From NCBI GenBank assembly GCA_027084135.1, contig JALWLO010000075.1:1-47208 (forward strand): a stretch of DNA of 47,208 nt. The letters are read 5' to 3'. Every line of letters starts with the position of its first letter. Position 1 is the first letter of the stretch. Under the pieces are notes generated by a model. The model was not told the DNA's origin. It saw only the letters and a list, made by a program, of their open reading frames with translations, and did no database searches. Made by a program: the position numbers and the translations under genes. The DNA is from Campylobacterales bacterium. Lineage in GTDB: Bacteria; Campylobacterota; Campylobacteria; Campylobacterales; QNZT01. This document shows positions 1 to 47,208 of the stretch, in pieces.

Positions 1-708
1 CTATATTGTATGTTTTCTCAAAGCTCTCTCCAAATCTTCCGGCGTGTCGATACCAAAACTCTCGCTCTCTACCTCTAGCATCGCTATCTTTTTACCGTTT
101 TCGAGTGCTCGTAACTGCTCCAGCTTCTCTACCCTTTCAAGTTTTGAGGCAGGAAGAGAGCAAAATGCTTTGAGATCTTTCCGTCTAAAACCGTACAAGC
201 CAAGATGTCCGTAAAAATCACTACACTCACCCCGAGGATAGGGGATGAGGCTTCTTGAAAAGTAGAGCGCATAGCCGTTACTATCGACCACCACTTTCAC
301 ATGGTTTGGATCTTCTGCACTTTTTAAAGATATCCTCTTATAACATGACGTCATAAACGCCTCTCTATCCTCCTCCACCTTTTTGCGCAGTGATTTTACA
401 ACCTCCTCTTCGATAAAGGGCTCATCGGCTTGGAGATTGATGATGATCTCATCATCACCGAGTCCCAAGATTGACGCCGCCTCATCTATCCTATCGGTTC
501 CGCTTTGATGTTTATCGCTTGTCAAAACCGCCTTTATGCCGAAACTTTCGGCGATATCGACCACTTCGCTACTATCGGTCGCGATCGCAACGCTATCGAC
601 CCCCTCTACCCTCTTCGCGGTAGCGATCACCATCGGCAGACCGAAAATATCAGCCAAAATCTTTTTGGGAAATCTACTCGACTCCATCCTTGCAGGAATG
701 ATTATCAT
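1..708 (-). CDS. kdsB: 3-deoxy-manno-octulosonate cytidylyltransferase (CMP-Kdo synthetase)
   Basis: Activates Kdo with CTP to give CMP-Kdo for lipid A-core (lipooligosaccharide) assembly in the cytosol. The 235-aa protein has the family N-terminus IIIPARMESSRFPKKILADI (nucleotide-binding loop), then ATDSSEV and the metal-site stretch INLQADEPFIEEE, and near the C-terminus ESFGIDTPEDLERA. Length is normal for KdsB. The stop codon lies exactly at window base 1, so the gene is complete. The ATG is preceded on the minus strand by AAAAGG, part of a dyad shared with the divergent methyltransferase gene. The family assignment is firm. Confidence 0.96.
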   Translation of the reverse strand: MIIIPARMESSRFPKKILADIFGLPMVIATAKRVEGVDSVAIATDSSEVVDIAESFGIKAVLTSDKHQSGTDRIDEAASILGLGDDEIIINLQADEPFIEEEVVKSLRKKVEEDREAFMTSCYKRISLKSAEDPNHVKVVVDSNGYALYFSRSLIPYPRGECSDFYGHLGLYGFRRKDLKAFCSLPASKLERVEKLEQLRALENGKKIAMLEVESESFGIDTPEDLERALRKHTI

Positions 709-714
709 ATAAAA

Positions 715-752
715 CCTTTTGTGCTAAAATCGATTAATTTTAACACAAAAGG
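715..752. promoter_or_regulatory. 16-bp dyad between kdsB and the TrmN6-like gene
   Basis: The arms are CCTTTTGTGCTAAAAT and ATTTTAACACAAAAGG, with one mismatch, separated by CGATTA. Each arm ends in the Shine-Dalgarno-like AAAAGG of one divergent gene and contains a -10-like TAAAAT. This suggests face-to-face overlapping promoters or an operator covering both. The structure is seen directly; its function is inferred. Confidence 0.6.
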
Positions 753-758
753 CATATA

Positions 759-1451
759 TTGTTTTTGTATCAGGATAAGGACGGCTTTCTATTTAACTCC
801 GATGCCCATTTTCTATATGAATTTATCTCCAAATTCAACCCAAGAGGAGAAGTGCTGGATGTGGGTTGCGGTTGCGGGATCGTAGGGCTTTTAGTTGCAA
901 GAGACTTTCAGATCCGCTTAACAAGCCTCGATATCCAAAAAAGTAACTGTGATCTAACCGCCGTAAACGCAAAAGTCAATCATATTGATGCCGCTGTCGT
1001 ACATACGGACTATTTAGCCTTTAGTACTAAGAAAAAGTTTGATCTCATCATCTCCAACCCCCCCTACTATCACGACGGTGTAAGCAAAAGCCAAAACCCC
1101 AAAATCCACCAAAGCAGATACAACACCCATCTACCCCTTGAGCCATTTATCAAAAAATCAAACTCACTTATCAAACCCAAAGGCTCTCTCATCTTCTGCT
1201 ACGATGCCAAGCAGATACAGTTATTGCTAAAGTTGCTTGAAGAGTATAAATTTAGGGTAAATGACATACGGTTTCTACACCCAAAACTAGATAAGCCCTC
1301 CTCTTTAGTTTTTATCCATGCAAAAAAGAGTTCAAAATCCCTCACAACCATCCATCCACCCTTGATACACTTTGTGGGGAATGAGATGAGTCAAGAGGCA
1401 AAAGCTATTTACCGTAAAACAAGGACATATAGTATAAAATGCACACTATGA
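759..1451 (+). CDS. Class I SAM-dependent methyltransferase, TrmN6/YfiC-like
   Basis: Probably an N6-adenine methyltransferase of the YfiC/TrmN6 type (m6A37 of tRNA-Val in E. coli). The protein is 230 aa. It opens with LYQDKDGFLFNSDAHFL, followed by SAM motif I LDVGCGCGIVGLL, an acidic end of beta-2 (SLDIQ) and the amino-methyltransferase motif NPPYY. TTG at 759 is used as start because AAAAGG sits just upstream and the family N-terminus begins here. It heads a plus-strand run with the YkgJ protein, the TPR lipoprotein and trpC. The exact tRNA target is inferred from family only. Confidence 0.85.
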   Translation: MFLYQDKDGFLFNSDAHFLYEFISKFNPRGEVLDVGCGCGIVGLLVARDFQIRLTSLDIQKSNCDLTAVNAKVNHIDAAVVHTDYLAFSTKKKFDLIISNPPYYHDGVSKSQNPKIHQSRYNTHLPLEPFIKKSNSLIKPKGSLIFCYDAKQIQLLLKLLEEYKFRVNDIRFLHPKLDKPSSLVFIHAKKSSKSLTTIHPPLIHFVGNEMSQEAKAIYRKTRTYSIKCTL

Positions 1452-1819
1452 TAAAAGTTGAGGGCTACGATTTTGGATTTGATGAGAGCGCCTGCTTTAG
1501 CTGTGAGGGGAATTGCTGTAGGGGTGAGAGCGGATATATCTGGGTAACACCCTATGAGATATCCCAAATAGCCCGTTTTTTGCACATAGATGAGGATGAT
1601 TTTAGGGCTGAGCATCTCAGAAAGGTGAGATATCGCTACTCTCTTAAAGAGGTAGAGACGGAGGGAGAGTATATTTGCCGATATTTTGATACGATTAGCA
1701 AAAGGTGCACCATCTATGAAGTTAGACCGAGCCAGTGTCGAACTTTCCCCTTTTGGGACTACTTTAAAGAGCATATAGAGGAGGTAGAGAAAGAGTGTCC
1801 AGGTATTATTCGCTATTAG
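1439..1819 (+). CDS. YkgJ family cysteine-cluster protein
   Basis: 126-aa protein of the YkgJ family (putative zinc- or iron-chelating domain, function unknown). The family cysteine pattern is visible: CFSCEGNCCRG near residues 20-30, then ICRYFD, RCTIYEVRPSQCRTFPFW and a late ECPGI cysteine. The start is ambiguous. ATG 1439 lies 13 nt after AAGGA and overlaps the methyltransferase by 13 bp, whereas ATG 1448 would make a tight ATGA overlap with its stop but has no nearby ribosome site. The 3' end overlaps the next gene by 25 bp, so translational coupling is likely. Confidence 0.85.
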   Translation: MHTMIKVEGYDFGFDESACFSCEGNCCRGESGYIWVTPYEISQIARFLHIDEDDFRAEHLRKVRYRYSLKEVETEGEYICRYFDTISKRCTIYEVRPSQCRTFPFWDYFKEHIEEVEKECPGIIRY

Positions 1820-3066
1820 TTATCACATTTTTGCTGGTTGGATGCTCCTATAAAGCAAAATCGGCGCCGCTTCAAAATAGTATAGCCGCAAACAGCATCA
1901 ATAGCCGCTTCGATAAAAAAGATTTCTATATGATAGTTGCTTTAGATAGCGAGTATAGGGGGGATTATCAAAATGCGGCAAATTATTATCGAAAGTTGTA
2001 TGAAACAGGCGGCGATCTAAAGTTTGCACTCGAGGCGGTGAGATCCTATGTCCTCTCAAAAAACTTCAAAGCGTTAAAACCCTTTATCTCTCAACTTTTA
2101 AAAAAGTATCCCGAAAATATTGAATTGATGCGTTATCAAGCCGCTATCTATATCGATGAGCATCGATACAAAGAGGCGAAAAAGATATTGAAAAAGCTTG
2201 TAAAAGTGAGTACTAACCCAAAAGATCGTGAACTTTTAGCTTCAGTCAATCTCGCACTCAAAAATCCCAAAGATGCCCTAAAGTTTTATCAAAATGAGTA
2301 TAAAAAAAGACTCTCCAAAGAGAGTCTCATCAAACTCTTTGATATTTTATACTATCAACTCGGCAAAAAAGAGGAGGCGATAAAAACGCTTAAAAGCCAT
2401 ATAGATTTTCAAGGGTGTGACGAAGTGCTCTGCTCAAAACTGATACTGGCATACAGAGATCAAGGAGATGTGGACTCCATCATCACCATCACGAAAAAGC
2501 TCTACAATAAAACCCATAAAGAGAGCTACGCCAAGATGCTTTTAGATCTTTATCGATTTAACGGGGATATCGACGGAGCTATTGGATTTTTAGAACAATC
2601 AAAGTTTGACAACAAAGCGCTTATCGATCTCTATATCACCAAAAAATCGTACAAAAAAGCCCTCGATCTTGCCAAGAGACTCTACCGCGAGAGCGGAGAT
2701 ATCGATATGTTAGCCAAAATCGCCATGATGGAGTATGAGAGCAGTAAAGTCAAAGATAAAAAACTGCTCAACTCCATCTCTAAAAAATTTGAAAAGGTGA
2801 TCAAACATAGCGATAACCCTCTCTATGAAAACTACTACGGATATCTGTTGATCGATCACGATCTCGATATCGACAAGGGGATAGCGTTGGTAAAAAAGGC
2901 ACTCAAACACACTCCAGACTCACCCTTTTACCTCGACTCATTAGCTTGGGGATACTATAAAAAGAGGGAGTGTTCTCTTGCTCTCAAAACGATAGAGAAG
3001 ATCGTGGATCTATTGACGCAAAAAGAGATACAAGAGCACTACGAAAAGATCAAAGCTTGTCAATAA
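1795..3066 (+). CDS. TPR-repeat lipoprotein
   Basis: 423-aa predicted lipoprotein. A short signal segment (YYSLLVITFLLVGC) ends in a lipobox with Cys at about residue 17. The rest is helical with TPR-like repeats (YRGDYQNAANYYRKLY, HRYKEAKKILKKLV, NPKDALKFYQNEYKK and others), so it is probably a periplasm-facing scaffold on a membrane. The GTG at 1795 is chosen because it places the signal peptide at the N-terminus; it overlaps the YkgJ gene. The late residues DSLAWGYYKKRECSLALKTIEK resemble the last TPRs of bacterial tetratricopeptide lipoproteins. The partner is unknown. Confidence 0.83.
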   Translation: MSRYYSLLVITFLLVGCSYKAKSAPLQNSIAANSINSRFDKKDFYMIVALDSEYRGDYQNAANYYRKLYETGGDLKFALEAVRSYVLSKNFKALKPFISQLLKKYPENIELMRYQAAIYIDEHRYKEAKKILKKLVKVSTNPKDRELLASVNLALKNPKDALKFYQNEYKKRLSKESLIKLFDILYYQLGKKEEAIKTLKSHIDFQGCDEVLCSKLILAYRDQGDVDSIITITKKLYNKTHKESYAKMLLDLYRFNGDIDGAIGFLEQSKFDNKALIDLYITKKSYKKALDLAKRLYRESGDIDMLAKIAMMEYESSKVKDKKLLNSISKKFEKVIKHSDNPLYENYYGYLLIDHDLDIDKGIALVKKALKHTPDSPFYLDSLAWGYYKKRECSLALKTIEKIVDLLTQKEIQEHYEKIKACQ

Positions 3067-3078
3067 AAGGAAAAGATC

Positions 3079-3873
3079 GTGATACTTGATAAAATCATCA
3101 AAAAAACCAAAGAGGACTTAAAACGAAAAGAGAAGGAGTTTCCTATCGAGTGGTTGGGAAGAAGCTTAGCATACAACCCCTACCCTCCTAGAGATATCAA
3201 GCCGGCTCTTACCTCAACACCCAATAATCCCTACCGCATCATCGCTGAAGTGAAAAAGGCAAGTCCGAGCAAAGGGGTGATTCGAGAGGATTTCGACCCG
3301 CTCTTTATCGCCCAAGAGTATGCAAATGCGGGAGTTGATGCCATCTCAGTACTAACGGAACCACACTTCTTTCAGGGAGATCTAGAGTATCTAACCGGTA
3401 TCAGACGCTATGTCCCCACACCGCTTCTTAGAAAAGATTTTATCATCAGTGAGTACCAACTGATGGAGGCTTTAGTCTATGGAGCCGATTTTGTGCTGCT
3501 TATCGCGAAGGCTCTAAGTAGAAAAGAGCTTAAAGACCTCCTTAACTACACACGACATCTCGGTATGGAGGCGCTTGTAGAGATACATGATAAAGAGGAT
3601 CTCAAAAAAGCGATCTTTGCCGGGGCGGATATCATCGGTATCAACCACAGAAACCTTGAAACTTTTGAGATGGATATGCAACTTTGCCACAAACTCATTC
3701 CGCTCATCCCAAACGGTAAAATCATCGTCGCGGAGAGCGGGATAGACAACAAAGAAGTCATCGAAGAGCTTCATAAGGTCGGCGTTGATGCCTTTTTGAT
3801 AGGTGAACACTTTATGAGACAAGAGAATATCTATGAGAGTGTAAAGGTGTTGAAAGATGCACAAGGTAGCTGA
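3079..3873 (+). CDS. trpC: Indole-3-glycerol phosphate synthase
   Basis: Cyclises carboxyphenylamino-deoxyribulose phosphate to indole-3-glycerol phosphate in tryptophan synthesis. The 264-aa TIM barrel shows [15 protein letters not shown] (phosphate and catalytic Lys region), [31 protein letters not shown] (catalytic Lys), [19 protein letters not shown] and FLIGEHFM. Start is GTG after AAAGGAAAAG. It is a stand-alone trpC without TrpF fusion; trpF lies 33 kb away in this window, so the tryptophan genes are dispersed. It overlaps the TRAP small-permease gene by 17 bp, probably cotranscribed without functional relation. Confidence 0.97.
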
Positions 3874-4357
3874 TACGCTCGATAAAATCGTATCGTCTTT
3901 TGCAAAGTTAGCCGGACTACTCGTCGTAGTACTAAGCTTCTTGATGCTTTATGAGACGATCAATAGATATATCTTCAACGCTCCATCGGTCACGATTGAG
4001 GAGATAGAGTGGCACCTCTATGACATCATCTTTTTGCTAGGGCTCTCTTATACGATGAAGCTCGACAAGCATGTCAAAGTCGATATCTTCTATAACCGTT
4101 TTTCCACTAAAGCAAAAGCACTCGTAAATATCTTTGCCTATCTTGTTTTAGTACTACCCTTTTCGTTGATGATCATCTATGCCTCATACACTTTTGTCGA
4201 GATGAGTTATCTTCAAAATGAGATCTCTCCGGATCCCGGCGGTTTGACCCACAGATGGTTGATAAAGGGGATGATCATAGTCGGCTTTATCCTGCTTGTG
4301 ATGGAAGCTATCGTGAAGCTCTATGAAGCGTTCAAAGCATATAGGAGCGCAAGATGA
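3857..4357 (+). CDS. dctQ: TRAP transporter small permease subunit, DctQ family
   Basis: 166-aa inner-membrane protein with four hydrophobic segments and the DctQ signature region ([20 protein letters not shown], then [20 protein letters not shown]). It should pair with the DctM subunit to import an organic acid (C4-dicarboxylate or related) using a sodium or proton gradient. It overlaps trpC by 17 bp and dctM by 4 bp (ATGA). No DctP-type periplasmic binding protein is encoded nearby, so the substrate cannot be assigned. The gene contains two copies of the TAGTACTA palindrome. Confidence 0.9.
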
Positions 4358-5612
4358 CCGCACTCTTTTTATTTGGATTGGCGCTTCTCTTTTTACTCAT
4401 CGGAGTACCGGTCGCTTTTGCATTCGGCGGAGCGGCTATGATCGTCGCCTATCTGACTCCCGATATCGGCATCAGCATCTTTAATCTGCTTCCATTTAGA
4501 ATATACGGCATCATGCAAAACTTCAACCTCATTGCCGTTCCGTTGTTTATATTTATGGGGTTAGTACTAGAGAGAAGCCAGATAGCAAAAGATATGCTCG
4601 TAAATGTTGGAAAACTCTTTGGTAGTGTCAGAGGCGGACTTGCCGTTAGTACTATTTTAGTCGGCTCAGTACTGGCGGCTAGTACCGGTATCGTTGGGGC
4701 GAGTGTGGTAATGATGAGTATCATCTCACTTCCGGTTATGCTGGAGCACGGCTACTCCAAATCTCTCTCAGCGGGTACGATCACAACTGCGGGAACATTG
4801 GGGCAGATCATACCCCCATCCATCGTACTCATCATCCTTGGAGATGTGATGAGCGTCGATGTCGGTTCACTCTTTAGAGCGGCTGTTGGTCCATCACTGG
4901 TACTGGTTGGACTCTATCTCGCCTATATCCTGCTCATCTCCCGTTTGAAGCCAGATGTCGCTCCCGCCATACCAACAAACGGAGAGCAAAGAAGTAAAAT
5001 AGTAAAAAAAGCTATCTTCTCCATCATCCCCCCTGCCCTTTTGATCATTTTAGTACTAGGAAGTATATTTATGGGAGTTGCCACACCAACCGAGTCGGCG
5101 GCATTTGGAGCGGTAGGGGCGATAGTTTTAACTCTGCTTCAAAGAAGTTTTAGTTTTGAAACTCTAAATTATGCGATGATGGAGACGGTTAAACTAACTT
5201 CCATGATCTTTATGATACTCATCGGCGCTACGGCTTTTTCACTTGTATTTAACGAATCGGGCGGAGGTGAGTTAGTACTAAACTTTTTCCAAGATAGTGT
5301 TTCAAGCAAATGGGGCTTTATAGCGATCGCCATGATCGTTATCTTTTTGCTTGGATTTATCGTTGACTTTTTGGAGATCACCTTTATCGTTATACCGATA
5401 TTTCTGCCAATCATCCACCACTTCCATATCGATCCGCTCTGGTTTGCCCTGTTGGTGGCTATCAATCTCCAAGCATCCTTTTTGACTCCACCGTTTGGCT
5501 TTGCCCTCTTTTATCTAAAAGGAGCGGCGGGGGATATGGTTAGTACTAAAGATATCTATAAAGGGGTTATCCCTTTTATCCTCTTGCAGTTGCTAGCACT
5601 TCTCTTAGTACT
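3927..5612. repeat. Dense cluster of TAGTACTA palindromes in dctQM
   Basis: Exact octamers begin near 3927, 4149, 4562, 4647, 5051, 5273 and 5541, with a near copy TTAGTACTC at 5605. Random expectation for this length is about 0.05. Reading frames give VVL, LVL or VST(I/K) only. Family-wide tally and interpretation are in the findings. Confidence 0.9.
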
Positions 5613-5643
5613 CATGTTTCCATCTATTATCAACATATTTTAA
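4354..5643 (+). CDS. dctM: TRAP transporter large permease subunit, DctM family
   Basis: 429-aa polytopic protein, family length for DctM. The N-terminal FGLALLFLLIGVPVAFAFGG, the central GTLGQIIPPSIVLIILGDVM and the late INLQASFLTPPFGFALFYLK are characteristic. It is the ion-coupled transport subunit for the TRAP system with the overlapping dctQ. No binding protein is found in the window. It carries five exact copies of TAGTACTA plus a variant and a looser AGTACT site, the densest in the window, mostly in hydrophobic LVL stretches. A hairpin at its stop separates it from convergent ddl. Confidence 0.94.
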   Translation: MTALFLFGLALLFLLIGVPVAFAFGGAAMIVAYLTPDIGISIFNLLPFRIYGIMQNFNLIAVPLFIFMGLVLERSQIAKDMLVNVGKLFGSVRGGLAVSTILVGSVLAASTGIVGASVVMMSIISLPVMLEHGYSKSLSAGTITTAGTLGQIIPPSIVLIILGDVMSVDVGSLFRAAVGPSLVLVGLYLAYILLISRLKPDVAPAIPTNGEQRSKIVKKAIFSIIPPALLIILVLGSIFMGVATPTESAAFGAVGAIVLTLLQRSFSFETLNYAMMETVKLTSMIFMILIGATAFSLVFNESGGGELVLNFFQDSVSSKWGFIAIAMIVIFLLGFIVDFLEITFIVIPIFLPIIHHFHIDPLWFALLVAINLQASFLTPPFGFALFYLKGAAGDMVSTKDIYKGVIPFILLQLLALLLVLMFPSIINIF

Positions 5644-5662
5644 AGGGATTTCACTTCCCTTT
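5642..5662. terminator. Bidirectional terminator between dctM and ddl
   Basis: Stem AAAGGGA / TCCCTTT with a 7-nt loop, followed by TTGCTTTTT on the plus strand. It spans the dctM stop and the last codons of ddl, as expected between convergent genes separated by 7 bp. The minus-strand T-run is poor, so termination is best supported for dctM. Confidence 0.55.
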
Positions 5663-6685
5663 TGCTTTTTGGATGCTATTGATATAGCGATACTCAATTG
5701 GGATCGGCTTCTCTTTTGGAAGTGATTTGGAAAGATTTTGTATCACACCTTCAAAATCTTCAAAGAGATAGTTTGCCATGCTACCTGGTATCGGATTGAT
5801 CTCATTGAGTTTAATCTCATTGTCGACTACAAAGAAGTCACATCGTATTAACGCCCCCTCAAAGAGCGTTCCGTAGATCTTTTTAAACTCTTTTTTGAGA
5901 TTCTCCTCTAAAAAGGGGTCAATTTGGGCTTTTTGTACTCTGGAGTCTCTGGAGAAGTCTAAATACTTCTTATCAAAGTCTAAAAAATCTCCCTTTTGAG
6001 GCTCTTCGACGATGGAAAAGATAAACTCTCCATCCACTTTACAACCCGCTAAGTTGTACTCCTTCACCCCTTCGATAAAGGGTTCAACCAAAACCTCATC
6101 ATCAAACTCATACGCCACATCCAGCGCATACTCCAACTCGCTCTCGTCTCTGACGATACTCACACCGATCGAACTTCCCAGTCGAAGGGGTTTGATGATG
6201 ACGGGGTATGGCGTAGTGATCTTATAGGCTCCCTTTTGTAACACCTCATAATCAACCGTATCAATCCCGATCGATGAGGCATAGAGTTTGGTATAGAGTT
6301 TGTTAAAGCTAAGTACACTCGCATCGACTCTAGGACCGATATAGTCGATACCGAAAAAACTCAAAACTGCGGCAAGCTTTCCATCCTCTCCGTCAGCACC
6401 GTGTACCAGATTGATCAATGTATCAAACTCCACTCTCTTCTCTCCGACAAGTCCTTTTTGAAAAAATCCACCCCGCTTAAGTGTCAATTTAGGAGACTTT
6501 TTATACTCTCCGCTAGAGAAGAGTTTCGATTTGATATCTTTTGAATTGATTAGATAAAAATCTCTATCTTTATCACAGAAGATATAGACTATCTCACTTT
6601 TGAGCACCTTTTTCAAAGATATGGCACTCACTATACTTATCTCATGTTCATAACTCACGCCGCCAAACAGTATCGCAAACTTCAT
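5651..6685 (-). CDS. ddl: D-alanine--D-alanine ligase
   Basis: ATP-grasp ligase making the D-Ala-D-Ala dipeptide for peptidoglycan. The 344-aa protein has FGGVSYEHEISIVSA at the N-terminus, LVHGADGEDGKLAAVLSFFG, the ATP-grasp loop IIKPLRLGSSIGVS and metal/substrate-binding EINPIPGSMANYLFED. It sits 14 bp downstream of ruvA, so fapA-ruvA-ddl is probably one transcript, and converges with dctM. Length is typical of Campylobacterota Ddl. Confidence 0.97.
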   Translation of the reverse strand: MKFAILFGGVSYEHEISIVSAISLKKVLKSEIVYIFCDKDRDFYLINSKDIKSKLFSSGEYKKSPKLTLKRGGFFQKGLVGEKRVEFDTLINLVHGADGEDGKLAAVLSFFGIDYIGPRVDASVLSFNKLYTKLYASSIGIDTVDYEVLQKGAYKITTPYPVIIKPLRLGSSIGVSIVRDESELEYALDVAYEFDDEVLVEPFIEGVKEYNLAGCKVDGEFIFSIVEEPQKGDFLDFDKKYLDFSRDSRVQKAQIDPFLEENLKKEFKKIYGTLFEGALIRCDFFVVDNEIKLNEINPIPGSMANYLFEDFEGVIQNLSKSLPKEKPIPIEYRYINSIQKAKGK

Positions 6686-6699
6686 CTACTCTCCTCTCT

Positions 6700-7263
6700 T
6701 TACTTAGCCAACTTTTTTAGAGCCTCTTTTACGATGCTCTGGGTATCCGTTGCGGTGATACCTTTTAGTACCTTATTTATCGCCTCTTTTTTAAATCCTA
6801 AACTCTCCAGCGCCATCACCGCTTCACCAATATTTGCACTCTTATCGACTTCACTCTCCAGTCCCTCCAAACGAAAATCTCCAAGCTCCACAAGTATCCT
6901 CTTTGCGCTCTTTGGTCCAATACCCGGAACCATCTTAATAGATGCAACATCTTGGTTTAAAACCGCTTGAGAGAAGCTCTCAGGAGTAAATGTTGAGCAT
7001 ATAGCAAGCGCGGTACTGGGACCCACTCCGTTTATTTTGATCAGTCTATCAAAGAGTCTCTTTTCACTCTCATCCACAAAGCCAAAAAGCGTATGCGCAT
7101 CCTCTCTGATAATCAGTGTCGTATGTAAAGATATCGTTTTTGAATCGATTTGAGAAGAGCTGTTTATAGAGGTTTTTATCTCATAAGTTAGCCCGATAGC
7201 CGTTTTGATATGCAGAAGCGTAGGCTCCTTTTTGATGACTTCACCCTCAACTGCTATGATCAC
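6700..7263 (-). CDS. ruvA: Holliday junction branch migration protein RuvA
   Basis: Binds four-way DNA junctions and recruits the RuvB motor. The ORF track begins upstream at 7320, but family alignment places the start at the GTG giving (M)IIAVEGEVI, so I set 7263 (187 aa). Visible: the OB-fold N-domain, helix-hairpin-helix motifs RLIKINGVGPSTALAI and IKMVPGIGPKSAKRILVEL, and a C-terminal UBA-like RuvB-binding domain (EAVMALESLGFKKEAINKVL). The start overlaps the end of fapA by 17 bp, so translation is likely coupled. Confidence 0.95.
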   Translation of the reverse strand: MIIAVEGEVIKKEPTLLHIKTAIGLTYEIKTSINSSSQIDSKTISLHTTLIIREDAHTLFGFVDESEKRLFDRLIKINGVGPSTALAICSTFTPESFSQAVLNQDVASIKMVPGIGPKSAKRILVELGDFRLEGLESEVDKSANIGEAVMALESLGFKKEAINKVLKGITATDTQSIVKEALKKLAK

Positions 7264-9160
7264 CCTTAGTATTTTCCTCTCTTTTAATATGAAAGTTACC
7301 CTCTTCCTCACCCTCTTCAAGCGTCAATACCTCAACAAACTCCTCCTCTTTCGGCAAGAAGGAAACTTCTACCGGAGGCTCTACCAATTTAAATATCACC
7401 TCATTAAACTCTTTCCAAGGTGAGTGGTTGATAACTTTCGCTTCAAAAGCCGATGCACTAATCTCTTTTAACTCTTCATGCAACTGCTCATTATGTATCT
7501 TAGCATCTTTTAACTCTTTAACTAATGAATTGAACTCTTTTATCCTCTCTTGGTGAGTTCTCAATTTCAGTATCATCGATGCGGGAGGGGTTTTGTCAAA
7601 CTTTTTCATCTCCTGGATGCTCTTTTTGATCTCATCGATACTCTCTTGTTCAGACTCTATCCTCTTTTTTAATCCTCTTAACTCTCTTGGCAAAGATTTG
7701 ATCTTTCGCTCAAGCTCGGCTATCTCATCCTGCAATGCTTTTAACTTCTCCTCATACCCTCTTTGCGCTTTTGGATCGACGATAAACTTGTTGCCGTTCC
7801 CCTCGATCTTATCAAATTCGATCAGATGCGATGCGATGACGGTAGCGTTTGATAGAACCTCTTTGATATAGACCTCTTTTGCTCGTATCTCTCCACCGGA
7901 GAGCTTACCGACTCTCACGATATCACCCTCGATTACACCACCCTCTAAGATCTCAACCTCCACCTCATCTCCCTCTACAAATCCTTTATGAAGATGGATT
8001 TTGACATTTTTACCATAAATCGTGGCACTTTTATGTGTCTGCCCTTTTATCTCAATCTCAACCGCTTTGATCTTTGCATTGTTTGCGACATGCCCGGCAA
8101 CACAGATCTCATGGGTATCGATCTCAACACCGGGACCAACCGCATCAACTCCACTATTTCCCTCCGTAACAACCACGCTGATGTTTGAATCATCTCCGAC
8201 ATGGATTCCGCCACTATTTTTTTTGCTTATCGAGTCAACGACAAACTCCTCTTTTATCTCATATCTATCACCCTCTTGTTTGATATACCCATCTTTATTA
8301 GCGATATAGAGAACCCTATCATCATCCTCTTTGATGATAAAGTCATCACTCACTTTGATCTCCACCTCACTCTCTTTGGAGAGCTCTATACTCTTTACCT
8401 CTATGATCTCACCTTTGCAGTTTCTCCCGTTTCTCCCCTCTTTTGATTTTAGATACTCTAGTACTATATCTCCCCTTTTCACGGCATAGATATCATACTG
8501 CTCATCTTTGTTTTCACCCTTTTTGTAGTGCATAATCCATTTATTATTGATGGGGTAAACAGGAGGAATAGCGTTACACACATCCAAGACAACATCTTTA
8601 CTCAAACCGCCGTTTACCCTTATTGCTGAGATGACTCTTTTTATACCGGCTCTTAACTTTTCATCCCAGATACCTATCAAGATCCCGTTTTTTGCCAATC
8701 TCTTATCGATCTCTTGCCTCATCCTAGCGTCAAACGATTCATCATATTTCACGCTCTCTTTCGCTCTAATCTTTACTCTTACAGTCGTAAAGTCACTGTT
8801 ACTTCCTACGGCAAGACTTAACGGGAAACTCTGTGTACCCTCTTTTTGAAAGACTTCCACTTTATACTCTTGAAATATTTTAAAAGAGGGGTTTAGGAGA
8901 TTCTCTTGGGATAAGACTTCATCTTTGTTCAACTCATTTAACGCTTTAGGTGTATCTGTATCACCCATCTGATAAAAAGTGTTATATGATACGATCTTAA
9001 AATCCAACGCTTCTAAAGTGATAGCCTCTTTTTGAGAAATCTTCTCAAGACTCTTTTTGATATCTTGAGTCTTGATCAAAATCTCTCTAAAACTCTCTAC
9101 CTCTTTGTGCGTATGCTCTTCAATCTGGTTTTTTTTATCAAAAATCTTCAAAAACCCCAT
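7247..9160 (-). CDS. fapA: FapA-family (DUF342) flagellar assembly/polarity protein
   Basis: 637-aa cytoplasmic protein of the DUF342/FapA family. The middle third is a beta-helix-like stretch of polymerisation-type repeats (GVDAVGPGVEIDTHEICVAG, VEGDEVEVEILEGGVIEGD). The C-terminal third is a long coiled coil (about residues 470-590). In Vibrio, FapA homologues influence polar placement of FlhF and flagellation; the role here is inferred. ATG 9160 has GAGGGAAAAA upstream. A sigma28-like promoter lies about 40 nt upstream, consistent with a flagellar link. First gene of the fapA-ruvA-ddl run. Confidence 0.87.
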   Translation of the reverse strand: MGFLKIFDKKNQIEEHTHKEVESFREILIKTQDIKKSLEKISQKEAITLEALDFKIVSYNTFYQMGDTDTPKALNELNKDEVLSQENLLNPSFKIFQEYKVEVFQKEGTQSFPLSLAVGSNSDFTTVRVKIRAKESVKYDESFDARMRQEIDKRLAKNGILIGIWDEKLRAGIKRVISAIRVNGGLSKDVVLDVCNAIPPVYPINNKWIMHYKKGENKDEQYDIYAVKRGDIVLEYLKSKEGRNGRNCKGEIIEVKSIELSKESEVEIKVSDDFIIKEDDDRVLYIANKDGYIKQEGDRYEIKEEFVVDSISKKNSGGIHVGDDSNISVVVTEGNSGVDAVGPGVEIDTHEICVAGHVANNAKIKAVEIEIKGQTHKSATIYGKNVKIHLHKGFVEGDEVEVEILEGGVIEGDIVRVGKLSGGEIRAKEVYIKEVLSNATVIASHLIEFDKIEGNGNKFIVDPKAQRGYEEKLKALQDEIAELERKIKSLPRELRGLKKRIESEQESIDEIKKSIQEMKKFDKTPPASMILKLRTHQERIKEFNSLVKELKDAKIHNEQLHEELKEISASAFEAKVINHSPWKEFNEVIFKLVEPPVEVSFLPKEEEFVEVLTLEEGEEEGNFHIKREENTKGDHSS

Positions 9161-9196
9161 TTTTCCCTCACCATTTTGTCCTCTACTTAATGAAAT

Positions 9197-9222
9197 AGAT
9201 CGGCATAAATGAAATTATCTTA
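9197..9222 (-). promoter_or_regulatory. Candidate sigma28 (FliA)-type promoter of fapA
   Basis: On the minus strand TAAG-N14-GCCGATCT precedes fapA by about 37 bp. The FliA consensus is TAAA-N15-GCCGATAA, so this matches at 3 of 4 and 6 of 8 positions with spacing one short. The downstream gene being a FapA homologue strengthens the call. Not proven. Confidence 0.5.
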
Positions 9223-9273
9223 AGTGCACCACTAAAATCAGACTCTTAAACAAAAATAGAGTAAACTCTCTTT

Positions 9274-10683
9274 ATGTTTCGTTCGATTTTTACAAACAGC
9301 TTCGGTATCCTCACATCAAGGATTTTAGGATTTATAAGAGATATGCTTCAAGCCTCTATCATCGGAGCAAATATCTACAGCGATATCTTTATCGTAGCAT
9401 TTAAGTTGCCCAATCTCTTTAGACGCATCTTTGCCGAAGGTGCTTTTACCCAAAGCTTTTTACCCGCTTTTACGGCAAGTAGGCAAAAAAGTATCTTTAG
9501 TATGAAAATATTTTTGGGATTTATCACATTTTTATTACTCCTCTCTCTCATCGTCACCCTATTTAGCCCTCTATTTACCAAGATCATCGCAACCGGTTTT
9601 AGTCGTGAAGTGGTAGCAAAAGCCGCACCGTTAGTCGCCATCAACTTCTACTATCTACCGCTTATATTTATCACCACTTTTTTAGCGACCCTCTTACAGT
9701 ATAAAAACCACTTCGCTACAACGGCGTTTTCAACGGCGCTCTTGAATGTTTCGATGATAACCGCCCTCCTTCTATCCAAAGAGGCTTCCAAAGAGCAGAT
9801 CATATATAATCTCAGTATCGCCGTCGTAGTCGGCGGTCTCTTGCAAGTACTTACCCATATCATCGCTATCAAAAAGTTCTCACTCCATAAGATAGTGATC
9901 GGTGGATTTCAAAGAGTATTTAAAAAGGGTTCGTTAATCAAAGATGATATCTCAAAATTCAATTCTCAATTTTTCGCTTCCACACTAGGAAGCTCAACGG
10001 CACAAATCTCAGCATTTTTAGACGGTTGGCTTGCATCCTTTTTACTAAGCGGCTCCATCAGCTATCTCTACTATGCAAATAGGCTCTTTCAATTTCCGTT
10101 AGCGCTCTTTGCGATCGCCACATCGGTTGCGATATTTCCAAAAGTCGCCAAATATATCAAAAATAAGCAACTCCAAAAAGCAAGAGAGATGCTAAAGAGA
10201 AGCTTTTGGTTTTTGATTATGATACTCACTGTCGCAATGATAACGGGAATCATGCTCAATGACGAGATCGTCTGGCTCCTCTATGAAAGGGGTGAATTTA
10301 GCAGAGAAGATACGGCAAATACCGCCTTAGTACTAACGATGTATCTGATAGGTCTGCTTCCTTTTGGGATCAGTCGAATCTTTTCGCTTTGGCTCTACTC
10401 AACCGATAGACAAAAAGATGCCGCAAAGATATCCGCCTATTCACTGGGACTCAATATCATCCTCTCGATAGCGCTGATCTATCCGTTCAAAGCTTCCGGT
10501 TTGGCTCTTGCCAGCTCTCTTAGCGGTTTTCTTTTACTCTATCTGACGATCAAGGCTTATGGGAAAGAGGAGTTTTTGGATATAATAGATAAAAAAAGGG
10601 TTATCTTGCTGATCGCTGTTATCGCGCTAACGATCGCACTAAACTTAGTACTAAAAGGTTATATAGATGCTTTTATACAATAG
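9274..10683 (+). CDS. murJ: Lipid II flippase MurJ
   Basis: 469-aa polytopic MATE-like flippase moving lipid II across the inner membrane for peptidoglycan synthesis. The family N-terminus is clear (SFGILTSRILGFIRDMLQAS), followed by KLPNLFRRIFAEGAFTQSF, the most conserved MurJ block, and a later YLYYANRLFQFPLALFAIA. About 13-14 hydrophobic segments are visible. It overlaps cysS by 17 bp. The intergenic region from fapA is only 113 bp and should hold both promoters. It carries two TTAGTACTAA copies, one near the end. Confidence 0.96.
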   Translation: MFRSIFTNSFGILTSRILGFIRDMLQASIIGANIYSDIFIVAFKLPNLFRRIFAEGAFTQSFLPAFTASRQKSIFSMKIFLGFITFLLLLSLIVTLFSPLFTKIIATGFSREVVAKAAPLVAINFYYLPLIFITTFLATLLQYKNHFATTAFSTALLNVSMITALLLSKEASKEQIIYNLSIAVVVGGLLQVLTHIIAIKKFSLHKIVIGGFQRVFKKGSLIKDDISKFNSQFFASTLGSSTAQISAFLDGWLASFLLSGSISYLYYANRLFQFPLALFAIATSVAIFPKVAKYIKNKQLQKAREMLKRSFWFLIMILTVAMITGIMLNDEIVWLLYERGEFSREDTANTALVLTMYLIGLLPFGISRIFSLWLYSTDRQKDAAKISAYSLGLNIILSIALIYPFKASGLALASSLSGFLLLYLTIKAYGKEEFLDIIDKKRVILLIAVIALTIALNLVLKGYIDAFIQ

Positions 10684-12082
10684 CAAAAGTAGAGCAAAAG
10701 AGGAGTTTATTCCCCTCAATGATAAAGAGGTGAGAATCTATGTCTGCGGTCCTACCGTATATGATGATGCGCATTTGGGACACGCTAGAAGTGCGGTGGT
10801 ATTTGACCTGCTCAAGAGGGTTTTACTCACACAAGGATTTAAGGTGACCTTTGCCAAAAACTTCACCGATATCGATGACAAGATTATCAACAAGATGAGA
10901 GAGAGCGGTGAGAGTTTGGAGGAGCTTACCGGCAGATATATCCAAAGATATAAAGCGCAGATGCGCAAGCTCAATATCCTCGAAGATGAGCTTGAGCCCA
11001 AAGCGACCGAAAATATCCCAAATATCATCACCTTCATAGAGCATCTTATCGAGAAAGGGTGTGCCTATGCGATAGATGACGGCGTCTATTTTGAGGTGGC
11101 AAAAGACAGCAAATACTTTACGCTCTCCCACCGAAAGATGGAGGAGAGCGAGGCGCAACACAGAGTAGAGAGTAGTAAAGAGAAGCGGGGTGAAGGAGAT
11201 TTTGCGCTATGGAAATTTGCGAAAGATGATGATTTGGTATCGTATGAATCGCCTTGGGGGAGAGGGAGACCGGGCTGGCATATCGAGTGCTCGGCAATGA
11301 TAAAGGCTCACCTTGCCTTAAGTGATAAAGCCTATCAGATAGATATCCACGGCGGGGGAAGTGACCTTCTCTTTCCGCATCACGAAAACGAGGCGGCACA
11401 AAGCAGATGCGAGAGCGGGGTTGAGCTTGCCAAATATTGGATGCATAACGGCTTTGTGCAAATCGATGGAGAGAAGATGAGTAAATCGCTTGGAAACTCA
11501 TTTTTTCTCAAAGATGCACTTGAGCACTACTCGGGAGAGGTGATACGATACTATCTACTCTCTACCCACTATAGAGCCAACTTTAACTTTAGTACAAAAG
11601 ATATGCTCTCGGCAAAGAAGAGACTCGATAAGCTCTACCGCCTTAAAAAGAGGATCATGCCATCCAAAGCTAGCAGTCCAAATCGGGCGTTTCAAAAGGC
11701 TCTTTTAGAGGCTTTGAGTGATGATCTAAACACATCCAAAGCCCTCTCTTTGATAGATGATCTGGTAAGTAGCGCCAATGAACTGTTAGATAAAAATCCA
11801 AAAGATAAAGCGCTCAAAAGAGAGATCGCCGCAAATATTGAGTTTATCGATGAGATCATGGGCTTTGGCGGCAGTGATGCTTATGAATATTTTCAATTTG
11901 GCATCGATAAAGAGAAGATCAAAGAGATAGAGGAGCTGATCGCCAAGAGAGATGAGGCGAAAAGGGAGAAAGATTACCAAAACGCCGATGCGATCAGAGA
12001 GAGGCTCAAAGAGATGGGTGTTGCGCTGATGGATACACCTGAGGGTACGAAGTGGGAGATGATAAGCAGTGAAGAGCTTTAG
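10667..12082 (+). CDS. cysS: Cysteine--tRNA ligase
   Basis: Class I synthetase charging tRNA-Cys. The 471-aa protein has the HIGH-equivalent in CGPTVYDDAHLGHARSAV, zinc-site residues including GWHIECSAM and DIHGGGSDLLFPHHENE, and the KMSKS loop GEKMSKSLGNSFF. Full length. ATG 10667 is inside the murJ 3' end with AAAAGG upstream, and its stop overlaps the ABC exporter gene, so murJ, cysS and the exporter are probably one operon. Confidence 0.98.
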   Translation: MLLYNSKSRAKEEFIPLNDKEVRIYVCGPTVYDDAHLGHARSAVVFDLLKRVLLTQGFKVTFAKNFTDIDDKIINKMRESGESLEELTGRYIQRYKAQMRKLNILEDELEPKATENIPNIITFIEHLIEKGCAYAIDDGVYFEVAKDSKYFTLSHRKMEESEAQHRVESSKEKRGEGDFALWKFAKDDDLVSYESPWGRGRPGWHIECSAMIKAHLALSDKAYQIDIHGGGSDLLFPHHENEAAQSRCESGVELAKYWMHNGFVQIDGEKMSKSLGNSFFLKDALEHYSGEVIRYYLLSTHYRANFNFSTKDMLSAKKRLDKLYRLKKRIMPSKASSPNRAFQKALLEALSDDLNTSKALSLIDDLVSSANELLDKNPKDKALKREIAANIEFIDEIMGFGGSDAYEYFQFGIDKEKIKEIEELIAKRDEAKREKDYQNADAIRERLKEMGVALMDTPEGTKWEMISSEEL

Positions 12083-13787
12083 ATATCTCTTTGAGAGATT
12101 TTCCCCCTACTTCAAAAACTATAAATACCCATTTACCCTCGTCATCATCGGTATGATACTCTCAGCCGTCGGTACAACCGCAAGTGCCTATATCATCAAA
12201 CCGGTACTGGACAAAATCTTCATCGAAAAAAATGCCACTCTGCTCTATATACTTCCCTTTGGAGTAGTACTCGTCTATATCATCAAAAGCGGCGGCACCT
12301 TTTTGCAAAGCTACTACTCCGCATATATCGGTTTAGATATCGTACGAGATCTGAGAGATAGAGTCTTACAGAAGATCCTCTCCTTTGAGATGGGATTTTT
12401 TCATGAGTTTAGAAGCGGTGAATTGATCAGCAGAACCATCAATGATATAGAGAGAGTCAAGGAGGTGGTATCCAAAACGATACCCATCATGCTGAGAGAA
12501 ATACTTACCATCATCGCTCTTATAGCTTATGTTTTCTACCTAGACGCAAAGCTTGCCCTCCTCTCGCTCCTATTTATTCCGCTAACTGCTAAACCTCTCG
12601 CAATACTAGCGAAAAAGATGAAAAAGCTCTCGCACAATACTCAAGAGAAGCTCTCAGATATCACCGCAAGACTGAGCGAGATATTTCACAACATCGAGAT
12701 CATCAAAGCCAATAATAAAGAGGCGTTTGAGTTACAAAGGTTTGCCAAAGATAATGAACAGATATTTAAGATCAATGTCAAAGCGGCTAAAACCGCAGAG
12801 CTTGTGGGCCCCATGATGGAGACGGCGGGATCTCTTGCCATAGCGCTTGTCATCATCTACGGCGGAACCCAGGTGATTGAAGGAAATATGAGTGTCGGTA
12901 GCTTCTTCTCCTTTCTAGCGGCACTCTTTATGCTCTACACACCGGTCAAAAGAGTCTCCAACCTCTACAATAGAATGCAAGATGCGATAGCCGCAACGGA
13001 GAGAATCTATCTTCTACTTGAGCGAGAGAGTAAAACGCAAAGCGGTAGATTAAAATTTCCACCTAAGGTTGATATGATAAGTTTTAGAGATGTCACTCTG
13101 AAATATGGTGATAAAGAGGCTCTCAAAGGGATAAGTTTTGAAGCCAAAAAGGGAGAGAAGATCGCACTGGTAGGAAATAGCGGCGGAGGTAAAAGCTCGA
13201 TAGTCAATCTTCTTTTGAGATTTTACGATAAAAGTAGCGGCAAGATAGAGATAAACGGCATCGCTATCGAAGATTTTGAGTTAAAAAGCCTTAGAGACGC
13301 TATCTCCATCGTCACTCAGAGAGTCTATATCTTCAATGACACGGTGGCGGCAAATGTAGCTTACGGAGAGGAGGAGATAGATAGGCAGAGAGTGATCAAC
13401 TCTCTCAAAGAGGCAAATGCCTGGGAGTTCATCAAAGAGATGCCAAGCGGTATAGATACGCAAATCAATGAGTTTGGAACCAATCTCTCCGGCGGTCAAA
13501 GGCAGAGAATCGCAATAGCCAGAGCAATATACAAAAATCCAAAAATATTGATATTTGACGAGGCAACCAGTGCACTTGATACCAAAAGTGAGAGTAAGAT
13601 TACCGAAGCTTTAGAAAACATCTCCAAAGATCGAGTCACATTTATCATAGCGCATCGGCTTAAAACGATTGAAAATGCCGATAAAATCTTAGTACTAGAT
13701 GAGGGAAAAATCGTCTGCAAAGGTAAAAAAAGTGAACTTTTGAAACATTGCAACCATTTTATTGAGCTAAACGGTGGACAAATGTAA
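12069..13787 (+). CDS. msbA: MsbA-like ABC exporter (fused permease/ATPase)
   Basis: 572-aa half-transporter: an N-terminal six-helix ABC exporter domain (about 1-310) and a C-terminal ATPase with Walker A GNSGGGKSSIVNLL, Q-loop IVTQRVYIFNDTV, signature LSGGQRQRIAIARAI, Walker B ILIFDEATSALD and H-loop IAHRL. It is most like lipid A flippases (MsbA); the neighbouring murJ also serves envelope assembly. Other lipid or peptide exporters of this fold cannot be excluded. Start is GTG, overlapping cysS by 14 bp. Confidence 0.87.
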   Translation: MKSFRYLFERFSPYFKNYKYPFTLVIIGMILSAVGTTASAYIIKPVLDKIFIEKNATLLYILPFGVVLVYIIKSGGTFLQSYYSAYIGLDIVRDLRDRVLQKILSFEMGFFHEFRSGELISRTINDIERVKEVVSKTIPIMLREILTIIALIAYVFYLDAKLALLSLLFIPLTAKPLAILAKKMKKLSHNTQEKLSDITARLSEIFHNIEIIKANNKEAFELQRFAKDNEQIFKINVKAAKTAELVGPMMETAGSLAIALVIIYGGTQVIEGNMSVGSFFSFLAALFMLYTPVKRVSNLYNRMQDAIAATERIYLLLERESKTQSGRLKFPPKVDMISFRDVTLKYGDKEALKGISFEAKKGEKIALVGNSGGGKSSIVNLLLRFYDKSSGKIEINGIAIEDFELKSLRDAISIVTQRVYIFNDTVAANVAYGEEEIDRQRVINSLKEANAWEFIKEMPSGIDTQINEFGTNLSGGQRQRIAIARAIYKNPKILIFDEATSALDTKSESKITEALENISKDRVTFIIAHRLKTIENADKILVLDEGKIVCKGKKSELLKHCNHFIELNGGQM

Positions 13788-13813
13788 ACTTTTTTTGTAC
13801 AATAAAGCAAAAC

Positions 13814-13825
13814 ATTAGTACTAAT
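13814..13825. repeat. 12-bp palindrome ATTAGTACTAAT upstream of the 13.9-kb gene
   Basis: One of only three copies of the TAGTACTA family outside coding sequence. It lies in the 75-bp gap after the msbA-like gene, followed by an AT-rich stretch that could hold a promoter (TATAAGG), so here it could act as an operator. No regulator is known for it. Confidence 0.6.
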
Positions 13826-13862
13826 GATTAGTGTATATTTATAAGGTTCGGAGTTTTGTTTT

Positions 13863-14642
13863 ATGCTAGATAGTAAAAATTTTCTGTGGCTTGGCTCATT
13901 TATCACCTTGCTCTTTATCACTTTTTGTGTCACAAGACATATCGATGAGCTCAATCCGCAATTTCAACATATATCTAGTACTCCTTCCTATCAAAACGCA
14001 TCAAAGCAAAATGGTACCGAGCCGGATGAGAATATCTTTGTCAATGAAATCATAATAGAACAAGAGGAGAGTGATCAAAAAAGTAAACCCGCTAGTACTA
14101 ACGGATCTGTCACCGTCGTAACAGTACAGAAAGAGGAGAGTTCAAAAACGCAAACTTCGCTTCAGAAAGAGAGCAAATCTATCCTTCATATAGAGCCTAA
14201 AACGACAGCTGAAAAAAATGTGTCTACTCAAGAGGCGATCAAAACGGAGGCTCAAAATACGATTTTGAAAAAAGATAAAGATTTGAGTAAAGCAGCGAAG
14301 GCAAAGCATGTTGAGATAAAAAAACCTACAAACACGATATCTACAGGAGAAAAAAGAGCGAAGATAAAAAAACGAAAATCATACAGACAGCTCAAAACGA
14401 TCGCTCAAATCTCTATAGATCCCTACTTGGAACTCAGTGCGAAGGATAGAGAAAGTATCACCATGATCGCCTATAAATACGGTGTCTATAAAAAGAGTTT
14501 TGTAATCATCAAAAGCGGTGATATCAAAAAGGCAAAGATGCTCAAAAGATTATTGATTAAAAAAAATGTAGAGCCTGCTCAAATTATGATCAAAAAAACC
14601 AATGATGAGATGATCTCTGTTTTACTAAAAGAAAGGATATAG
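13863..14642 (+). CDS. Membrane-anchored protein of unknown function
   Basis: 259 aa, not recognised. One N-terminal transmembrane helix (FLWLGSFITLLFITFCVT), a long hydrophilic linker rich in E, K, S and T (about 35-165) and a compact C-terminal region (about 170-259) with IAQISIDPYLELSAKDRESI and FVIIKSGDIKKAKMLKRLLI. The last part has the alternating character of a small alpha/beta domain; a cell-wall-binding or SPOR-like fold is possible but no motif proves it. It lies 4 bp before a second membrane protein gene and follows the msbA-like gene. The linker carries a TAGTACTA copy at 14093 and a variant near 13978. Confidence 0.72.
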   Translation: MLDSKNFLWLGSFITLLFITFCVTRHIDELNPQFQHISSTPSYQNASKQNGTEPDENIFVNEIIIEQEESDQKSKPASTNGSVTVVTVQKEESSKTQTSLQKESKSILHIEPKTTAEKNVSTQEAIKTEAQNTILKKDKDLSKAAKAKHVEIKKPTNTISTGEKRAKIKKRKSYRQLKTIAQISIDPYLELSAKDRESITMIAYKYGVYKKSFVIIKSGDIKKAKMLKRLLIKKNVEPAQIMIKKTNDEMISVLLKERI

Positions 14643-14646
14643 TGTT

Positions 14647-15228
14647 ATGTTGTGGATGATTTCAAAATTTATTTTCTGTCTATTGATGGCGGGGGCTTTA
14701 GGATTTATACTTGGCTTTATATTTGCAAAACTGCTTCAAAGAGATAAAGCAAATGAAAGCTATGCCCTACTGGAAGATAGATATGACAACCAAAAAGCGC
14801 TTGCAAACCAATACCTCAGTGAACTTAAAGCGAAAGAGAATGAGATAGAGTTGATCATGAAGAGGTATCAAAACTGCCAAAAAGAGCTGGAGGAGCTCAA
14901 GCTTGATCATGATGAGTTAAAACAGAGTTGCAAGGGTGAAAAAGAGCTAAGCGAACTTGAACTTGAAAATAATACGCTCAAAGAGGAGATAGCGGAGTAT
15001 CAATATTTAGAGAATGAAAATGCGCTCCTACTCGATGAAATCAAAACGCTTGAGAATGAAAAAGAGGAGCTTTTAAATAGACTCCAAAAGTGCGATGAAG
15101 CCGAAATTTCCCAAATCAGCACTCCTACACCGGAACATGTAGAGAATGAAAAAGAGAAAATGTTAAAAAAAGAGATCAAGAGAGCCAAAAAGAGTATCTC
15201 CAAAGCGTATAAACTACTCAAAAAGTAG
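14647..15228 (+). CDS. Membrane-anchored coiled-coil protein
   Basis: 193 aa, not assignable to a named family. It has an N-terminal transmembrane helix (FIFCLLMAGALGFILGFIFA) followed by almost continuous heptad coiled coil (about 35-155) rich in E, L and K, and a basic C-terminus (KEIKRAKKSISKAYKLLKK). AAAGGA precedes ATG 14647. Spacing of 4 bp suggests it is made with the upstream membrane protein, and the two may form an envelope complex. It may correspond to a coiled-coil envelope or division factor; this is inference. Confidence 0.75.
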   Translation: MLWMISKFIFCLLMAGALGFILGFIFAKLLQRDKANESYALLEDRYDNQKALANQYLSELKAKENEIELIMKRYQNCQKELEELKLDHDELKQSCKGEKELSELELENNTLKEEIAEYQYLENENALLLDEIKTLENEKEELLNRLQKCDEAEISQISTPTPEHVENEKEKMLKKEIKRAKKSISKAYKLLKK

Positions 15229-15260
15229 TTTTAGCTCATATAGCTGTGACCGATTTTGGC

Positions 15261-15836
15261 TTACCTCTCTCCAAACCTCTCAAAGTACCACATAAAAGCG
15301 AACAGAAGTCCCGGAGTTTTGGAAATCTTTTCATCATACATAAACGCTTTTGCATCTTTGATAGGGAGATAAACGACTTCGATCTGCTCATCTTCGATAC
15401 CGCCACCTTGACTGACCCTTTTACTCTCATCCACTTTAGCAAAATAGAGCGTCTGTTTAGCGCCACTAAAACCAACTGCCGTTCTAAAAGAGGTGATCTT
15501 CTCCAGCGCATCAACCTCTACGCTATATCCACACTCCTCCTCTATCTCCTCTTTTGCAATCACCTCTAATGACTTATCCTTATCGACAAGTCCCGCACAA
15601 AGCTCATAAGTAAAGCCATCTGCGTTTTTGAGATAGACAGCCGGACGAAACTGCTTTACCAGAACAAAAGCTTCCTTATCCTCATCCACGATGAGGATAG
15701 CAACACTATCCATCGTCTCGGCAACCTCCCAATCTTTCAAAACACCGTTTTGCTTATAGAGCATAAGCTTCGTTTTGACATAGACCGGATTACTGTTTGG
15801 TTCTAGCGATAAGATCTCTATTTTATCAGTAGCCAT
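15261..15836 (-). CDS. Nudix hydrolase, UDP-sugar diphosphatase (NUDT14-like)
   Basis: 191 aa. Around the Nudix box the sequence YELCAGLVDKDKSLEVIA, then EECGY, closely follows the eukaryotic UDP-glucose diphosphatase NUDT14 pattern (ELCAGxVD...EECGY), and FRTAVGFSGAKQTLYFA matches the region after the box. In strict numbering the box glutamate after G-x5 is Lys and the Arg of REUxEE is Glu, while EExG is intact. Likely substrate is a UDP- or ADP-sugar. It overlaps mgtE by 19 bp and converges with the coiled-coil gene. Confidence 0.82.
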   Translation of the reverse strand: MATDKIEILSLEPNSNPVYVKTKLMLYKQNGVLKDWEVAETMDSVAILIVDEDKEAFVLVKQFRPAVYLKNADGFTYELCAGLVDKDKSLEVIAKEEIEEECGYSVEVDALEKITSFRTAVGFSGAKQTLYFAKVDESKRVSQGGGIEDEQIEVVYLPIKDAKAFMYDEKISKTPGLLFAFMWYFERFGER

Positions 15837-17191
15837 GATGCAAGTCCCAAAAAGCTAAAAAAACCAACAACATCCGTTACGGTTGTTAAAATAACAGTGC
15901 TACCGACCGCCGGGTCGATATTTGCCCGCTTTAGTACTAGCGGTATCACCGCACCGAAAAAACCTGCCGCCAAAAGGTTTATCACCATACTAAGAGCAAT
16001 CACCACTCCCAGCATCGGCTTATGAAACCAGATAGCTGATATCACACCTAGTACTAACGCAAACAAAAATCCGTTTGCCAAAGACATCAACACTTCCCGT
16101 CTGATAATCTCCTTCGCATCTTTTAACTCAATCTCTCCCAGTGCGAGCCTTCTAACGGTAACTGTCAAACTCTGTGTACCGGCATTTCCACCCATGGAGG
16201 CGACTATCGGCATAAGTATCGCTAACGCCACATAGGCTTGAATCGTCTCATCAAAGAGTCCGATCACGATAGAGGCGAAGATAGCGGTCAAGAGGTTGAT
16301 AAAGAGCCAAATCGCCCTCTTTTTAGTAGCCTCTTTAAGATCACCCTCCTCCTCTGCATCATCATCGACACCGGCGAGGTTATAGATCTGCTCAGTCGCA
16401 CTCTCTTGGATGATGTCATAAATATCATCCGAAGTGATTCGACCCACCAATTCACCTTGATCATTAACAACCGGAACAACTGAGAGATCATACTCTTTGA
16501 AGAAGTTGGCTACATCTTTGATATCATCATGATCTCTCACAAAAAGAGGCTTATACTGCTCGATATCCTCATTTTCCAAAACCTCTTTATAGGTTTTATT
16601 AAAATCAAAAGTTATTAGGTCATCAAAAGGTATCGTAAACATCAACTTCCCAAATGTTCCTACGATAAAGACATTGTGGGTATCATCTAAGTTCGCCTCA
16701 TTTTTGAGTTTTTTTAGCCTCTCGATGGAGTCGGCTATCACCTCATCATAGCTTGCTGAAAAGAGCTCTGTTTGCATATGAGCTCCGGCTTCATTCTCGT
16801 CATACTGTTTGAGCTTTTTAATCTCCTCTTGATCCTCTTCATCCAAAGAGGAGAGAATCTCATCGGCTCTCTCTTTATCAATATCCTCTATCTCTTGGAT
16901 AAGATCGGTTGCATCATCGCTATCTAACTCTTCAACAACCTTTACCAAAGCATCTTTATCGAGCTCATTGATAACACCTTTTAACTGCTTTTCCGAAAGT
17001 TCTAGTACGATATCTCCTAAAGAGTCACTAGGTATCTTTTTGAGATATTCGTTAAATAGCTCCTCATCCTCTTTGTGTATCTGCTTGAGTGCTTTTGCAA
17101 CATCGGTTGAGGAGCATGTAGTTGATTGAGCTGACTCTTTGATATATTGTTCGATGACATCGATACTCTCTTGTAACTCATTTTTTGACAT
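15818..17191 (-). CDS. mgtE: Magnesium transporter MgtE
   Basis: 457-aa Mg2+ channel: an N-terminal helical MgtE domain (about 25-130, with VVEELDSDDATDLIQEIED), paired CBS domains (about 135-265) that sense Mg2+, and five C-terminal membrane segments with ILMPIVASMGGNAGTQSLTV, the pore signature. It starts at an ATG 2 bp after the M23 peptidase stop, so these genes are cotranscribed. Two TAGTACTA copies lie in the membrane domain, in PLVLKR and ALVLGV. Confidence 0.96.
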   Translation of the reverse strand: MSKNELQESIDVIEQYIKESAQSTTCSSTDVAKALKQIHKEDEELFNEYLKKIPSDSLGDIVLELSEKQLKGVINELDKDALVKVVEELDSDDATDLIQEIEDIDKERADEILSSLDEEDQEEIKKLKQYDENEAGAHMQTELFSASYDEVIADSIERLKKLKNEANLDDTHNVFIVGTFGKLMFTIPFDDLITFDFNKTYKEVLENEDIEQYKPLFVRDHDDIKDVANFFKEYDLSVVPVVNDQGELVGRITSDDIYDIIQESATEQIYNLAGVDDDAEEEGDLKEATKKRAIWLFINLLTAIFASIVIGLFDETIQAYVALAILMPIVASMGGNAGTQSLTVTVRRLALGEIELKDAKEIIRREVLMSLANGFLFALVLGVISAIWFHKPMLGVVIALSMVINLLAAGFFGAVIPLVLKRANIDPAVGSTVILTTVTDVVGFFSFLGLASWLLIK

Positions 17192-17193
17192 CT

Positions 17194-18366
17194 CTACTCC
17201 TCCTCTAAAACCTCAAGTGACTTTGCTTGCTGTGAAGTTTGGTTGGATTGTAGCACATTTTTTATCTTTTGGATATAGATTTTTGAACTTTTTATAAACT
17301 CTTTTCTCTTTTTTCCACTCAAACCGCCCTTTATGACAATTTTTGTAGCCGGATTGACCCATCTACCGTTTAGTGAAATACCAAAGTGTAGATGCGGTCC
17401 GGTACTTAAGCCGGTATTTCCGGAAAGTGCGATAACTTGACCCTTTTTGACCCGTCTACCTACAGCCGTCTTTATTCTACTTAAGTGTCCGTAAACACTT
17501 TTATATCCGTAAGGATGTTTGATAATCACACACTTCCCATAACCGCCTCTTCTACCGGCAAATATCACCTTTCCGTCAAATGTTGCTTTAATCGCTGTAC
17601 CGACAGGCGTAGCATAGTCTATGCCATGATGCGCTCGATATCTCCGAAGTACCGGATGCCACCTCTTTTTTGTAAATTTTGATGAAATTCTTCTATATTT
17701 ACAAGGTACGATAAAAGATGATTTTGCAACACCTTTTCCCTTCTCATCATAATACTTTCCATCTTTTGCTAAAAACTGATAATACTTCTTACCGGCAACC
17801 TCTATCATCGCCGCATAGATCTTCTGCTCGCCGAAAAAGCTGCCAAGCCTCCTCTTCTCTCTATAAAAGAGTACTAGCCTATCTCCTTTTCTGATCTTTC
17901 TAAAATCGATCACATTTCTAAAGATAGACTCTACCTCCAGTGCCAACTCAAAATTGCCTGTCTTTTTGAGTATATCTTTTGAAGGGATAGAGTCAAACTT
18001 CATAAAGAGTGTTCTCTTTTTCGTTTGATAGATGATAGGGATCACCTTTGCACGGTAAGTGTTGTTTATATCTTTTACAATATGAAGCTCAAGCTCATCG
18101 TCTATAGGCAATAAAACCTGTTCGATAGTACCGTTTTCATCTCGTAAGATATTGTAGAGATTACCCACTCTGATATCCATCATCAACTTTTTATCATCAT
18201 TATCTAAATGATAGTAGAGCTTTAAGGGAAGCGTGTTTTCTTGCAAAAATGACAAAAATGTATCACCGCTTTGCCACTTATGATCTTCTAGATACAGACC
18301 TCTATCTAAGTTGACGGCAAAAAGCGGGGAAATAGTTAGTACTAAAAGTAAAAAAGCTCTCTTCAA
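17194..18366 (-). CDS. M23 peptidoglycan endopeptidase, Csd3/Pgp3-like
   Basis: About 390 aa. A signal peptide (KRAFLLLVLTISPLFA), an N-terminal domain (about 25-230) and a C-terminal LytM/M23 domain with zinc ligands in HHGIDYATPVGT and GPHLHFGISLNG. Overall layout fits Csd3/HdpA of Helicobacter and Pgp3 of Campylobacter, which are D,D-endo/carboxypeptidases shaping the cell. The track starts at GTG 18369; the next codon TTG 18366 has better spacing from AAAGGG and gives the normal signal peptide, so I use it. Activity on peptidoglycan is family knowledge. Confidence 0.87.
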   Translation of the reverse strand: MKRAFLLLVLTISPLFAVNLDRGLYLEDHKWQSGDTFLSFLQENTLPLKLYYHLDNDDKKLMMDIRVGNLYNILRDENGTIEQVLLPIDDELELHIVKDINNTYRAKVIPIIYQTKKRTLFMKFDSIPSKDILKKTGNFELALEVESIFRNVIDFRKIRKGDRLVLFYREKRRLGSFFGEQKIYAAMIEVAGKKYYQFLAKDGKYYDEKGKGVAKSSFIVPCKYRRISSKFTKKRWHPVLRRYRAHHGIDYATPVGTAIKATFDGKVIFAGRRGGYGKCVIIKHPYGYKSVYGHLSRIKTAVGRRVKKGQVIALSGNTGLSTGPHLHFGISLNGRWVNPATKIVIKGGLSGKKRKEFIKSSKIYIQKIKNVLQSNQTSQQAKSLEVLEEE

Positions 18367-18429
18367 CACTTCCCTTTGATAAAGATAGATCGATCGTAGT
18401 AGTATACTAAAAGTAAATAAAGATTTTTG

Positions 18430-18435
18430 TATAAT
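18430..18435 (+). promoter_or_regulatory. Candidate -10 box of the PgbA-like gene
   Basis: TATAAT preceded by a T-rich run (GATTTTTG), with no evident -35. This is the usual form of Campylobacterota sigma70 promoters. AAAGGA and the ATG follow 21-39 nt downstream. The same 99-bp gap must hold the minus-strand promoter of the M23 peptidase gene. Confidence 0.55.
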
Positions 18436-18468
18436 AATTAATCATCACACCATAAAGGATTTATCCAA

Positions 18469-19194
18469 ATGCTAAATAGAATTTTATATCTCTTAGTATC
18501 ATTCACATTGGTACTCAATGCCGCAGGATTGATAAGACCGCTGCAAACAACCATCGCTTTGGTAGAGGGCAACAATGCCGTCATTTACGGCGCATCATCC
18601 ATACCTTTAGGCTCAACAGGTATCGTTATCCATAAGTTCGACGCGATCCATGAAGCGATCATGGCAAAAGCGACACTCATTAAAAAAGAGGGAGATAAAG
18701 GGGTGATTCATCTGAGTAAATTCGACAGACTCAAACAAGATGCGCTCCCCACTTATCGTATGAAAGTAAAGAGAGGTGATACCGTGATCATGAACTACCT
18801 CTACAACAGAGCGATGGCGATTACTCCAAATGGCGACATTTACCGTATCATCACCAAAAGTTATCCCAATATCCAATGGCTTCACCCGGATATATTTGCA
18901 GCAAGTTTAGCCTCCTCTTACGACCCCTCCCCTAACCGTGAAGCCTTTCAAAATGAATGTAAAGAGGATGAGATAGGCTTACTACTCTTTGCGATCGACG
19001 GCAAGGGCTACTTTGTCGATTGCGATAGCTTTAAAGTACTTGACACCATACCGCTTCCCAAAGCCTCCTCTTATCAAACTCCGTTTTATAATAGACTCGG
19101 AGCTATCAAAGGGAGGATTTTTGGTATCTTTGGAAGTGGAAAAGTGAAAGATTATAGCGACTACTACAAACAACTACTTGGAATCACAAAATGA
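18469..19194 (+). CDS. PgbA/PgbB N-terminal-domain protein
   Basis: 241 aa with a signal peptide (MLNRILYLLVSFTLVLNAAG). The body matches, from memory, the N-terminal domain of Helicobacter plasminogen-binding proteins: LIRPLQTTIALVEGNNAVIY, LKQDALPTYRMKVKRGDTVI, MNYLYNRAM, IQWLHPDIFAA and KGYFVDCDSFKVL. The lysine-rich C-terminal part of PgbA is missing, so plasminogen binding should not be assumed; an ancestral periplasmic or outer-membrane role is more likely. Its TGA overlaps the glcD ATG. Confidence 0.8.
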   Translation: MLNRILYLLVSFTLVLNAAGLIRPLQTTIALVEGNNAVIYGASSIPLGSTGIVIHKFDAIHEAIMAKATLIKKEGDKGVIHLSKFDRLKQDALPTYRMKVKRGDTVIMNYLYNRAMAITPNGDIYRIITKSYPNIQWLHPDIFAASLASSYDPSPNREAFQNECKEDEIGLLLFAIDGKGYFVDCDSFKVLDTIPLPKASSYQTPFYNRLGAIKGRIFGIFGSGKVKDYSDYYKQLLGITK

Positions 19195-20573
19195 TAGATA
19201 AGAAGCATAAAAAAGCGTTTGCAAAGATCGTCGGGGAGGAGAATGTTTTTGATGATAAAGCACATATGCTTGCCTACTCATACGACGCTACACGAGAGCA
19301 CTATGAGCCCGATTGCGTAATATTCCCGCGAAATGAAGAGGATGTGAGCAATATCCTAAAGTACTGCAATGAACATCGGATCGTGATCACTCCAAGGGGT
19401 GCGGGAAGCGGTTTTACCGGCGGTGCGCTTCCGGCAAACGGCGGTGTAGTACTAGCATTTGAAAAGCATATGAATAAGATTCTTGAGATCGATATGGAAA
19501 ATATGCTTGCCGTCGTACAGCCGGCAGTCGTCAATATGGATCTGCAAAAGAAGGTCGAATCCTTAGGGCTTTTCTATCCACCCGATCCGGCAAGCGAAAA
19601 CTACTCCACCATAGGCGGAAATGTAAGCGAAAATGCCGGGGGTATGAGAGCAGCAAAGTATGGGATTACCAAAGATTATGTGATGGCTCTAAGGGCGGTA
19701 CTCCCAAACGGGGATATCATAAGAGCCGGTAAGAGAACGATCAAAGATGTCGCAGGATATAACATAGCCGGTATCTTAACTGCAAGCGAAGGAACACTAG
19801 CCGTCATCACGGAAATCACGCTAAAACTTCTGCCAAAGCCGAGATTTGCCTCCAGTTATATGGCGACATTTCCGGATGTCGTGAGTGCTATGAACGCGGT
19901 ATTCAAGTCTCTAGCAAGCGGTGCAAACCCGGTGGCGATGGAGTTTTTGGACTCATTGAGTGTGCAGGCGATCAAAGAGAAACTAGGAGTCCAGCTTCCT
20001 GAAGATGCCGGAGCCATCCTCATAGGTGATGTAGATGGGAATGTCAAAGATGAGATAGCGTTTCAACTCTCCACTCTGAAAAATAGCTTTGAAGATAACG
20101 GTATGCAGGAGTTCAAGGTCGCAACCGATCCTAAAGAGAGAGAGGAGATATGGTTTGCCAGAAGAAATGTTTCCCAATCCATCACCATCTACGGGAGCAA
20201 AAAGCTCAATGAAGATATCTCGGTTCCAAGAAGCAAACTCCCCGAAGCGCTGAGAGAGATCGCTGCAATCGGTGAAAAGTATGGTTTTAAAGTCCCATGC
20301 TTCGGACATGCGGGAGATGGAAATATCCATGTCAATGTGATGGTTGACGGTAGCGATAAAGAGCAGCTTAAAAAGGGACATGAGGCGATCGAGGAGATCT
20401 TTAAACTGGTTGTTGATATGGGTGGAACACTTAGCGGCGAACACGGTATAGGTCTTAGTAAAGCTCCGTTTATGGATATCGCATTTAATGAGAGTGAGAT
20501 CAATCTCTTTCGAAGTATCAAAAAGGCTTTTGATCCAAACAATATACTCAATCCAAATAAAATGGGATTATGA
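19191..20573 (+). CDS. glcD: FAD-linked oxidase, GlcD-type (glycolate/D-lactate dehydrogenase subunit)
   Basis: 460-aa flavoprotein of the PCMH/VAO family. FAD-binding motifs are RGAGSGFTGGALPANGG and GNVSENAGGMRAAKYGITKD; the C-terminal cap has GHAGDGNIHVN and SGEHGIGLSKAPFM. It oxidises a 2-hydroxy acid (glycolate or D-lactate). Partner GlcE/GlcF subunits are not adjacent, so the exact substrate is uncertain. ATGA overlaps both upstream (PgbA-like) and downstream (YihY) genes indicate one operon. Confidence 0.9.
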   Translation: MIDKKHKKAFAKIVGEENVFDDKAHMLAYSYDATREHYEPDCVIFPRNEEDVSNILKYCNEHRIVITPRGAGSGFTGGALPANGGVVLAFEKHMNKILEIDMENMLAVVQPAVVNMDLQKKVESLGLFYPPDPASENYSTIGGNVSENAGGMRAAKYGITKDYVMALRAVLPNGDIIRAGKRTIKDVAGYNIAGILTASEGTLAVITEITLKLLPKPRFASSYMATFPDVVSAMNAVFKSLASGANPVAMEFLDSLSVQAIKEKLGVQLPEDAGAILIGDVDGNVKDEIAFQLSTLKNSFEDNGMQEFKVATDPKEREEIWFARRNVSQSITIYGSKKLNEDISVPRSKLPEALREIAAIGEKYGFKVPCFGHAGDGNIHVNVMVDGSDKEQLKKGHEAIEEIFKLVVDMGGTLSGEHGIGLSKAPFMDIAFNESEINLFRSIKKAFDPNNILNPNKMGL

Positions 20574-21394
20574 AGAAGCGTTTAAAGGAGTTCTTTTTCG
20601 ATGCCAACTTGATGCACTACGCATCAAGCCTAAGCTTTCACACACTATTAGCGCTGATACCGATACTGCTTATCTCACTTTTTATCTTTAGCCAACTGCC
20701 TATCTTTCAAGAGCTTATCATCAATGTAAAGAGCTTTATCTTCTCCTCCATCATGCCGGTCAAGCAACAGATAGTATCGGATTATATCGATAAGTTTTTG
20801 CAAAATACTAAAGATCTAGGACTTATCGGTGTCATCTTTGTGCTCTATGTCTCTATCATGTTTTTTGACGACTATGAGTATGTGGTCAATAAGATTTTTC
20901 ATAAAACGCCCAGAAAATTCCTACACTCCATCTCTATCTACCTACTGATAACAGTGTTAATGCCTCTTGGGTTAGCACTTTCGATATACCTCTCGATCAA
21001 AGCAAACCTACTCCTCCACAGCTACCACTATACCAAAAGCATCAATATCCTCACTTTGACCTCCTATCTTATCGCTTGGTTTCTCTTTTTTATGCTTTAT
21101 AAAATATCGGCAAATACAAAAGTGAGTACTAAGAGTGCATTTATTAGCTCATTTGCGGCATCTTTTGTCTGGTTTCTATCCAAAACCCTCTTCTTCTACT
21201 ATGTCACCTACAACAAAACCTACTCAAACATCTACGGCTCATTCTCAACCGTTATGTTTTTTGCGATATGGATCTATCTCTCTTGGATCATCTTTCTTTA
21301 CGGCGTTAAGCTCTGTTACATTTTAGATAAAAAGTATGATGACCGTCACCAAAGAGAGCCAAAGGAAAATCCGATATCTGATGGCAAGGAGTGA
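20570..21394 (+). CDS. YihY/BrkB family inner-membrane protein
   Basis: 274 aa with about six membrane segments. The YihY/BrkB family pattern is visible: ASSLSFHTLLALIPILLISL near the N-terminus and NIYGSFSTVMFFAIWIYLSW plus IIFLYGVKLC near the end. Formerly mislabelled RNase BN; function is unsettled. Its last 72 bp overlap the 3' end of the convergent comEC gene, an unusually long antisense overlap. Confidence 0.87.
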   Translation: MKKRLKEFFFDANLMHYASSLSFHTLLALIPILLISLFIFSQLPIFQELIINVKSFIFSSIMPVKQQIVSDYIDKFLQNTKDLGLIGVIFVLYVSIMFFDDYEYVVNKIFHKTPRKFLHSISIYLLITVLMPLGLALSIYLSIKANLLLHSYHYTKSINILTLTSYLIAWFLFFMLYKISANTKVSTKSAFISSFAASFVWFLSKTLFFYYVTYNKTYSNIYGSFSTVMFFAIWIYLSWIIFLYGVKLCYILDKKYDDRHQREPKENPISDGKE

Positions 21395-22573
21395 AAATAG
21401 TAGAAAGAGTAGCAATAGAGGCGTTGGCGTTTTGATATGATAAGTTGTTGTCTCAATATTTAAAAGTGACAGCAAGAGCCCATCCAATGCATCCCCGTAA
21501 CCTATCAGGTGCAAAAAGAGGGTAAGCGGATAGAAGATAACAAAAGCGATCGTTAAAAAGGGTGAAAGCAGTTGCAAAAGTGTCCACTTATCAAATATAG
21601 AGTGCACAATAGGTAGCATCATCCAAAATACCCAAAAATTAAGTGACACTGCCAACTTCCATCCCTTTAGATCGCCAAAGTGGTGTAAAAAGAGATAGAT
21701 AAAGTATATACCGCTTACACTAAACCAAAACGCCACACTAAATAGGAGTCTGGGATTTAGAGCTATAAGCAGTAAGATCGCTACAAAAAGTGTCTCAAAT
21801 GAGATGATTTTAATGTGTCTTGTTACCAAAAAGAAGATGAGAAGCATCATACTAAACGATCGTATCATCGAGACGGGAGAACCAATCGTCACCATATAGA
21901 AAAAGAGAAGTGTAAGTACTACGAAACCGAGATCAAACGCTCTATTTCTATAGGGAAAGTAGTGAGTGTGAAACGGATGATAGATCAACTTTAGTACGAA
22001 AAAGAGTAATAGATATAAAAATCCAAGATGATAACCGCTAATAGCAAGCAAATGAGAGATACCTAGATTGGATATCTTTTCCCTAAGCGCTTTTGAGATC
22101 GGCTTTGCGAAAAAGAGTGCCCCGTAAAGCTCCTTTATAAGAGTATTTTCATGTATCTCTGCAACTTTTTTAGAGAGTCTTTCTCTAAGCGTTGTTTGTT
22201 TTGGAAGAAGCTCAAGATTAAAGGTTGGAGCATAAAAGCCTTTTAAAAAGTTCCAAAAAGAGATTTTTTTAGTCACCACCGTAACTTTGATATCCCTATC
22301 TCTTAAATCTTTAATATCTTCATAATTGGTGGTATAAAAGCTAAAATCTCCCTTTTTTGCTTTCAGCTTCAATACCCAGTAATTTCTTTTTCCTTTACTT
22401 TTGCGGTATTGGTTTAAAACTTTTGCTTCTAAATCATAAAATTTATCTCCGCTGAATGTTTGGTAAAGATTGTACTCTCTATATAGATTTGTAAAAAATA
22501 GAAAAAAGATGAAAAAAAGAAAAAGTAGATACTCTCTTTTACTCTCAAAAAGCCTAAGCTTCTCTAGTTTCAT
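21323..22573 (-). CDS. comEC: ComEC/Rec2 family DNA-uptake channel, short form
   Basis: 416-aa polytopic protein. An N-terminal membrane-associated OB-like domain (about 20-130, DUF4131-like) is followed by the Competence domain with the hallmark LGISHLLAISGYHLGFLYLL and about eight more helices. The C-terminal metallo-beta-lactamase domain of Gram-positive ComEC is absent, the usual state in Campylobacterota. It should move single-stranded DNA across the inner membrane during transformation. ATG abuts the dnaB stop (TAATG). Confidence 0.9.
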   Translation of the reverse strand: MKLEKLRLFESKREYLLFLFFIFFLFFTNLYREYNLYQTFSGDKFYDLEAKVLNQYRKSKGKRNYWVLKLKAKKGDFSFYTTNYEDIKDLRDRDIKVTVVTKKISFWNFLKGFYAPTFNLELLPKQTTLRERLSKKVAEIHENTLIKELYGALFFAKPISKALREKISNLGISHLLAISGYHLGFLYLLLFFVLKLIYHPFHTHYFPYRNRAFDLGFVVLTLLFFYMVTIGSPVSMIRSFSMMLLIFFLVTRHIKIISFETLFVAILLLIALNPRLLFSVAFWFSVSGIYFIYLFLHHFGDLKGWKLAVSLNFWVFWMMLPIVHSIFDKWTLLQLLSPFLTIAFVIFYPLTLFLHLIGYGDALDGLLLSLLNIETTTYHIKTPTPLLLLFLLFSLLAIRYRIFLWLSLVTVIILFI

Positions 22574-24000
22574 TAGATAGGGGGTAGTTCTATCTTAGAT
22601 TTTGCCGCATCAACCTCCGCACTCTCGTAAACGATCTCAACCGGGACACTACCGCCGTCAACAAAGCGGGTGAAGCTCTTTTGAAAGATCAATTTTGCCA
22701 CTCCAAGAGGTCCGTTTCTATTTTTACCGATGATGATCTCAGCCTCCTCCTCCATCTTCTCGACGAAGGTACTCTTATACTCTTTACCCTCCTCTTTAGC
22801 TCTCTTCTCCTTCTCCTTCTCCTCTCTCATCTTATAAACATCATCTCTATATACGAACATAATAATATCCGCATCCTGTTCGATACTTCCGGACTCCCTG
22901 ATGTCACTCAATATCGGTCTTTTATCACTCCTGCTCTCAAGCGTTCTATTAAGCTGTGAGAGTGCAAGGATTGGTATATTTAACTCTCGGGCAAGCATCT
23001 TGAGACCCCTACTTATCTCCGCTACCTCTTGGTGTCTATCTTTGGCATTACCACTCATTAATTGCAAATAATCGATCACGCACAAACTTATCTCGGGATG
23101 ATTGGACTTGAGTTTTCTAAGCTTGCTTCTGAGTTGATGAATGTTTAACATTCCGTCATCATCGACAAAGAGTTTTTGGTTTGACATCAGATCCATCGCC
23201 GCACTGAGTCTACCCCACTCATCGTCATTGAGATCACCTACTTTCAGTCTCTGTAACGGTATGGAGGTTTTGGCACTAAGCATCCTTAGCATCAACTGCT
23301 CAGCCGGCATCTCAAGTGAAAATATCGCAACCCCTCTGCCATCATCAAGCGCTTTTTGCGCTAGATTGAGTGTAAAAGCGGTCTTTCCCATAGAGGGTCT
23401 TGCCGCTATGATGATAAGATCACCCTCGCCAAATCCGGCAGTCAATTTATTCAATTCGCTAAATCCGGTATCCACACCTACGACACCGTTGTTGCCTCTG
23501 GCTTTCATCTCTTTGATATGCTCAAGCGTTGAACTCACGATCTCGGGAGAGTCTCTAAAGTCACTACTGCTAGAGTCCACATTTATCTCATAAAGCCTCT
23601 TTTGAACCATATCCAAAAGATCACTGATGCTTAAATTATTTGAGATAGCCGCACTTTTGACTTCGGTGGTATATTTGAGAAGCTTTCTCTTTATCGAGAG
23701 CTCTTTCAACTCCTTCGCATACGCCTCGATATTTGAGATAGGTGTTGCAAGTATCACCTCTTCCAAAAGCTCCTCTTTATACCCCTTCTGACCGCTTAAC
23801 TTCTTTTTTAAAAACTCACTATCTATCGGTAAACTCTCCTGCTCCAACTCCTCCATCGCACCAAAGAGCAGTTGATGAAAGGGTAGATAGAAGTCTTCAC
23901 TCTTTAAAAAGGAAGCCACCTCCTCAAATAGTGATGGCTCAAAAATGATAGAGGATAGAATTGCTTTTTCGATATTGATATTATGAAGCGCCTCATCCAT
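22573..24000 (-). CDS. dnaB: Replicative DNA helicase DnaB
   Basis: 475-aa hexameric helicase. The N-terminal domain ([20 protein letters not shown]) is followed by the RecA-like domain with Walker [32 protein letters not shown], Walker [13 protein letters not shown] and [12 protein letters not shown]. The C-terminal loop has a charged insertion ([20 protein letters not shown]) often seen in this phylum. The start overlaps the ispG stop by 8 bp. Confidence 0.97.
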
Positions 24001-25060
24001 CGCTCATCTCCTTTGCGGCACTCTCTACCTCTTCTAAAAACTTCTCAACAAGGTTTTTCTCATCAAGTTTGGCGACCACTTCTCCCTTTCGCATAATCAG
24101 TCCGCTTCCTTTACCGTATGCGATAGCCACATCAGCACCCTTCGCCTCACCGATAGCGTTAACAACACAACCCATGACGGAGATATTGAGAGGCGTTTTG
24201 ATATGCCTAGTCGCTTTTTCTACTTCAGCCACTGCTTTGACTAAATCAACCTCTATCCTCCCGCAAGTAGGACATGAGATGATATTTACTCCATCTTTCA
24301 CCGCACCGGCATCTTTGAGTATCGCCCTACCTACCTCTATCTCCTTCTCTAGTTCTCCGGTTATGGAGACTCTCAATGTATCGCCGATCCCATCTAAAAG
24401 CAAGGTACCCAGTCCTATGGCAGACTTGATAGTCGAGTGAAACAGCGTTCCGGCTTCCGTAATCCCCAGGTGAAACGGATATGCAACAAGCGGTCTAAGT
24501 CTTCTGTACGCCTCTACCGTTCTTCCCACATCACTCGCTTTTAACGAGACTTTGATGTCGGTAAAACCTAAATCTTCAAGAAATTTGATATTATAAAGTG
24601 CCGATTCGACCATTCCTTTGGCTGTCTGTCCATACTTCCTCTCAAACTGCTCCTCCAAAGATCCGCAGTTTACCCCTACTCTAACGGGAATACTCCTCTC
24701 TTGACACGCTTTGACTATCTCTTTGATACGGCTCTTTTCACCGATATTTCCGGGGTTGAACCTGATACAATCAACCACCTTTGCCGCCTCGAGTGCTAAT
24801 CGGTAGTTAAAGTGAATATCAGCTACCAACGGAAGCGATATCTGCTCTTTGATACGCTTCAATGCAAGCGCATCTTCCATCTCAGGCACCGCAACCCTCA
24901 CGATATCCGCTCCAGCAAAGTGAAGCCTTCTTATCTGCTCGATGGTCGCTTCTACATCCCTTGTTTTAGAGTATGTCATCGACTGAACAGAGATAGGGGC
25001 ATCCCCGCCTACCGCAACATCACCTACAAAAATCTTCTTAGTCGGATATCTCATTATCAT
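23993..25060 (-). CDS. ispG: 4-hydroxy-3-methylbut-2-enyl diphosphate synthase (flavodoxin)
   Basis: Fe-S enzyme of the MEP isoprenoid pathway. It begins [20 protein letters not shown], with [18 protein letters not shown] and the 4Fe-4S cysteines in IISCPTCGR and [16 protein letters not shown]. The track begins at a TTG (25078), but the family start fits ATG 25060 (MIMRYP, 355 aa) or 25054. A degenerate copy of the ATCCCAAATTTTGCATTA repeat lies immediately upstream, so its 5' leader is repeat-derived. Confidence 0.95.
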
Positions 25061-25063
25061 GAA

Positions 25064-25103
25064 GTCATTATCCCACAATTTGCATTAAAAAGTGCATGAA
25101 CCC
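25064..25103. repeat. Degenerate copy of the inverted-repeat element (left end)
   Basis: TTATCCCACAATTTGCATTA, continuing AAAAGTGCATGAACC, matches the left end of the 37.3-kb element closely. The right end has decayed; a GATCCCAAATCC trace near 25130 may be part of it. It occupies the ispG 5' leader. Confidence 0.65.
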
Positions 25104-25146
25104 ACCTAATCGCATCCGTTGAAAATAGATCCCAAATCCTAAAGAT

Positions 25147-26988
25147 CTATGAAAAACTCACCGGATCGATATCGATAGCGGTCATAGAATCCTCAAGCCC
25201 TTTTACGGCATTGAGTAGCGCGGCGGCACTCTTGCTTCTGAGAAGTATCTGAAAACGAAACTTTGAGCTTATCTTTTTGATGGGCGCCTCTCCCGCACCT
25301 ATAAACTCTATATCTTTCACATTTTGCAACTTATCTCTTAGTTCATAGAGTCTCTCTCTCGCTTTTTGCTCATTTTTATGGCTAATCTCTATCTTCAAAA
25401 GTCTTCTATAGGGTGGATAGAGCTCTTTCCTAAACTCTAATTCATCCTTTAAAAACGCCTCATACTCCTCCAGATAGCTCTCAAAAAACTCCCTATTTTG
25501 TGTCTGTATAACGACTCTTCCTTCACCGCTTCTACCGCTACGACCGGCTATCTGTACTACAAGCGACAGAGCCCTCTCTCTCGCTCGATAATCCCCCATA
25601 GCAAGCAGAGAGTCGATACCCATTATCACGGCTAGATCTACATTTGGATAGTCATGCCCTTTACTGATCATCTGGGTTCCGACCACCACATCGATCTCCC
25701 CCTCGGCAACCCTTTTTAAAAAACGCTCCAATTTCCTTGCGGTCGTTATCTCATCTGAATCAAACTTCGCTACTACGCTACCGCTAAACTCCTCACTAAG
25801 GCGCTCTACCACCTCCGTTGTTCCTATTCTGTTAGTACTAAGGCTGTTTGAGCCGCACTTCGGACAATGCTGCTCTATTCTTGAGGTGTAGTTGCAGTAG
25901 TGACAAATAAGAGCGTTTCTATCTAGATGTAGACTCATACCGACTGAACAAAAGGGACACTTTACGATTTCCCCACACTCAAGACAGCTTATATACTTAA
26001 AGTTTGCACGCGTCGGCAGAAAGATGATCACCTGCTTTTTCTTCTCCAAACTTCTCTTTATCTCATCAAGGATAAGAGGTGTTATTTGTGGGGTAGCGTT
26101 TTCAAATATGTAACTCTTTTTCGTGTTATGAAATGTCCCCTTTAGTCTAAAATTTGGGTATTTCGCATAAGAAGAGGCTAGCGGAGTTGCAGAACCTAGC
26201 ACCACTTTTGCCTTTAACTTCCTCCCCATATAGACCGCTACATCTTTGGCATTGATACGGGGTCTCTTGGCAGATTTATAGCTATCATCATGCTCCTCAT
26301 CTACCACTATCGCACCAATATCTCTCAACGGTAAGAAGAGAGCGGATCTAGCGCCGGCTACTATCTTTATCCTGCCCTCCTCTATTCCCTTTAGTACTAA
26401 CTCCTTTTTGGATTTGCTCACTTTGGAGTGCCAGATAGCAACGATATCTCCAAAATGGTGCTTTAAACGCTTCTCCATTTGCGGAGTGAGTGAAATTTCA
26501 GGCATCAAAAAGATAGCGCTTTTCCCCTTGCTTATCATCTCTTCAAAGAGTTTAAAGTATATCTCGCTCTTTCCACTACCGGTATCTCCAAAGAGTAGCG
26601 TTACATCTTCGTTCATGATAAAATGAAACGCCTCAAGCTGTTTTTTGGAGAGATCGATCTCTGTCTCTATGTTTAGCTTAGTACTAATCTTTTTAGTACT
26701 AGCTCTAAATGGAGTAAACAACCCTGCCGCTTCTCCCAAAGAACAGCTATAATATTTCGATAGAAATTCAAATATCTCCATATAGTCTTTTGAATACTCA
26801 CCAAGCCCTATATCTAGGACTTTTTCACATTTGAACGAGGGTTTTTCACATTGTGAAACGACAATAGCTTTAACTTTTTTATTTCTCAGTAAAACTTCTA
26901 CAACTTTTCCACTCTCAAGAGCAATATCGGATGCGTATGTGAGGGGTTTAAGAGGTGAAGAGATGATAGAGAGTTGATAGTAATATAT
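25147..26988 (-). CDS. priA: Primosomal replication protein N' (PriA helicase), apparent ATA start
   Basis: Restarts stalled forks. Helicase motifs: Walker A FGDTGSGKSEIYFKL, DEEHD, and zinc-binding cysteines CLECGEIVKCPFCS, CHYC and CPKCGSNS. The track starts at Met 26781 (544 aa), but the same frame stays open for 69 more codons that encode the expected DNA-binding domain (YYYQLSIISSPLKPLTYASD, then VVEVLLRNKKVKAIVV). No ATG, GTG or TTG occurs in that frame before an upstream TAA. AAAGGAG precedes an ATA codon at the right spacing, so I infer an ATA start (613 aa). A repeat element ends 26 bp upstream. Confidence 0.93.
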   Translation of the reverse strand: MYYYQLSIISSPLKPLTYASDIALESGKVVEVLLRNKKVKAIVVSQCEKPSFKCEKVLDIGLGEYSKDYMEIFEFLSKYYSCSLGEAAGLFTPFRASTKKISTKLNIETEIDLSKKQLEAFHFIMNEDVTLLFGDTGSGKSEIYFKLFEEMISKGKSAIFLMPEISLTPQMEKRLKHHFGDIVAIWHSKVSKSKKELVLKGIEEGRIKIVAGARSALFLPLRDIGAIVVDEEHDDSYKSAKRPRINAKDVAVYMGRKLKAKVVLGSATPLASSYAKYPNFRLKGTFHNTKKSYIFENATPQITPLILDEIKRSLEKKKQVIIFLPTRANFKYISCLECGEIVKCPFCSVGMSLHLDRNALICHYCNYTSRIEQHCPKCGSNSLSTNRIGTTEVVERLSEEFSGSVVAKFDSDEITTARKLERFLKRVAEGEIDVVVGTQMISKGHDYPNVDLAVIMGIDSLLAMGDYRARERALSLVVQIAGRSGRSGEGRVVIQTQNREFFESYLEEYEAFLKDELEFRKELYPPYRRLLKIEISHKNEQKARERLYELRDKLQNVKDIEFIGAGEAPIKKISSKFRFQILLRSKSAAALLNAVKGLEDSMTAIDIDPVSFS

Positions 26989-27013
26989 AGTGCTCTCCTT
27001 TTTTTGAGAGCAT

Positions 27014-27264
27014 TATCCCAAATTTTACATTAAAAGGTAGATCAGATGCGTTGATGCTTGGTAGTATGGGCATTGAAGGAAAACGCAAGCGCACCCCGTA
27101 GGGGGAGAAGCGTAAAGAAAAAGCAAACTGCTTTGCTTTTTTAGCTTCACACGGCGATGCTTTATGCATACTTGCATAGCATACGCAGGGGAGGCTTTAC
27201 TTCAAAGCCGATGCTGCCAATGATTAATGCAGATGATGTGCCGGCTAATGCAAAATTTGGGATT
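27014..27264. repeat. 250-bp terminal-inverted-repeat (MITE-like) element
   Basis: Left end TTATCCCAAATTTTACATTA, right end TAATGCAAAATTTGGGATTA; these are inverted copies with about two mismatches over 20 bp. The interior has three further hairpins: CCCC-GTA-GGGG, AAAAAGCAAA-CTGC-TTTGCTTTTT, and GGCTTT-ACTTC-AAAGCC. It has no convincing ORF and fills the gap between priA and the pseudopilin gene. Its end segments recur at 37.3 kb, so it is a mobile or formerly mobile family. No transposase is seen. Confidence 0.8.
27118..27141. terminator. Terminator-like hairpin inside the 250-bp element
   Basis: A 10-bp stem AAAAAGCAAA / TTTGCTTTTT with loop CTGC and T-runs in both directions. It could terminate transcription from either side, mainly the pseudopilin transcript arriving on the minus strand. 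The stem is AT-rich, so strength is doubtful. Confidence 0.45.
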
Positions 27265-27270
27265 ATACTT

Positions 27271-27726
27271 CTATCTGGTTAAAAGATTGCAATATTTTTT
27301 TGTATCAGCATCATCATGATCGCAATCAAATGTTCCGTCACTAGAATTATAGGTAAAGTTGATATCTAGATTCATCACTCTAAAACTATATTTATCGTTT
27401 GCTACTTTCATCCAACCGCCGTTTTCATTTTTAGAGATGATAGGATAGTCTAAAAGCTTTTTTGTACTATTTCCGTCAAAGAGCTCTTCTCCTTCCACAT
27501 TTAAGGCAGCATCATCAAGCTGAGCAGGGTATCCGCTCTCGCCGCTAAGTAGCATTGTACTATGTACTAAAGCGATCGTACTTCTTATTGCGCTGACATC
27601 CCCCTTTCCTTTCGTTAAAATGGCATCATCTCTCGTTAGTGCCATTTTGCTTATAGCGATACTCGATATGACACCGAGTATCACTATCACCATTATAAGC
27701 TCTATCATCGTAAATGCTCTTTTCAT
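27271..27726 (-). CDS. Type II secretion/type IV pilin-like pseudopilin
   Basis: About 151 aa. The N-terminus MKRAFTMIELIMVIVILGVI is a class III prepilin signal: a basic leader, cleavage before Phe, Glu at +5 and a hydrophobic helix. The residue before the cut is Ala rather than Gly, as in the window's GspG. The start is moved from the track's 27750 to ATG 27726, which has GGGAGC upstream. The C-terminus has a Cys pair (FDCDHDDADTKKYC) that could form a disulphide. It stands alone 10 kb from the gsp operon; it may supply the missing minor pseudopilin or act in DNA uptake. Confidence 0.85.
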   Translation of the reverse strand: MKRAFTMIELIMVIVILGVISSIAISKMALTRDDAILTKGKGDVSAIRSTIALVHSTMLLSGESGYPAQLDDAALNVEGEELFDGNSTKKLLDYPIISKNENGGWMKVANDKYSFRVMNLDINFTYNSSDGTFDCDHDDADTKKYCNLLTR

Positions 27727-27819
27727 CAATAGCTCCCAAAAAAATATCAAATATTATCTATTATTTAAAGTAAATCGACTACTTGTACGAAAACTTTAAA
27801 TCCGTTTCTCTTTTTTTGT

Positions 27820-27825
27820 TATAAT
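27820..27825 (+). promoter_or_regulatory. Extended -10 promoter of uvrB
   Basis: TGTTATAAT (extended -10, TGnTATAAT) follows a T-rich run and sits 21 nt before GAGGAG, the uvrB ribosome binding site. No -35 is recognisable. It fits the Campylobacterota sigma70 pattern. Confidence 0.6.
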
Positions 27826-27851
27826 GCACCACTTTATAAAGAGGAGCGTTC

Positions 27852-29825
27852 TTGAGTCTATTTCAGTTAGAAACACCCTATAAACCTTCAGGTGATCAAC
27901 CTCAGGCGATAGAGAAGATTGTCAAATCGATCAAAGAGGGGAATAAGTATCAAACCCTTTTAGGCGTAACAGGTAGCGGTAAAACTTATACGATGGCAAA
28001 AGTGATCGAGGCACTTGAGATGCCCACCCTCATCATGACGCACAATAAAACTCTTGCCGCCCAACTCTATAGTGAATTTAAACACTTTTTCCCTAAAAAC
28101 CATGTGGAGTATTTCATCTCATACTATGATTACTACCAGCCTGAAGCCTATATTCCACGCCAAGATCTCTTCATCGAAAAGGATAGTTCCATCAATGAAG
28201 AGCTTGAAAGACTTAGACTCTCCGCAACAGCTTCACTTTTAAGCTACAAAGATGTTATCTGTGTTGCTTCCGTATCCGCCAACTACGGCTTAGGAGATCC
28301 AAAAGAGTATAAAAGTATGGTACAGTCGATAGAGCTCAATCAAGATATCAACCAAAAAGAGCTCCTCCTTAGACTGGTAGATATGGGCTACAAAAGAAAC
28401 GACACCTATTTTGACAGGGGTGATTTTCGCGTCAGCGGCGATGTGATCGATATCTATCCTGCTTATAGCGAAGAGGAGGCTATTAGAATAGAGTTTTTCG
28501 GTGATGAAGTCGAAACGATCTACTACTTTGATACCTTGACAAATCGACGCATCAAAGATGTAGATAGAGTTATCATCTATGCGGCAAATCAATTTATCGT
28601 CGGTGAAAGCAGACTCAAAAATGCGATCAAAGAGATTGAAAAGGAGCTTGAGGAGAGGATAGCATACTTTAAAAAAGAGGGCAAACTGGTGGAGGCTCAA
28701 CGATTGGAGCAGAGAGTCGGGTTTGATCTGGAGATGATGCAGGCAACCGGAACATGTAAAGGGATAGAGAACTACGCAAGGTATCTCACAGGCAAAAAGC
28801 CGGGTGAAACCCCCTACTCGCTCTTTGACTACTTTAAAGAGATGGGTGAGAAGTTTTTAGTGATCGTAGATGAGTCTCATGTCTCACTGCCTCAGTTTCG
28901 CGGTATGTATGCGGGAGATAGAAGTAGAAAAGAGATATTGGTGGAGTATGGTTTTAGACTTCCAAGCGCTTTGGATAATCGTCCGTTAAAATTTGATGAG
29001 TTTATCAATAAAGATGCGCAATTTCTATTTGTATCGGCTACTCCGGGTGATCTTGAGTTGGAGCTCAGCGGAAAAAATGTAGCTACGCAAATCATCAGAC
29101 CGACCGGTCTACTTGATCCTGAAATCGAGATCATCGATAGTACCTACCAAGTTGAGAGGCTTCATGATGAGATCAAAGCGGTAATAAAAAGAGATGAAAG
29201 GGTACTGGTAACCACGCTTACCAAAAAGATGGCGGAAGAGCTCACCAAATACTACAACGAACTCGGTATCAAGACAAAATATATGCACTCCGATATCGAT
29301 ACGGTTGAGAGAACACAAATCATCAGAGCTTTTAGAAGGGGTGAATTTGATGTGCTTGTAGGAATCAATCTCCTTAGAGAGGGGCTTGACCTGCCGGAGG
29401 TGAGCCTAGTGGCGATACTTGACGCGGATAAGGAGGGTTTTTTACGAAGTGAGAGATCACTCATCCAAACGATGGGTCGAGCCGCAAGAAATGTAAACGG
29501 CAAAGTGCTTCTTTTTGCTAAAAAAGTAACCGAATCGATGCAAAAAGCGATAGAGATTACCCAAAGTAGAAGAGAGAAGCAGATCGCCTTCAATAAAGCA
29601 CACAATATCACACCAAGAAGTGTCAAAAGAGAGATGGATGAGAGTCTAAAGCTTGAGGAGTATGCGGAGGTTTATAACACCAAAGCCAAAGAGAAGATGC
29701 CGGCAAGTGAGAGACAAAAGATGATAAAAGAGCTCAAAGAGAAGATGTTGAAAGCGGCAAAGGAGCTTGAGTTCGAGTTGGCGGCGAAGTATAGGGATGA
29801 GATAGAGAAGCTTAAGAAGATGTAG
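27852..29825 (+). CDS. uvrB: Excinuclease ABC subunit B
   Basis: 657-aa nucleotide-excision-repair helicase-like subunit. N-terminal [20 protein letters not shown], Walker [13 protein letters not shown], the beta-hairpin [12 protein letters not shown] that probes DNA damage, the DEAD-type stretch [12 protein letters not shown], motif [11 protein letters not shown] and a C-terminal UVR domain ([20 protein letters not shown]) for UvrC contact. Start is TTG, well spaced from GAGGAG. Monocistronic or read through into ppk, which has its own promoter. Confidence 0.98.
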
Positions 29826-29852
29826 GGTTTAGGGTTTAGGATATGGATTTGG

Positions 29853-29874
29853 TATAATATGTGCTACAAGGAGG
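29853..29874 (+). promoter_or_regulatory. ppk promoter (-10) and ribosome binding site
   Basis: Extended -10 TGGTATAAT (29850-29858) follows the uvrB stop, with AAGGAGG at 29868-29874 and GTG at 29883. The ORF track's ATG 29859 touches the -10 box and lies upstream of the Shine-Dalgarno, so transcripts from this promoter could not use it. Confidence 0.65.
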
Positions 29875-29882
29875 ATAAAAGA

Positions 29883-31988
29883 GTGAGGAACGAGATGGGA
29901 GAGCATGATTTAAATGATCCTTCACTTTATACCAACCGGGAGCTATCATGGTTAAAATTTAACTCAAGGGTATTGGCGCAAGCCCAAAAAGAGTCAAATC
30001 CTCTACTAGAAAAGTTAAAGTTTATCGCGATCTATTCAACCAATCTTGATGAGTTCTATATGATTAGAGTAGCCGGTCTAAAACAACTCTATTCAGCTAG
30101 AGTAACAACGAGCGGACCCGATATGATGACACCCCTTGAGCAACTCCAAGCGATAACCGACTATCTGCATAAAGAGAAAACCGTCCTGCAAAAAAGCTAT
30201 AAAGACATTATCAAAAGATTAAAATCCCACAATCTCTTTATCAAAGATTACAGCAGTTTGAGTGACGATATCAAAGCCAAAGCCGATGAGTTCTTCTATG
30301 AAAATATCTTTCCGGTTATCATCCCGATCGCAGTTGATGCCACTCACCCCTTTCCACCGCTTAACAATCTCTCTCTATCCCTTGCCGTAGTACTAGCTGA
30401 CGGCGATGAGAAGAAGTTTGCGATGATTAGGATTCCAAGGCTTCTTCCTAGATTTGTTCAAATTTCCAATGGACTTTATATACCGATAGAGACGATTGTC
30501 AGAGAGCATATCGATAAGATATTCCCGGGATTTGAAGTGGTCTCTTCCGCTACATTTAGGGTAACGAGAAACGCCGATATCGTCATCGAAGAGGAGGAGG
30601 CTGATGATTTTATGGAGATCCTGGAACAGGGGCTTAGAAGAAGAAAAAAGGGGGCATTTGTAAGACTTGAAATCGACTCTAACGCTTCGGAAGAGTTGAT
30701 CGATTTTCTCAATTCACACCTCAGAGTCTATCAAGAGGATATCTTTAAGTATGATATCCCCCTCAATCTCGGAGCGCTATGGGATATCGTCTCAAATAAA
30801 AACTTCTCCCATCTGCTTCTTCCGAGAAATGTACCTAAACTCTTGGCACCGTTTGATAAAAATGAGTCGATATTTAAGATCATAGATCGTGAAGATAGTA
30901 TGATACTTCTACCATATGAGAGTTTTGAACCAGTCGTAAAATTTATCCAAGAGGCGGCAAAAGATCCCAAAGTCCTCTCTATCCGTATAACACTCTACAG
31001 GATCGGAAAAAACTCTCCTATTGTCCAAGCGCTCATCGATGCTTCAAATAGCGGAAAGCAGGTTACAGCTATGGTGGAGCTAAAAGCCCGATTTGATGAG
31101 GAGAATAACCTCATCTGGGCAAAAGCGCTAGAGGATGCGGGTGCACATGTGATCTACGGCATCCCCGGCTTTAAAGTGCATGCCAAGATCGCTCAAGTCA
31201 TCAGAAAAAGTAACGATAAACTCAAGGTATATCAACACTTCTCCACCGGTAACTACAATGAAGCTACCGCTAAAATATATACCGATGTGGGATACTTTAC
31301 CTCTAGAGAGGAGTTACGGGCTGATAGTATCACCTTTTTCCATATCTTGACCGGCTTTTCAAAAAATAAGAAACTCAATAACCTCAAAATGAGTCCGTTT
31401 CAGATCAAAGATACGATACTAATGATGATTAAAAATGAGGCAAAAAGGGGTAGAGAGGGGCGCATCATAGCAAAGATGAACTCCCTGGTAGATAAAGATA
31501 TCATCAAAGCACTCTATCGTGCCAGCTGTGACGGGGTTCAAATCGATCTGATCATCAGAGGGATATGCTGTCTAAAGCCCGGTATCAAAGGTGTGAGTGA
31601 AAATATCAGAGTGATCTCTATCGTCGGTAAATATCTGGAGCACTCAAGGATATTCTATTTTAAACACTCCTCACCGTCGATCTATATCTCGAGTGCGGAC
31701 TGGATGCCTAGAAACTTGGAGAAGAGATTTGAGTTGATGGTACCGATCTATGATGAAGATATCAGTGATAAGCTAAAAGATCTTCTGCTCTTGCAACTCA
31801 AAGACAATCTGCTCGCTTGGGATTTACAGAGTGACGGAGAGTATCTATTAAGAACTCCTAAAGAGGGAGAGGAGCCGCTTGACTCTCAAGCCTATCTCGA
31901 AAACTATATCAATAAAATTTTCAAAAAAAATCGAAAATCGCTACAGAACCAAACACTTTCAAATAAAGATAAAAGGATGCTTAAATGA
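29883..31988 (+). CDS. ppk: Polyphosphate kinase 1
   Basis: Makes long-chain polyphosphate from ATP. About 701 aa. N-domain [20 protein letters not shown], head domain [12 protein letters not shown]-type sequence ([16 protein letters not shown]), and the catalytic PLD-like core with KVHAKIAQV (phosphorylated His region), [20 protein letters not shown] and later [18 protein letters not shown]. The start is placed at GTG 29883 because AAGGAGG stands 8 nt before it; the ATG used by the track is upstream of the promoter's likely transcript. Its TGA overlaps the next gene's ATG. Confidence 0.96.
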
Positions 31989-32509
31989 TATATGATTATA
32001 TGGGGATGAAGCCAAAGATCGGTGAGAAGGTATTTGTTGCCAAGAGTGCCGACATCATAGGCGATGTGGAGATCGGTGAAGATAGTTCTATATGGTTTGG
32101 CACAGTTGTTAGAGGCGATGTACACTCCATCAAAATAGGGAAAAGAGTTAGCATACAAGATCTAAGTATGGTTCATGTAACGCACTTTAAAGGAGATGAC
32201 AGGAGTACCGGCAACCCTACTATCATAGAGGATGATGTTACCGTGGGTCACAGGGTTATGCTCCATGGATGTACGATAAAAAAAGCGTGCTTGATAGGGA
32301 TGAGTGCCACGATTTTAGATGGAGCGGTTATCGGTGAAGAGTCTATCGTAGGAGCGGGAGCACTTGTGACAAAAAATAAAGTTTTTCCTCCAAGAAGCCT
32401 CATTTTAGGCTCTCCGGCAAAAGTCGTAAGAGAGTTGACTGATGATGAAGTCAAAGAGTTATACGCCTCAGCGAGTCGATATGTCAAATTTAAAAATAAT
32501 TATCTTTGA
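31985..32509 (+). CDS. Gamma carbonic anhydrase-like hexapeptide-repeat protein
   Basis: 174-aa left-handed beta-helix protein ([20 protein letters not shown] repeats). Zinc-ligand histidines of gamma carbonic anhydrases are present: H67 in VHVTH, and H89 and H94 in GHRVMLHG, with RGD at 43-45. It could hydrate CO2, or be a YrdA/PaaY-type protein with weak or other activity; sequence alone does not decide. It is coupled to ppk by an ATGA overlap. Confidence 0.9.
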
Positions 32510-32649
32510 TAAAAATAAAAAATTTATACTTATTTGACAAGCTATACTCTATTATGAAAGAAGTTAATAAATAATAAAAATTAATATAACTTTAATTACT
32601 TTTATTCTACAATAAATGGCGAATTAAAACTATAATTAAAGGAGAGCAT
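32510..32649 (+). promoter_or_regulatory. AT-rich sqr leader
   Basis: 140 bp of very AT-rich DNA. It has TTGACA at 32534, but no -10 at ordinary spacing; TACAAT at 32608 is the best -10 candidate for a short leader. A strong AAAGGAG stands 6 nt before the sqr ATG. No clear terminator for the upstream gene is seen. Confidence 0.45.
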
Positions 32650-34119
32650 ATGGCAAGAGTTGTCGTAATGGGTGGTGGTGTTTCCGGGCATACCGCTGCA
32701 ACATTTGCAAAAGAGTGGCTTGGTGACGCTCATGAGGTTGTTGTGGTGACACCTAACAGTCAGTGGAACTGGATACCATCAAATATTTGGGTCGGTGTGG
32801 GTCAAATGACAAAAAAAGATGTTGTTTTTGACCTAGCTCCGGTTTATGCAAAAGCAGGAATAGACTATAGACAAGCAAAAGCAGTTTCTATACACCCGGA
32901 AGGTGGTAAAGATGAGGATAAGCCATATATCACTATAGAGTATACCGGTCAAGGTAAAGAGGGTCAAACTGACACGATCACCTACGACTACCTTGTAAAT
33001 GCTACGGGGCCTAAACTTAACTTCGATGCGACACCCGGTCTTGGAAACGGTCAAGGTCAAATCGGAGACTATACAGTTTCAGTATGTACCGCCGATCATG
33101 CCGTTCATGCAAATCAAAAACTTAGAGAGGTATTTCAAAAAGCAAAGAGCGAAAAACAGAAGATACTTGTAGGTACCGGGCACGGTATGTGCACTTGTCA
33201 AGGTGCCGCATTTGAGTATATCTTCAATATCGAGCATGAGGCTAGAAAAGCGGGTGTGAGAGACAATCTCGAGATAAAGTGGATATCCAATGAATCATTC
33301 TTGGGTGATTTTGGTATCGGTGGTCTTCACATCAAAAGAGGTATGTATGCGGCTAGCTCAAAACTCTTTGCAGAGTCACTCTTTGTTGAGAGGGGTGTTG
33401 ATTGGCTCATCGGTGCACATGTCAATAAAGTTGAAGAGGGTAAAATCGGATATGAGCTTCTAGACGGAACGATGGGTGAAGAGGAGTTTGACTTTGCTAT
33501 GCTTATCCCTCCATTTGCAGGTGTCGGACTCAAAGCCTATGACAAAAACGGCGAAGATATGACCGATGAACTCTTTGCACCAAACGGCTTCTTGAAAGTG
33601 GATGCGGATTACACTCCAAAACCTTATGAAGAGTGGAAAGCAAGCGATTGGCCTAGAACTTACCAAAGTCCAAAATATGACAACATCTTTGCTTGCGGTA
33701 TCGCATTTGCACCGCCACATCTCATCAGTAAACCGATGCAATCTCCAAACGGAACGCCGATAAACCCAACGCCTCCAAGAACAGGTATGCCTTCCGGAAT
33801 TATCGGTAAAACTGTTGCAAGATCGATTTGTGACAAGATATTAAAAGGTGATGATGCGCCACTGCATGAGGCATCTATGGCAGAGATGGGTGCAGCGTGT
33901 GTTGCAAGTGCAGGTAAAGGTTTAACTGACGGTACAGCCGCAGCTCTAACCGTATATCCGGTAGTTCCTGATTTCGAGAAATATCCGGGAATAGGAAGAG
34001 ATTTGGATTATACATTTGGTGAGATAGGTCTAGCTGGTCACTGGATAAAACATATCCTACACCACATGTTTATCTGGAAAGCGCAACTTAAACCGGGCTG
34101 GACACTGATCCCTGAATAA
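32650..34119 (+). CDS. sqr: Sulfide:quinone oxidoreductase family flavoprotein
   Basis: 489 aa, FAD-dependent oxidation of sulfide with electrons to the quinone pool at the inner face of the membrane. FAD site VVVMGGGVSGHTAA at the N-terminus; candidate redox cysteines C146 (VCTADH), C181/C183 (GMCTCQG) and C349 (FACGIAF); a second FAD-contacting block IFACGIAFAPPH; a C-terminal amphipathic stretch (HWIKHILHHMFIWKAQL) for membrane attachment. Longer than type I SQR (about 430), so it belongs to one of the longer subtypes; the subtype cannot be set without a tree. It is followed by two uncharacterised membrane genes. Confidence 0.9.
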   Translation: MARVVVMGGGVSGHTAATFAKEWLGDAHEVVVVTPNSQWNWIPSNIWVGVGQMTKKDVVFDLAPVYAKAGIDYRQAKAVSIHPEGGKDEDKPYITIEYTGQGKEGQTDTITYDYLVNATGPKLNFDATPGLGNGQGQIGDYTVSVCTADHAVHANQKLREVFQKAKSEKQKILVGTGHGMCTCQGAAFEYIFNIEHEARKAGVRDNLEIKWISNESFLGDFGIGGLHIKRGMYAASSKLFAESLFVERGVDWLIGAHVNKVEEGKIGYELLDGTMGEEEFDFAMLIPPFAGVGLKAYDKNGEDMTDELFAPNGFLKVDADYTPKPYEEWKASDWPRTYQSPKYDNIFACGIAFAPPHLISKPMQSPNGTPINPTPPRTGMPSGIIGKTVARSICDKILKGDDAPLHEASMAEMGAACVASAGKGLTDGTAAALTVYPVVPDFEKYPGIGRDLDYTFGEIGLAGHWIKHILHHMFIWKAQLKPGWTLIPE

Positions 34120-34147
34120 GAAAAATAAATTATAAAAGGAGATAAAT

Positions 34148-34321
34148 ATGGCAAGTGTTGATCACTCAATAGAGAAAAATATAAAAGCTTATGAGCCAAG
34201 TTTTGAGACGATGGTCCCTACTCCATTTGTAAAGTTTATGAGAACATGCGTTCTATGGCAAATCATAAGATTTATCATCATAAATATCAAAATGCTACTA
34301 GTAGTCAGAAAAAGCCACTAA
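34148..34321 (+). CDS. 57-aa SQR-linked membrane protein (missed by the ORF track)
   Basis: My translation: starts MASVDHSIEKNIKAYEP and ends IINIKMLLVVRKSH. Strong AAAGGAG at 34135-34141 stands 6 nt before the ATG, 28 bp after sqr. The N-terminal half is polar; residues 27-53 form a hydrophobic or amphipathic helix with scattered Lys/Arg, flanked by basic residues, so probable membrane association. I do not recognise the family. Position and ribosome site suggest a small subunit or anchor of SQR. A perfect 18-bp palindrome follows 7 bp after the stop. Confidence 0.75.
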   Translation: MASVDHSIEKNIKAYEPSFETMVPTPFVKFMRTCVLWQIIRFIIINIKMLLVVRKSH

Positions 34322-34328
34322 AGATCAA

Positions 34329-34346
34329 TAAGCGGGATATCCCGCT
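34329..34346. terminator. Perfect palindrome after the small SQR-linked gene
   Basis: AAGCGGGATATCCCGCTT, a 7-bp GC-rich stem with loop ATAT, not followed by a T-run. It may be a weak terminator, a 3' mRNA-stabilising hairpin, or an operator for the next gene. The 85 bp downstream contains another small inverted repeat (AACTACGATGATAGTT). Confidence 0.5.
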
Positions 34347-34431
34347 TGATATCTTCCGTAAACAAAACAAAATATTTAATGTAACTACGATGATAGTTGT
34401 GTTAACTATTTTGGCTTTAAGGTAAATATTT

Positions 34432-35262
34432 ATGGTAAAAGAGCTTGTTATCTATCCTGATGATAGGATCATGGCGTGTGGTGATGTGAGAGGATTTGAT
34501 GAGAGTGTCGGCAAACTCTTTGATGATATCATCGATACGATGAAAGCACATAACTTAACAGCACTAAGCGCTATACAAGTCGCTCACCCTTTCAATATGT
34601 TTGTCATAAAAAGAGGGGATAAATATCTTGAGTTTGCAAATCCTAGAATCCTCATCAAGGATAAAGAGTTTAAAGCACCGGAAAAGAGCTCCTACTATCC
34701 TACAGATATGAGTATTGTGGTACCACGATATGAAAAGCTCAAAATCGTTTATGAAGATAGATTTGGCAATACAAAGTACATGGATATCGACGGCGATAAA
34801 GAGTTTGCGGCAATATTTCAGCAGATGATGGACTTCTCTCTTGGTGGAACGATACTTGATAGAGTTGGAAAAAAAGAGAGAGAGGCATTTTTAGAGGCAC
34901 TTGAAAATGACGGAGTTATCCCTATGGCGGGTGAAGTTTGCCCGACATTTTCTAAAAAGGATTATTTTGTTTCCTTCGCTGACAAATTGCTATTTTTGAT
35001 GGGGCTATCACTCATGACTCCCCTATTTAACTTGAGTAAAGAGACACTATTGAGTATCTATACATTTGATAAATTTGTCTTCCCTACAGTATTACTTCTG
35101 ATGGTTGGGTTTTTCTTATACGCCTTTTATGAGTCAAAGAAATATAGACAATGTAGCAGCTGTCAGGTAGGTAACAATATCGGCGTCGTTGTCAAACGAA
35201 GTATTCTTGCTATCGCCCTAGCTATAGCAGCTTATTTTATCTTTGAAAAAGCGCTACAGTGA
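34432..35262 (+). CDS. Membrane-anchored peptide-deformylase-like protein without catalytic residues
   Basis: 276 aa. Residues 5-150 follow the deformylase fold order: YPDDRIMACGDV, DIIDTMKAHNLTALSAIQVA, EFANPRILIKD and a C-terminal helix. All three catalytic motifs are altered: GxGxAAxQ is LTALSAIQ, EGCLS is YPTDMS (no Cys) and QHExDH is QQMMDFS (no metal histidines). Residues 184-271 add three hydrophobic segments with a CSSC pair (241-244) between the second and third. Hence a predicted non-deformylase membrane protein; function unknown. AAGG precedes the ATG; it follows sqr and the 57-aa gene. Confidence 0.78.
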   Translation: MVKELVIYPDDRIMACGDVRGFDESVGKLFDDIIDTMKAHNLTALSAIQVAHPFNMFVIKRGDKYLEFANPRILIKDKEFKAPEKSSYYPTDMSIVVPRYEKLKIVYEDRFGNTKYMDIDGDKEFAAIFQQMMDFSLGGTILDRVGKKEREAFLEALENDGVIPMAGEVCPTFSKKDYFVSFADKLLFLMGLSLMTPLFNLSKETLLSIYTFDKFVFPTVLLLMVGFFLYAFYESKKYRQCSSCQVGNNIGVVVKRSILAIALAIAAYFIFEKALQ

Positions 35263-36051
35263 TTATGATGATTTAGCTTGCTGCTTTTTTGCCGTACTTT
35301 TTCTAGAGATCGATCTTTTTGAGAATTTTATCAAATCTTCAGTACTAACGATCTCATCAGGTACATTTTTGATACACTCATTGAGTACTTTTGAAGCTGT
35401 TAGCGCATCGGCATAAGCTCTATGGTGCTCCCCTTCATCTATTTCCAAATACTCTTTTAAGAAGCCAAGCCCATGTCTAGGGGCTTTGATCGTTCTTTTG
35501 GCAAGCTCCACTGTACAAAGTTTTCGGTTTAACAACTCACTCTCCCCGATAGATTCCAGAGACTTGGAGATGAAGTTAAAATCAAAATTTACATTGTGTG
35601 CTACAAAAACGGCATCCCCCAAAAAGGTTTTAAATTTCGTCAAAACCTCTTTAAGTGACGGTGCATCTTGCAGATCTTCAAGCTCTATATTTGTCAATTT
35701 TTTGATACTATCGGGAATAAAGTCCGCATAGACATAGGACTCAAATCGATCGATAATCTCTCCATTCTTTACCTTGACGGCACCTATCTCTATGATTTGA
35801 TTTTTGATAGGCGAACTGCCGTTGGTCTCTATATCGACGATACAAAATACCTCATCTTTGTAACTCTTATCATAGGTTGCAAGACAGACATCATCACTGC
35901 GCTCAACAACAGGAAGACCGTAATTCTTTAGTAGCTTGCTATCCGCATCTATATCGAAGTGAAGTTTGAGTCTATTTAGACAGGCATGATACTCATCTTT
36001 TGAGATAGGACCATTCTCAAGTTTACTGATAAGAGATTCAAATCGAAGCAA
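35263..36051 (-). CDS. DnaQ-type 3'-5' exonuclease (DEDDh)
   Basis: 262 aa. A short N-terminal helical region (about 1-60) precedes an exonuclease domain with ExoI VDIETNGSSPIKNQIIEIGA, ExoII FVAHNVNFDFNFI and ExoIIIepsilon HHRAYADALTASKVL. Either the replicative proofreading epsilon subunit or a related repair exonuclease. TTG start is preceded by AAAGGCGG and overlaps the trpF end by 14 bp. It ends one base after the convergent deformylase-like gene. Confidence 0.88.
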   Translation of the reverse strand: MLRFESLISKLENGPISKDEYHACLNRLKLHFDIDADSKLLKNYGLPVVERSDDVCLATYDKSYKDEVFCIVDIETNGSSPIKNQIIEIGAVKVKNGEIIDRFESYVYADFIPDSIKKLTNIELEDLQDAPSLKEVLTKFKTFLGDAVFVAHNVNFDFNFISKSLESIGESELLNRKLCTVELAKRTIKAPRHGLGFLKEYLEIDEGEHHRAYADALTASKVLNECIKNVPDEIVSTEDLIKFSKRSISRKSTAKKQQAKSS

Positions 36052-36634
36052 CTTTAACCGCCTTTATAAAATTTTCTACCTTCATTTTATCTTTTTTGCC
36101 TTTAGATTTCTCTACCGAGCTACTTACATCTACGCCGTAAAAGCCAAACTCTCTCACCTCTTGTACATTTTTTTCATCCAATCCACCCGCCAAGATGATT
36201 TTAGAGCAGTCCATTCCTTTAAACCACTCAAGCGCTAACCTCTTCCCTTCGCCTCCATAACCTTCCACAAAGGAGTCAACCAAGCGATACTCATCACGAT
36301 AGGCGAATATATCCTCTTTAGATTTTGCTCTTATCACTTTTAGGTGTGGAATCTCAAGCTTTTTATAAAAGCTCTCATCTGCTTCAAAGTGAATTTGTGC
36401 AAGAGATATTTGAGCAATTTTTGCTATCTCATTGATCTCCCGGCTATCGACATTTACAAAGAGTCCTACTCTCTCTACAAAAGGGGGAAGTTTGCGGATA
36501 ATATCTCTTGCCTTAAGTGGGGAGATATACCTTGGAGATTTTTCATAAAAGACAAATCCAAGTGCATCTGCTCCTGCATCGAGGGCATCGAGGGCATCTT
36601 GTAGATTGGTGATTCCGCATATCTTGACCCGCAT
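36038..36634 (-). CDS. trpF: Phosphoribosylanthranilate isomerase
   Basis: About 198 aa. Third step of the tryptophan branch: Amadori rearrangement feeding TrpC. VKICGITNLQDALDALDAGA at the N-terminus (catalytic Cys in KICG), GFVFYEKSPRYISP, VGLFVN, IHFEADESF, and ILAGGLDEKNVQ plus YGVDVSSSVEKSKGKKD at the C-terminus. ATG 36634 (MRVKICGI) is preferred over the track's GTG 36637, though AAAGG spacing suits either. It follows rpe by a few bases and is unlinked to trpC. Confidence 0.96.
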   Translation of the reverse strand: MRVKICGITNLQDALDALDAGADALGFVFYEKSPRYISPLKARDIIRKLPPFVERVGLFVNVDSREINEIAKIAQISLAQIHFEADESFYKKLEIPHLKVIRAKSKEDIFAYRDEYRLVDSFVEGYGGEGKRLALEWFKGMDCSKIILAGGLDEKNVQEVREFGFYGVDVSSSVEKSKGKKDKMKVENFIKAVKVASI

Positions 36635-36640
36635 CACAAT

Positions 36641-37282
36641 TTAGACCTTTAAACTCTCTATCGCTTTTTGATAATCACTACTCTTATAGATATAGCTACC
36701 GGCTACTACGATATCCACACCGGCATCTTTGAGCTTGGCAATATTTTTATCACTCACTCCGCCATCAACCTCTATCAAAGTGTTTGCACCTTTTTTCACG
36801 ATAAGCTCTTTGAGTCTCCTCACCTTATCTAGTACTAGCGGTAGAAACTTTTGACCGCCAAAGCCCGGATTTACACTCATTAAAAGTATCATATCAAGCT
36901 CATCTATCAGATACTCCAAATCCTCAAGTCCGCGGTGTGGATTGAGCGCAATAGCCGGCGATATTCCGTAATCTCTTATCTTTTGGATAAGCCTATGCGG
37001 ATGCTTCTCCTCCTCTATATGAAAGGAGATATATTTTGGTTTGACTGGAGCAAAGAGATCTACGAAAAATCTGTTATTCTCTACCATCAGATGGATATCC
37101 AGCGGTTTAGTACTAGCCTTTTCCACCGCCTCCACTACAACCGGTCCTATGGTGAGATTTGGCACAAAATGTCCATCCATCACATCTACATGCACCAGGT
37201 CACATCCGCTATCACATATCGCTTTTACCTCCGCACCTAAGTTTCCAAAATCTGCCGAGAGAATACTTGGAGCAACTAACAT
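36641..37282 (-). CDS. rpe: Ribulose-phosphate 3-epimerase
   Basis: 213-aa TIM-barrel enzyme of the pentose phosphate pathway. Motifs: LVAPSILSADFGNLGAEV, VHVDVMDGHFVPNLTIGP (metal His and Asp), DIHLMVEN, LLMSVNPGFGGQKFLP, IEVDGGVSDKN and VAGSYIYKS. Starts at ATG with AAAAGG. A 65-bp inverted-repeat element lies 20 bp upstream in the leader. It has two TAGTACTA copies (PLVLDK, EKASTK). Confidence 0.97.
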   Translation of the reverse strand: MLVAPSILSADFGNLGAEVKAICDSGCDLVHVDVMDGHFVPNLTIGPVVVEAVEKASTKPLDIHLMVENNRFFVDLFAPVKPKYISFHIEEEKHPHRLIQKIRDYGISPAIALNPHRGLEDLEYLIDELDMILLMSVNPGFGGQKFLPLVLDKVRRLKELIVKKGANTLIEVDGGVSDKNIAKLKDAGVDIVVAGSYIYKSSDYQKAIESLKV

Positions 37283-37302
37283 CTAAAACCTTTTAACTTT
37301 TT

Positions 37303-37367
37303 AACCCAAATTTTGCATTAAAAGTGCATCAAATGCGTTGATCATCGGCTAATGCAAATTTTGGGTT
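37303..37367. repeat. 65-bp deletion derivative of the inverted-repeat element
   Basis: AACCCAAATTTTGCATTA at the left and TAATGCAAATTTTGGGTT at the right, with an interior (GCATCAAATGCGTTGATCAT) similar to the left interior of the 27-kb element; so an internally deleted copy. Sits between gspF and rpe. Confidence 0.8.
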
Positions 37368-37372
37368 TATTA

Positions 37373-37400
37373 TTATCCCAAATTTTATATTAGAAATTTG
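37373..37400. repeat. Solo repeat end abutting gspF
   Basis: TTATCCCAAATTTTATATTA, 5 bp after the 65-bp copy, runs into the end of gspF and carries its stop codon (ANF-TAA). It looks like a single-ended remnant of the same element. Confidence 0.6.
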
Positions 37401-38610
37401 CCATATTCATAGAGAATATCGGTAAAAGCATTGCAATTACAATAAAACCGATAGTGACACCCACAAAGAGGATCAACATCGGCTCCATCAAGGAGAGCAG
37501 GATATTGATCTTGTTTCGATTTTCGCTAAAGTAGAGATCGGCCATATTCTCCATCACGAGCGCTACCTGTGAAGTCTCTTCACCAAGTGCTACCGCTTGG
37601 ATGAAAGATTTATCAATATGCTTTCCATACTTCGCCAAAGAGGTAGAGAACTTCTTACCCTCAACCACATCCTTACTCGCACTCTCAAACTCCCTTCGTA
37701 TCACAGCGTTGTCAAGGATAGCGCTTGAGAGCTTTACCGCATGCACAAATGTTACCCCGCTTCTTGAGAGTACGGAGGTGATATAGGAAAACCGAGCAAG
37801 CTCAAAAGTTCTGATGATCTTTCCAAAAAGAGGAAGTCGAAGCATAAACGAATCAACCATATATTTAAATTTTTGACTCTTTTTTAGCATATATCTAAAG
37901 ATCACAAATACGCCGATGAGCACTACTAAAATATGAAGCCAGTAGTGCCCCAAAAAGTCACCCATCGCGATAACAATTTTTGTGATAGGGGGAAGCTCCT
38001 GCTTTAGCTGATCAAACATTTGTGTAATCCTCGGAACGACCGTTGTCAGCATAAAGGCCACGATGAAAATAGAGATAACAACGACAACCATAGGGTAGAT
38101 AAGCGCCTGCTTTACCTGTCCTGAGACCTTGTCTTGCTCTTCGATAAATCTCGCCATCTCAAACATCACTTCACTCAGCGCCCCACTCTCCTCAGCCACC
38201 TTAATCGACTGCTTATAGAAAGATGGTAAAGCGATGATCTTCTGATTTTCCAGTGAGTGATAAAAGCTATTTCCCTCGCTCATAGAGTTTTCAAGCGAAC
38301 TTAAAAAATCGACCATCAACGCATCATCTTCATACTGCGTCTTGGCAAGTTTTACAACATTGACGATAGGGATCCCGGAACGCAGATAGATAGCTAGATT
38401 TTTGGAAAATTGCGCCAGTTTGGAGGGTGAAATCTTTTGAGCCCTCTTAAAGCTAAAGCCGCTAAAAGATCTAATTTTACTCTCGCTAATACTATCATAT
38501 ATGATTCCGCTAGCTCTTAGCTTTCTCTTGGCATCTTCAAGATCTGCGGCGGTGATCTTTGACTTTACCCTCTTGCCGCTCTTGTCATATCCGCTATATT
38601 TAAATATCAA
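37390..38610 (-). CDS. gspF: Type II secretion inner-membrane platform protein GspF
   Basis: 406 aa, three-helix platform protein of T2SS/T4P family (PulF). Two repeats of the T2SSF domain: LAQFSKNLAIYLRSGIPIVN and ELARFSYITSVLSRSGVTFV, each followed by a hydrophobic pair; the late LLSLMEPMLILFVGVTIGFI is characteristic. TTG start overlaps gspE by 4 bp. Last gene of the gsp operon; the stop codon lies in a repeat remnant. Confidence 0.94.
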   Translation of the reverse strand: MIFKYSGYDKSGKRVKSKITAADLEDAKRKLRASGIIYDSISESKIRSFSGFSFKRAQKISPSKLAQFSKNLAIYLRSGIPIVNVVKLAKTQYEDDALMVDFLSSLENSMSEGNSFYHSLENQKIIALPSFYKQSIKVAEESGALSEVMFEMARFIEEQDKVSGQVKQALIYPMVVVVISIFIVAFMLTTVVPRITQMFDQLKQELPPITKIVIAMGDFLGHYWLHILVVLIGVFVIFRYMLKKSQKFKYMVDSFMLRLPLFGKIIRTFELARFSYITSVLSRSGVTFVHAVKLSSAILDNAVIRREFESASKDVVEGKKFSTSLAKYGKHIDKSFIQAVALGEETSQVALVMENMADLYFSENRNKINILLSLMEPMLILFVGVTIGFIVIAMLLPIFSMNMANF

Positions 38611-40133
38611 TCGTTCAATCCTACCCTAATGACCTCTTTTAGAGATGTCTCACCGGCTAACAAGAGCTCTAAGAGTCTTTGAGGGATCGTGTGCATCCCC
38701 TTCTCTCTCATCGCATCTCGTATCTCAAAATCGGTCATCTGATTTTTAAGCATCATCTTGACATCATCATCCATCAGCAGAAGCTCACCGACTGCTCTCC
38801 TACCGACAAACCCCGTAAAGTTACACTCCTTGCAACCCTTCTCTTTATAGATGAGAGGATCCCCCTCTATCCCAAACTTCTCTTTGATATCTTTGGGTAA
38901 GCTATCCTCCTCTTTGCATTTTGGGCAGAGTTTTCTTACCAATCTTTGGGCAAGTACACCAAGCAGCGAAGAGGTGATCAAGAAGTCATCCAACCCCATA
39001 TCGACCAATCTCGTGATTGCCGCCGCGGCGTTGTTGGTGTGGAGCGTTGAGAGCATCAAGTGTCCGGTGAGTGCCGCCTGGATAGCGATCTCGGCGGTCT
39101 CTCTATCCCGTATCTCACCTACCATGACGACATCGGGATCTTGTCTGAGGATAGATCTTAGCCCTGAAGCAAAGGTAAGTCCAGTTTTGGTATTGACTTG
39201 GATTTGATTGATATTATCCGCTTTATATTCGACCGGATCTTCGATGGTGATGATATTTTTATCCGGTGTGGCTACCAGTTGCAAAAAGGTATGAAGCGTG
39301 GTTGATTTACCACTTCCAGTAGGACCGGTAACGAGGATCATACCGTGTGAGTGCTCCAGAAGCTTCTTAAACTCTTTGGTTAGATCCTCTTTAAAGCCTA
39401 GATTTTCAAGAGTCGGTATGTGACTAGACTCCATCAAGATCCGCATCACCACTCTCTCCCCGTAGTAGGTTGGAAGCACCGAAACCCTGATATCGAGTCC
39501 TTTTCCGGCTATTTTGATCTGTGTTCTACCATCTTGCGGTATCCGCTTTTCCGAAATATCGAGGTTTGATATCACCTTGATCCTCGAGATAACGAGTGCG
39601 ATAATATTTTTATCCAGATCGACATGCTTGACCAAAACACCGTCTATCCTAAAGCGAACAACTCCTCTGGTTTCATGCATCTCGATATGAATATCGCTTG
39701 CACCCTTCTTTATCGCTTGATAAAAGAGTGAATTTACAAATTTAATGATAGGAGCGGACTCCTCACTCGTTAAGATATCTGAACTGGTTTGTAAAAAGTC
39801 CGTTAGAGAGATATCCTCCTCAAGCAGTTCACTCTCACTATCTTCATTGATGGTAGAGGATAGCTCCTCCTCTCTCTTTGCCTCTAAGAACTTATGGTAT
39901 AGCCTCTCATAGGAGTCATCATCCAAAAATGCCAATGGCATATCTATATCCAATTTTGAGAGGTAGTTAAAGCTATCGATAAGATTGTTTTTATTGAGCA
40001 CGACATATCTTTTGCCGTCTATTTTGGTAAAGAGAAGCGAATTTTTGATAGCAAGATCGATATCAACACCCTCTACATATTCGGGACTCAAATCCAGATC
40101 AAAAAACTCCGGAATATTTTTAAACTCCATCAC
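38607..40133 (-). CDS. gspE: Type II secretion ATPase GspE
   Basis: 508 aa. N-terminal N1E-like part, then the ATPase core: GASDIHIEMHE, RFRIDGVLV, Walker A VTGPTGSGKSTTLHTFLQ, Asp box TIEDPVEY, Walker B RQDPDVVMVGEIRDRETAEI, and the zinc tetra-cysteine CPKC/CKEC of GspE. Powers pseudopilus assembly. It overlaps gspD and gspF by 4 bp each. GTG 40133 or ATG 40130 could be the start. Confidence 0.96.
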   Translation of the reverse strand: MMEFKNIPEFFDLDLSPEYVEGVDIDLAIKNSLLFTKIDGKRYVVLNKNNLIDSFNYLSKLDIDMPLAFLDDDSYERLYHKFLEAKREEELSSTINEDSESELLEEDISLTDFLQTSSDILTSEESAPIIKFVNSLFYQAIKKGASDIHIEMHETRGVVRFRIDGVLVKHVDLDKNIIALVISRIKVISNLDISEKRIPQDGRTQIKIAGKGLDIRVSVLPTYYGERVVMRILMESSHIPTLENLGFKEDLTKEFKKLLEHSHGMILVTGPTGSGKSTTLHTFLQLVATPDKNIITIEDPVEYKADNINQIQVNTKTGLTFASGLRSILRQDPDVVMVGEIRDRETAEIAIQAALTGHLMLSTLHTNNAAAAITRLVDMGLDDFLITSSLLGVLAQRLVRKLCPKCKEEDSLPKDIKEKFGIEGDPLIYKEKGCKECNFTGFVGRRAVGELLLMDDDVKMMLKNQMTDFEIRDAMREKGMHTIPQRLLELLLAGETSLKEVIRVGLND

Positions 40134-42265
40134 TCATCCTCACTAGCAAAATCAACCTCTTCTCTCTTTACCTCTCTCCCGCTATCATCATAATATACCG
40201 CATAAGTTCTTCCGTACTCATCTATCTCAAACTCTTTTCTCAGTCCATTTACATAGCTCTTCTCTTCAATCGTTTGAACTTTTTGCCCTGCTTTGAGTTT
40301 TAATCTGCCGCTCTCTAGATCCTCTCTAAGCTCTGAAGCCACCTCCTGCTCCGCAAGCGCCAGTTTTCCAAGCTGATCTCTCAAGTAAGCTAAATCCTCG
40401 CTTTTATTGACGATATAGGGAGTGATCATGATCACCAAACTTCTCTGGTCGCTACTCTTGCTTTTATGTCTAAACGGGATACCTAAAATCGGTATATCTC
40501 CAAGTAGAGGAACCTTACTCACCCCTCTATCCTCTTTCTTCCTTGTCAATCCACCGATGATAACCGTCTCACCGTTCATTACGATAGAGGAGGTTTTGAC
40601 CTCTCTCTTTGTGGTTGTAGGTTGGGCTGTATTTTTACTCTGAGCCTCAACATCTTCAGACTTGACACTCACATCGAGAGAGACTTTGTTATCAGAGGAT
40701 ATCCTCGGTTTTACCTTGAGCGTTAGACCGATATCTTCCCTCTTGTAGTTTTGGATAGGGAGTGCCGTCGTCGTCGAAGCGGTTGTACTTTGCGTCAAGA
40801 TCGACTCTGTCTGTCCGACATAGATAGAGGACTCTTTGTTATTGATACAGAGTACCGACGGTTCAGAGAGTATCTTTGTCACTCCCTTTTGATTGAGAAG
40901 ATCGAGTGCAACCCCCATCGCAAAGACCTTATCTACATTTGGAAGGGAGAAATCTGTAAACTTTTGTATCGTTGTGATCTGGTTAAATCCACCCTTCGCT
41001 CCTAAAAGGCTGGTTCCTATACCGTAAAGTCCGTTACCGCCGGCTATACCGCCTAGGATATCATATTTTGCTCCAAGCTCTTTGGCTTTGGTATTGCTGA
41101 TCTCAACGATCTTAGCCACTACATAGACCTGTTTCCTCTCAGTATCAAGACTCTCAACCACTTTTCTAATCTCTTTAAGTTCACTCTCTGTGGCATAGGC
41201 GATAATGGCATTTAACTCCGCATCAACCGTAACGGTCGGCTTGTCGTCACCACCAACGATAGATGGCTTGACCGTCTCTGTTTTTACGATAGGCGGCAGA
41301 GGTTTACCGTTTTTACCCTTTCTCGGGATATGTGTCGTCACCGTTTTAGTACTACTATCCTCTTTCGCTTTTGCAAACGATTTATCCGCCAGCAACTTCT
41401 CAAGCGTTTTGACGATCTCCGTAGCATCGGCATTTTTGACATAGATGATCTCCATACGCTTGTCGATCGTCTCATCGGACTTATCCATCTTTTTGATATA
41501 TGGAACGATTTGCGCCACATTCTCTCTATTTCCGACTAATACGATAGAGTTACTTGCATCATCGGAGAAAACGGTCATCTTTTGAGTTGCTATTCTATTG
41601 TTGAAGTAGGCGTTGATAAGCTGCTTTGCTTTTGGATAGACATTTTTTGCTTGCGCGTTGTTTAAAGGGATAAATCGAATCACATTGTCGTTTCCATGGT
41701 CGAGTCTAGAGATTATTTTTTTGATAGTTACAATATTTGCCGGATAGTCTGTAACGACTACGGAGTTGTTTTCATGTGAGAGAGAGATCTTTCCGTAACG
41801 ACTAAGCAGAAAGTTTATCTGCCTTAGTATCGTTCGAACATTGAGATTGCGGATAGGGATGATTTCGGTTTCCACTTCATTGATGGTACTCTCACCGTAT
41901 AGCGGTGGGGCGGATTTTGAAGCGTCTGAACTCTTGATCACCTTTAAAAAGCCGTCTCTGGTATCTCGGATCGTGTAACCTTTGGATTGGAGGATATCCA
42001 CCAACAGTGTATAGATTTGAGACTTTTTGATCGGTTTGACCGATACATAATCTACCGTTCCGGTGATCTTTTGGGAGATCAGTATATTTTTACCGGTAAT
42101 TTTAGCAACCATCTTGATAAAATCGACAATCTTAAGATCTTTAAAGTTGATATTGACCTCATCCCTATTGGTCTCTCTAAATTTACTACCACTATCTTCC
42201 GCCAAAACCGTTTGCGTCGATAACAGAGTTAGTACTAGTAAGCTATATGCTATCTTTCTTCTCAT
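40130..42265 (-). CDS. gspD: Type II secretion outer-membrane secretin GspD
   Basis: About 711 aa. Signal peptide RRKIAYSLLVLTLLSTQTVLA; N0 (VNINFKDLKIVDFIKMVAKI), three N1-N3 repeats and the secretin barrel with VPLLGDIPILGIPFR. ATG 42265 with AAAGGGG upstream is preferred over the track's GTG 42274 because it gives a normal signal peptide. An insertion in N3 is rich in K, P and T (KTVTTHIPRKGKNGKPLPPI). Extra C-terminal residues after the barrel are charged. No lipobox. Confidence 0.95.
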   Translation of the reverse strand: MRRKIAYSLLVLTLLSTQTVLAEDSGSKFRETNRDEVNINFKDLKIVDFIKMVAKITGKNILISQKITGTVDYVSVKPIKKSQIYTLLVDILQSKGYTIRDTRDGFLKVIKSSDASKSAPPLYGESTINEVETEIIPIRNLNVRTILRQINFLLSRYGKISLSHENNSVVVTDYPANIVTIKKIISRLDHGNDNVIRFIPLNNAQAKNVYPKAKQLINAYFNNRIATQKMTVFSDDASNSIVLVGNRENVAQIVPYIKKMDKSDETIDKRMEIIYVKNADATEIVKTLEKLLADKSFAKAKEDSSTKTVTTHIPRKGKNGKPLPPIVKTETVKPSIVGGDDKPTVTVDAELNAIIAYATESELKEIRKVVESLDTERKQVYVVAKIVEISNTKAKELGAKYDILGGIAGGNGLYGIGTSLLGAKGGFNQITTIQKFTDFSLPNVDKVFAMGVALDLLNQKGVTKILSEPSVLCINNKESSIYVGQTESILTQSTTASTTTALPIQNYKREDIGLTLKVKPRISSDNKVSLDVSVKSEDVEAQSKNTAQPTTTKREVKTSSIVMNGETVIIGGLTRKKEDRGVSKVPLLGDIPILGIPFRHKSKSSDQRSLVIMITPYIVNKSEDLAYLRDQLGKLALAEQEVASELREDLESGRLKLKAGQKVQTIEEKSYVNGLRKEFEIDEYGRTYAVYYDDSGREVKREEVDFASEDE

Positions 42266-42278
42266 CACTCTCACCCCT

Positions 42279-43094
42279 TTAATTTATACTAAAATCAAGC
42301 TCTACATCTTCATCGCCTCTTTGAACCGTAAGCGATAAAGACTCTAGCGAATCTACATTATTGTAATACCTCATCACATCAGCCAGCGACTCTATCGGAT
42401 TTCCATCGATCTCCTTGATGATATCACCGCTCTTTAACCCTACTCTATCAAAAAAACTACCCTTTTTGACATAGTTGACTCTAAAACCGTCCAAAACTCC
42501 GTTTTTTCGCCTCTCTTGGATTCGGATATTGTTCCATATCTTATTTGGATGTTTGATGTAGTCATTGATCAAGTCTCTCTTTACACTTTTTTGGGTAGAT
42601 GCACTCTCACCGCTGTTAGTGTGCTGCTTGGGACTTTTATGGGAAAAGCCGCTACTTAGCTCCTCATCTTCATCATTTAAAAGAACATAGTAGTTTTTGC
42701 CGTTTTTCTCGAACACCACCTTTCTCTCCCCAACCTTCACCAGTTCATACCCTCTAAATTTTTCACCGATATAGATAAATTTACTCTCTCCGCCGTCATC
42801 GATAATGATAAAGCTGGCATCGCCACCGAGATAGGTACCCTTTAGTTTGATATCATCGAGCTTTTCACCGTCATCCTCCTCTACTCTGGTCGGAATCTCC
42901 GGGATCGTTTCACCGATGATTTTATTTCCTAGATTGAGATAGTAGTGGTAACTATAGTTTTTAGTACTAGCGTTTGGGATCACCCCTTTATCAAGAAACG
43001 GCAAAGCCGCACTCCACAATAGCTTGGCAATCGCTAGAGGGAGAAGGATATATTTGAGTATAAAAATCAACTTTGCATTAAAACTTTGTGTCAT
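42279..43094 (-). CDS. gspC: Type II secretion protein GspC (PDZ)
   Basis: 271 aa. Single N-terminal membrane helix (about 8-30), an HR domain with IKLKGTYLGGDASFIIID (contacts GspD N0), and a C-terminal PDZ domain with VNYVKKGSFFDRVGLKSGDI and IDGNPIESLADVMRYY. The PDZ is proposed to take part in substrate selection in other T2SS. It overlaps gspN by 17 bp and lies 4-13 bp before gspD. Confidence 0.88.
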   Translation of the reverse strand: MTQSFNAKLIFILKYILLPLAIAKLLWSAALPFLDKGVIPNASTKNYSYHYYLNLGNKIIGETIPEIPTRVEEDDGEKLDDIKLKGTYLGGDASFIIIDDGGESKFIYIGEKFRGYELVKVGERKVVFEKNGKNYYVLLNDEDEELSSGFSHKSPKQHTNSGESASTQKSVKRDLINDYIKHPNKIWNNIRIQERRKNGVLDGFRVNYVKKGSFFDRVGLKSGDIIKEIDGNPIESLADVMRYYNNVDSLESLSLTVQRGDEDVELDFSIN

Positions 43095-43590
43095 ATCGCC
43101 ACCCCTCTTTCGACTTTCTAAAGTAGCCGCTTAGCTGGCTCTCTTTAAAGCTATTTGACGGCTGCAATGTGATATTGATATCTCTAGCAAACAAGTCTAT
43201 CTTGCCGCTAGCTTTCCCAAAACTTCCATCAGCACGCAAAAACAGACTCTTATAGTTCAAAAGCGAATGAGTCAGTTCAACGCTCTTTGCATTAAGTTCC
43301 ATAACACCTCTTAACTCATCGGCATTTTTCGCCTCCTCTATCACCACACTGTTATAAAAGAGCCAAGGTTTTATCTTTATCTCTTTCGCATTGATACTCT
43401 CAATCCCGTCATAATAAATTTTGGCACCCTTTATCTCCAACCAAAAAAGCCGATCTCTTACCGCATCCGCTTTGATGGAGACCCGCTCTTTTTGAAGATA
43501 TCTCAAAGCGCTATAGTATAGCTGCTCTTTGGGCATAAAGATTACAACACCGACTAAAAAAGAGAGGAGTGCTAGGAGTATCTTTTTCAT
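43078..43590 (-). CDS. gspN: GspN-like type II secretion protein
   Basis: 170 aa, N-terminal membrane helix then an AsmA/GspN-like periplasmic beta domain (IKADAVRDRLFWLEIKGAKI, INAKEIKIKPWLFYNSVVIE). Assigned to GspN from order (between gspM and gspC) and weak similarity. Shorter than classical GspN (about 250 aa). Overlaps gspM by 4 bp. Confidence 0.65.
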   Translation of the reverse strand: MKKILLALLSFLVGVVIFMPKEQLYYSALRYLQKERVSIKADAVRDRLFWLEIKGAKIYYDGIESINAKEIKIKPWLFYNSVVIEEAKNADELRGVMELNAKSVELTHSLLNYKSLFLRADGSFGKASGKIDLFARDINITLQPSNSFKESQLSGYFRKSKEGWRYDTKF

Positions 43591-43982
43591 CTTTTTATCT
43601 CCAAGGTAAGTGTTGCGTTGGTCGGAGAGAGTCTTTCTACTCTAAGTGCATTGAGTTTCAAGCTAGAGTTCTCTACCTTTTTCAAGATCGCATTGAGCGA
43701 AGATGGCGCAAGATTTTCATAGACCAAAACTCTACTCTCCCCTTTTTGATAATCTTTAGCGGGATTGATGATTCGATTGATAGAGGCGATCGTTCTCTTT
43801 GTAAGATCTTTGCTATCGAATTTCCTCTTTAATCCACCTAATACTTTCGCCTCCTCCTTAAAACTGATCAAAGACTCCTTCGTCTCCTTATATTCACGCT
43901 TTATGGAGCTTAACATCGAATAGGTAATCGCTAGTACTAAAAGGAGTGCGATCAGGATCAAAAGATTTCTATCTAGTTTCAT
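43587..43982 (-). CDS. gspM: GspM-like type II secretion protein
   Basis: 131 aa: N-terminal membrane helix (NLLILIALLLVLAITYSML), coiled coil, then a small ferredoxin-like domain ending NATLTLEIKR. Position directly after gspL and ATGA overlaps on both sides support GspM, which stabilises the GspL-GspE platform. One TAGTACTA copy lies in the membrane helix. Confidence 0.75.
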   Translation of the reverse strand: MKLDRNLLILIALLLVLAITYSMLSSIKREYKETKESLISFKEEAKVLGGLKRKFDSKDLTKRTIASINRIINPAKDYQKGESRVLVYENLAPSSLNAILKKVENSSLKLNALRVERLSPTNATLTLEIKR

Positions 43983-44929
43983 ATCGCCAACTCCGCTTTT
44001 AAATTGCCTGCGTCAAAAGAGATATCTTTAACTTTAAATTTTTGTTGCAGTTGCTTTTTGATCTCATCCTTTCTGCGCTCATCGAGAGGATGGATCGTGA
44101 CAGTGAGATTGTTAGGATTAAGCTCCAAATCCTCAATAAACTCAGAATTTTTAAGGGCTATTTTGGAGAGTTGATAGAGCGCCTCTCTAATAGACTTTTG
44201 CTTTTCAAACTCTTTGGTCAGCCTCTTTTTGATACTCTTTATCTGGAACATGGTAGGTGGGAGATGGTTTGCTTTGACTATCTCCTCTTTTTGCTCCTCA
44301 AGCTTGCTCAACTCCTTTTTATAGGCAATAAACTCGATGAGATTTGCAACGGCAAAGAGTCCTATCACGATAGCACTCAAGATCAATACTCTATTAGAGA
44401 TAAGCGCTTCACTACTATCATAAGAGGATAACTTGACAGATCTATTGGGTAGTTTGATGCTATCAAGTTTTTCGACGATAGATTGAGTCGTATCTGTACA
44501 CTTTCTCGGTACTAAGATGATGATATCGTCAAGTTTGGTTAACGCCGCATGCTCACTGACATAGGTACATTCATCGATATCACCCAACACATCTTGTGCA
44601 AAGTAGATATTTTTTACATCACCTTTGGAGACAAATATCTCATCAAGCTCCTCCTCTATTTTTTGAGGATTGTAGGCTATCAATATATACGCTTCCCCTG
44701 CCTTTCTAGCAAGGAACTTGAACTTCTCCCCTTTTGGCAATACCCCCTCAAAAATGGAAGGAGCTAGCTTTAGTGCGGCTTTGGGGGACTTGACGGGCAG
44801 AGATACTTTTTTTACCCAGTAAAATTCAGGTGAGAGGATAATATCATAAGATCCTCGTCTAATGATCTTACTCTTTCTGGTAACAAATATCGTCGCCTTA
44901 TGTTTACTCTTCCTGATAGTTTTTATCAA
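43979..44929 (-). CDS. gspL: GspL-like type II secretion protein
   Basis: 316 aa. Cytoplasmic actin-like N-part (1-175, weakly conserved), one membrane helix (about 180-205, LILSAIVIGLFAVANLIEFI), a coiled coil, and a C-terminal ferredoxin-like domain (LNPNNLTVTIHPLDERRKDE). TTG start, overlapping gspK by 26 bp. Recruits GspE to the membrane in known systems. Assigned by architecture and order. Confidence 0.75.
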   Translation of the reverse strand: MIKTIRKSKHKATIFVTRKSKIIRRGSYDIILSPEFYWVKKVSLPVKSPKAALKLAPSIFEGVLPKGEKFKFLARKAGEAYILIAYNPQKIEEELDEIFVSKGDVKNIYFAQDVLGDIDECTYVSEHAALTKLDDIIILVPRKCTDTTQSIVEKLDSIKLPNRSVKLSSYDSSEALISNRVLILSAIVIGLFAVANLIEFIAYKKELSKLEEQKEEIVKANHLPPTMFQIKSIKKRLTKEFEKQKSIREALYQLSKIALKNSEFIEDLELNPNNLTVTIHPLDERRKDEIKKQLQQKFKVKDISFDAGNLKAELAI

Positions 44930-45854
44930 TATTACTTATCCTCTTTGAAGAGAGATCATACCAAAATGAGATCGCTCTTTTATATGTCTGTGTCTCTAAA
45001 TGAATGATTGATTTTACCAAATATTTCTTTTTTTTAGCATATTGTGAAATATTATAAATTTTTTTAAGTTGCTTCATAGATCTGGAGGTAGTTGAGTTGA
45101 ACTCACTGCAGATATCTACATCTTTGCTTAAAACGAGTTCATCATTTGCAATCAAGCTCATTGTATCATAGATATAGGCTCTCGTAGCCGAGCAGTCCAA
45201 TATATTTCTGCTTTTGGGATCTCCCAAGTAGAAGTACTTTTCAAACTCTTCTCTACTTATCTTAAAAATATTTTCATCTTTGGTGATCTCATAATATCTC
45301 TCTTTGATCCTCTCAAACTGCTCAAAACTATAGATTGCCCCCTGCCTAAAATCGTAATCCTCATCCGCAATCTCCGTATTGCCTCCTCTGGAGATAGTAT
45401 CCATATCGATCGTATCGACTAATAGCGCAAACATCGTCTCTGCATCGCTCAATTCAAATTGCTCGAAAAATCGATAGATCGCTCTAGCCAAGATAGGCTT
45501 TTCTTCCTCATCAGGCGTATTTCTTGCCGGTTTACTCAAACGATAAAGAAGATTGTTGAGATTCAATCGATCCATAAGTGACTCGCTTGAGTAGGTAACC
45601 GTAACTCCGCTTTTTGGCTCGGTAATAGGGGGGATAGTGATGGATAAAAAAAGTTCTAACGCATCGGTGGAGTTTATGTCAAATGTTTGTATCATCTTGG
45701 TAAAGTCTTTAAAGAGTATATTAAATTGATTTTGGGCATCGATTTTTGCTACTTTATCGAACTCTTTTTGAGTTGTCGAGAGCGACCATAGTACTAAGGC
45801 GGTAACGACGGCGATAAACCCTAAAGTCATGATCAAAACAACCGCTCTTCTCAA
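44904..45854 (-). CDS. gspK: GspK-like minor pseudopilin
   Basis: 316 aa with a short prepilin-type leader RRA then VVLIMTLGFIAVVTALVLWS, lacking a clear Glu+5, as in GspK; the long alpha-helical body (TPDEEEKPILARAIYRFFEQ) fits the GspK tip domain. TTG start with AAAGGG. First gene of the minus-strand gsp operon, divergent from gspG. GspH, I and J are absent nearby. Confidence 0.75.
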   Translation of the reverse strand: MRRAVVLIMTLGFIAVVTALVLWSLSTTQKEFDKVAKIDAQNQFNILFKDFTKMIQTFDINSTDALELFLSITIPPITEPKSGVTVTYSSESLMDRLNLNNLLYRLSKPARNTPDEEEKPILARAIYRFFEQFELSDAETMFALLVDTIDMDTISRGGNTEIADEDYDFRQGAIYSFEQFERIKERYYEITKDENIFKISREEFEKYFYLGDPKSRNILDCSATRAYIYDTMSLIANDELVLSKDVDICSEFNSTTSRSMKQLKKIYNISQYAKKKKYLVKSIIHLETQTYKRAISFWYDLSSKRISNIDKNYQEE

Positions 45855-45878
45855 AGATAACCCTTTATTCGCTCAAAA

Positions 45879-45906
45879 TTTACATTTAAAGCATATTTAA
45901 TGTAAA
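45879..45906. promoter_or_regulatory. Dyad between gspK and gspG
   Basis: TTTACATT / AATGTAAA with a 12-bp spacer, within a longer imperfect inverted repeat, midway in the 88-bp divergent gap. Could be an operator controlling both the operon and gspG, or a strongly degenerate relative of the ATCCCAAATTTTRCATTA repeat. TTGACT at 45911 is a possible -35 for gspG. Confidence 0.45.
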
Positions 45907-45948
45907 ATACTTGACTAAATCATATTACATTACGACTTAAGGATGGAC

Positions 45949-46377
45949 ATGAAGAGAATGAAAAGAGCTTTTTCACTTATCGAGATAATGATCGTTATCA
46001 TTATTTTAGGACTACTTGCCGCACTGGTTTTACCAAACCTCATAGGTCAAAGCGAACAGGCAAAGAAAAAGTTGGTCTGTATTCAGATGAAGAATATCAA
46101 AGATGCGCTCAAGAGCTTCAAACTTCAAAACGGAAGCTACCCTACGACCGAAGAGGGTATCCAAGCACTGGTCACAAATCCGGATCCGGAGAAGTATAAG
46201 AGTTACCCTGATGGCGGATACTTGGATGGCAAAGTTCCTCACGACCCATGGAAAAACCCATACATCTATACCAATGATGACGGAAATATCGAGATCATCT
46301 CTTTGGGGGCTGACGGCAAAGAGGGGGGTACCAAGGAGAATGCAGACATAACCCTCTCTAGCTGCGAAGCGCAATAA
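45949..46377 (+). CDS. gspG: Type II secretion major pseudopilin GspG
   Basis: About 142 aa. Prepilin N-terminus RAFSLIEIMIVIIILGLLAA (cleavage after Ala, Glu+5); globular GspG motif SYPTTEEGIQALV, the Ca-binding-type loop GGYLDGKVPHDPWKNPYIY and a DGKEGG tail. ATG 45949 has AAGGA at good spacing; 45943 and 45958 are alternatives. Encoded apart from, and divergent to, the other gsp genes. Confidence 0.93.
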   Translation: MKRMKRAFSLIEIMIVIIILGLLAALVLPNLIGQSEQAKKKLVCIQMKNIKDALKSFKLQNGSYPTTEEGIQALVTNPDPEKYKSYPDGGYLDGKVPHDPWKNPYIYTNDDGNIEIISLGADGKEGGTKENADITLSSCEAQ

Positions 46378-46402
46378 GTTAGTACTAACTTTAGTACTAA
46401 CT
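46377..46402. repeat. Tandem TTAGTACTAA palindromes forming a hairpin
   Basis: Two TTAGTACTAA copies 2 bp apart, the first within the 14-bp palindrome AGTTAGTACTAACT. Together they can pair AGTTAGTAC with GTACTAACT (9 bp, 8-nt loop). Lies across the end of gspG and convergent DUF2853 gene, so may also act as a terminator. Confidence 0.75.
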
Positions 46403-47134
46403 AAGCATTGACTCCTTTTTAAACTTTTTCGCTAACGCATAGTAAAAGGTCGCTCTATATTTATTTCTGACACCTTTTAATGTTTCGCAAACCTCTTTGA
46501 TAGCGCTATCGAGCTTCTCATCAGACTCGGTTAAAGCGAGTTTTTTCTGTAAAAAGTTTTTCTTCACTCTATCAAGCTCTTTTGGATCGGAACAAGAGAC
46601 ACTCTCCGCATCTTTATTGTAAATGGAAGGTCCTAGATTTTTCACAACCAACCTTAAAAAATCATCATCTACTTCACCATAATACTTTTTGATCTGAGCG
46701 GCATATCTTTTGATCTTCTCCTCTCTCTTATTTAGAGCTTTAGAAGAGTTCATAGTGCGAAAGCTTTTTGTAGATTTTTCAGATTTCGTATCACTTTTAC
46801 CTTTGGTTATTTTTATCTTTTTTGAAGACTCTTTAGAAACTGATTTTGTACTGCTTTTAGCCTTTTTTGTCACTACTTTGTTCTCTTCTTTTGTCTCATT
46901 AATAGCAGTTTTTTGTGAAGTTAATTCCTCTTTACTCTCCGCTTTGATCACTTTTGCACTCTCTTTGTTAGGCTTTTCCTCGCTACCACTTTTTAATGTA
47001 GCACTTTGCCTCTTTGCCTCCTCAATAGAGTGTTCAGTATATGTTCTTAACTCCTCTCTCTTTCTCCTAATCTTCTCTTGGGTATTCTTAAAAACAGAAA
47101 CTGTCAACTTCACTATAGCCAAATCTTTTAACAT
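46397..47134 (-). CDS. DUF2853-domain protein with lysine-rich N-terminal extension
   Basis: 245 aa. Residues about 140-245 (RYAAQIKKYYGEVDDDFLRL, VVKNLGPSIYNKD, CSDPKELDRVKKNFLQKKL, YRATFYYALAKKF) match the DUF2853 family, usually a stand-alone protein of about 110 aa of unknown function. The first 135 residues are a K/E/S/T-rich low-complexity region with repeated basic SK/KS motifs, reminiscent of histone-like tails; nucleic-acid contact is speculative. GGAGGAGG is a strong ribosome site. A weak -10-like TATTAT lies just upstream. Converges with gspG. Confidence 0.83.
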   Translation of the reverse strand: MLKDLAIVKLTVSVFKNTQEKIRRKREELRTYTEHSIEEAKRQSATLKSGSEEKPNKESAKVIKAESKEELTSQKTAINETKEENKVVTKKAKSSTKSVSKESSKKIKITKGKSDTKSEKSTKSFRTMNSSKALNKREEKIKRYAAQIKKYYGEVDDDFLRLVVKNLGPSIYNKDAESVSCSDPKELDRVKKNFLQKKLALTESDEKLDSAIKEVCETLKGVRNKYRATFYYALAKKFKKESMLS

Positions 47135-47208
47135 AAGTTCCTCCTCCTATAATACATTTACAATCACTATCACCTTACAGGGATAGAGATTGTAATGGGT
47201 TTGTGTTA

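Follow-up and report, generated by a model that had tools for sequence, protein, structure and literature searches.

Sulfide:quinone oxidoreductase (SQR) is a main route by which electrons from sulfide enter respiration and anoxygenic photosynthesis, at vents and in sulfidic waters and sediments. SQRs are described in the literature as single-chain monotopic enzymes, whereas the SQR considered here comes with a separately encoded small protein, S57. In most SQRs the C-terminus carries two amphipathic helices, and cutting off one or two C-terminal helices from the archaeal SqrC of Caldivirga results in an inactive, cytoplasmic protein (PMC9666304). Heterologous production of SQRs has also been remarked to be difficult (PMC9666304). 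The redox cysteines are common to types I and IV, which form one clade, and type IV is present in all sequenced Sulfurimonas (PMC4584964, a review).

The window, by which we mean the whole stretch of 47,208 nucleotides analyzed from a Campylobacterales bacterium, contains over positions 32650-35262 a run of three genes on the same (+) strand, sqr, S57, and PPDF, with no other gene between them in the sequence or among its open reading frames. The following features were located in this region.

32650..34119, + strand: sqr, sulfide:quinone oxidoreductase of 489 aa, with three redox cysteines and one C-terminal helix (residues 461-478); probably type IV (SqrD)
34136..34141, + strand: AAGGAG, ribosome binding site of S57, read from the sequence; a similar site precedes most homologues
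34148..34321, + strand: S57, a 57-aa basic amphipathic/membrane helix protein, with no Pfam, NCBIfam, or PHROGs family
34330..34347, + strand: hairpin AAGCGGGATATCCCGCTT, immediately 3′ of the S57 stop codon; hairpins are common here among homologues
34432..35262, + strand: PPDF, a membrane-anchored pseudo-deformylase of 276 aa (Pfam match, model, and alignment)
34438..34881, + strand: deformylase-like domain of PPDF (residues 3-150), in which the catalytic Cys, both His, and Glu are lost
34966..35244, + strand: three predicted membrane segments of PPDF (residues about 179-199, 213-233, and 253-271)
35152..35163, + strand: CSSC of PPDF (residues 241-244), in the loop that connects the second membrane segment to the third, with invariant C241 and C244

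This layout confirms what a first-pass annotation of the same DNA had observed, namely sqr, a small membrane protein, and a pseudo-deformylase in a row on one strand with nothing between, and a ribosome site ahead of the 57-aa gene. S57 starts 28 nt after sqr, and PPDF 110 nt after S57. The 3′ end of PPDF abuts exactly a convergent gene with an exonuclease domain (RNase_T), so that nothing further belongs to the module on that side. On the other side, a gamma carbonic anhydrase-like gene (31985-32509, identified by model matches) lies 140 nt upstream of sqr; a gene of this kind also directly precedes sqr in L068, L049, and L039, and the long gene in front of it (cluster 27) is common to the window, L068, and L049.

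The AlphaFold model of the window SQR (mean pLDDT 92; two rows from plasmid records were left out of the underlying alignment) displays the two-Rossmann FAD fold of the solved SQRs. Its top matches in the PDB are all SQRs (E about 1e-32), those of A. ferrooxidans and A. aeolicus being the best. Alignment with the A. aeolicus enzyme places the three redox cysteines known from solved SQRs at matching positions; among 38 sequences aligned to these cysteines, C146 is invariant, and C183 and C417 occur in at least 90%. The three-cysteine pattern, the likeness to type I, and the wide spread of this SQR in Campylobacterota, a phylum in which Sulfurimonas reportedly always has type IV, indicate that the enzyme is probably type IV (SqrD). 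Its sequence begins at once with the FAD motif, and no signal peptide is seen. At the other end, the model has a single C-terminal helix (residues 461-478) and the chain stops 11 residues later, at 489. Alignment with the A. aeolicus SQR extends through this helix, as far as residue 394 of the A. aeolicus chain, which runs on to 430, about 36 residues extra in the profile alignment. By model and alignment, a second C-terminal helix on the same chain is absent from the window SQR, and the same short ending was seen in the 17 family members listed of 135. The window genome has one other SQR-like gene (L156, G000:C1; about 390 aa), which is probably type VI/SqrF-like and is without S57 behind it.

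We surveyed 397 Campylobacterota genomes, sampled at one genome per species. A window-type SQR was found in 111 of these genomes, in 114 copies, and S57 lay directly downstream on the same strand of every copy (114/114), at a distance of 14-279 nt (median 49). In the same genomes, 114 of the 115 S57 copies adjoined SQR and 1 was located elsewhere. This single copy belongs to an S57-PPDF pair without sqr, beside a MerR regulator gene (L051:7303-8269; G303:C95). A scan across genomes starting from a purple sulfur bacterial SQR revealed S57 at 79 of the best 80 SQR loci, the sole S57-less locus being one where the contig ends 165 nt past sqr. These 80 loci span Chromatiaceae, Gallionellaceae, other Betaproteobacteria, Ghiorsea (Zetaproteobacteria), and many Campylobacterota; they also include one MAG contig each from Planctomycetota and Bdellovibrionales, possibly the result of binning errors. 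In the class of Lamprocystis, SQR and S57 occurred in the identical four of 185 sampled genomes. Their counts were equal in nine genomes further to this sample. For the 10 genomes reached via loci outside Campylobacterota, the tally is 12 versus 12 copies. The most divergent SQR found (43% identical; L175, G522:C255) is followed, about 80 nt downstream, by a 37-aa helix-only S57. As a separate observation, a 270-aa frame in Thiobaca trueperi (L179, G404:C8:65277-66083) fuses the N-terminal ~246 residues of a duplicated SQR in frame to the S57 helix, and looks like a deletion relic.

The genes flanking sqr-S57 vary widely: almost every family and phylum has different ones, as do the plasmids, while the pair persists. 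On two plasmids, one from Thiodictyon, with IS91 and integrase genes nearby, the other from the rhodobacterial alphaproteobacterium Marivivens, sqr-S57 occurs as an isolated unit in which S57 is annotated as "hypothetical protein." Because the flanking genes differ so widely, the pairing does not come from shared synteny. A merely inherited local gene order would agree with the upstream gamma carbonic anhydrase gene, which is also common to the window's genus and family f9, but it is contradicted both by a pair that stays while its flanks change and by the presence of PPDF, which switches about nine times on the SQR tree and always within it. We consider this explanation largely refuted for S57 and give it almost no weight. 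Chance does not account for the three-gene arrangement either, since S57 stands behind 114/114 SQR copies and PPDF was found in no surveyed genome without a window-type SQR. We conclude with high confidence that S57 is a dedicated partner of the window-type SQR clade.

S57 is strongly conserved. Among 133 sequences, R32 and Q38 are invariant and position 48 is always K or R (133/133 in each case), P24 is found in 132/133, R41 and F42 in about 97%, and N46 in 126/133, while position 34 is Cys in 97/133 and Ser in most others. Across these sequences the helix is essentially without acidic residues. Since Q38, R41, K48, and K55 form a polar-basic stripe on one helix face and the remainder is hydrophobic, an in-plane or partner-packed membrane helix would fit better than a simple transmembrane span, judging from the sequences. 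Peak hydrophobicity was 2.07 in the window copy and 0.76-0.98 in 3 of 4 diverse relatives tested, the low values (<1) belonging to copies of purple sulfur and iron bacteria. The initial description of S57 as a membrane protein needs one correction: a basic-striped amphipathic/membrane helix, with conserved R, Q, N, and K inside, describes it better than a plain transmembrane span. In two genomes (G074 and G238), second, divergent SQR copies with divergent S57 are present (L066:5930-7564 and L069:6167-7792), and in these S57 copies the conserved R41/N46 pattern is lost and the tails are longer.

The dN/dS of S57 was mostly well below 0.2 and about 0.01-0.1 in informative pairs (ten pairs; the values of two made no sense, probably owing to misaligned ends, and another two were without dS or ignored). 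By this measure S57 is under strong purifying selection, and the low dN/dS together with the conservation across 133 sequences rules out a chance ORF. No described family in Pfam, NCBIfam, or PHROGs matched S57. Two candidate relationships were rejected: FeoB-associated Cys-rich membrane protein (PF12669), which one of 12 members hit at 15.8-19.1 bits, below the cut-off of 27, and a detached relative of the tail of solved SQRs, as the profile search gave no sequence relation to any of them.

We consider it probable that S57 is a stable subunit of SQR. In the proposed mechanism, the SQR flavoprotein would oxidize sulfide via FAD and its three cysteines, as predicted, and the basic amphipathic helix of S57 would pack beside the lone C-terminal helix of SQR. 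The second membrane helix, which in other SQRs is part of the same chain, would thereby come from S57 in trans, contributing to membrane seating and to formation of the quinone channel. What we infer here is that S57 physically binds SQR, replaces the helix, and takes part in quinone access; anchoring by S57 gains indirect support from an SQR with a single C-terminal membrane helix. That S57 replaces the missing C-terminal helix in trans is proposed more tentatively, at somewhat less than even confidence. Type VI SQRs also have one C-terminal helix only and the SqrF-like gene of the window genome is without S57, indicating that a short C-terminus alone needs no S57. The lack of a sequence relation between the S57 profile and the tails of solved SQRs likewise counts against the subunit model.

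Two other roles for S57 were weighed against that of a stable subunit. S57 could be an assembly, insertion, or translocation helper that takes the signal-less SQR to the correct membrane side; such a helper would show the identical 1:1 linkage to SQR, and both the start of SQR at the FAD motif with no signal peptide and the basic, interfacial character of S57 would suit it. We rate this as unlikely, since the near-invariant helix face and the short SQR C-terminus better fit a permanent structural role. The conserved polar stripe and the common Cys34 could alternatively point to a small regulator of SQR, such as a sulfide- or redox-dependent inhibitor or a gate of the quinone channel. However, S57 accompanies the enzyme always, even in its most divergent and mobile copies, regulators are usually more easily lost, and Cys34 is dispensable; a regulatory role appears improbable.

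The third gene encodes a protein with the fold of a deformylase but not its active site. PPDF matches Pfam Pep_deformylase (4.9e-20, residues 3-150), and residues 1-165 of its model (pLDDT 91.9) give a TM-score to target of about 0.87 against the H. pylori and E. coli deformylases. Among 67 aligned homologues, the cysteine of EGCLS is replaced by T, S, D, or N in all 67; in QHExDHLxG the Glu and second His are absent from 67/67 and the first His from 65/67. The structural residues E84, R99, Q130, D134, and G138 are kept. A working deformylase was rejected on the loss of metal ligands and catalytic residues in these homologues (67), and a true deformylase with intact motifs is encoded elsewhere in the window genome (L002). 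In 64/67 homologues the C-terminal part contains three hydrophobic segments; it also has a near-invariant C170-P171 and a CxxC (C241 and C244) that is invariant in 67/67. The early characterization of this gene product as a three-helix membrane protein with a degenerate deformylase domain and a CSSC pair is borne out. From the charge distribution, the deformylase-like domain and the CxxC loop would both be on the cytoplasmic side. The C-terminal domain was also considered as a stand-alone family and rejected, being seen in 200 genomes only when fused to the deformylase-like part, the exception being a 26-residue fragment at a contig end. Annotation pipelines label PPDF as "peptide deformylase"; on a plasmid of Sulfurovum mangrovi (L072:5868-6683) an in-frame stop splits PPDF, which is annotated as two such genes.

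The linkage of PPDF to SQR is of a different kind from that of S57. PPDF was found in 79 of the 397 Campylobacterota genomes, all 79 with a window-type SQR, and in 0 of the 286 sampled genomes without one, but it was absent from 32 of the 111 SQR genomes. Of 88 matched copies, 72 are directly after S57 and 16 are not (two of these being partial copies at contig ends); PPDF is non-adjacent in 8 genomes, and there are extra copies elsewhere. Outside Campylobacterota, PPDF was not found on plasmids or at SQR loci. The first-pass annotation had proposed a possible module around sqr, for which conserved order beside sqr in other genomes would be the test. This test is strongly positive for S57 in several phyla (114/114; 79 of the best 80), and the idea of a conserved module holds in its observation and its prediction, but the module resolves into two tiers, an obligate S57 and a Campylobacterota-only add-on, PPDF. 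S57, not PPDF, is the essential part of the sulfide-oxidation module.

A hairpin follows the S57 stop at 48 of 92 loci, mostly from Campylobacterota (p ≤ 0.05), with the stem kept and the sequence differing, and it is probably the 3′ end, an attenuator, or a stability element of the sqr-S57 message. The commonness of a strong hairpin just after the S57 stop suggests that sqr-S57 would be the main message, with PPDF read through at a lower level. Together with the S57-PPDF gap, usually 40-130 nt (0-10 nt in a few genomes), the frequent hairpin argues against tight co-expression of PPDF. Within the window's own gap, a terminator was rejected because the hairpin is real but has no T-run on the + strand, and a promoter was rejected because matches were no better than in shuffles.

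Solo PPDF copies at L043, L044, L054, L055, and L058 have in common a neighboring MerR regulator and an AhpD-like protein (motif ENGCKMCVDVHK, CxxC...H), and two of these neighborhoods also contain a DsrE-like protein that seems to have a signal peptide; this could possibly be a second thiol/sulfur system. Other solo copies have unrelated neighbors, for example rpoN, pirin, Ysc84, or DUF4332 genes. The extra copies with AhpD-like and DsrE genes, which have thiol or sulfur functions, suggest handling of thiols or sulfane sulfur by PPDF. As the third, looser gene in many Campylobacterota, PPDF may partner SQR in handling thiols or persulfides (sulfane sulfur), or serve as an assembly or quality factor for it; this is speculative, and our confidence in it is well short of even. 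Persulfide handling, if it occurs, would take place through the CSSC. PPDF could instead be unrelated to SQR and have its own function in the cell, such as binding to ribosomes or nascent chains by the deformylase fold, a reading to which we also give limited credence. It would account for the 32 SQR genomes lacking PPDF, the 8 in which it is non-adjacent, the solo copies near rpoN, pirin, Ysc84, or DUF4332 genes, and the hairpin commonly placed between S57 and PPDF. It is at odds with the lack of PPDF in all 286 sampled Campylobacterota genomes without a window-type SQR, with the 72/88 copies that adjoin S57 in varied contexts, and with the lone S57-PPDF pair in G303 (L051).

Overall, the explanation towards which we lean is that the products of sqr and S57 form a two-subunit sulfide:quinone oxidoreductase, with PPDF as a looser third partner. 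The fullest version, in which a major SQR class is two-subunit with an overlooked membrane subunit of ~55 residues and Campylobacterota have in addition recruited a dead deformylase with an invariant CxxC as a thiol/persulfide relay between SQR and the cytoplasm, is unlikely to hold jointly. Literature searches of open-licence papers found no published description of S57 or PPDF. If this SQR clade needs S57, single-gene expression would give a partial enzyme, which would offer a testable cause for the difficult production of SQRs in foreign hosts. A true S57 role would also account for access to the quinone pool by a monotopic SQR whose C-terminus is short. In PPDF, the fold of a housekeeping enzyme has clearly been recruited for a membrane pseudoenzyme beside a sulfur-oxidation gene.

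Compared with known systems, PPDF shares with peptide deformylase the fold of residues 1-165 and differs in its replaced metal and catalytic positions and in having gained three membrane segments and a CxxC. S57 resembles small subunits of respiratory enzymes (subunit IIa of B-type oxidases, CcoM), which are likewise tiny conserved membrane helices, overlooked in annotation and tied to one enzyme, although it has no known sequence relation to them and belongs with another enzyme class. A further parallel is the YjlC-YjlD pair of Bacillus subtilis, where YjlD is a type II NADH dehydrogenase. There a flavoprotein of the same superfamily is modelled with a dedicated small partner (PDB 9a63, itself a match of the SQR model), but S57 is much shorter and helix-only, and having no Pfam match it belongs to no Pfam partner family. 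The closest comparison is with the type I and IV SQRs (SqrA of A. aeolicus and A. ferrooxidans; SqrD), with which the window SQR shares the fold (TM-score to target 0.81-0.89), the FAD motif, and three redox cysteines at matching positions, and from which it is set apart by its lone C-terminal helix and by an obligate small partner protein encoded in a gene of its own.
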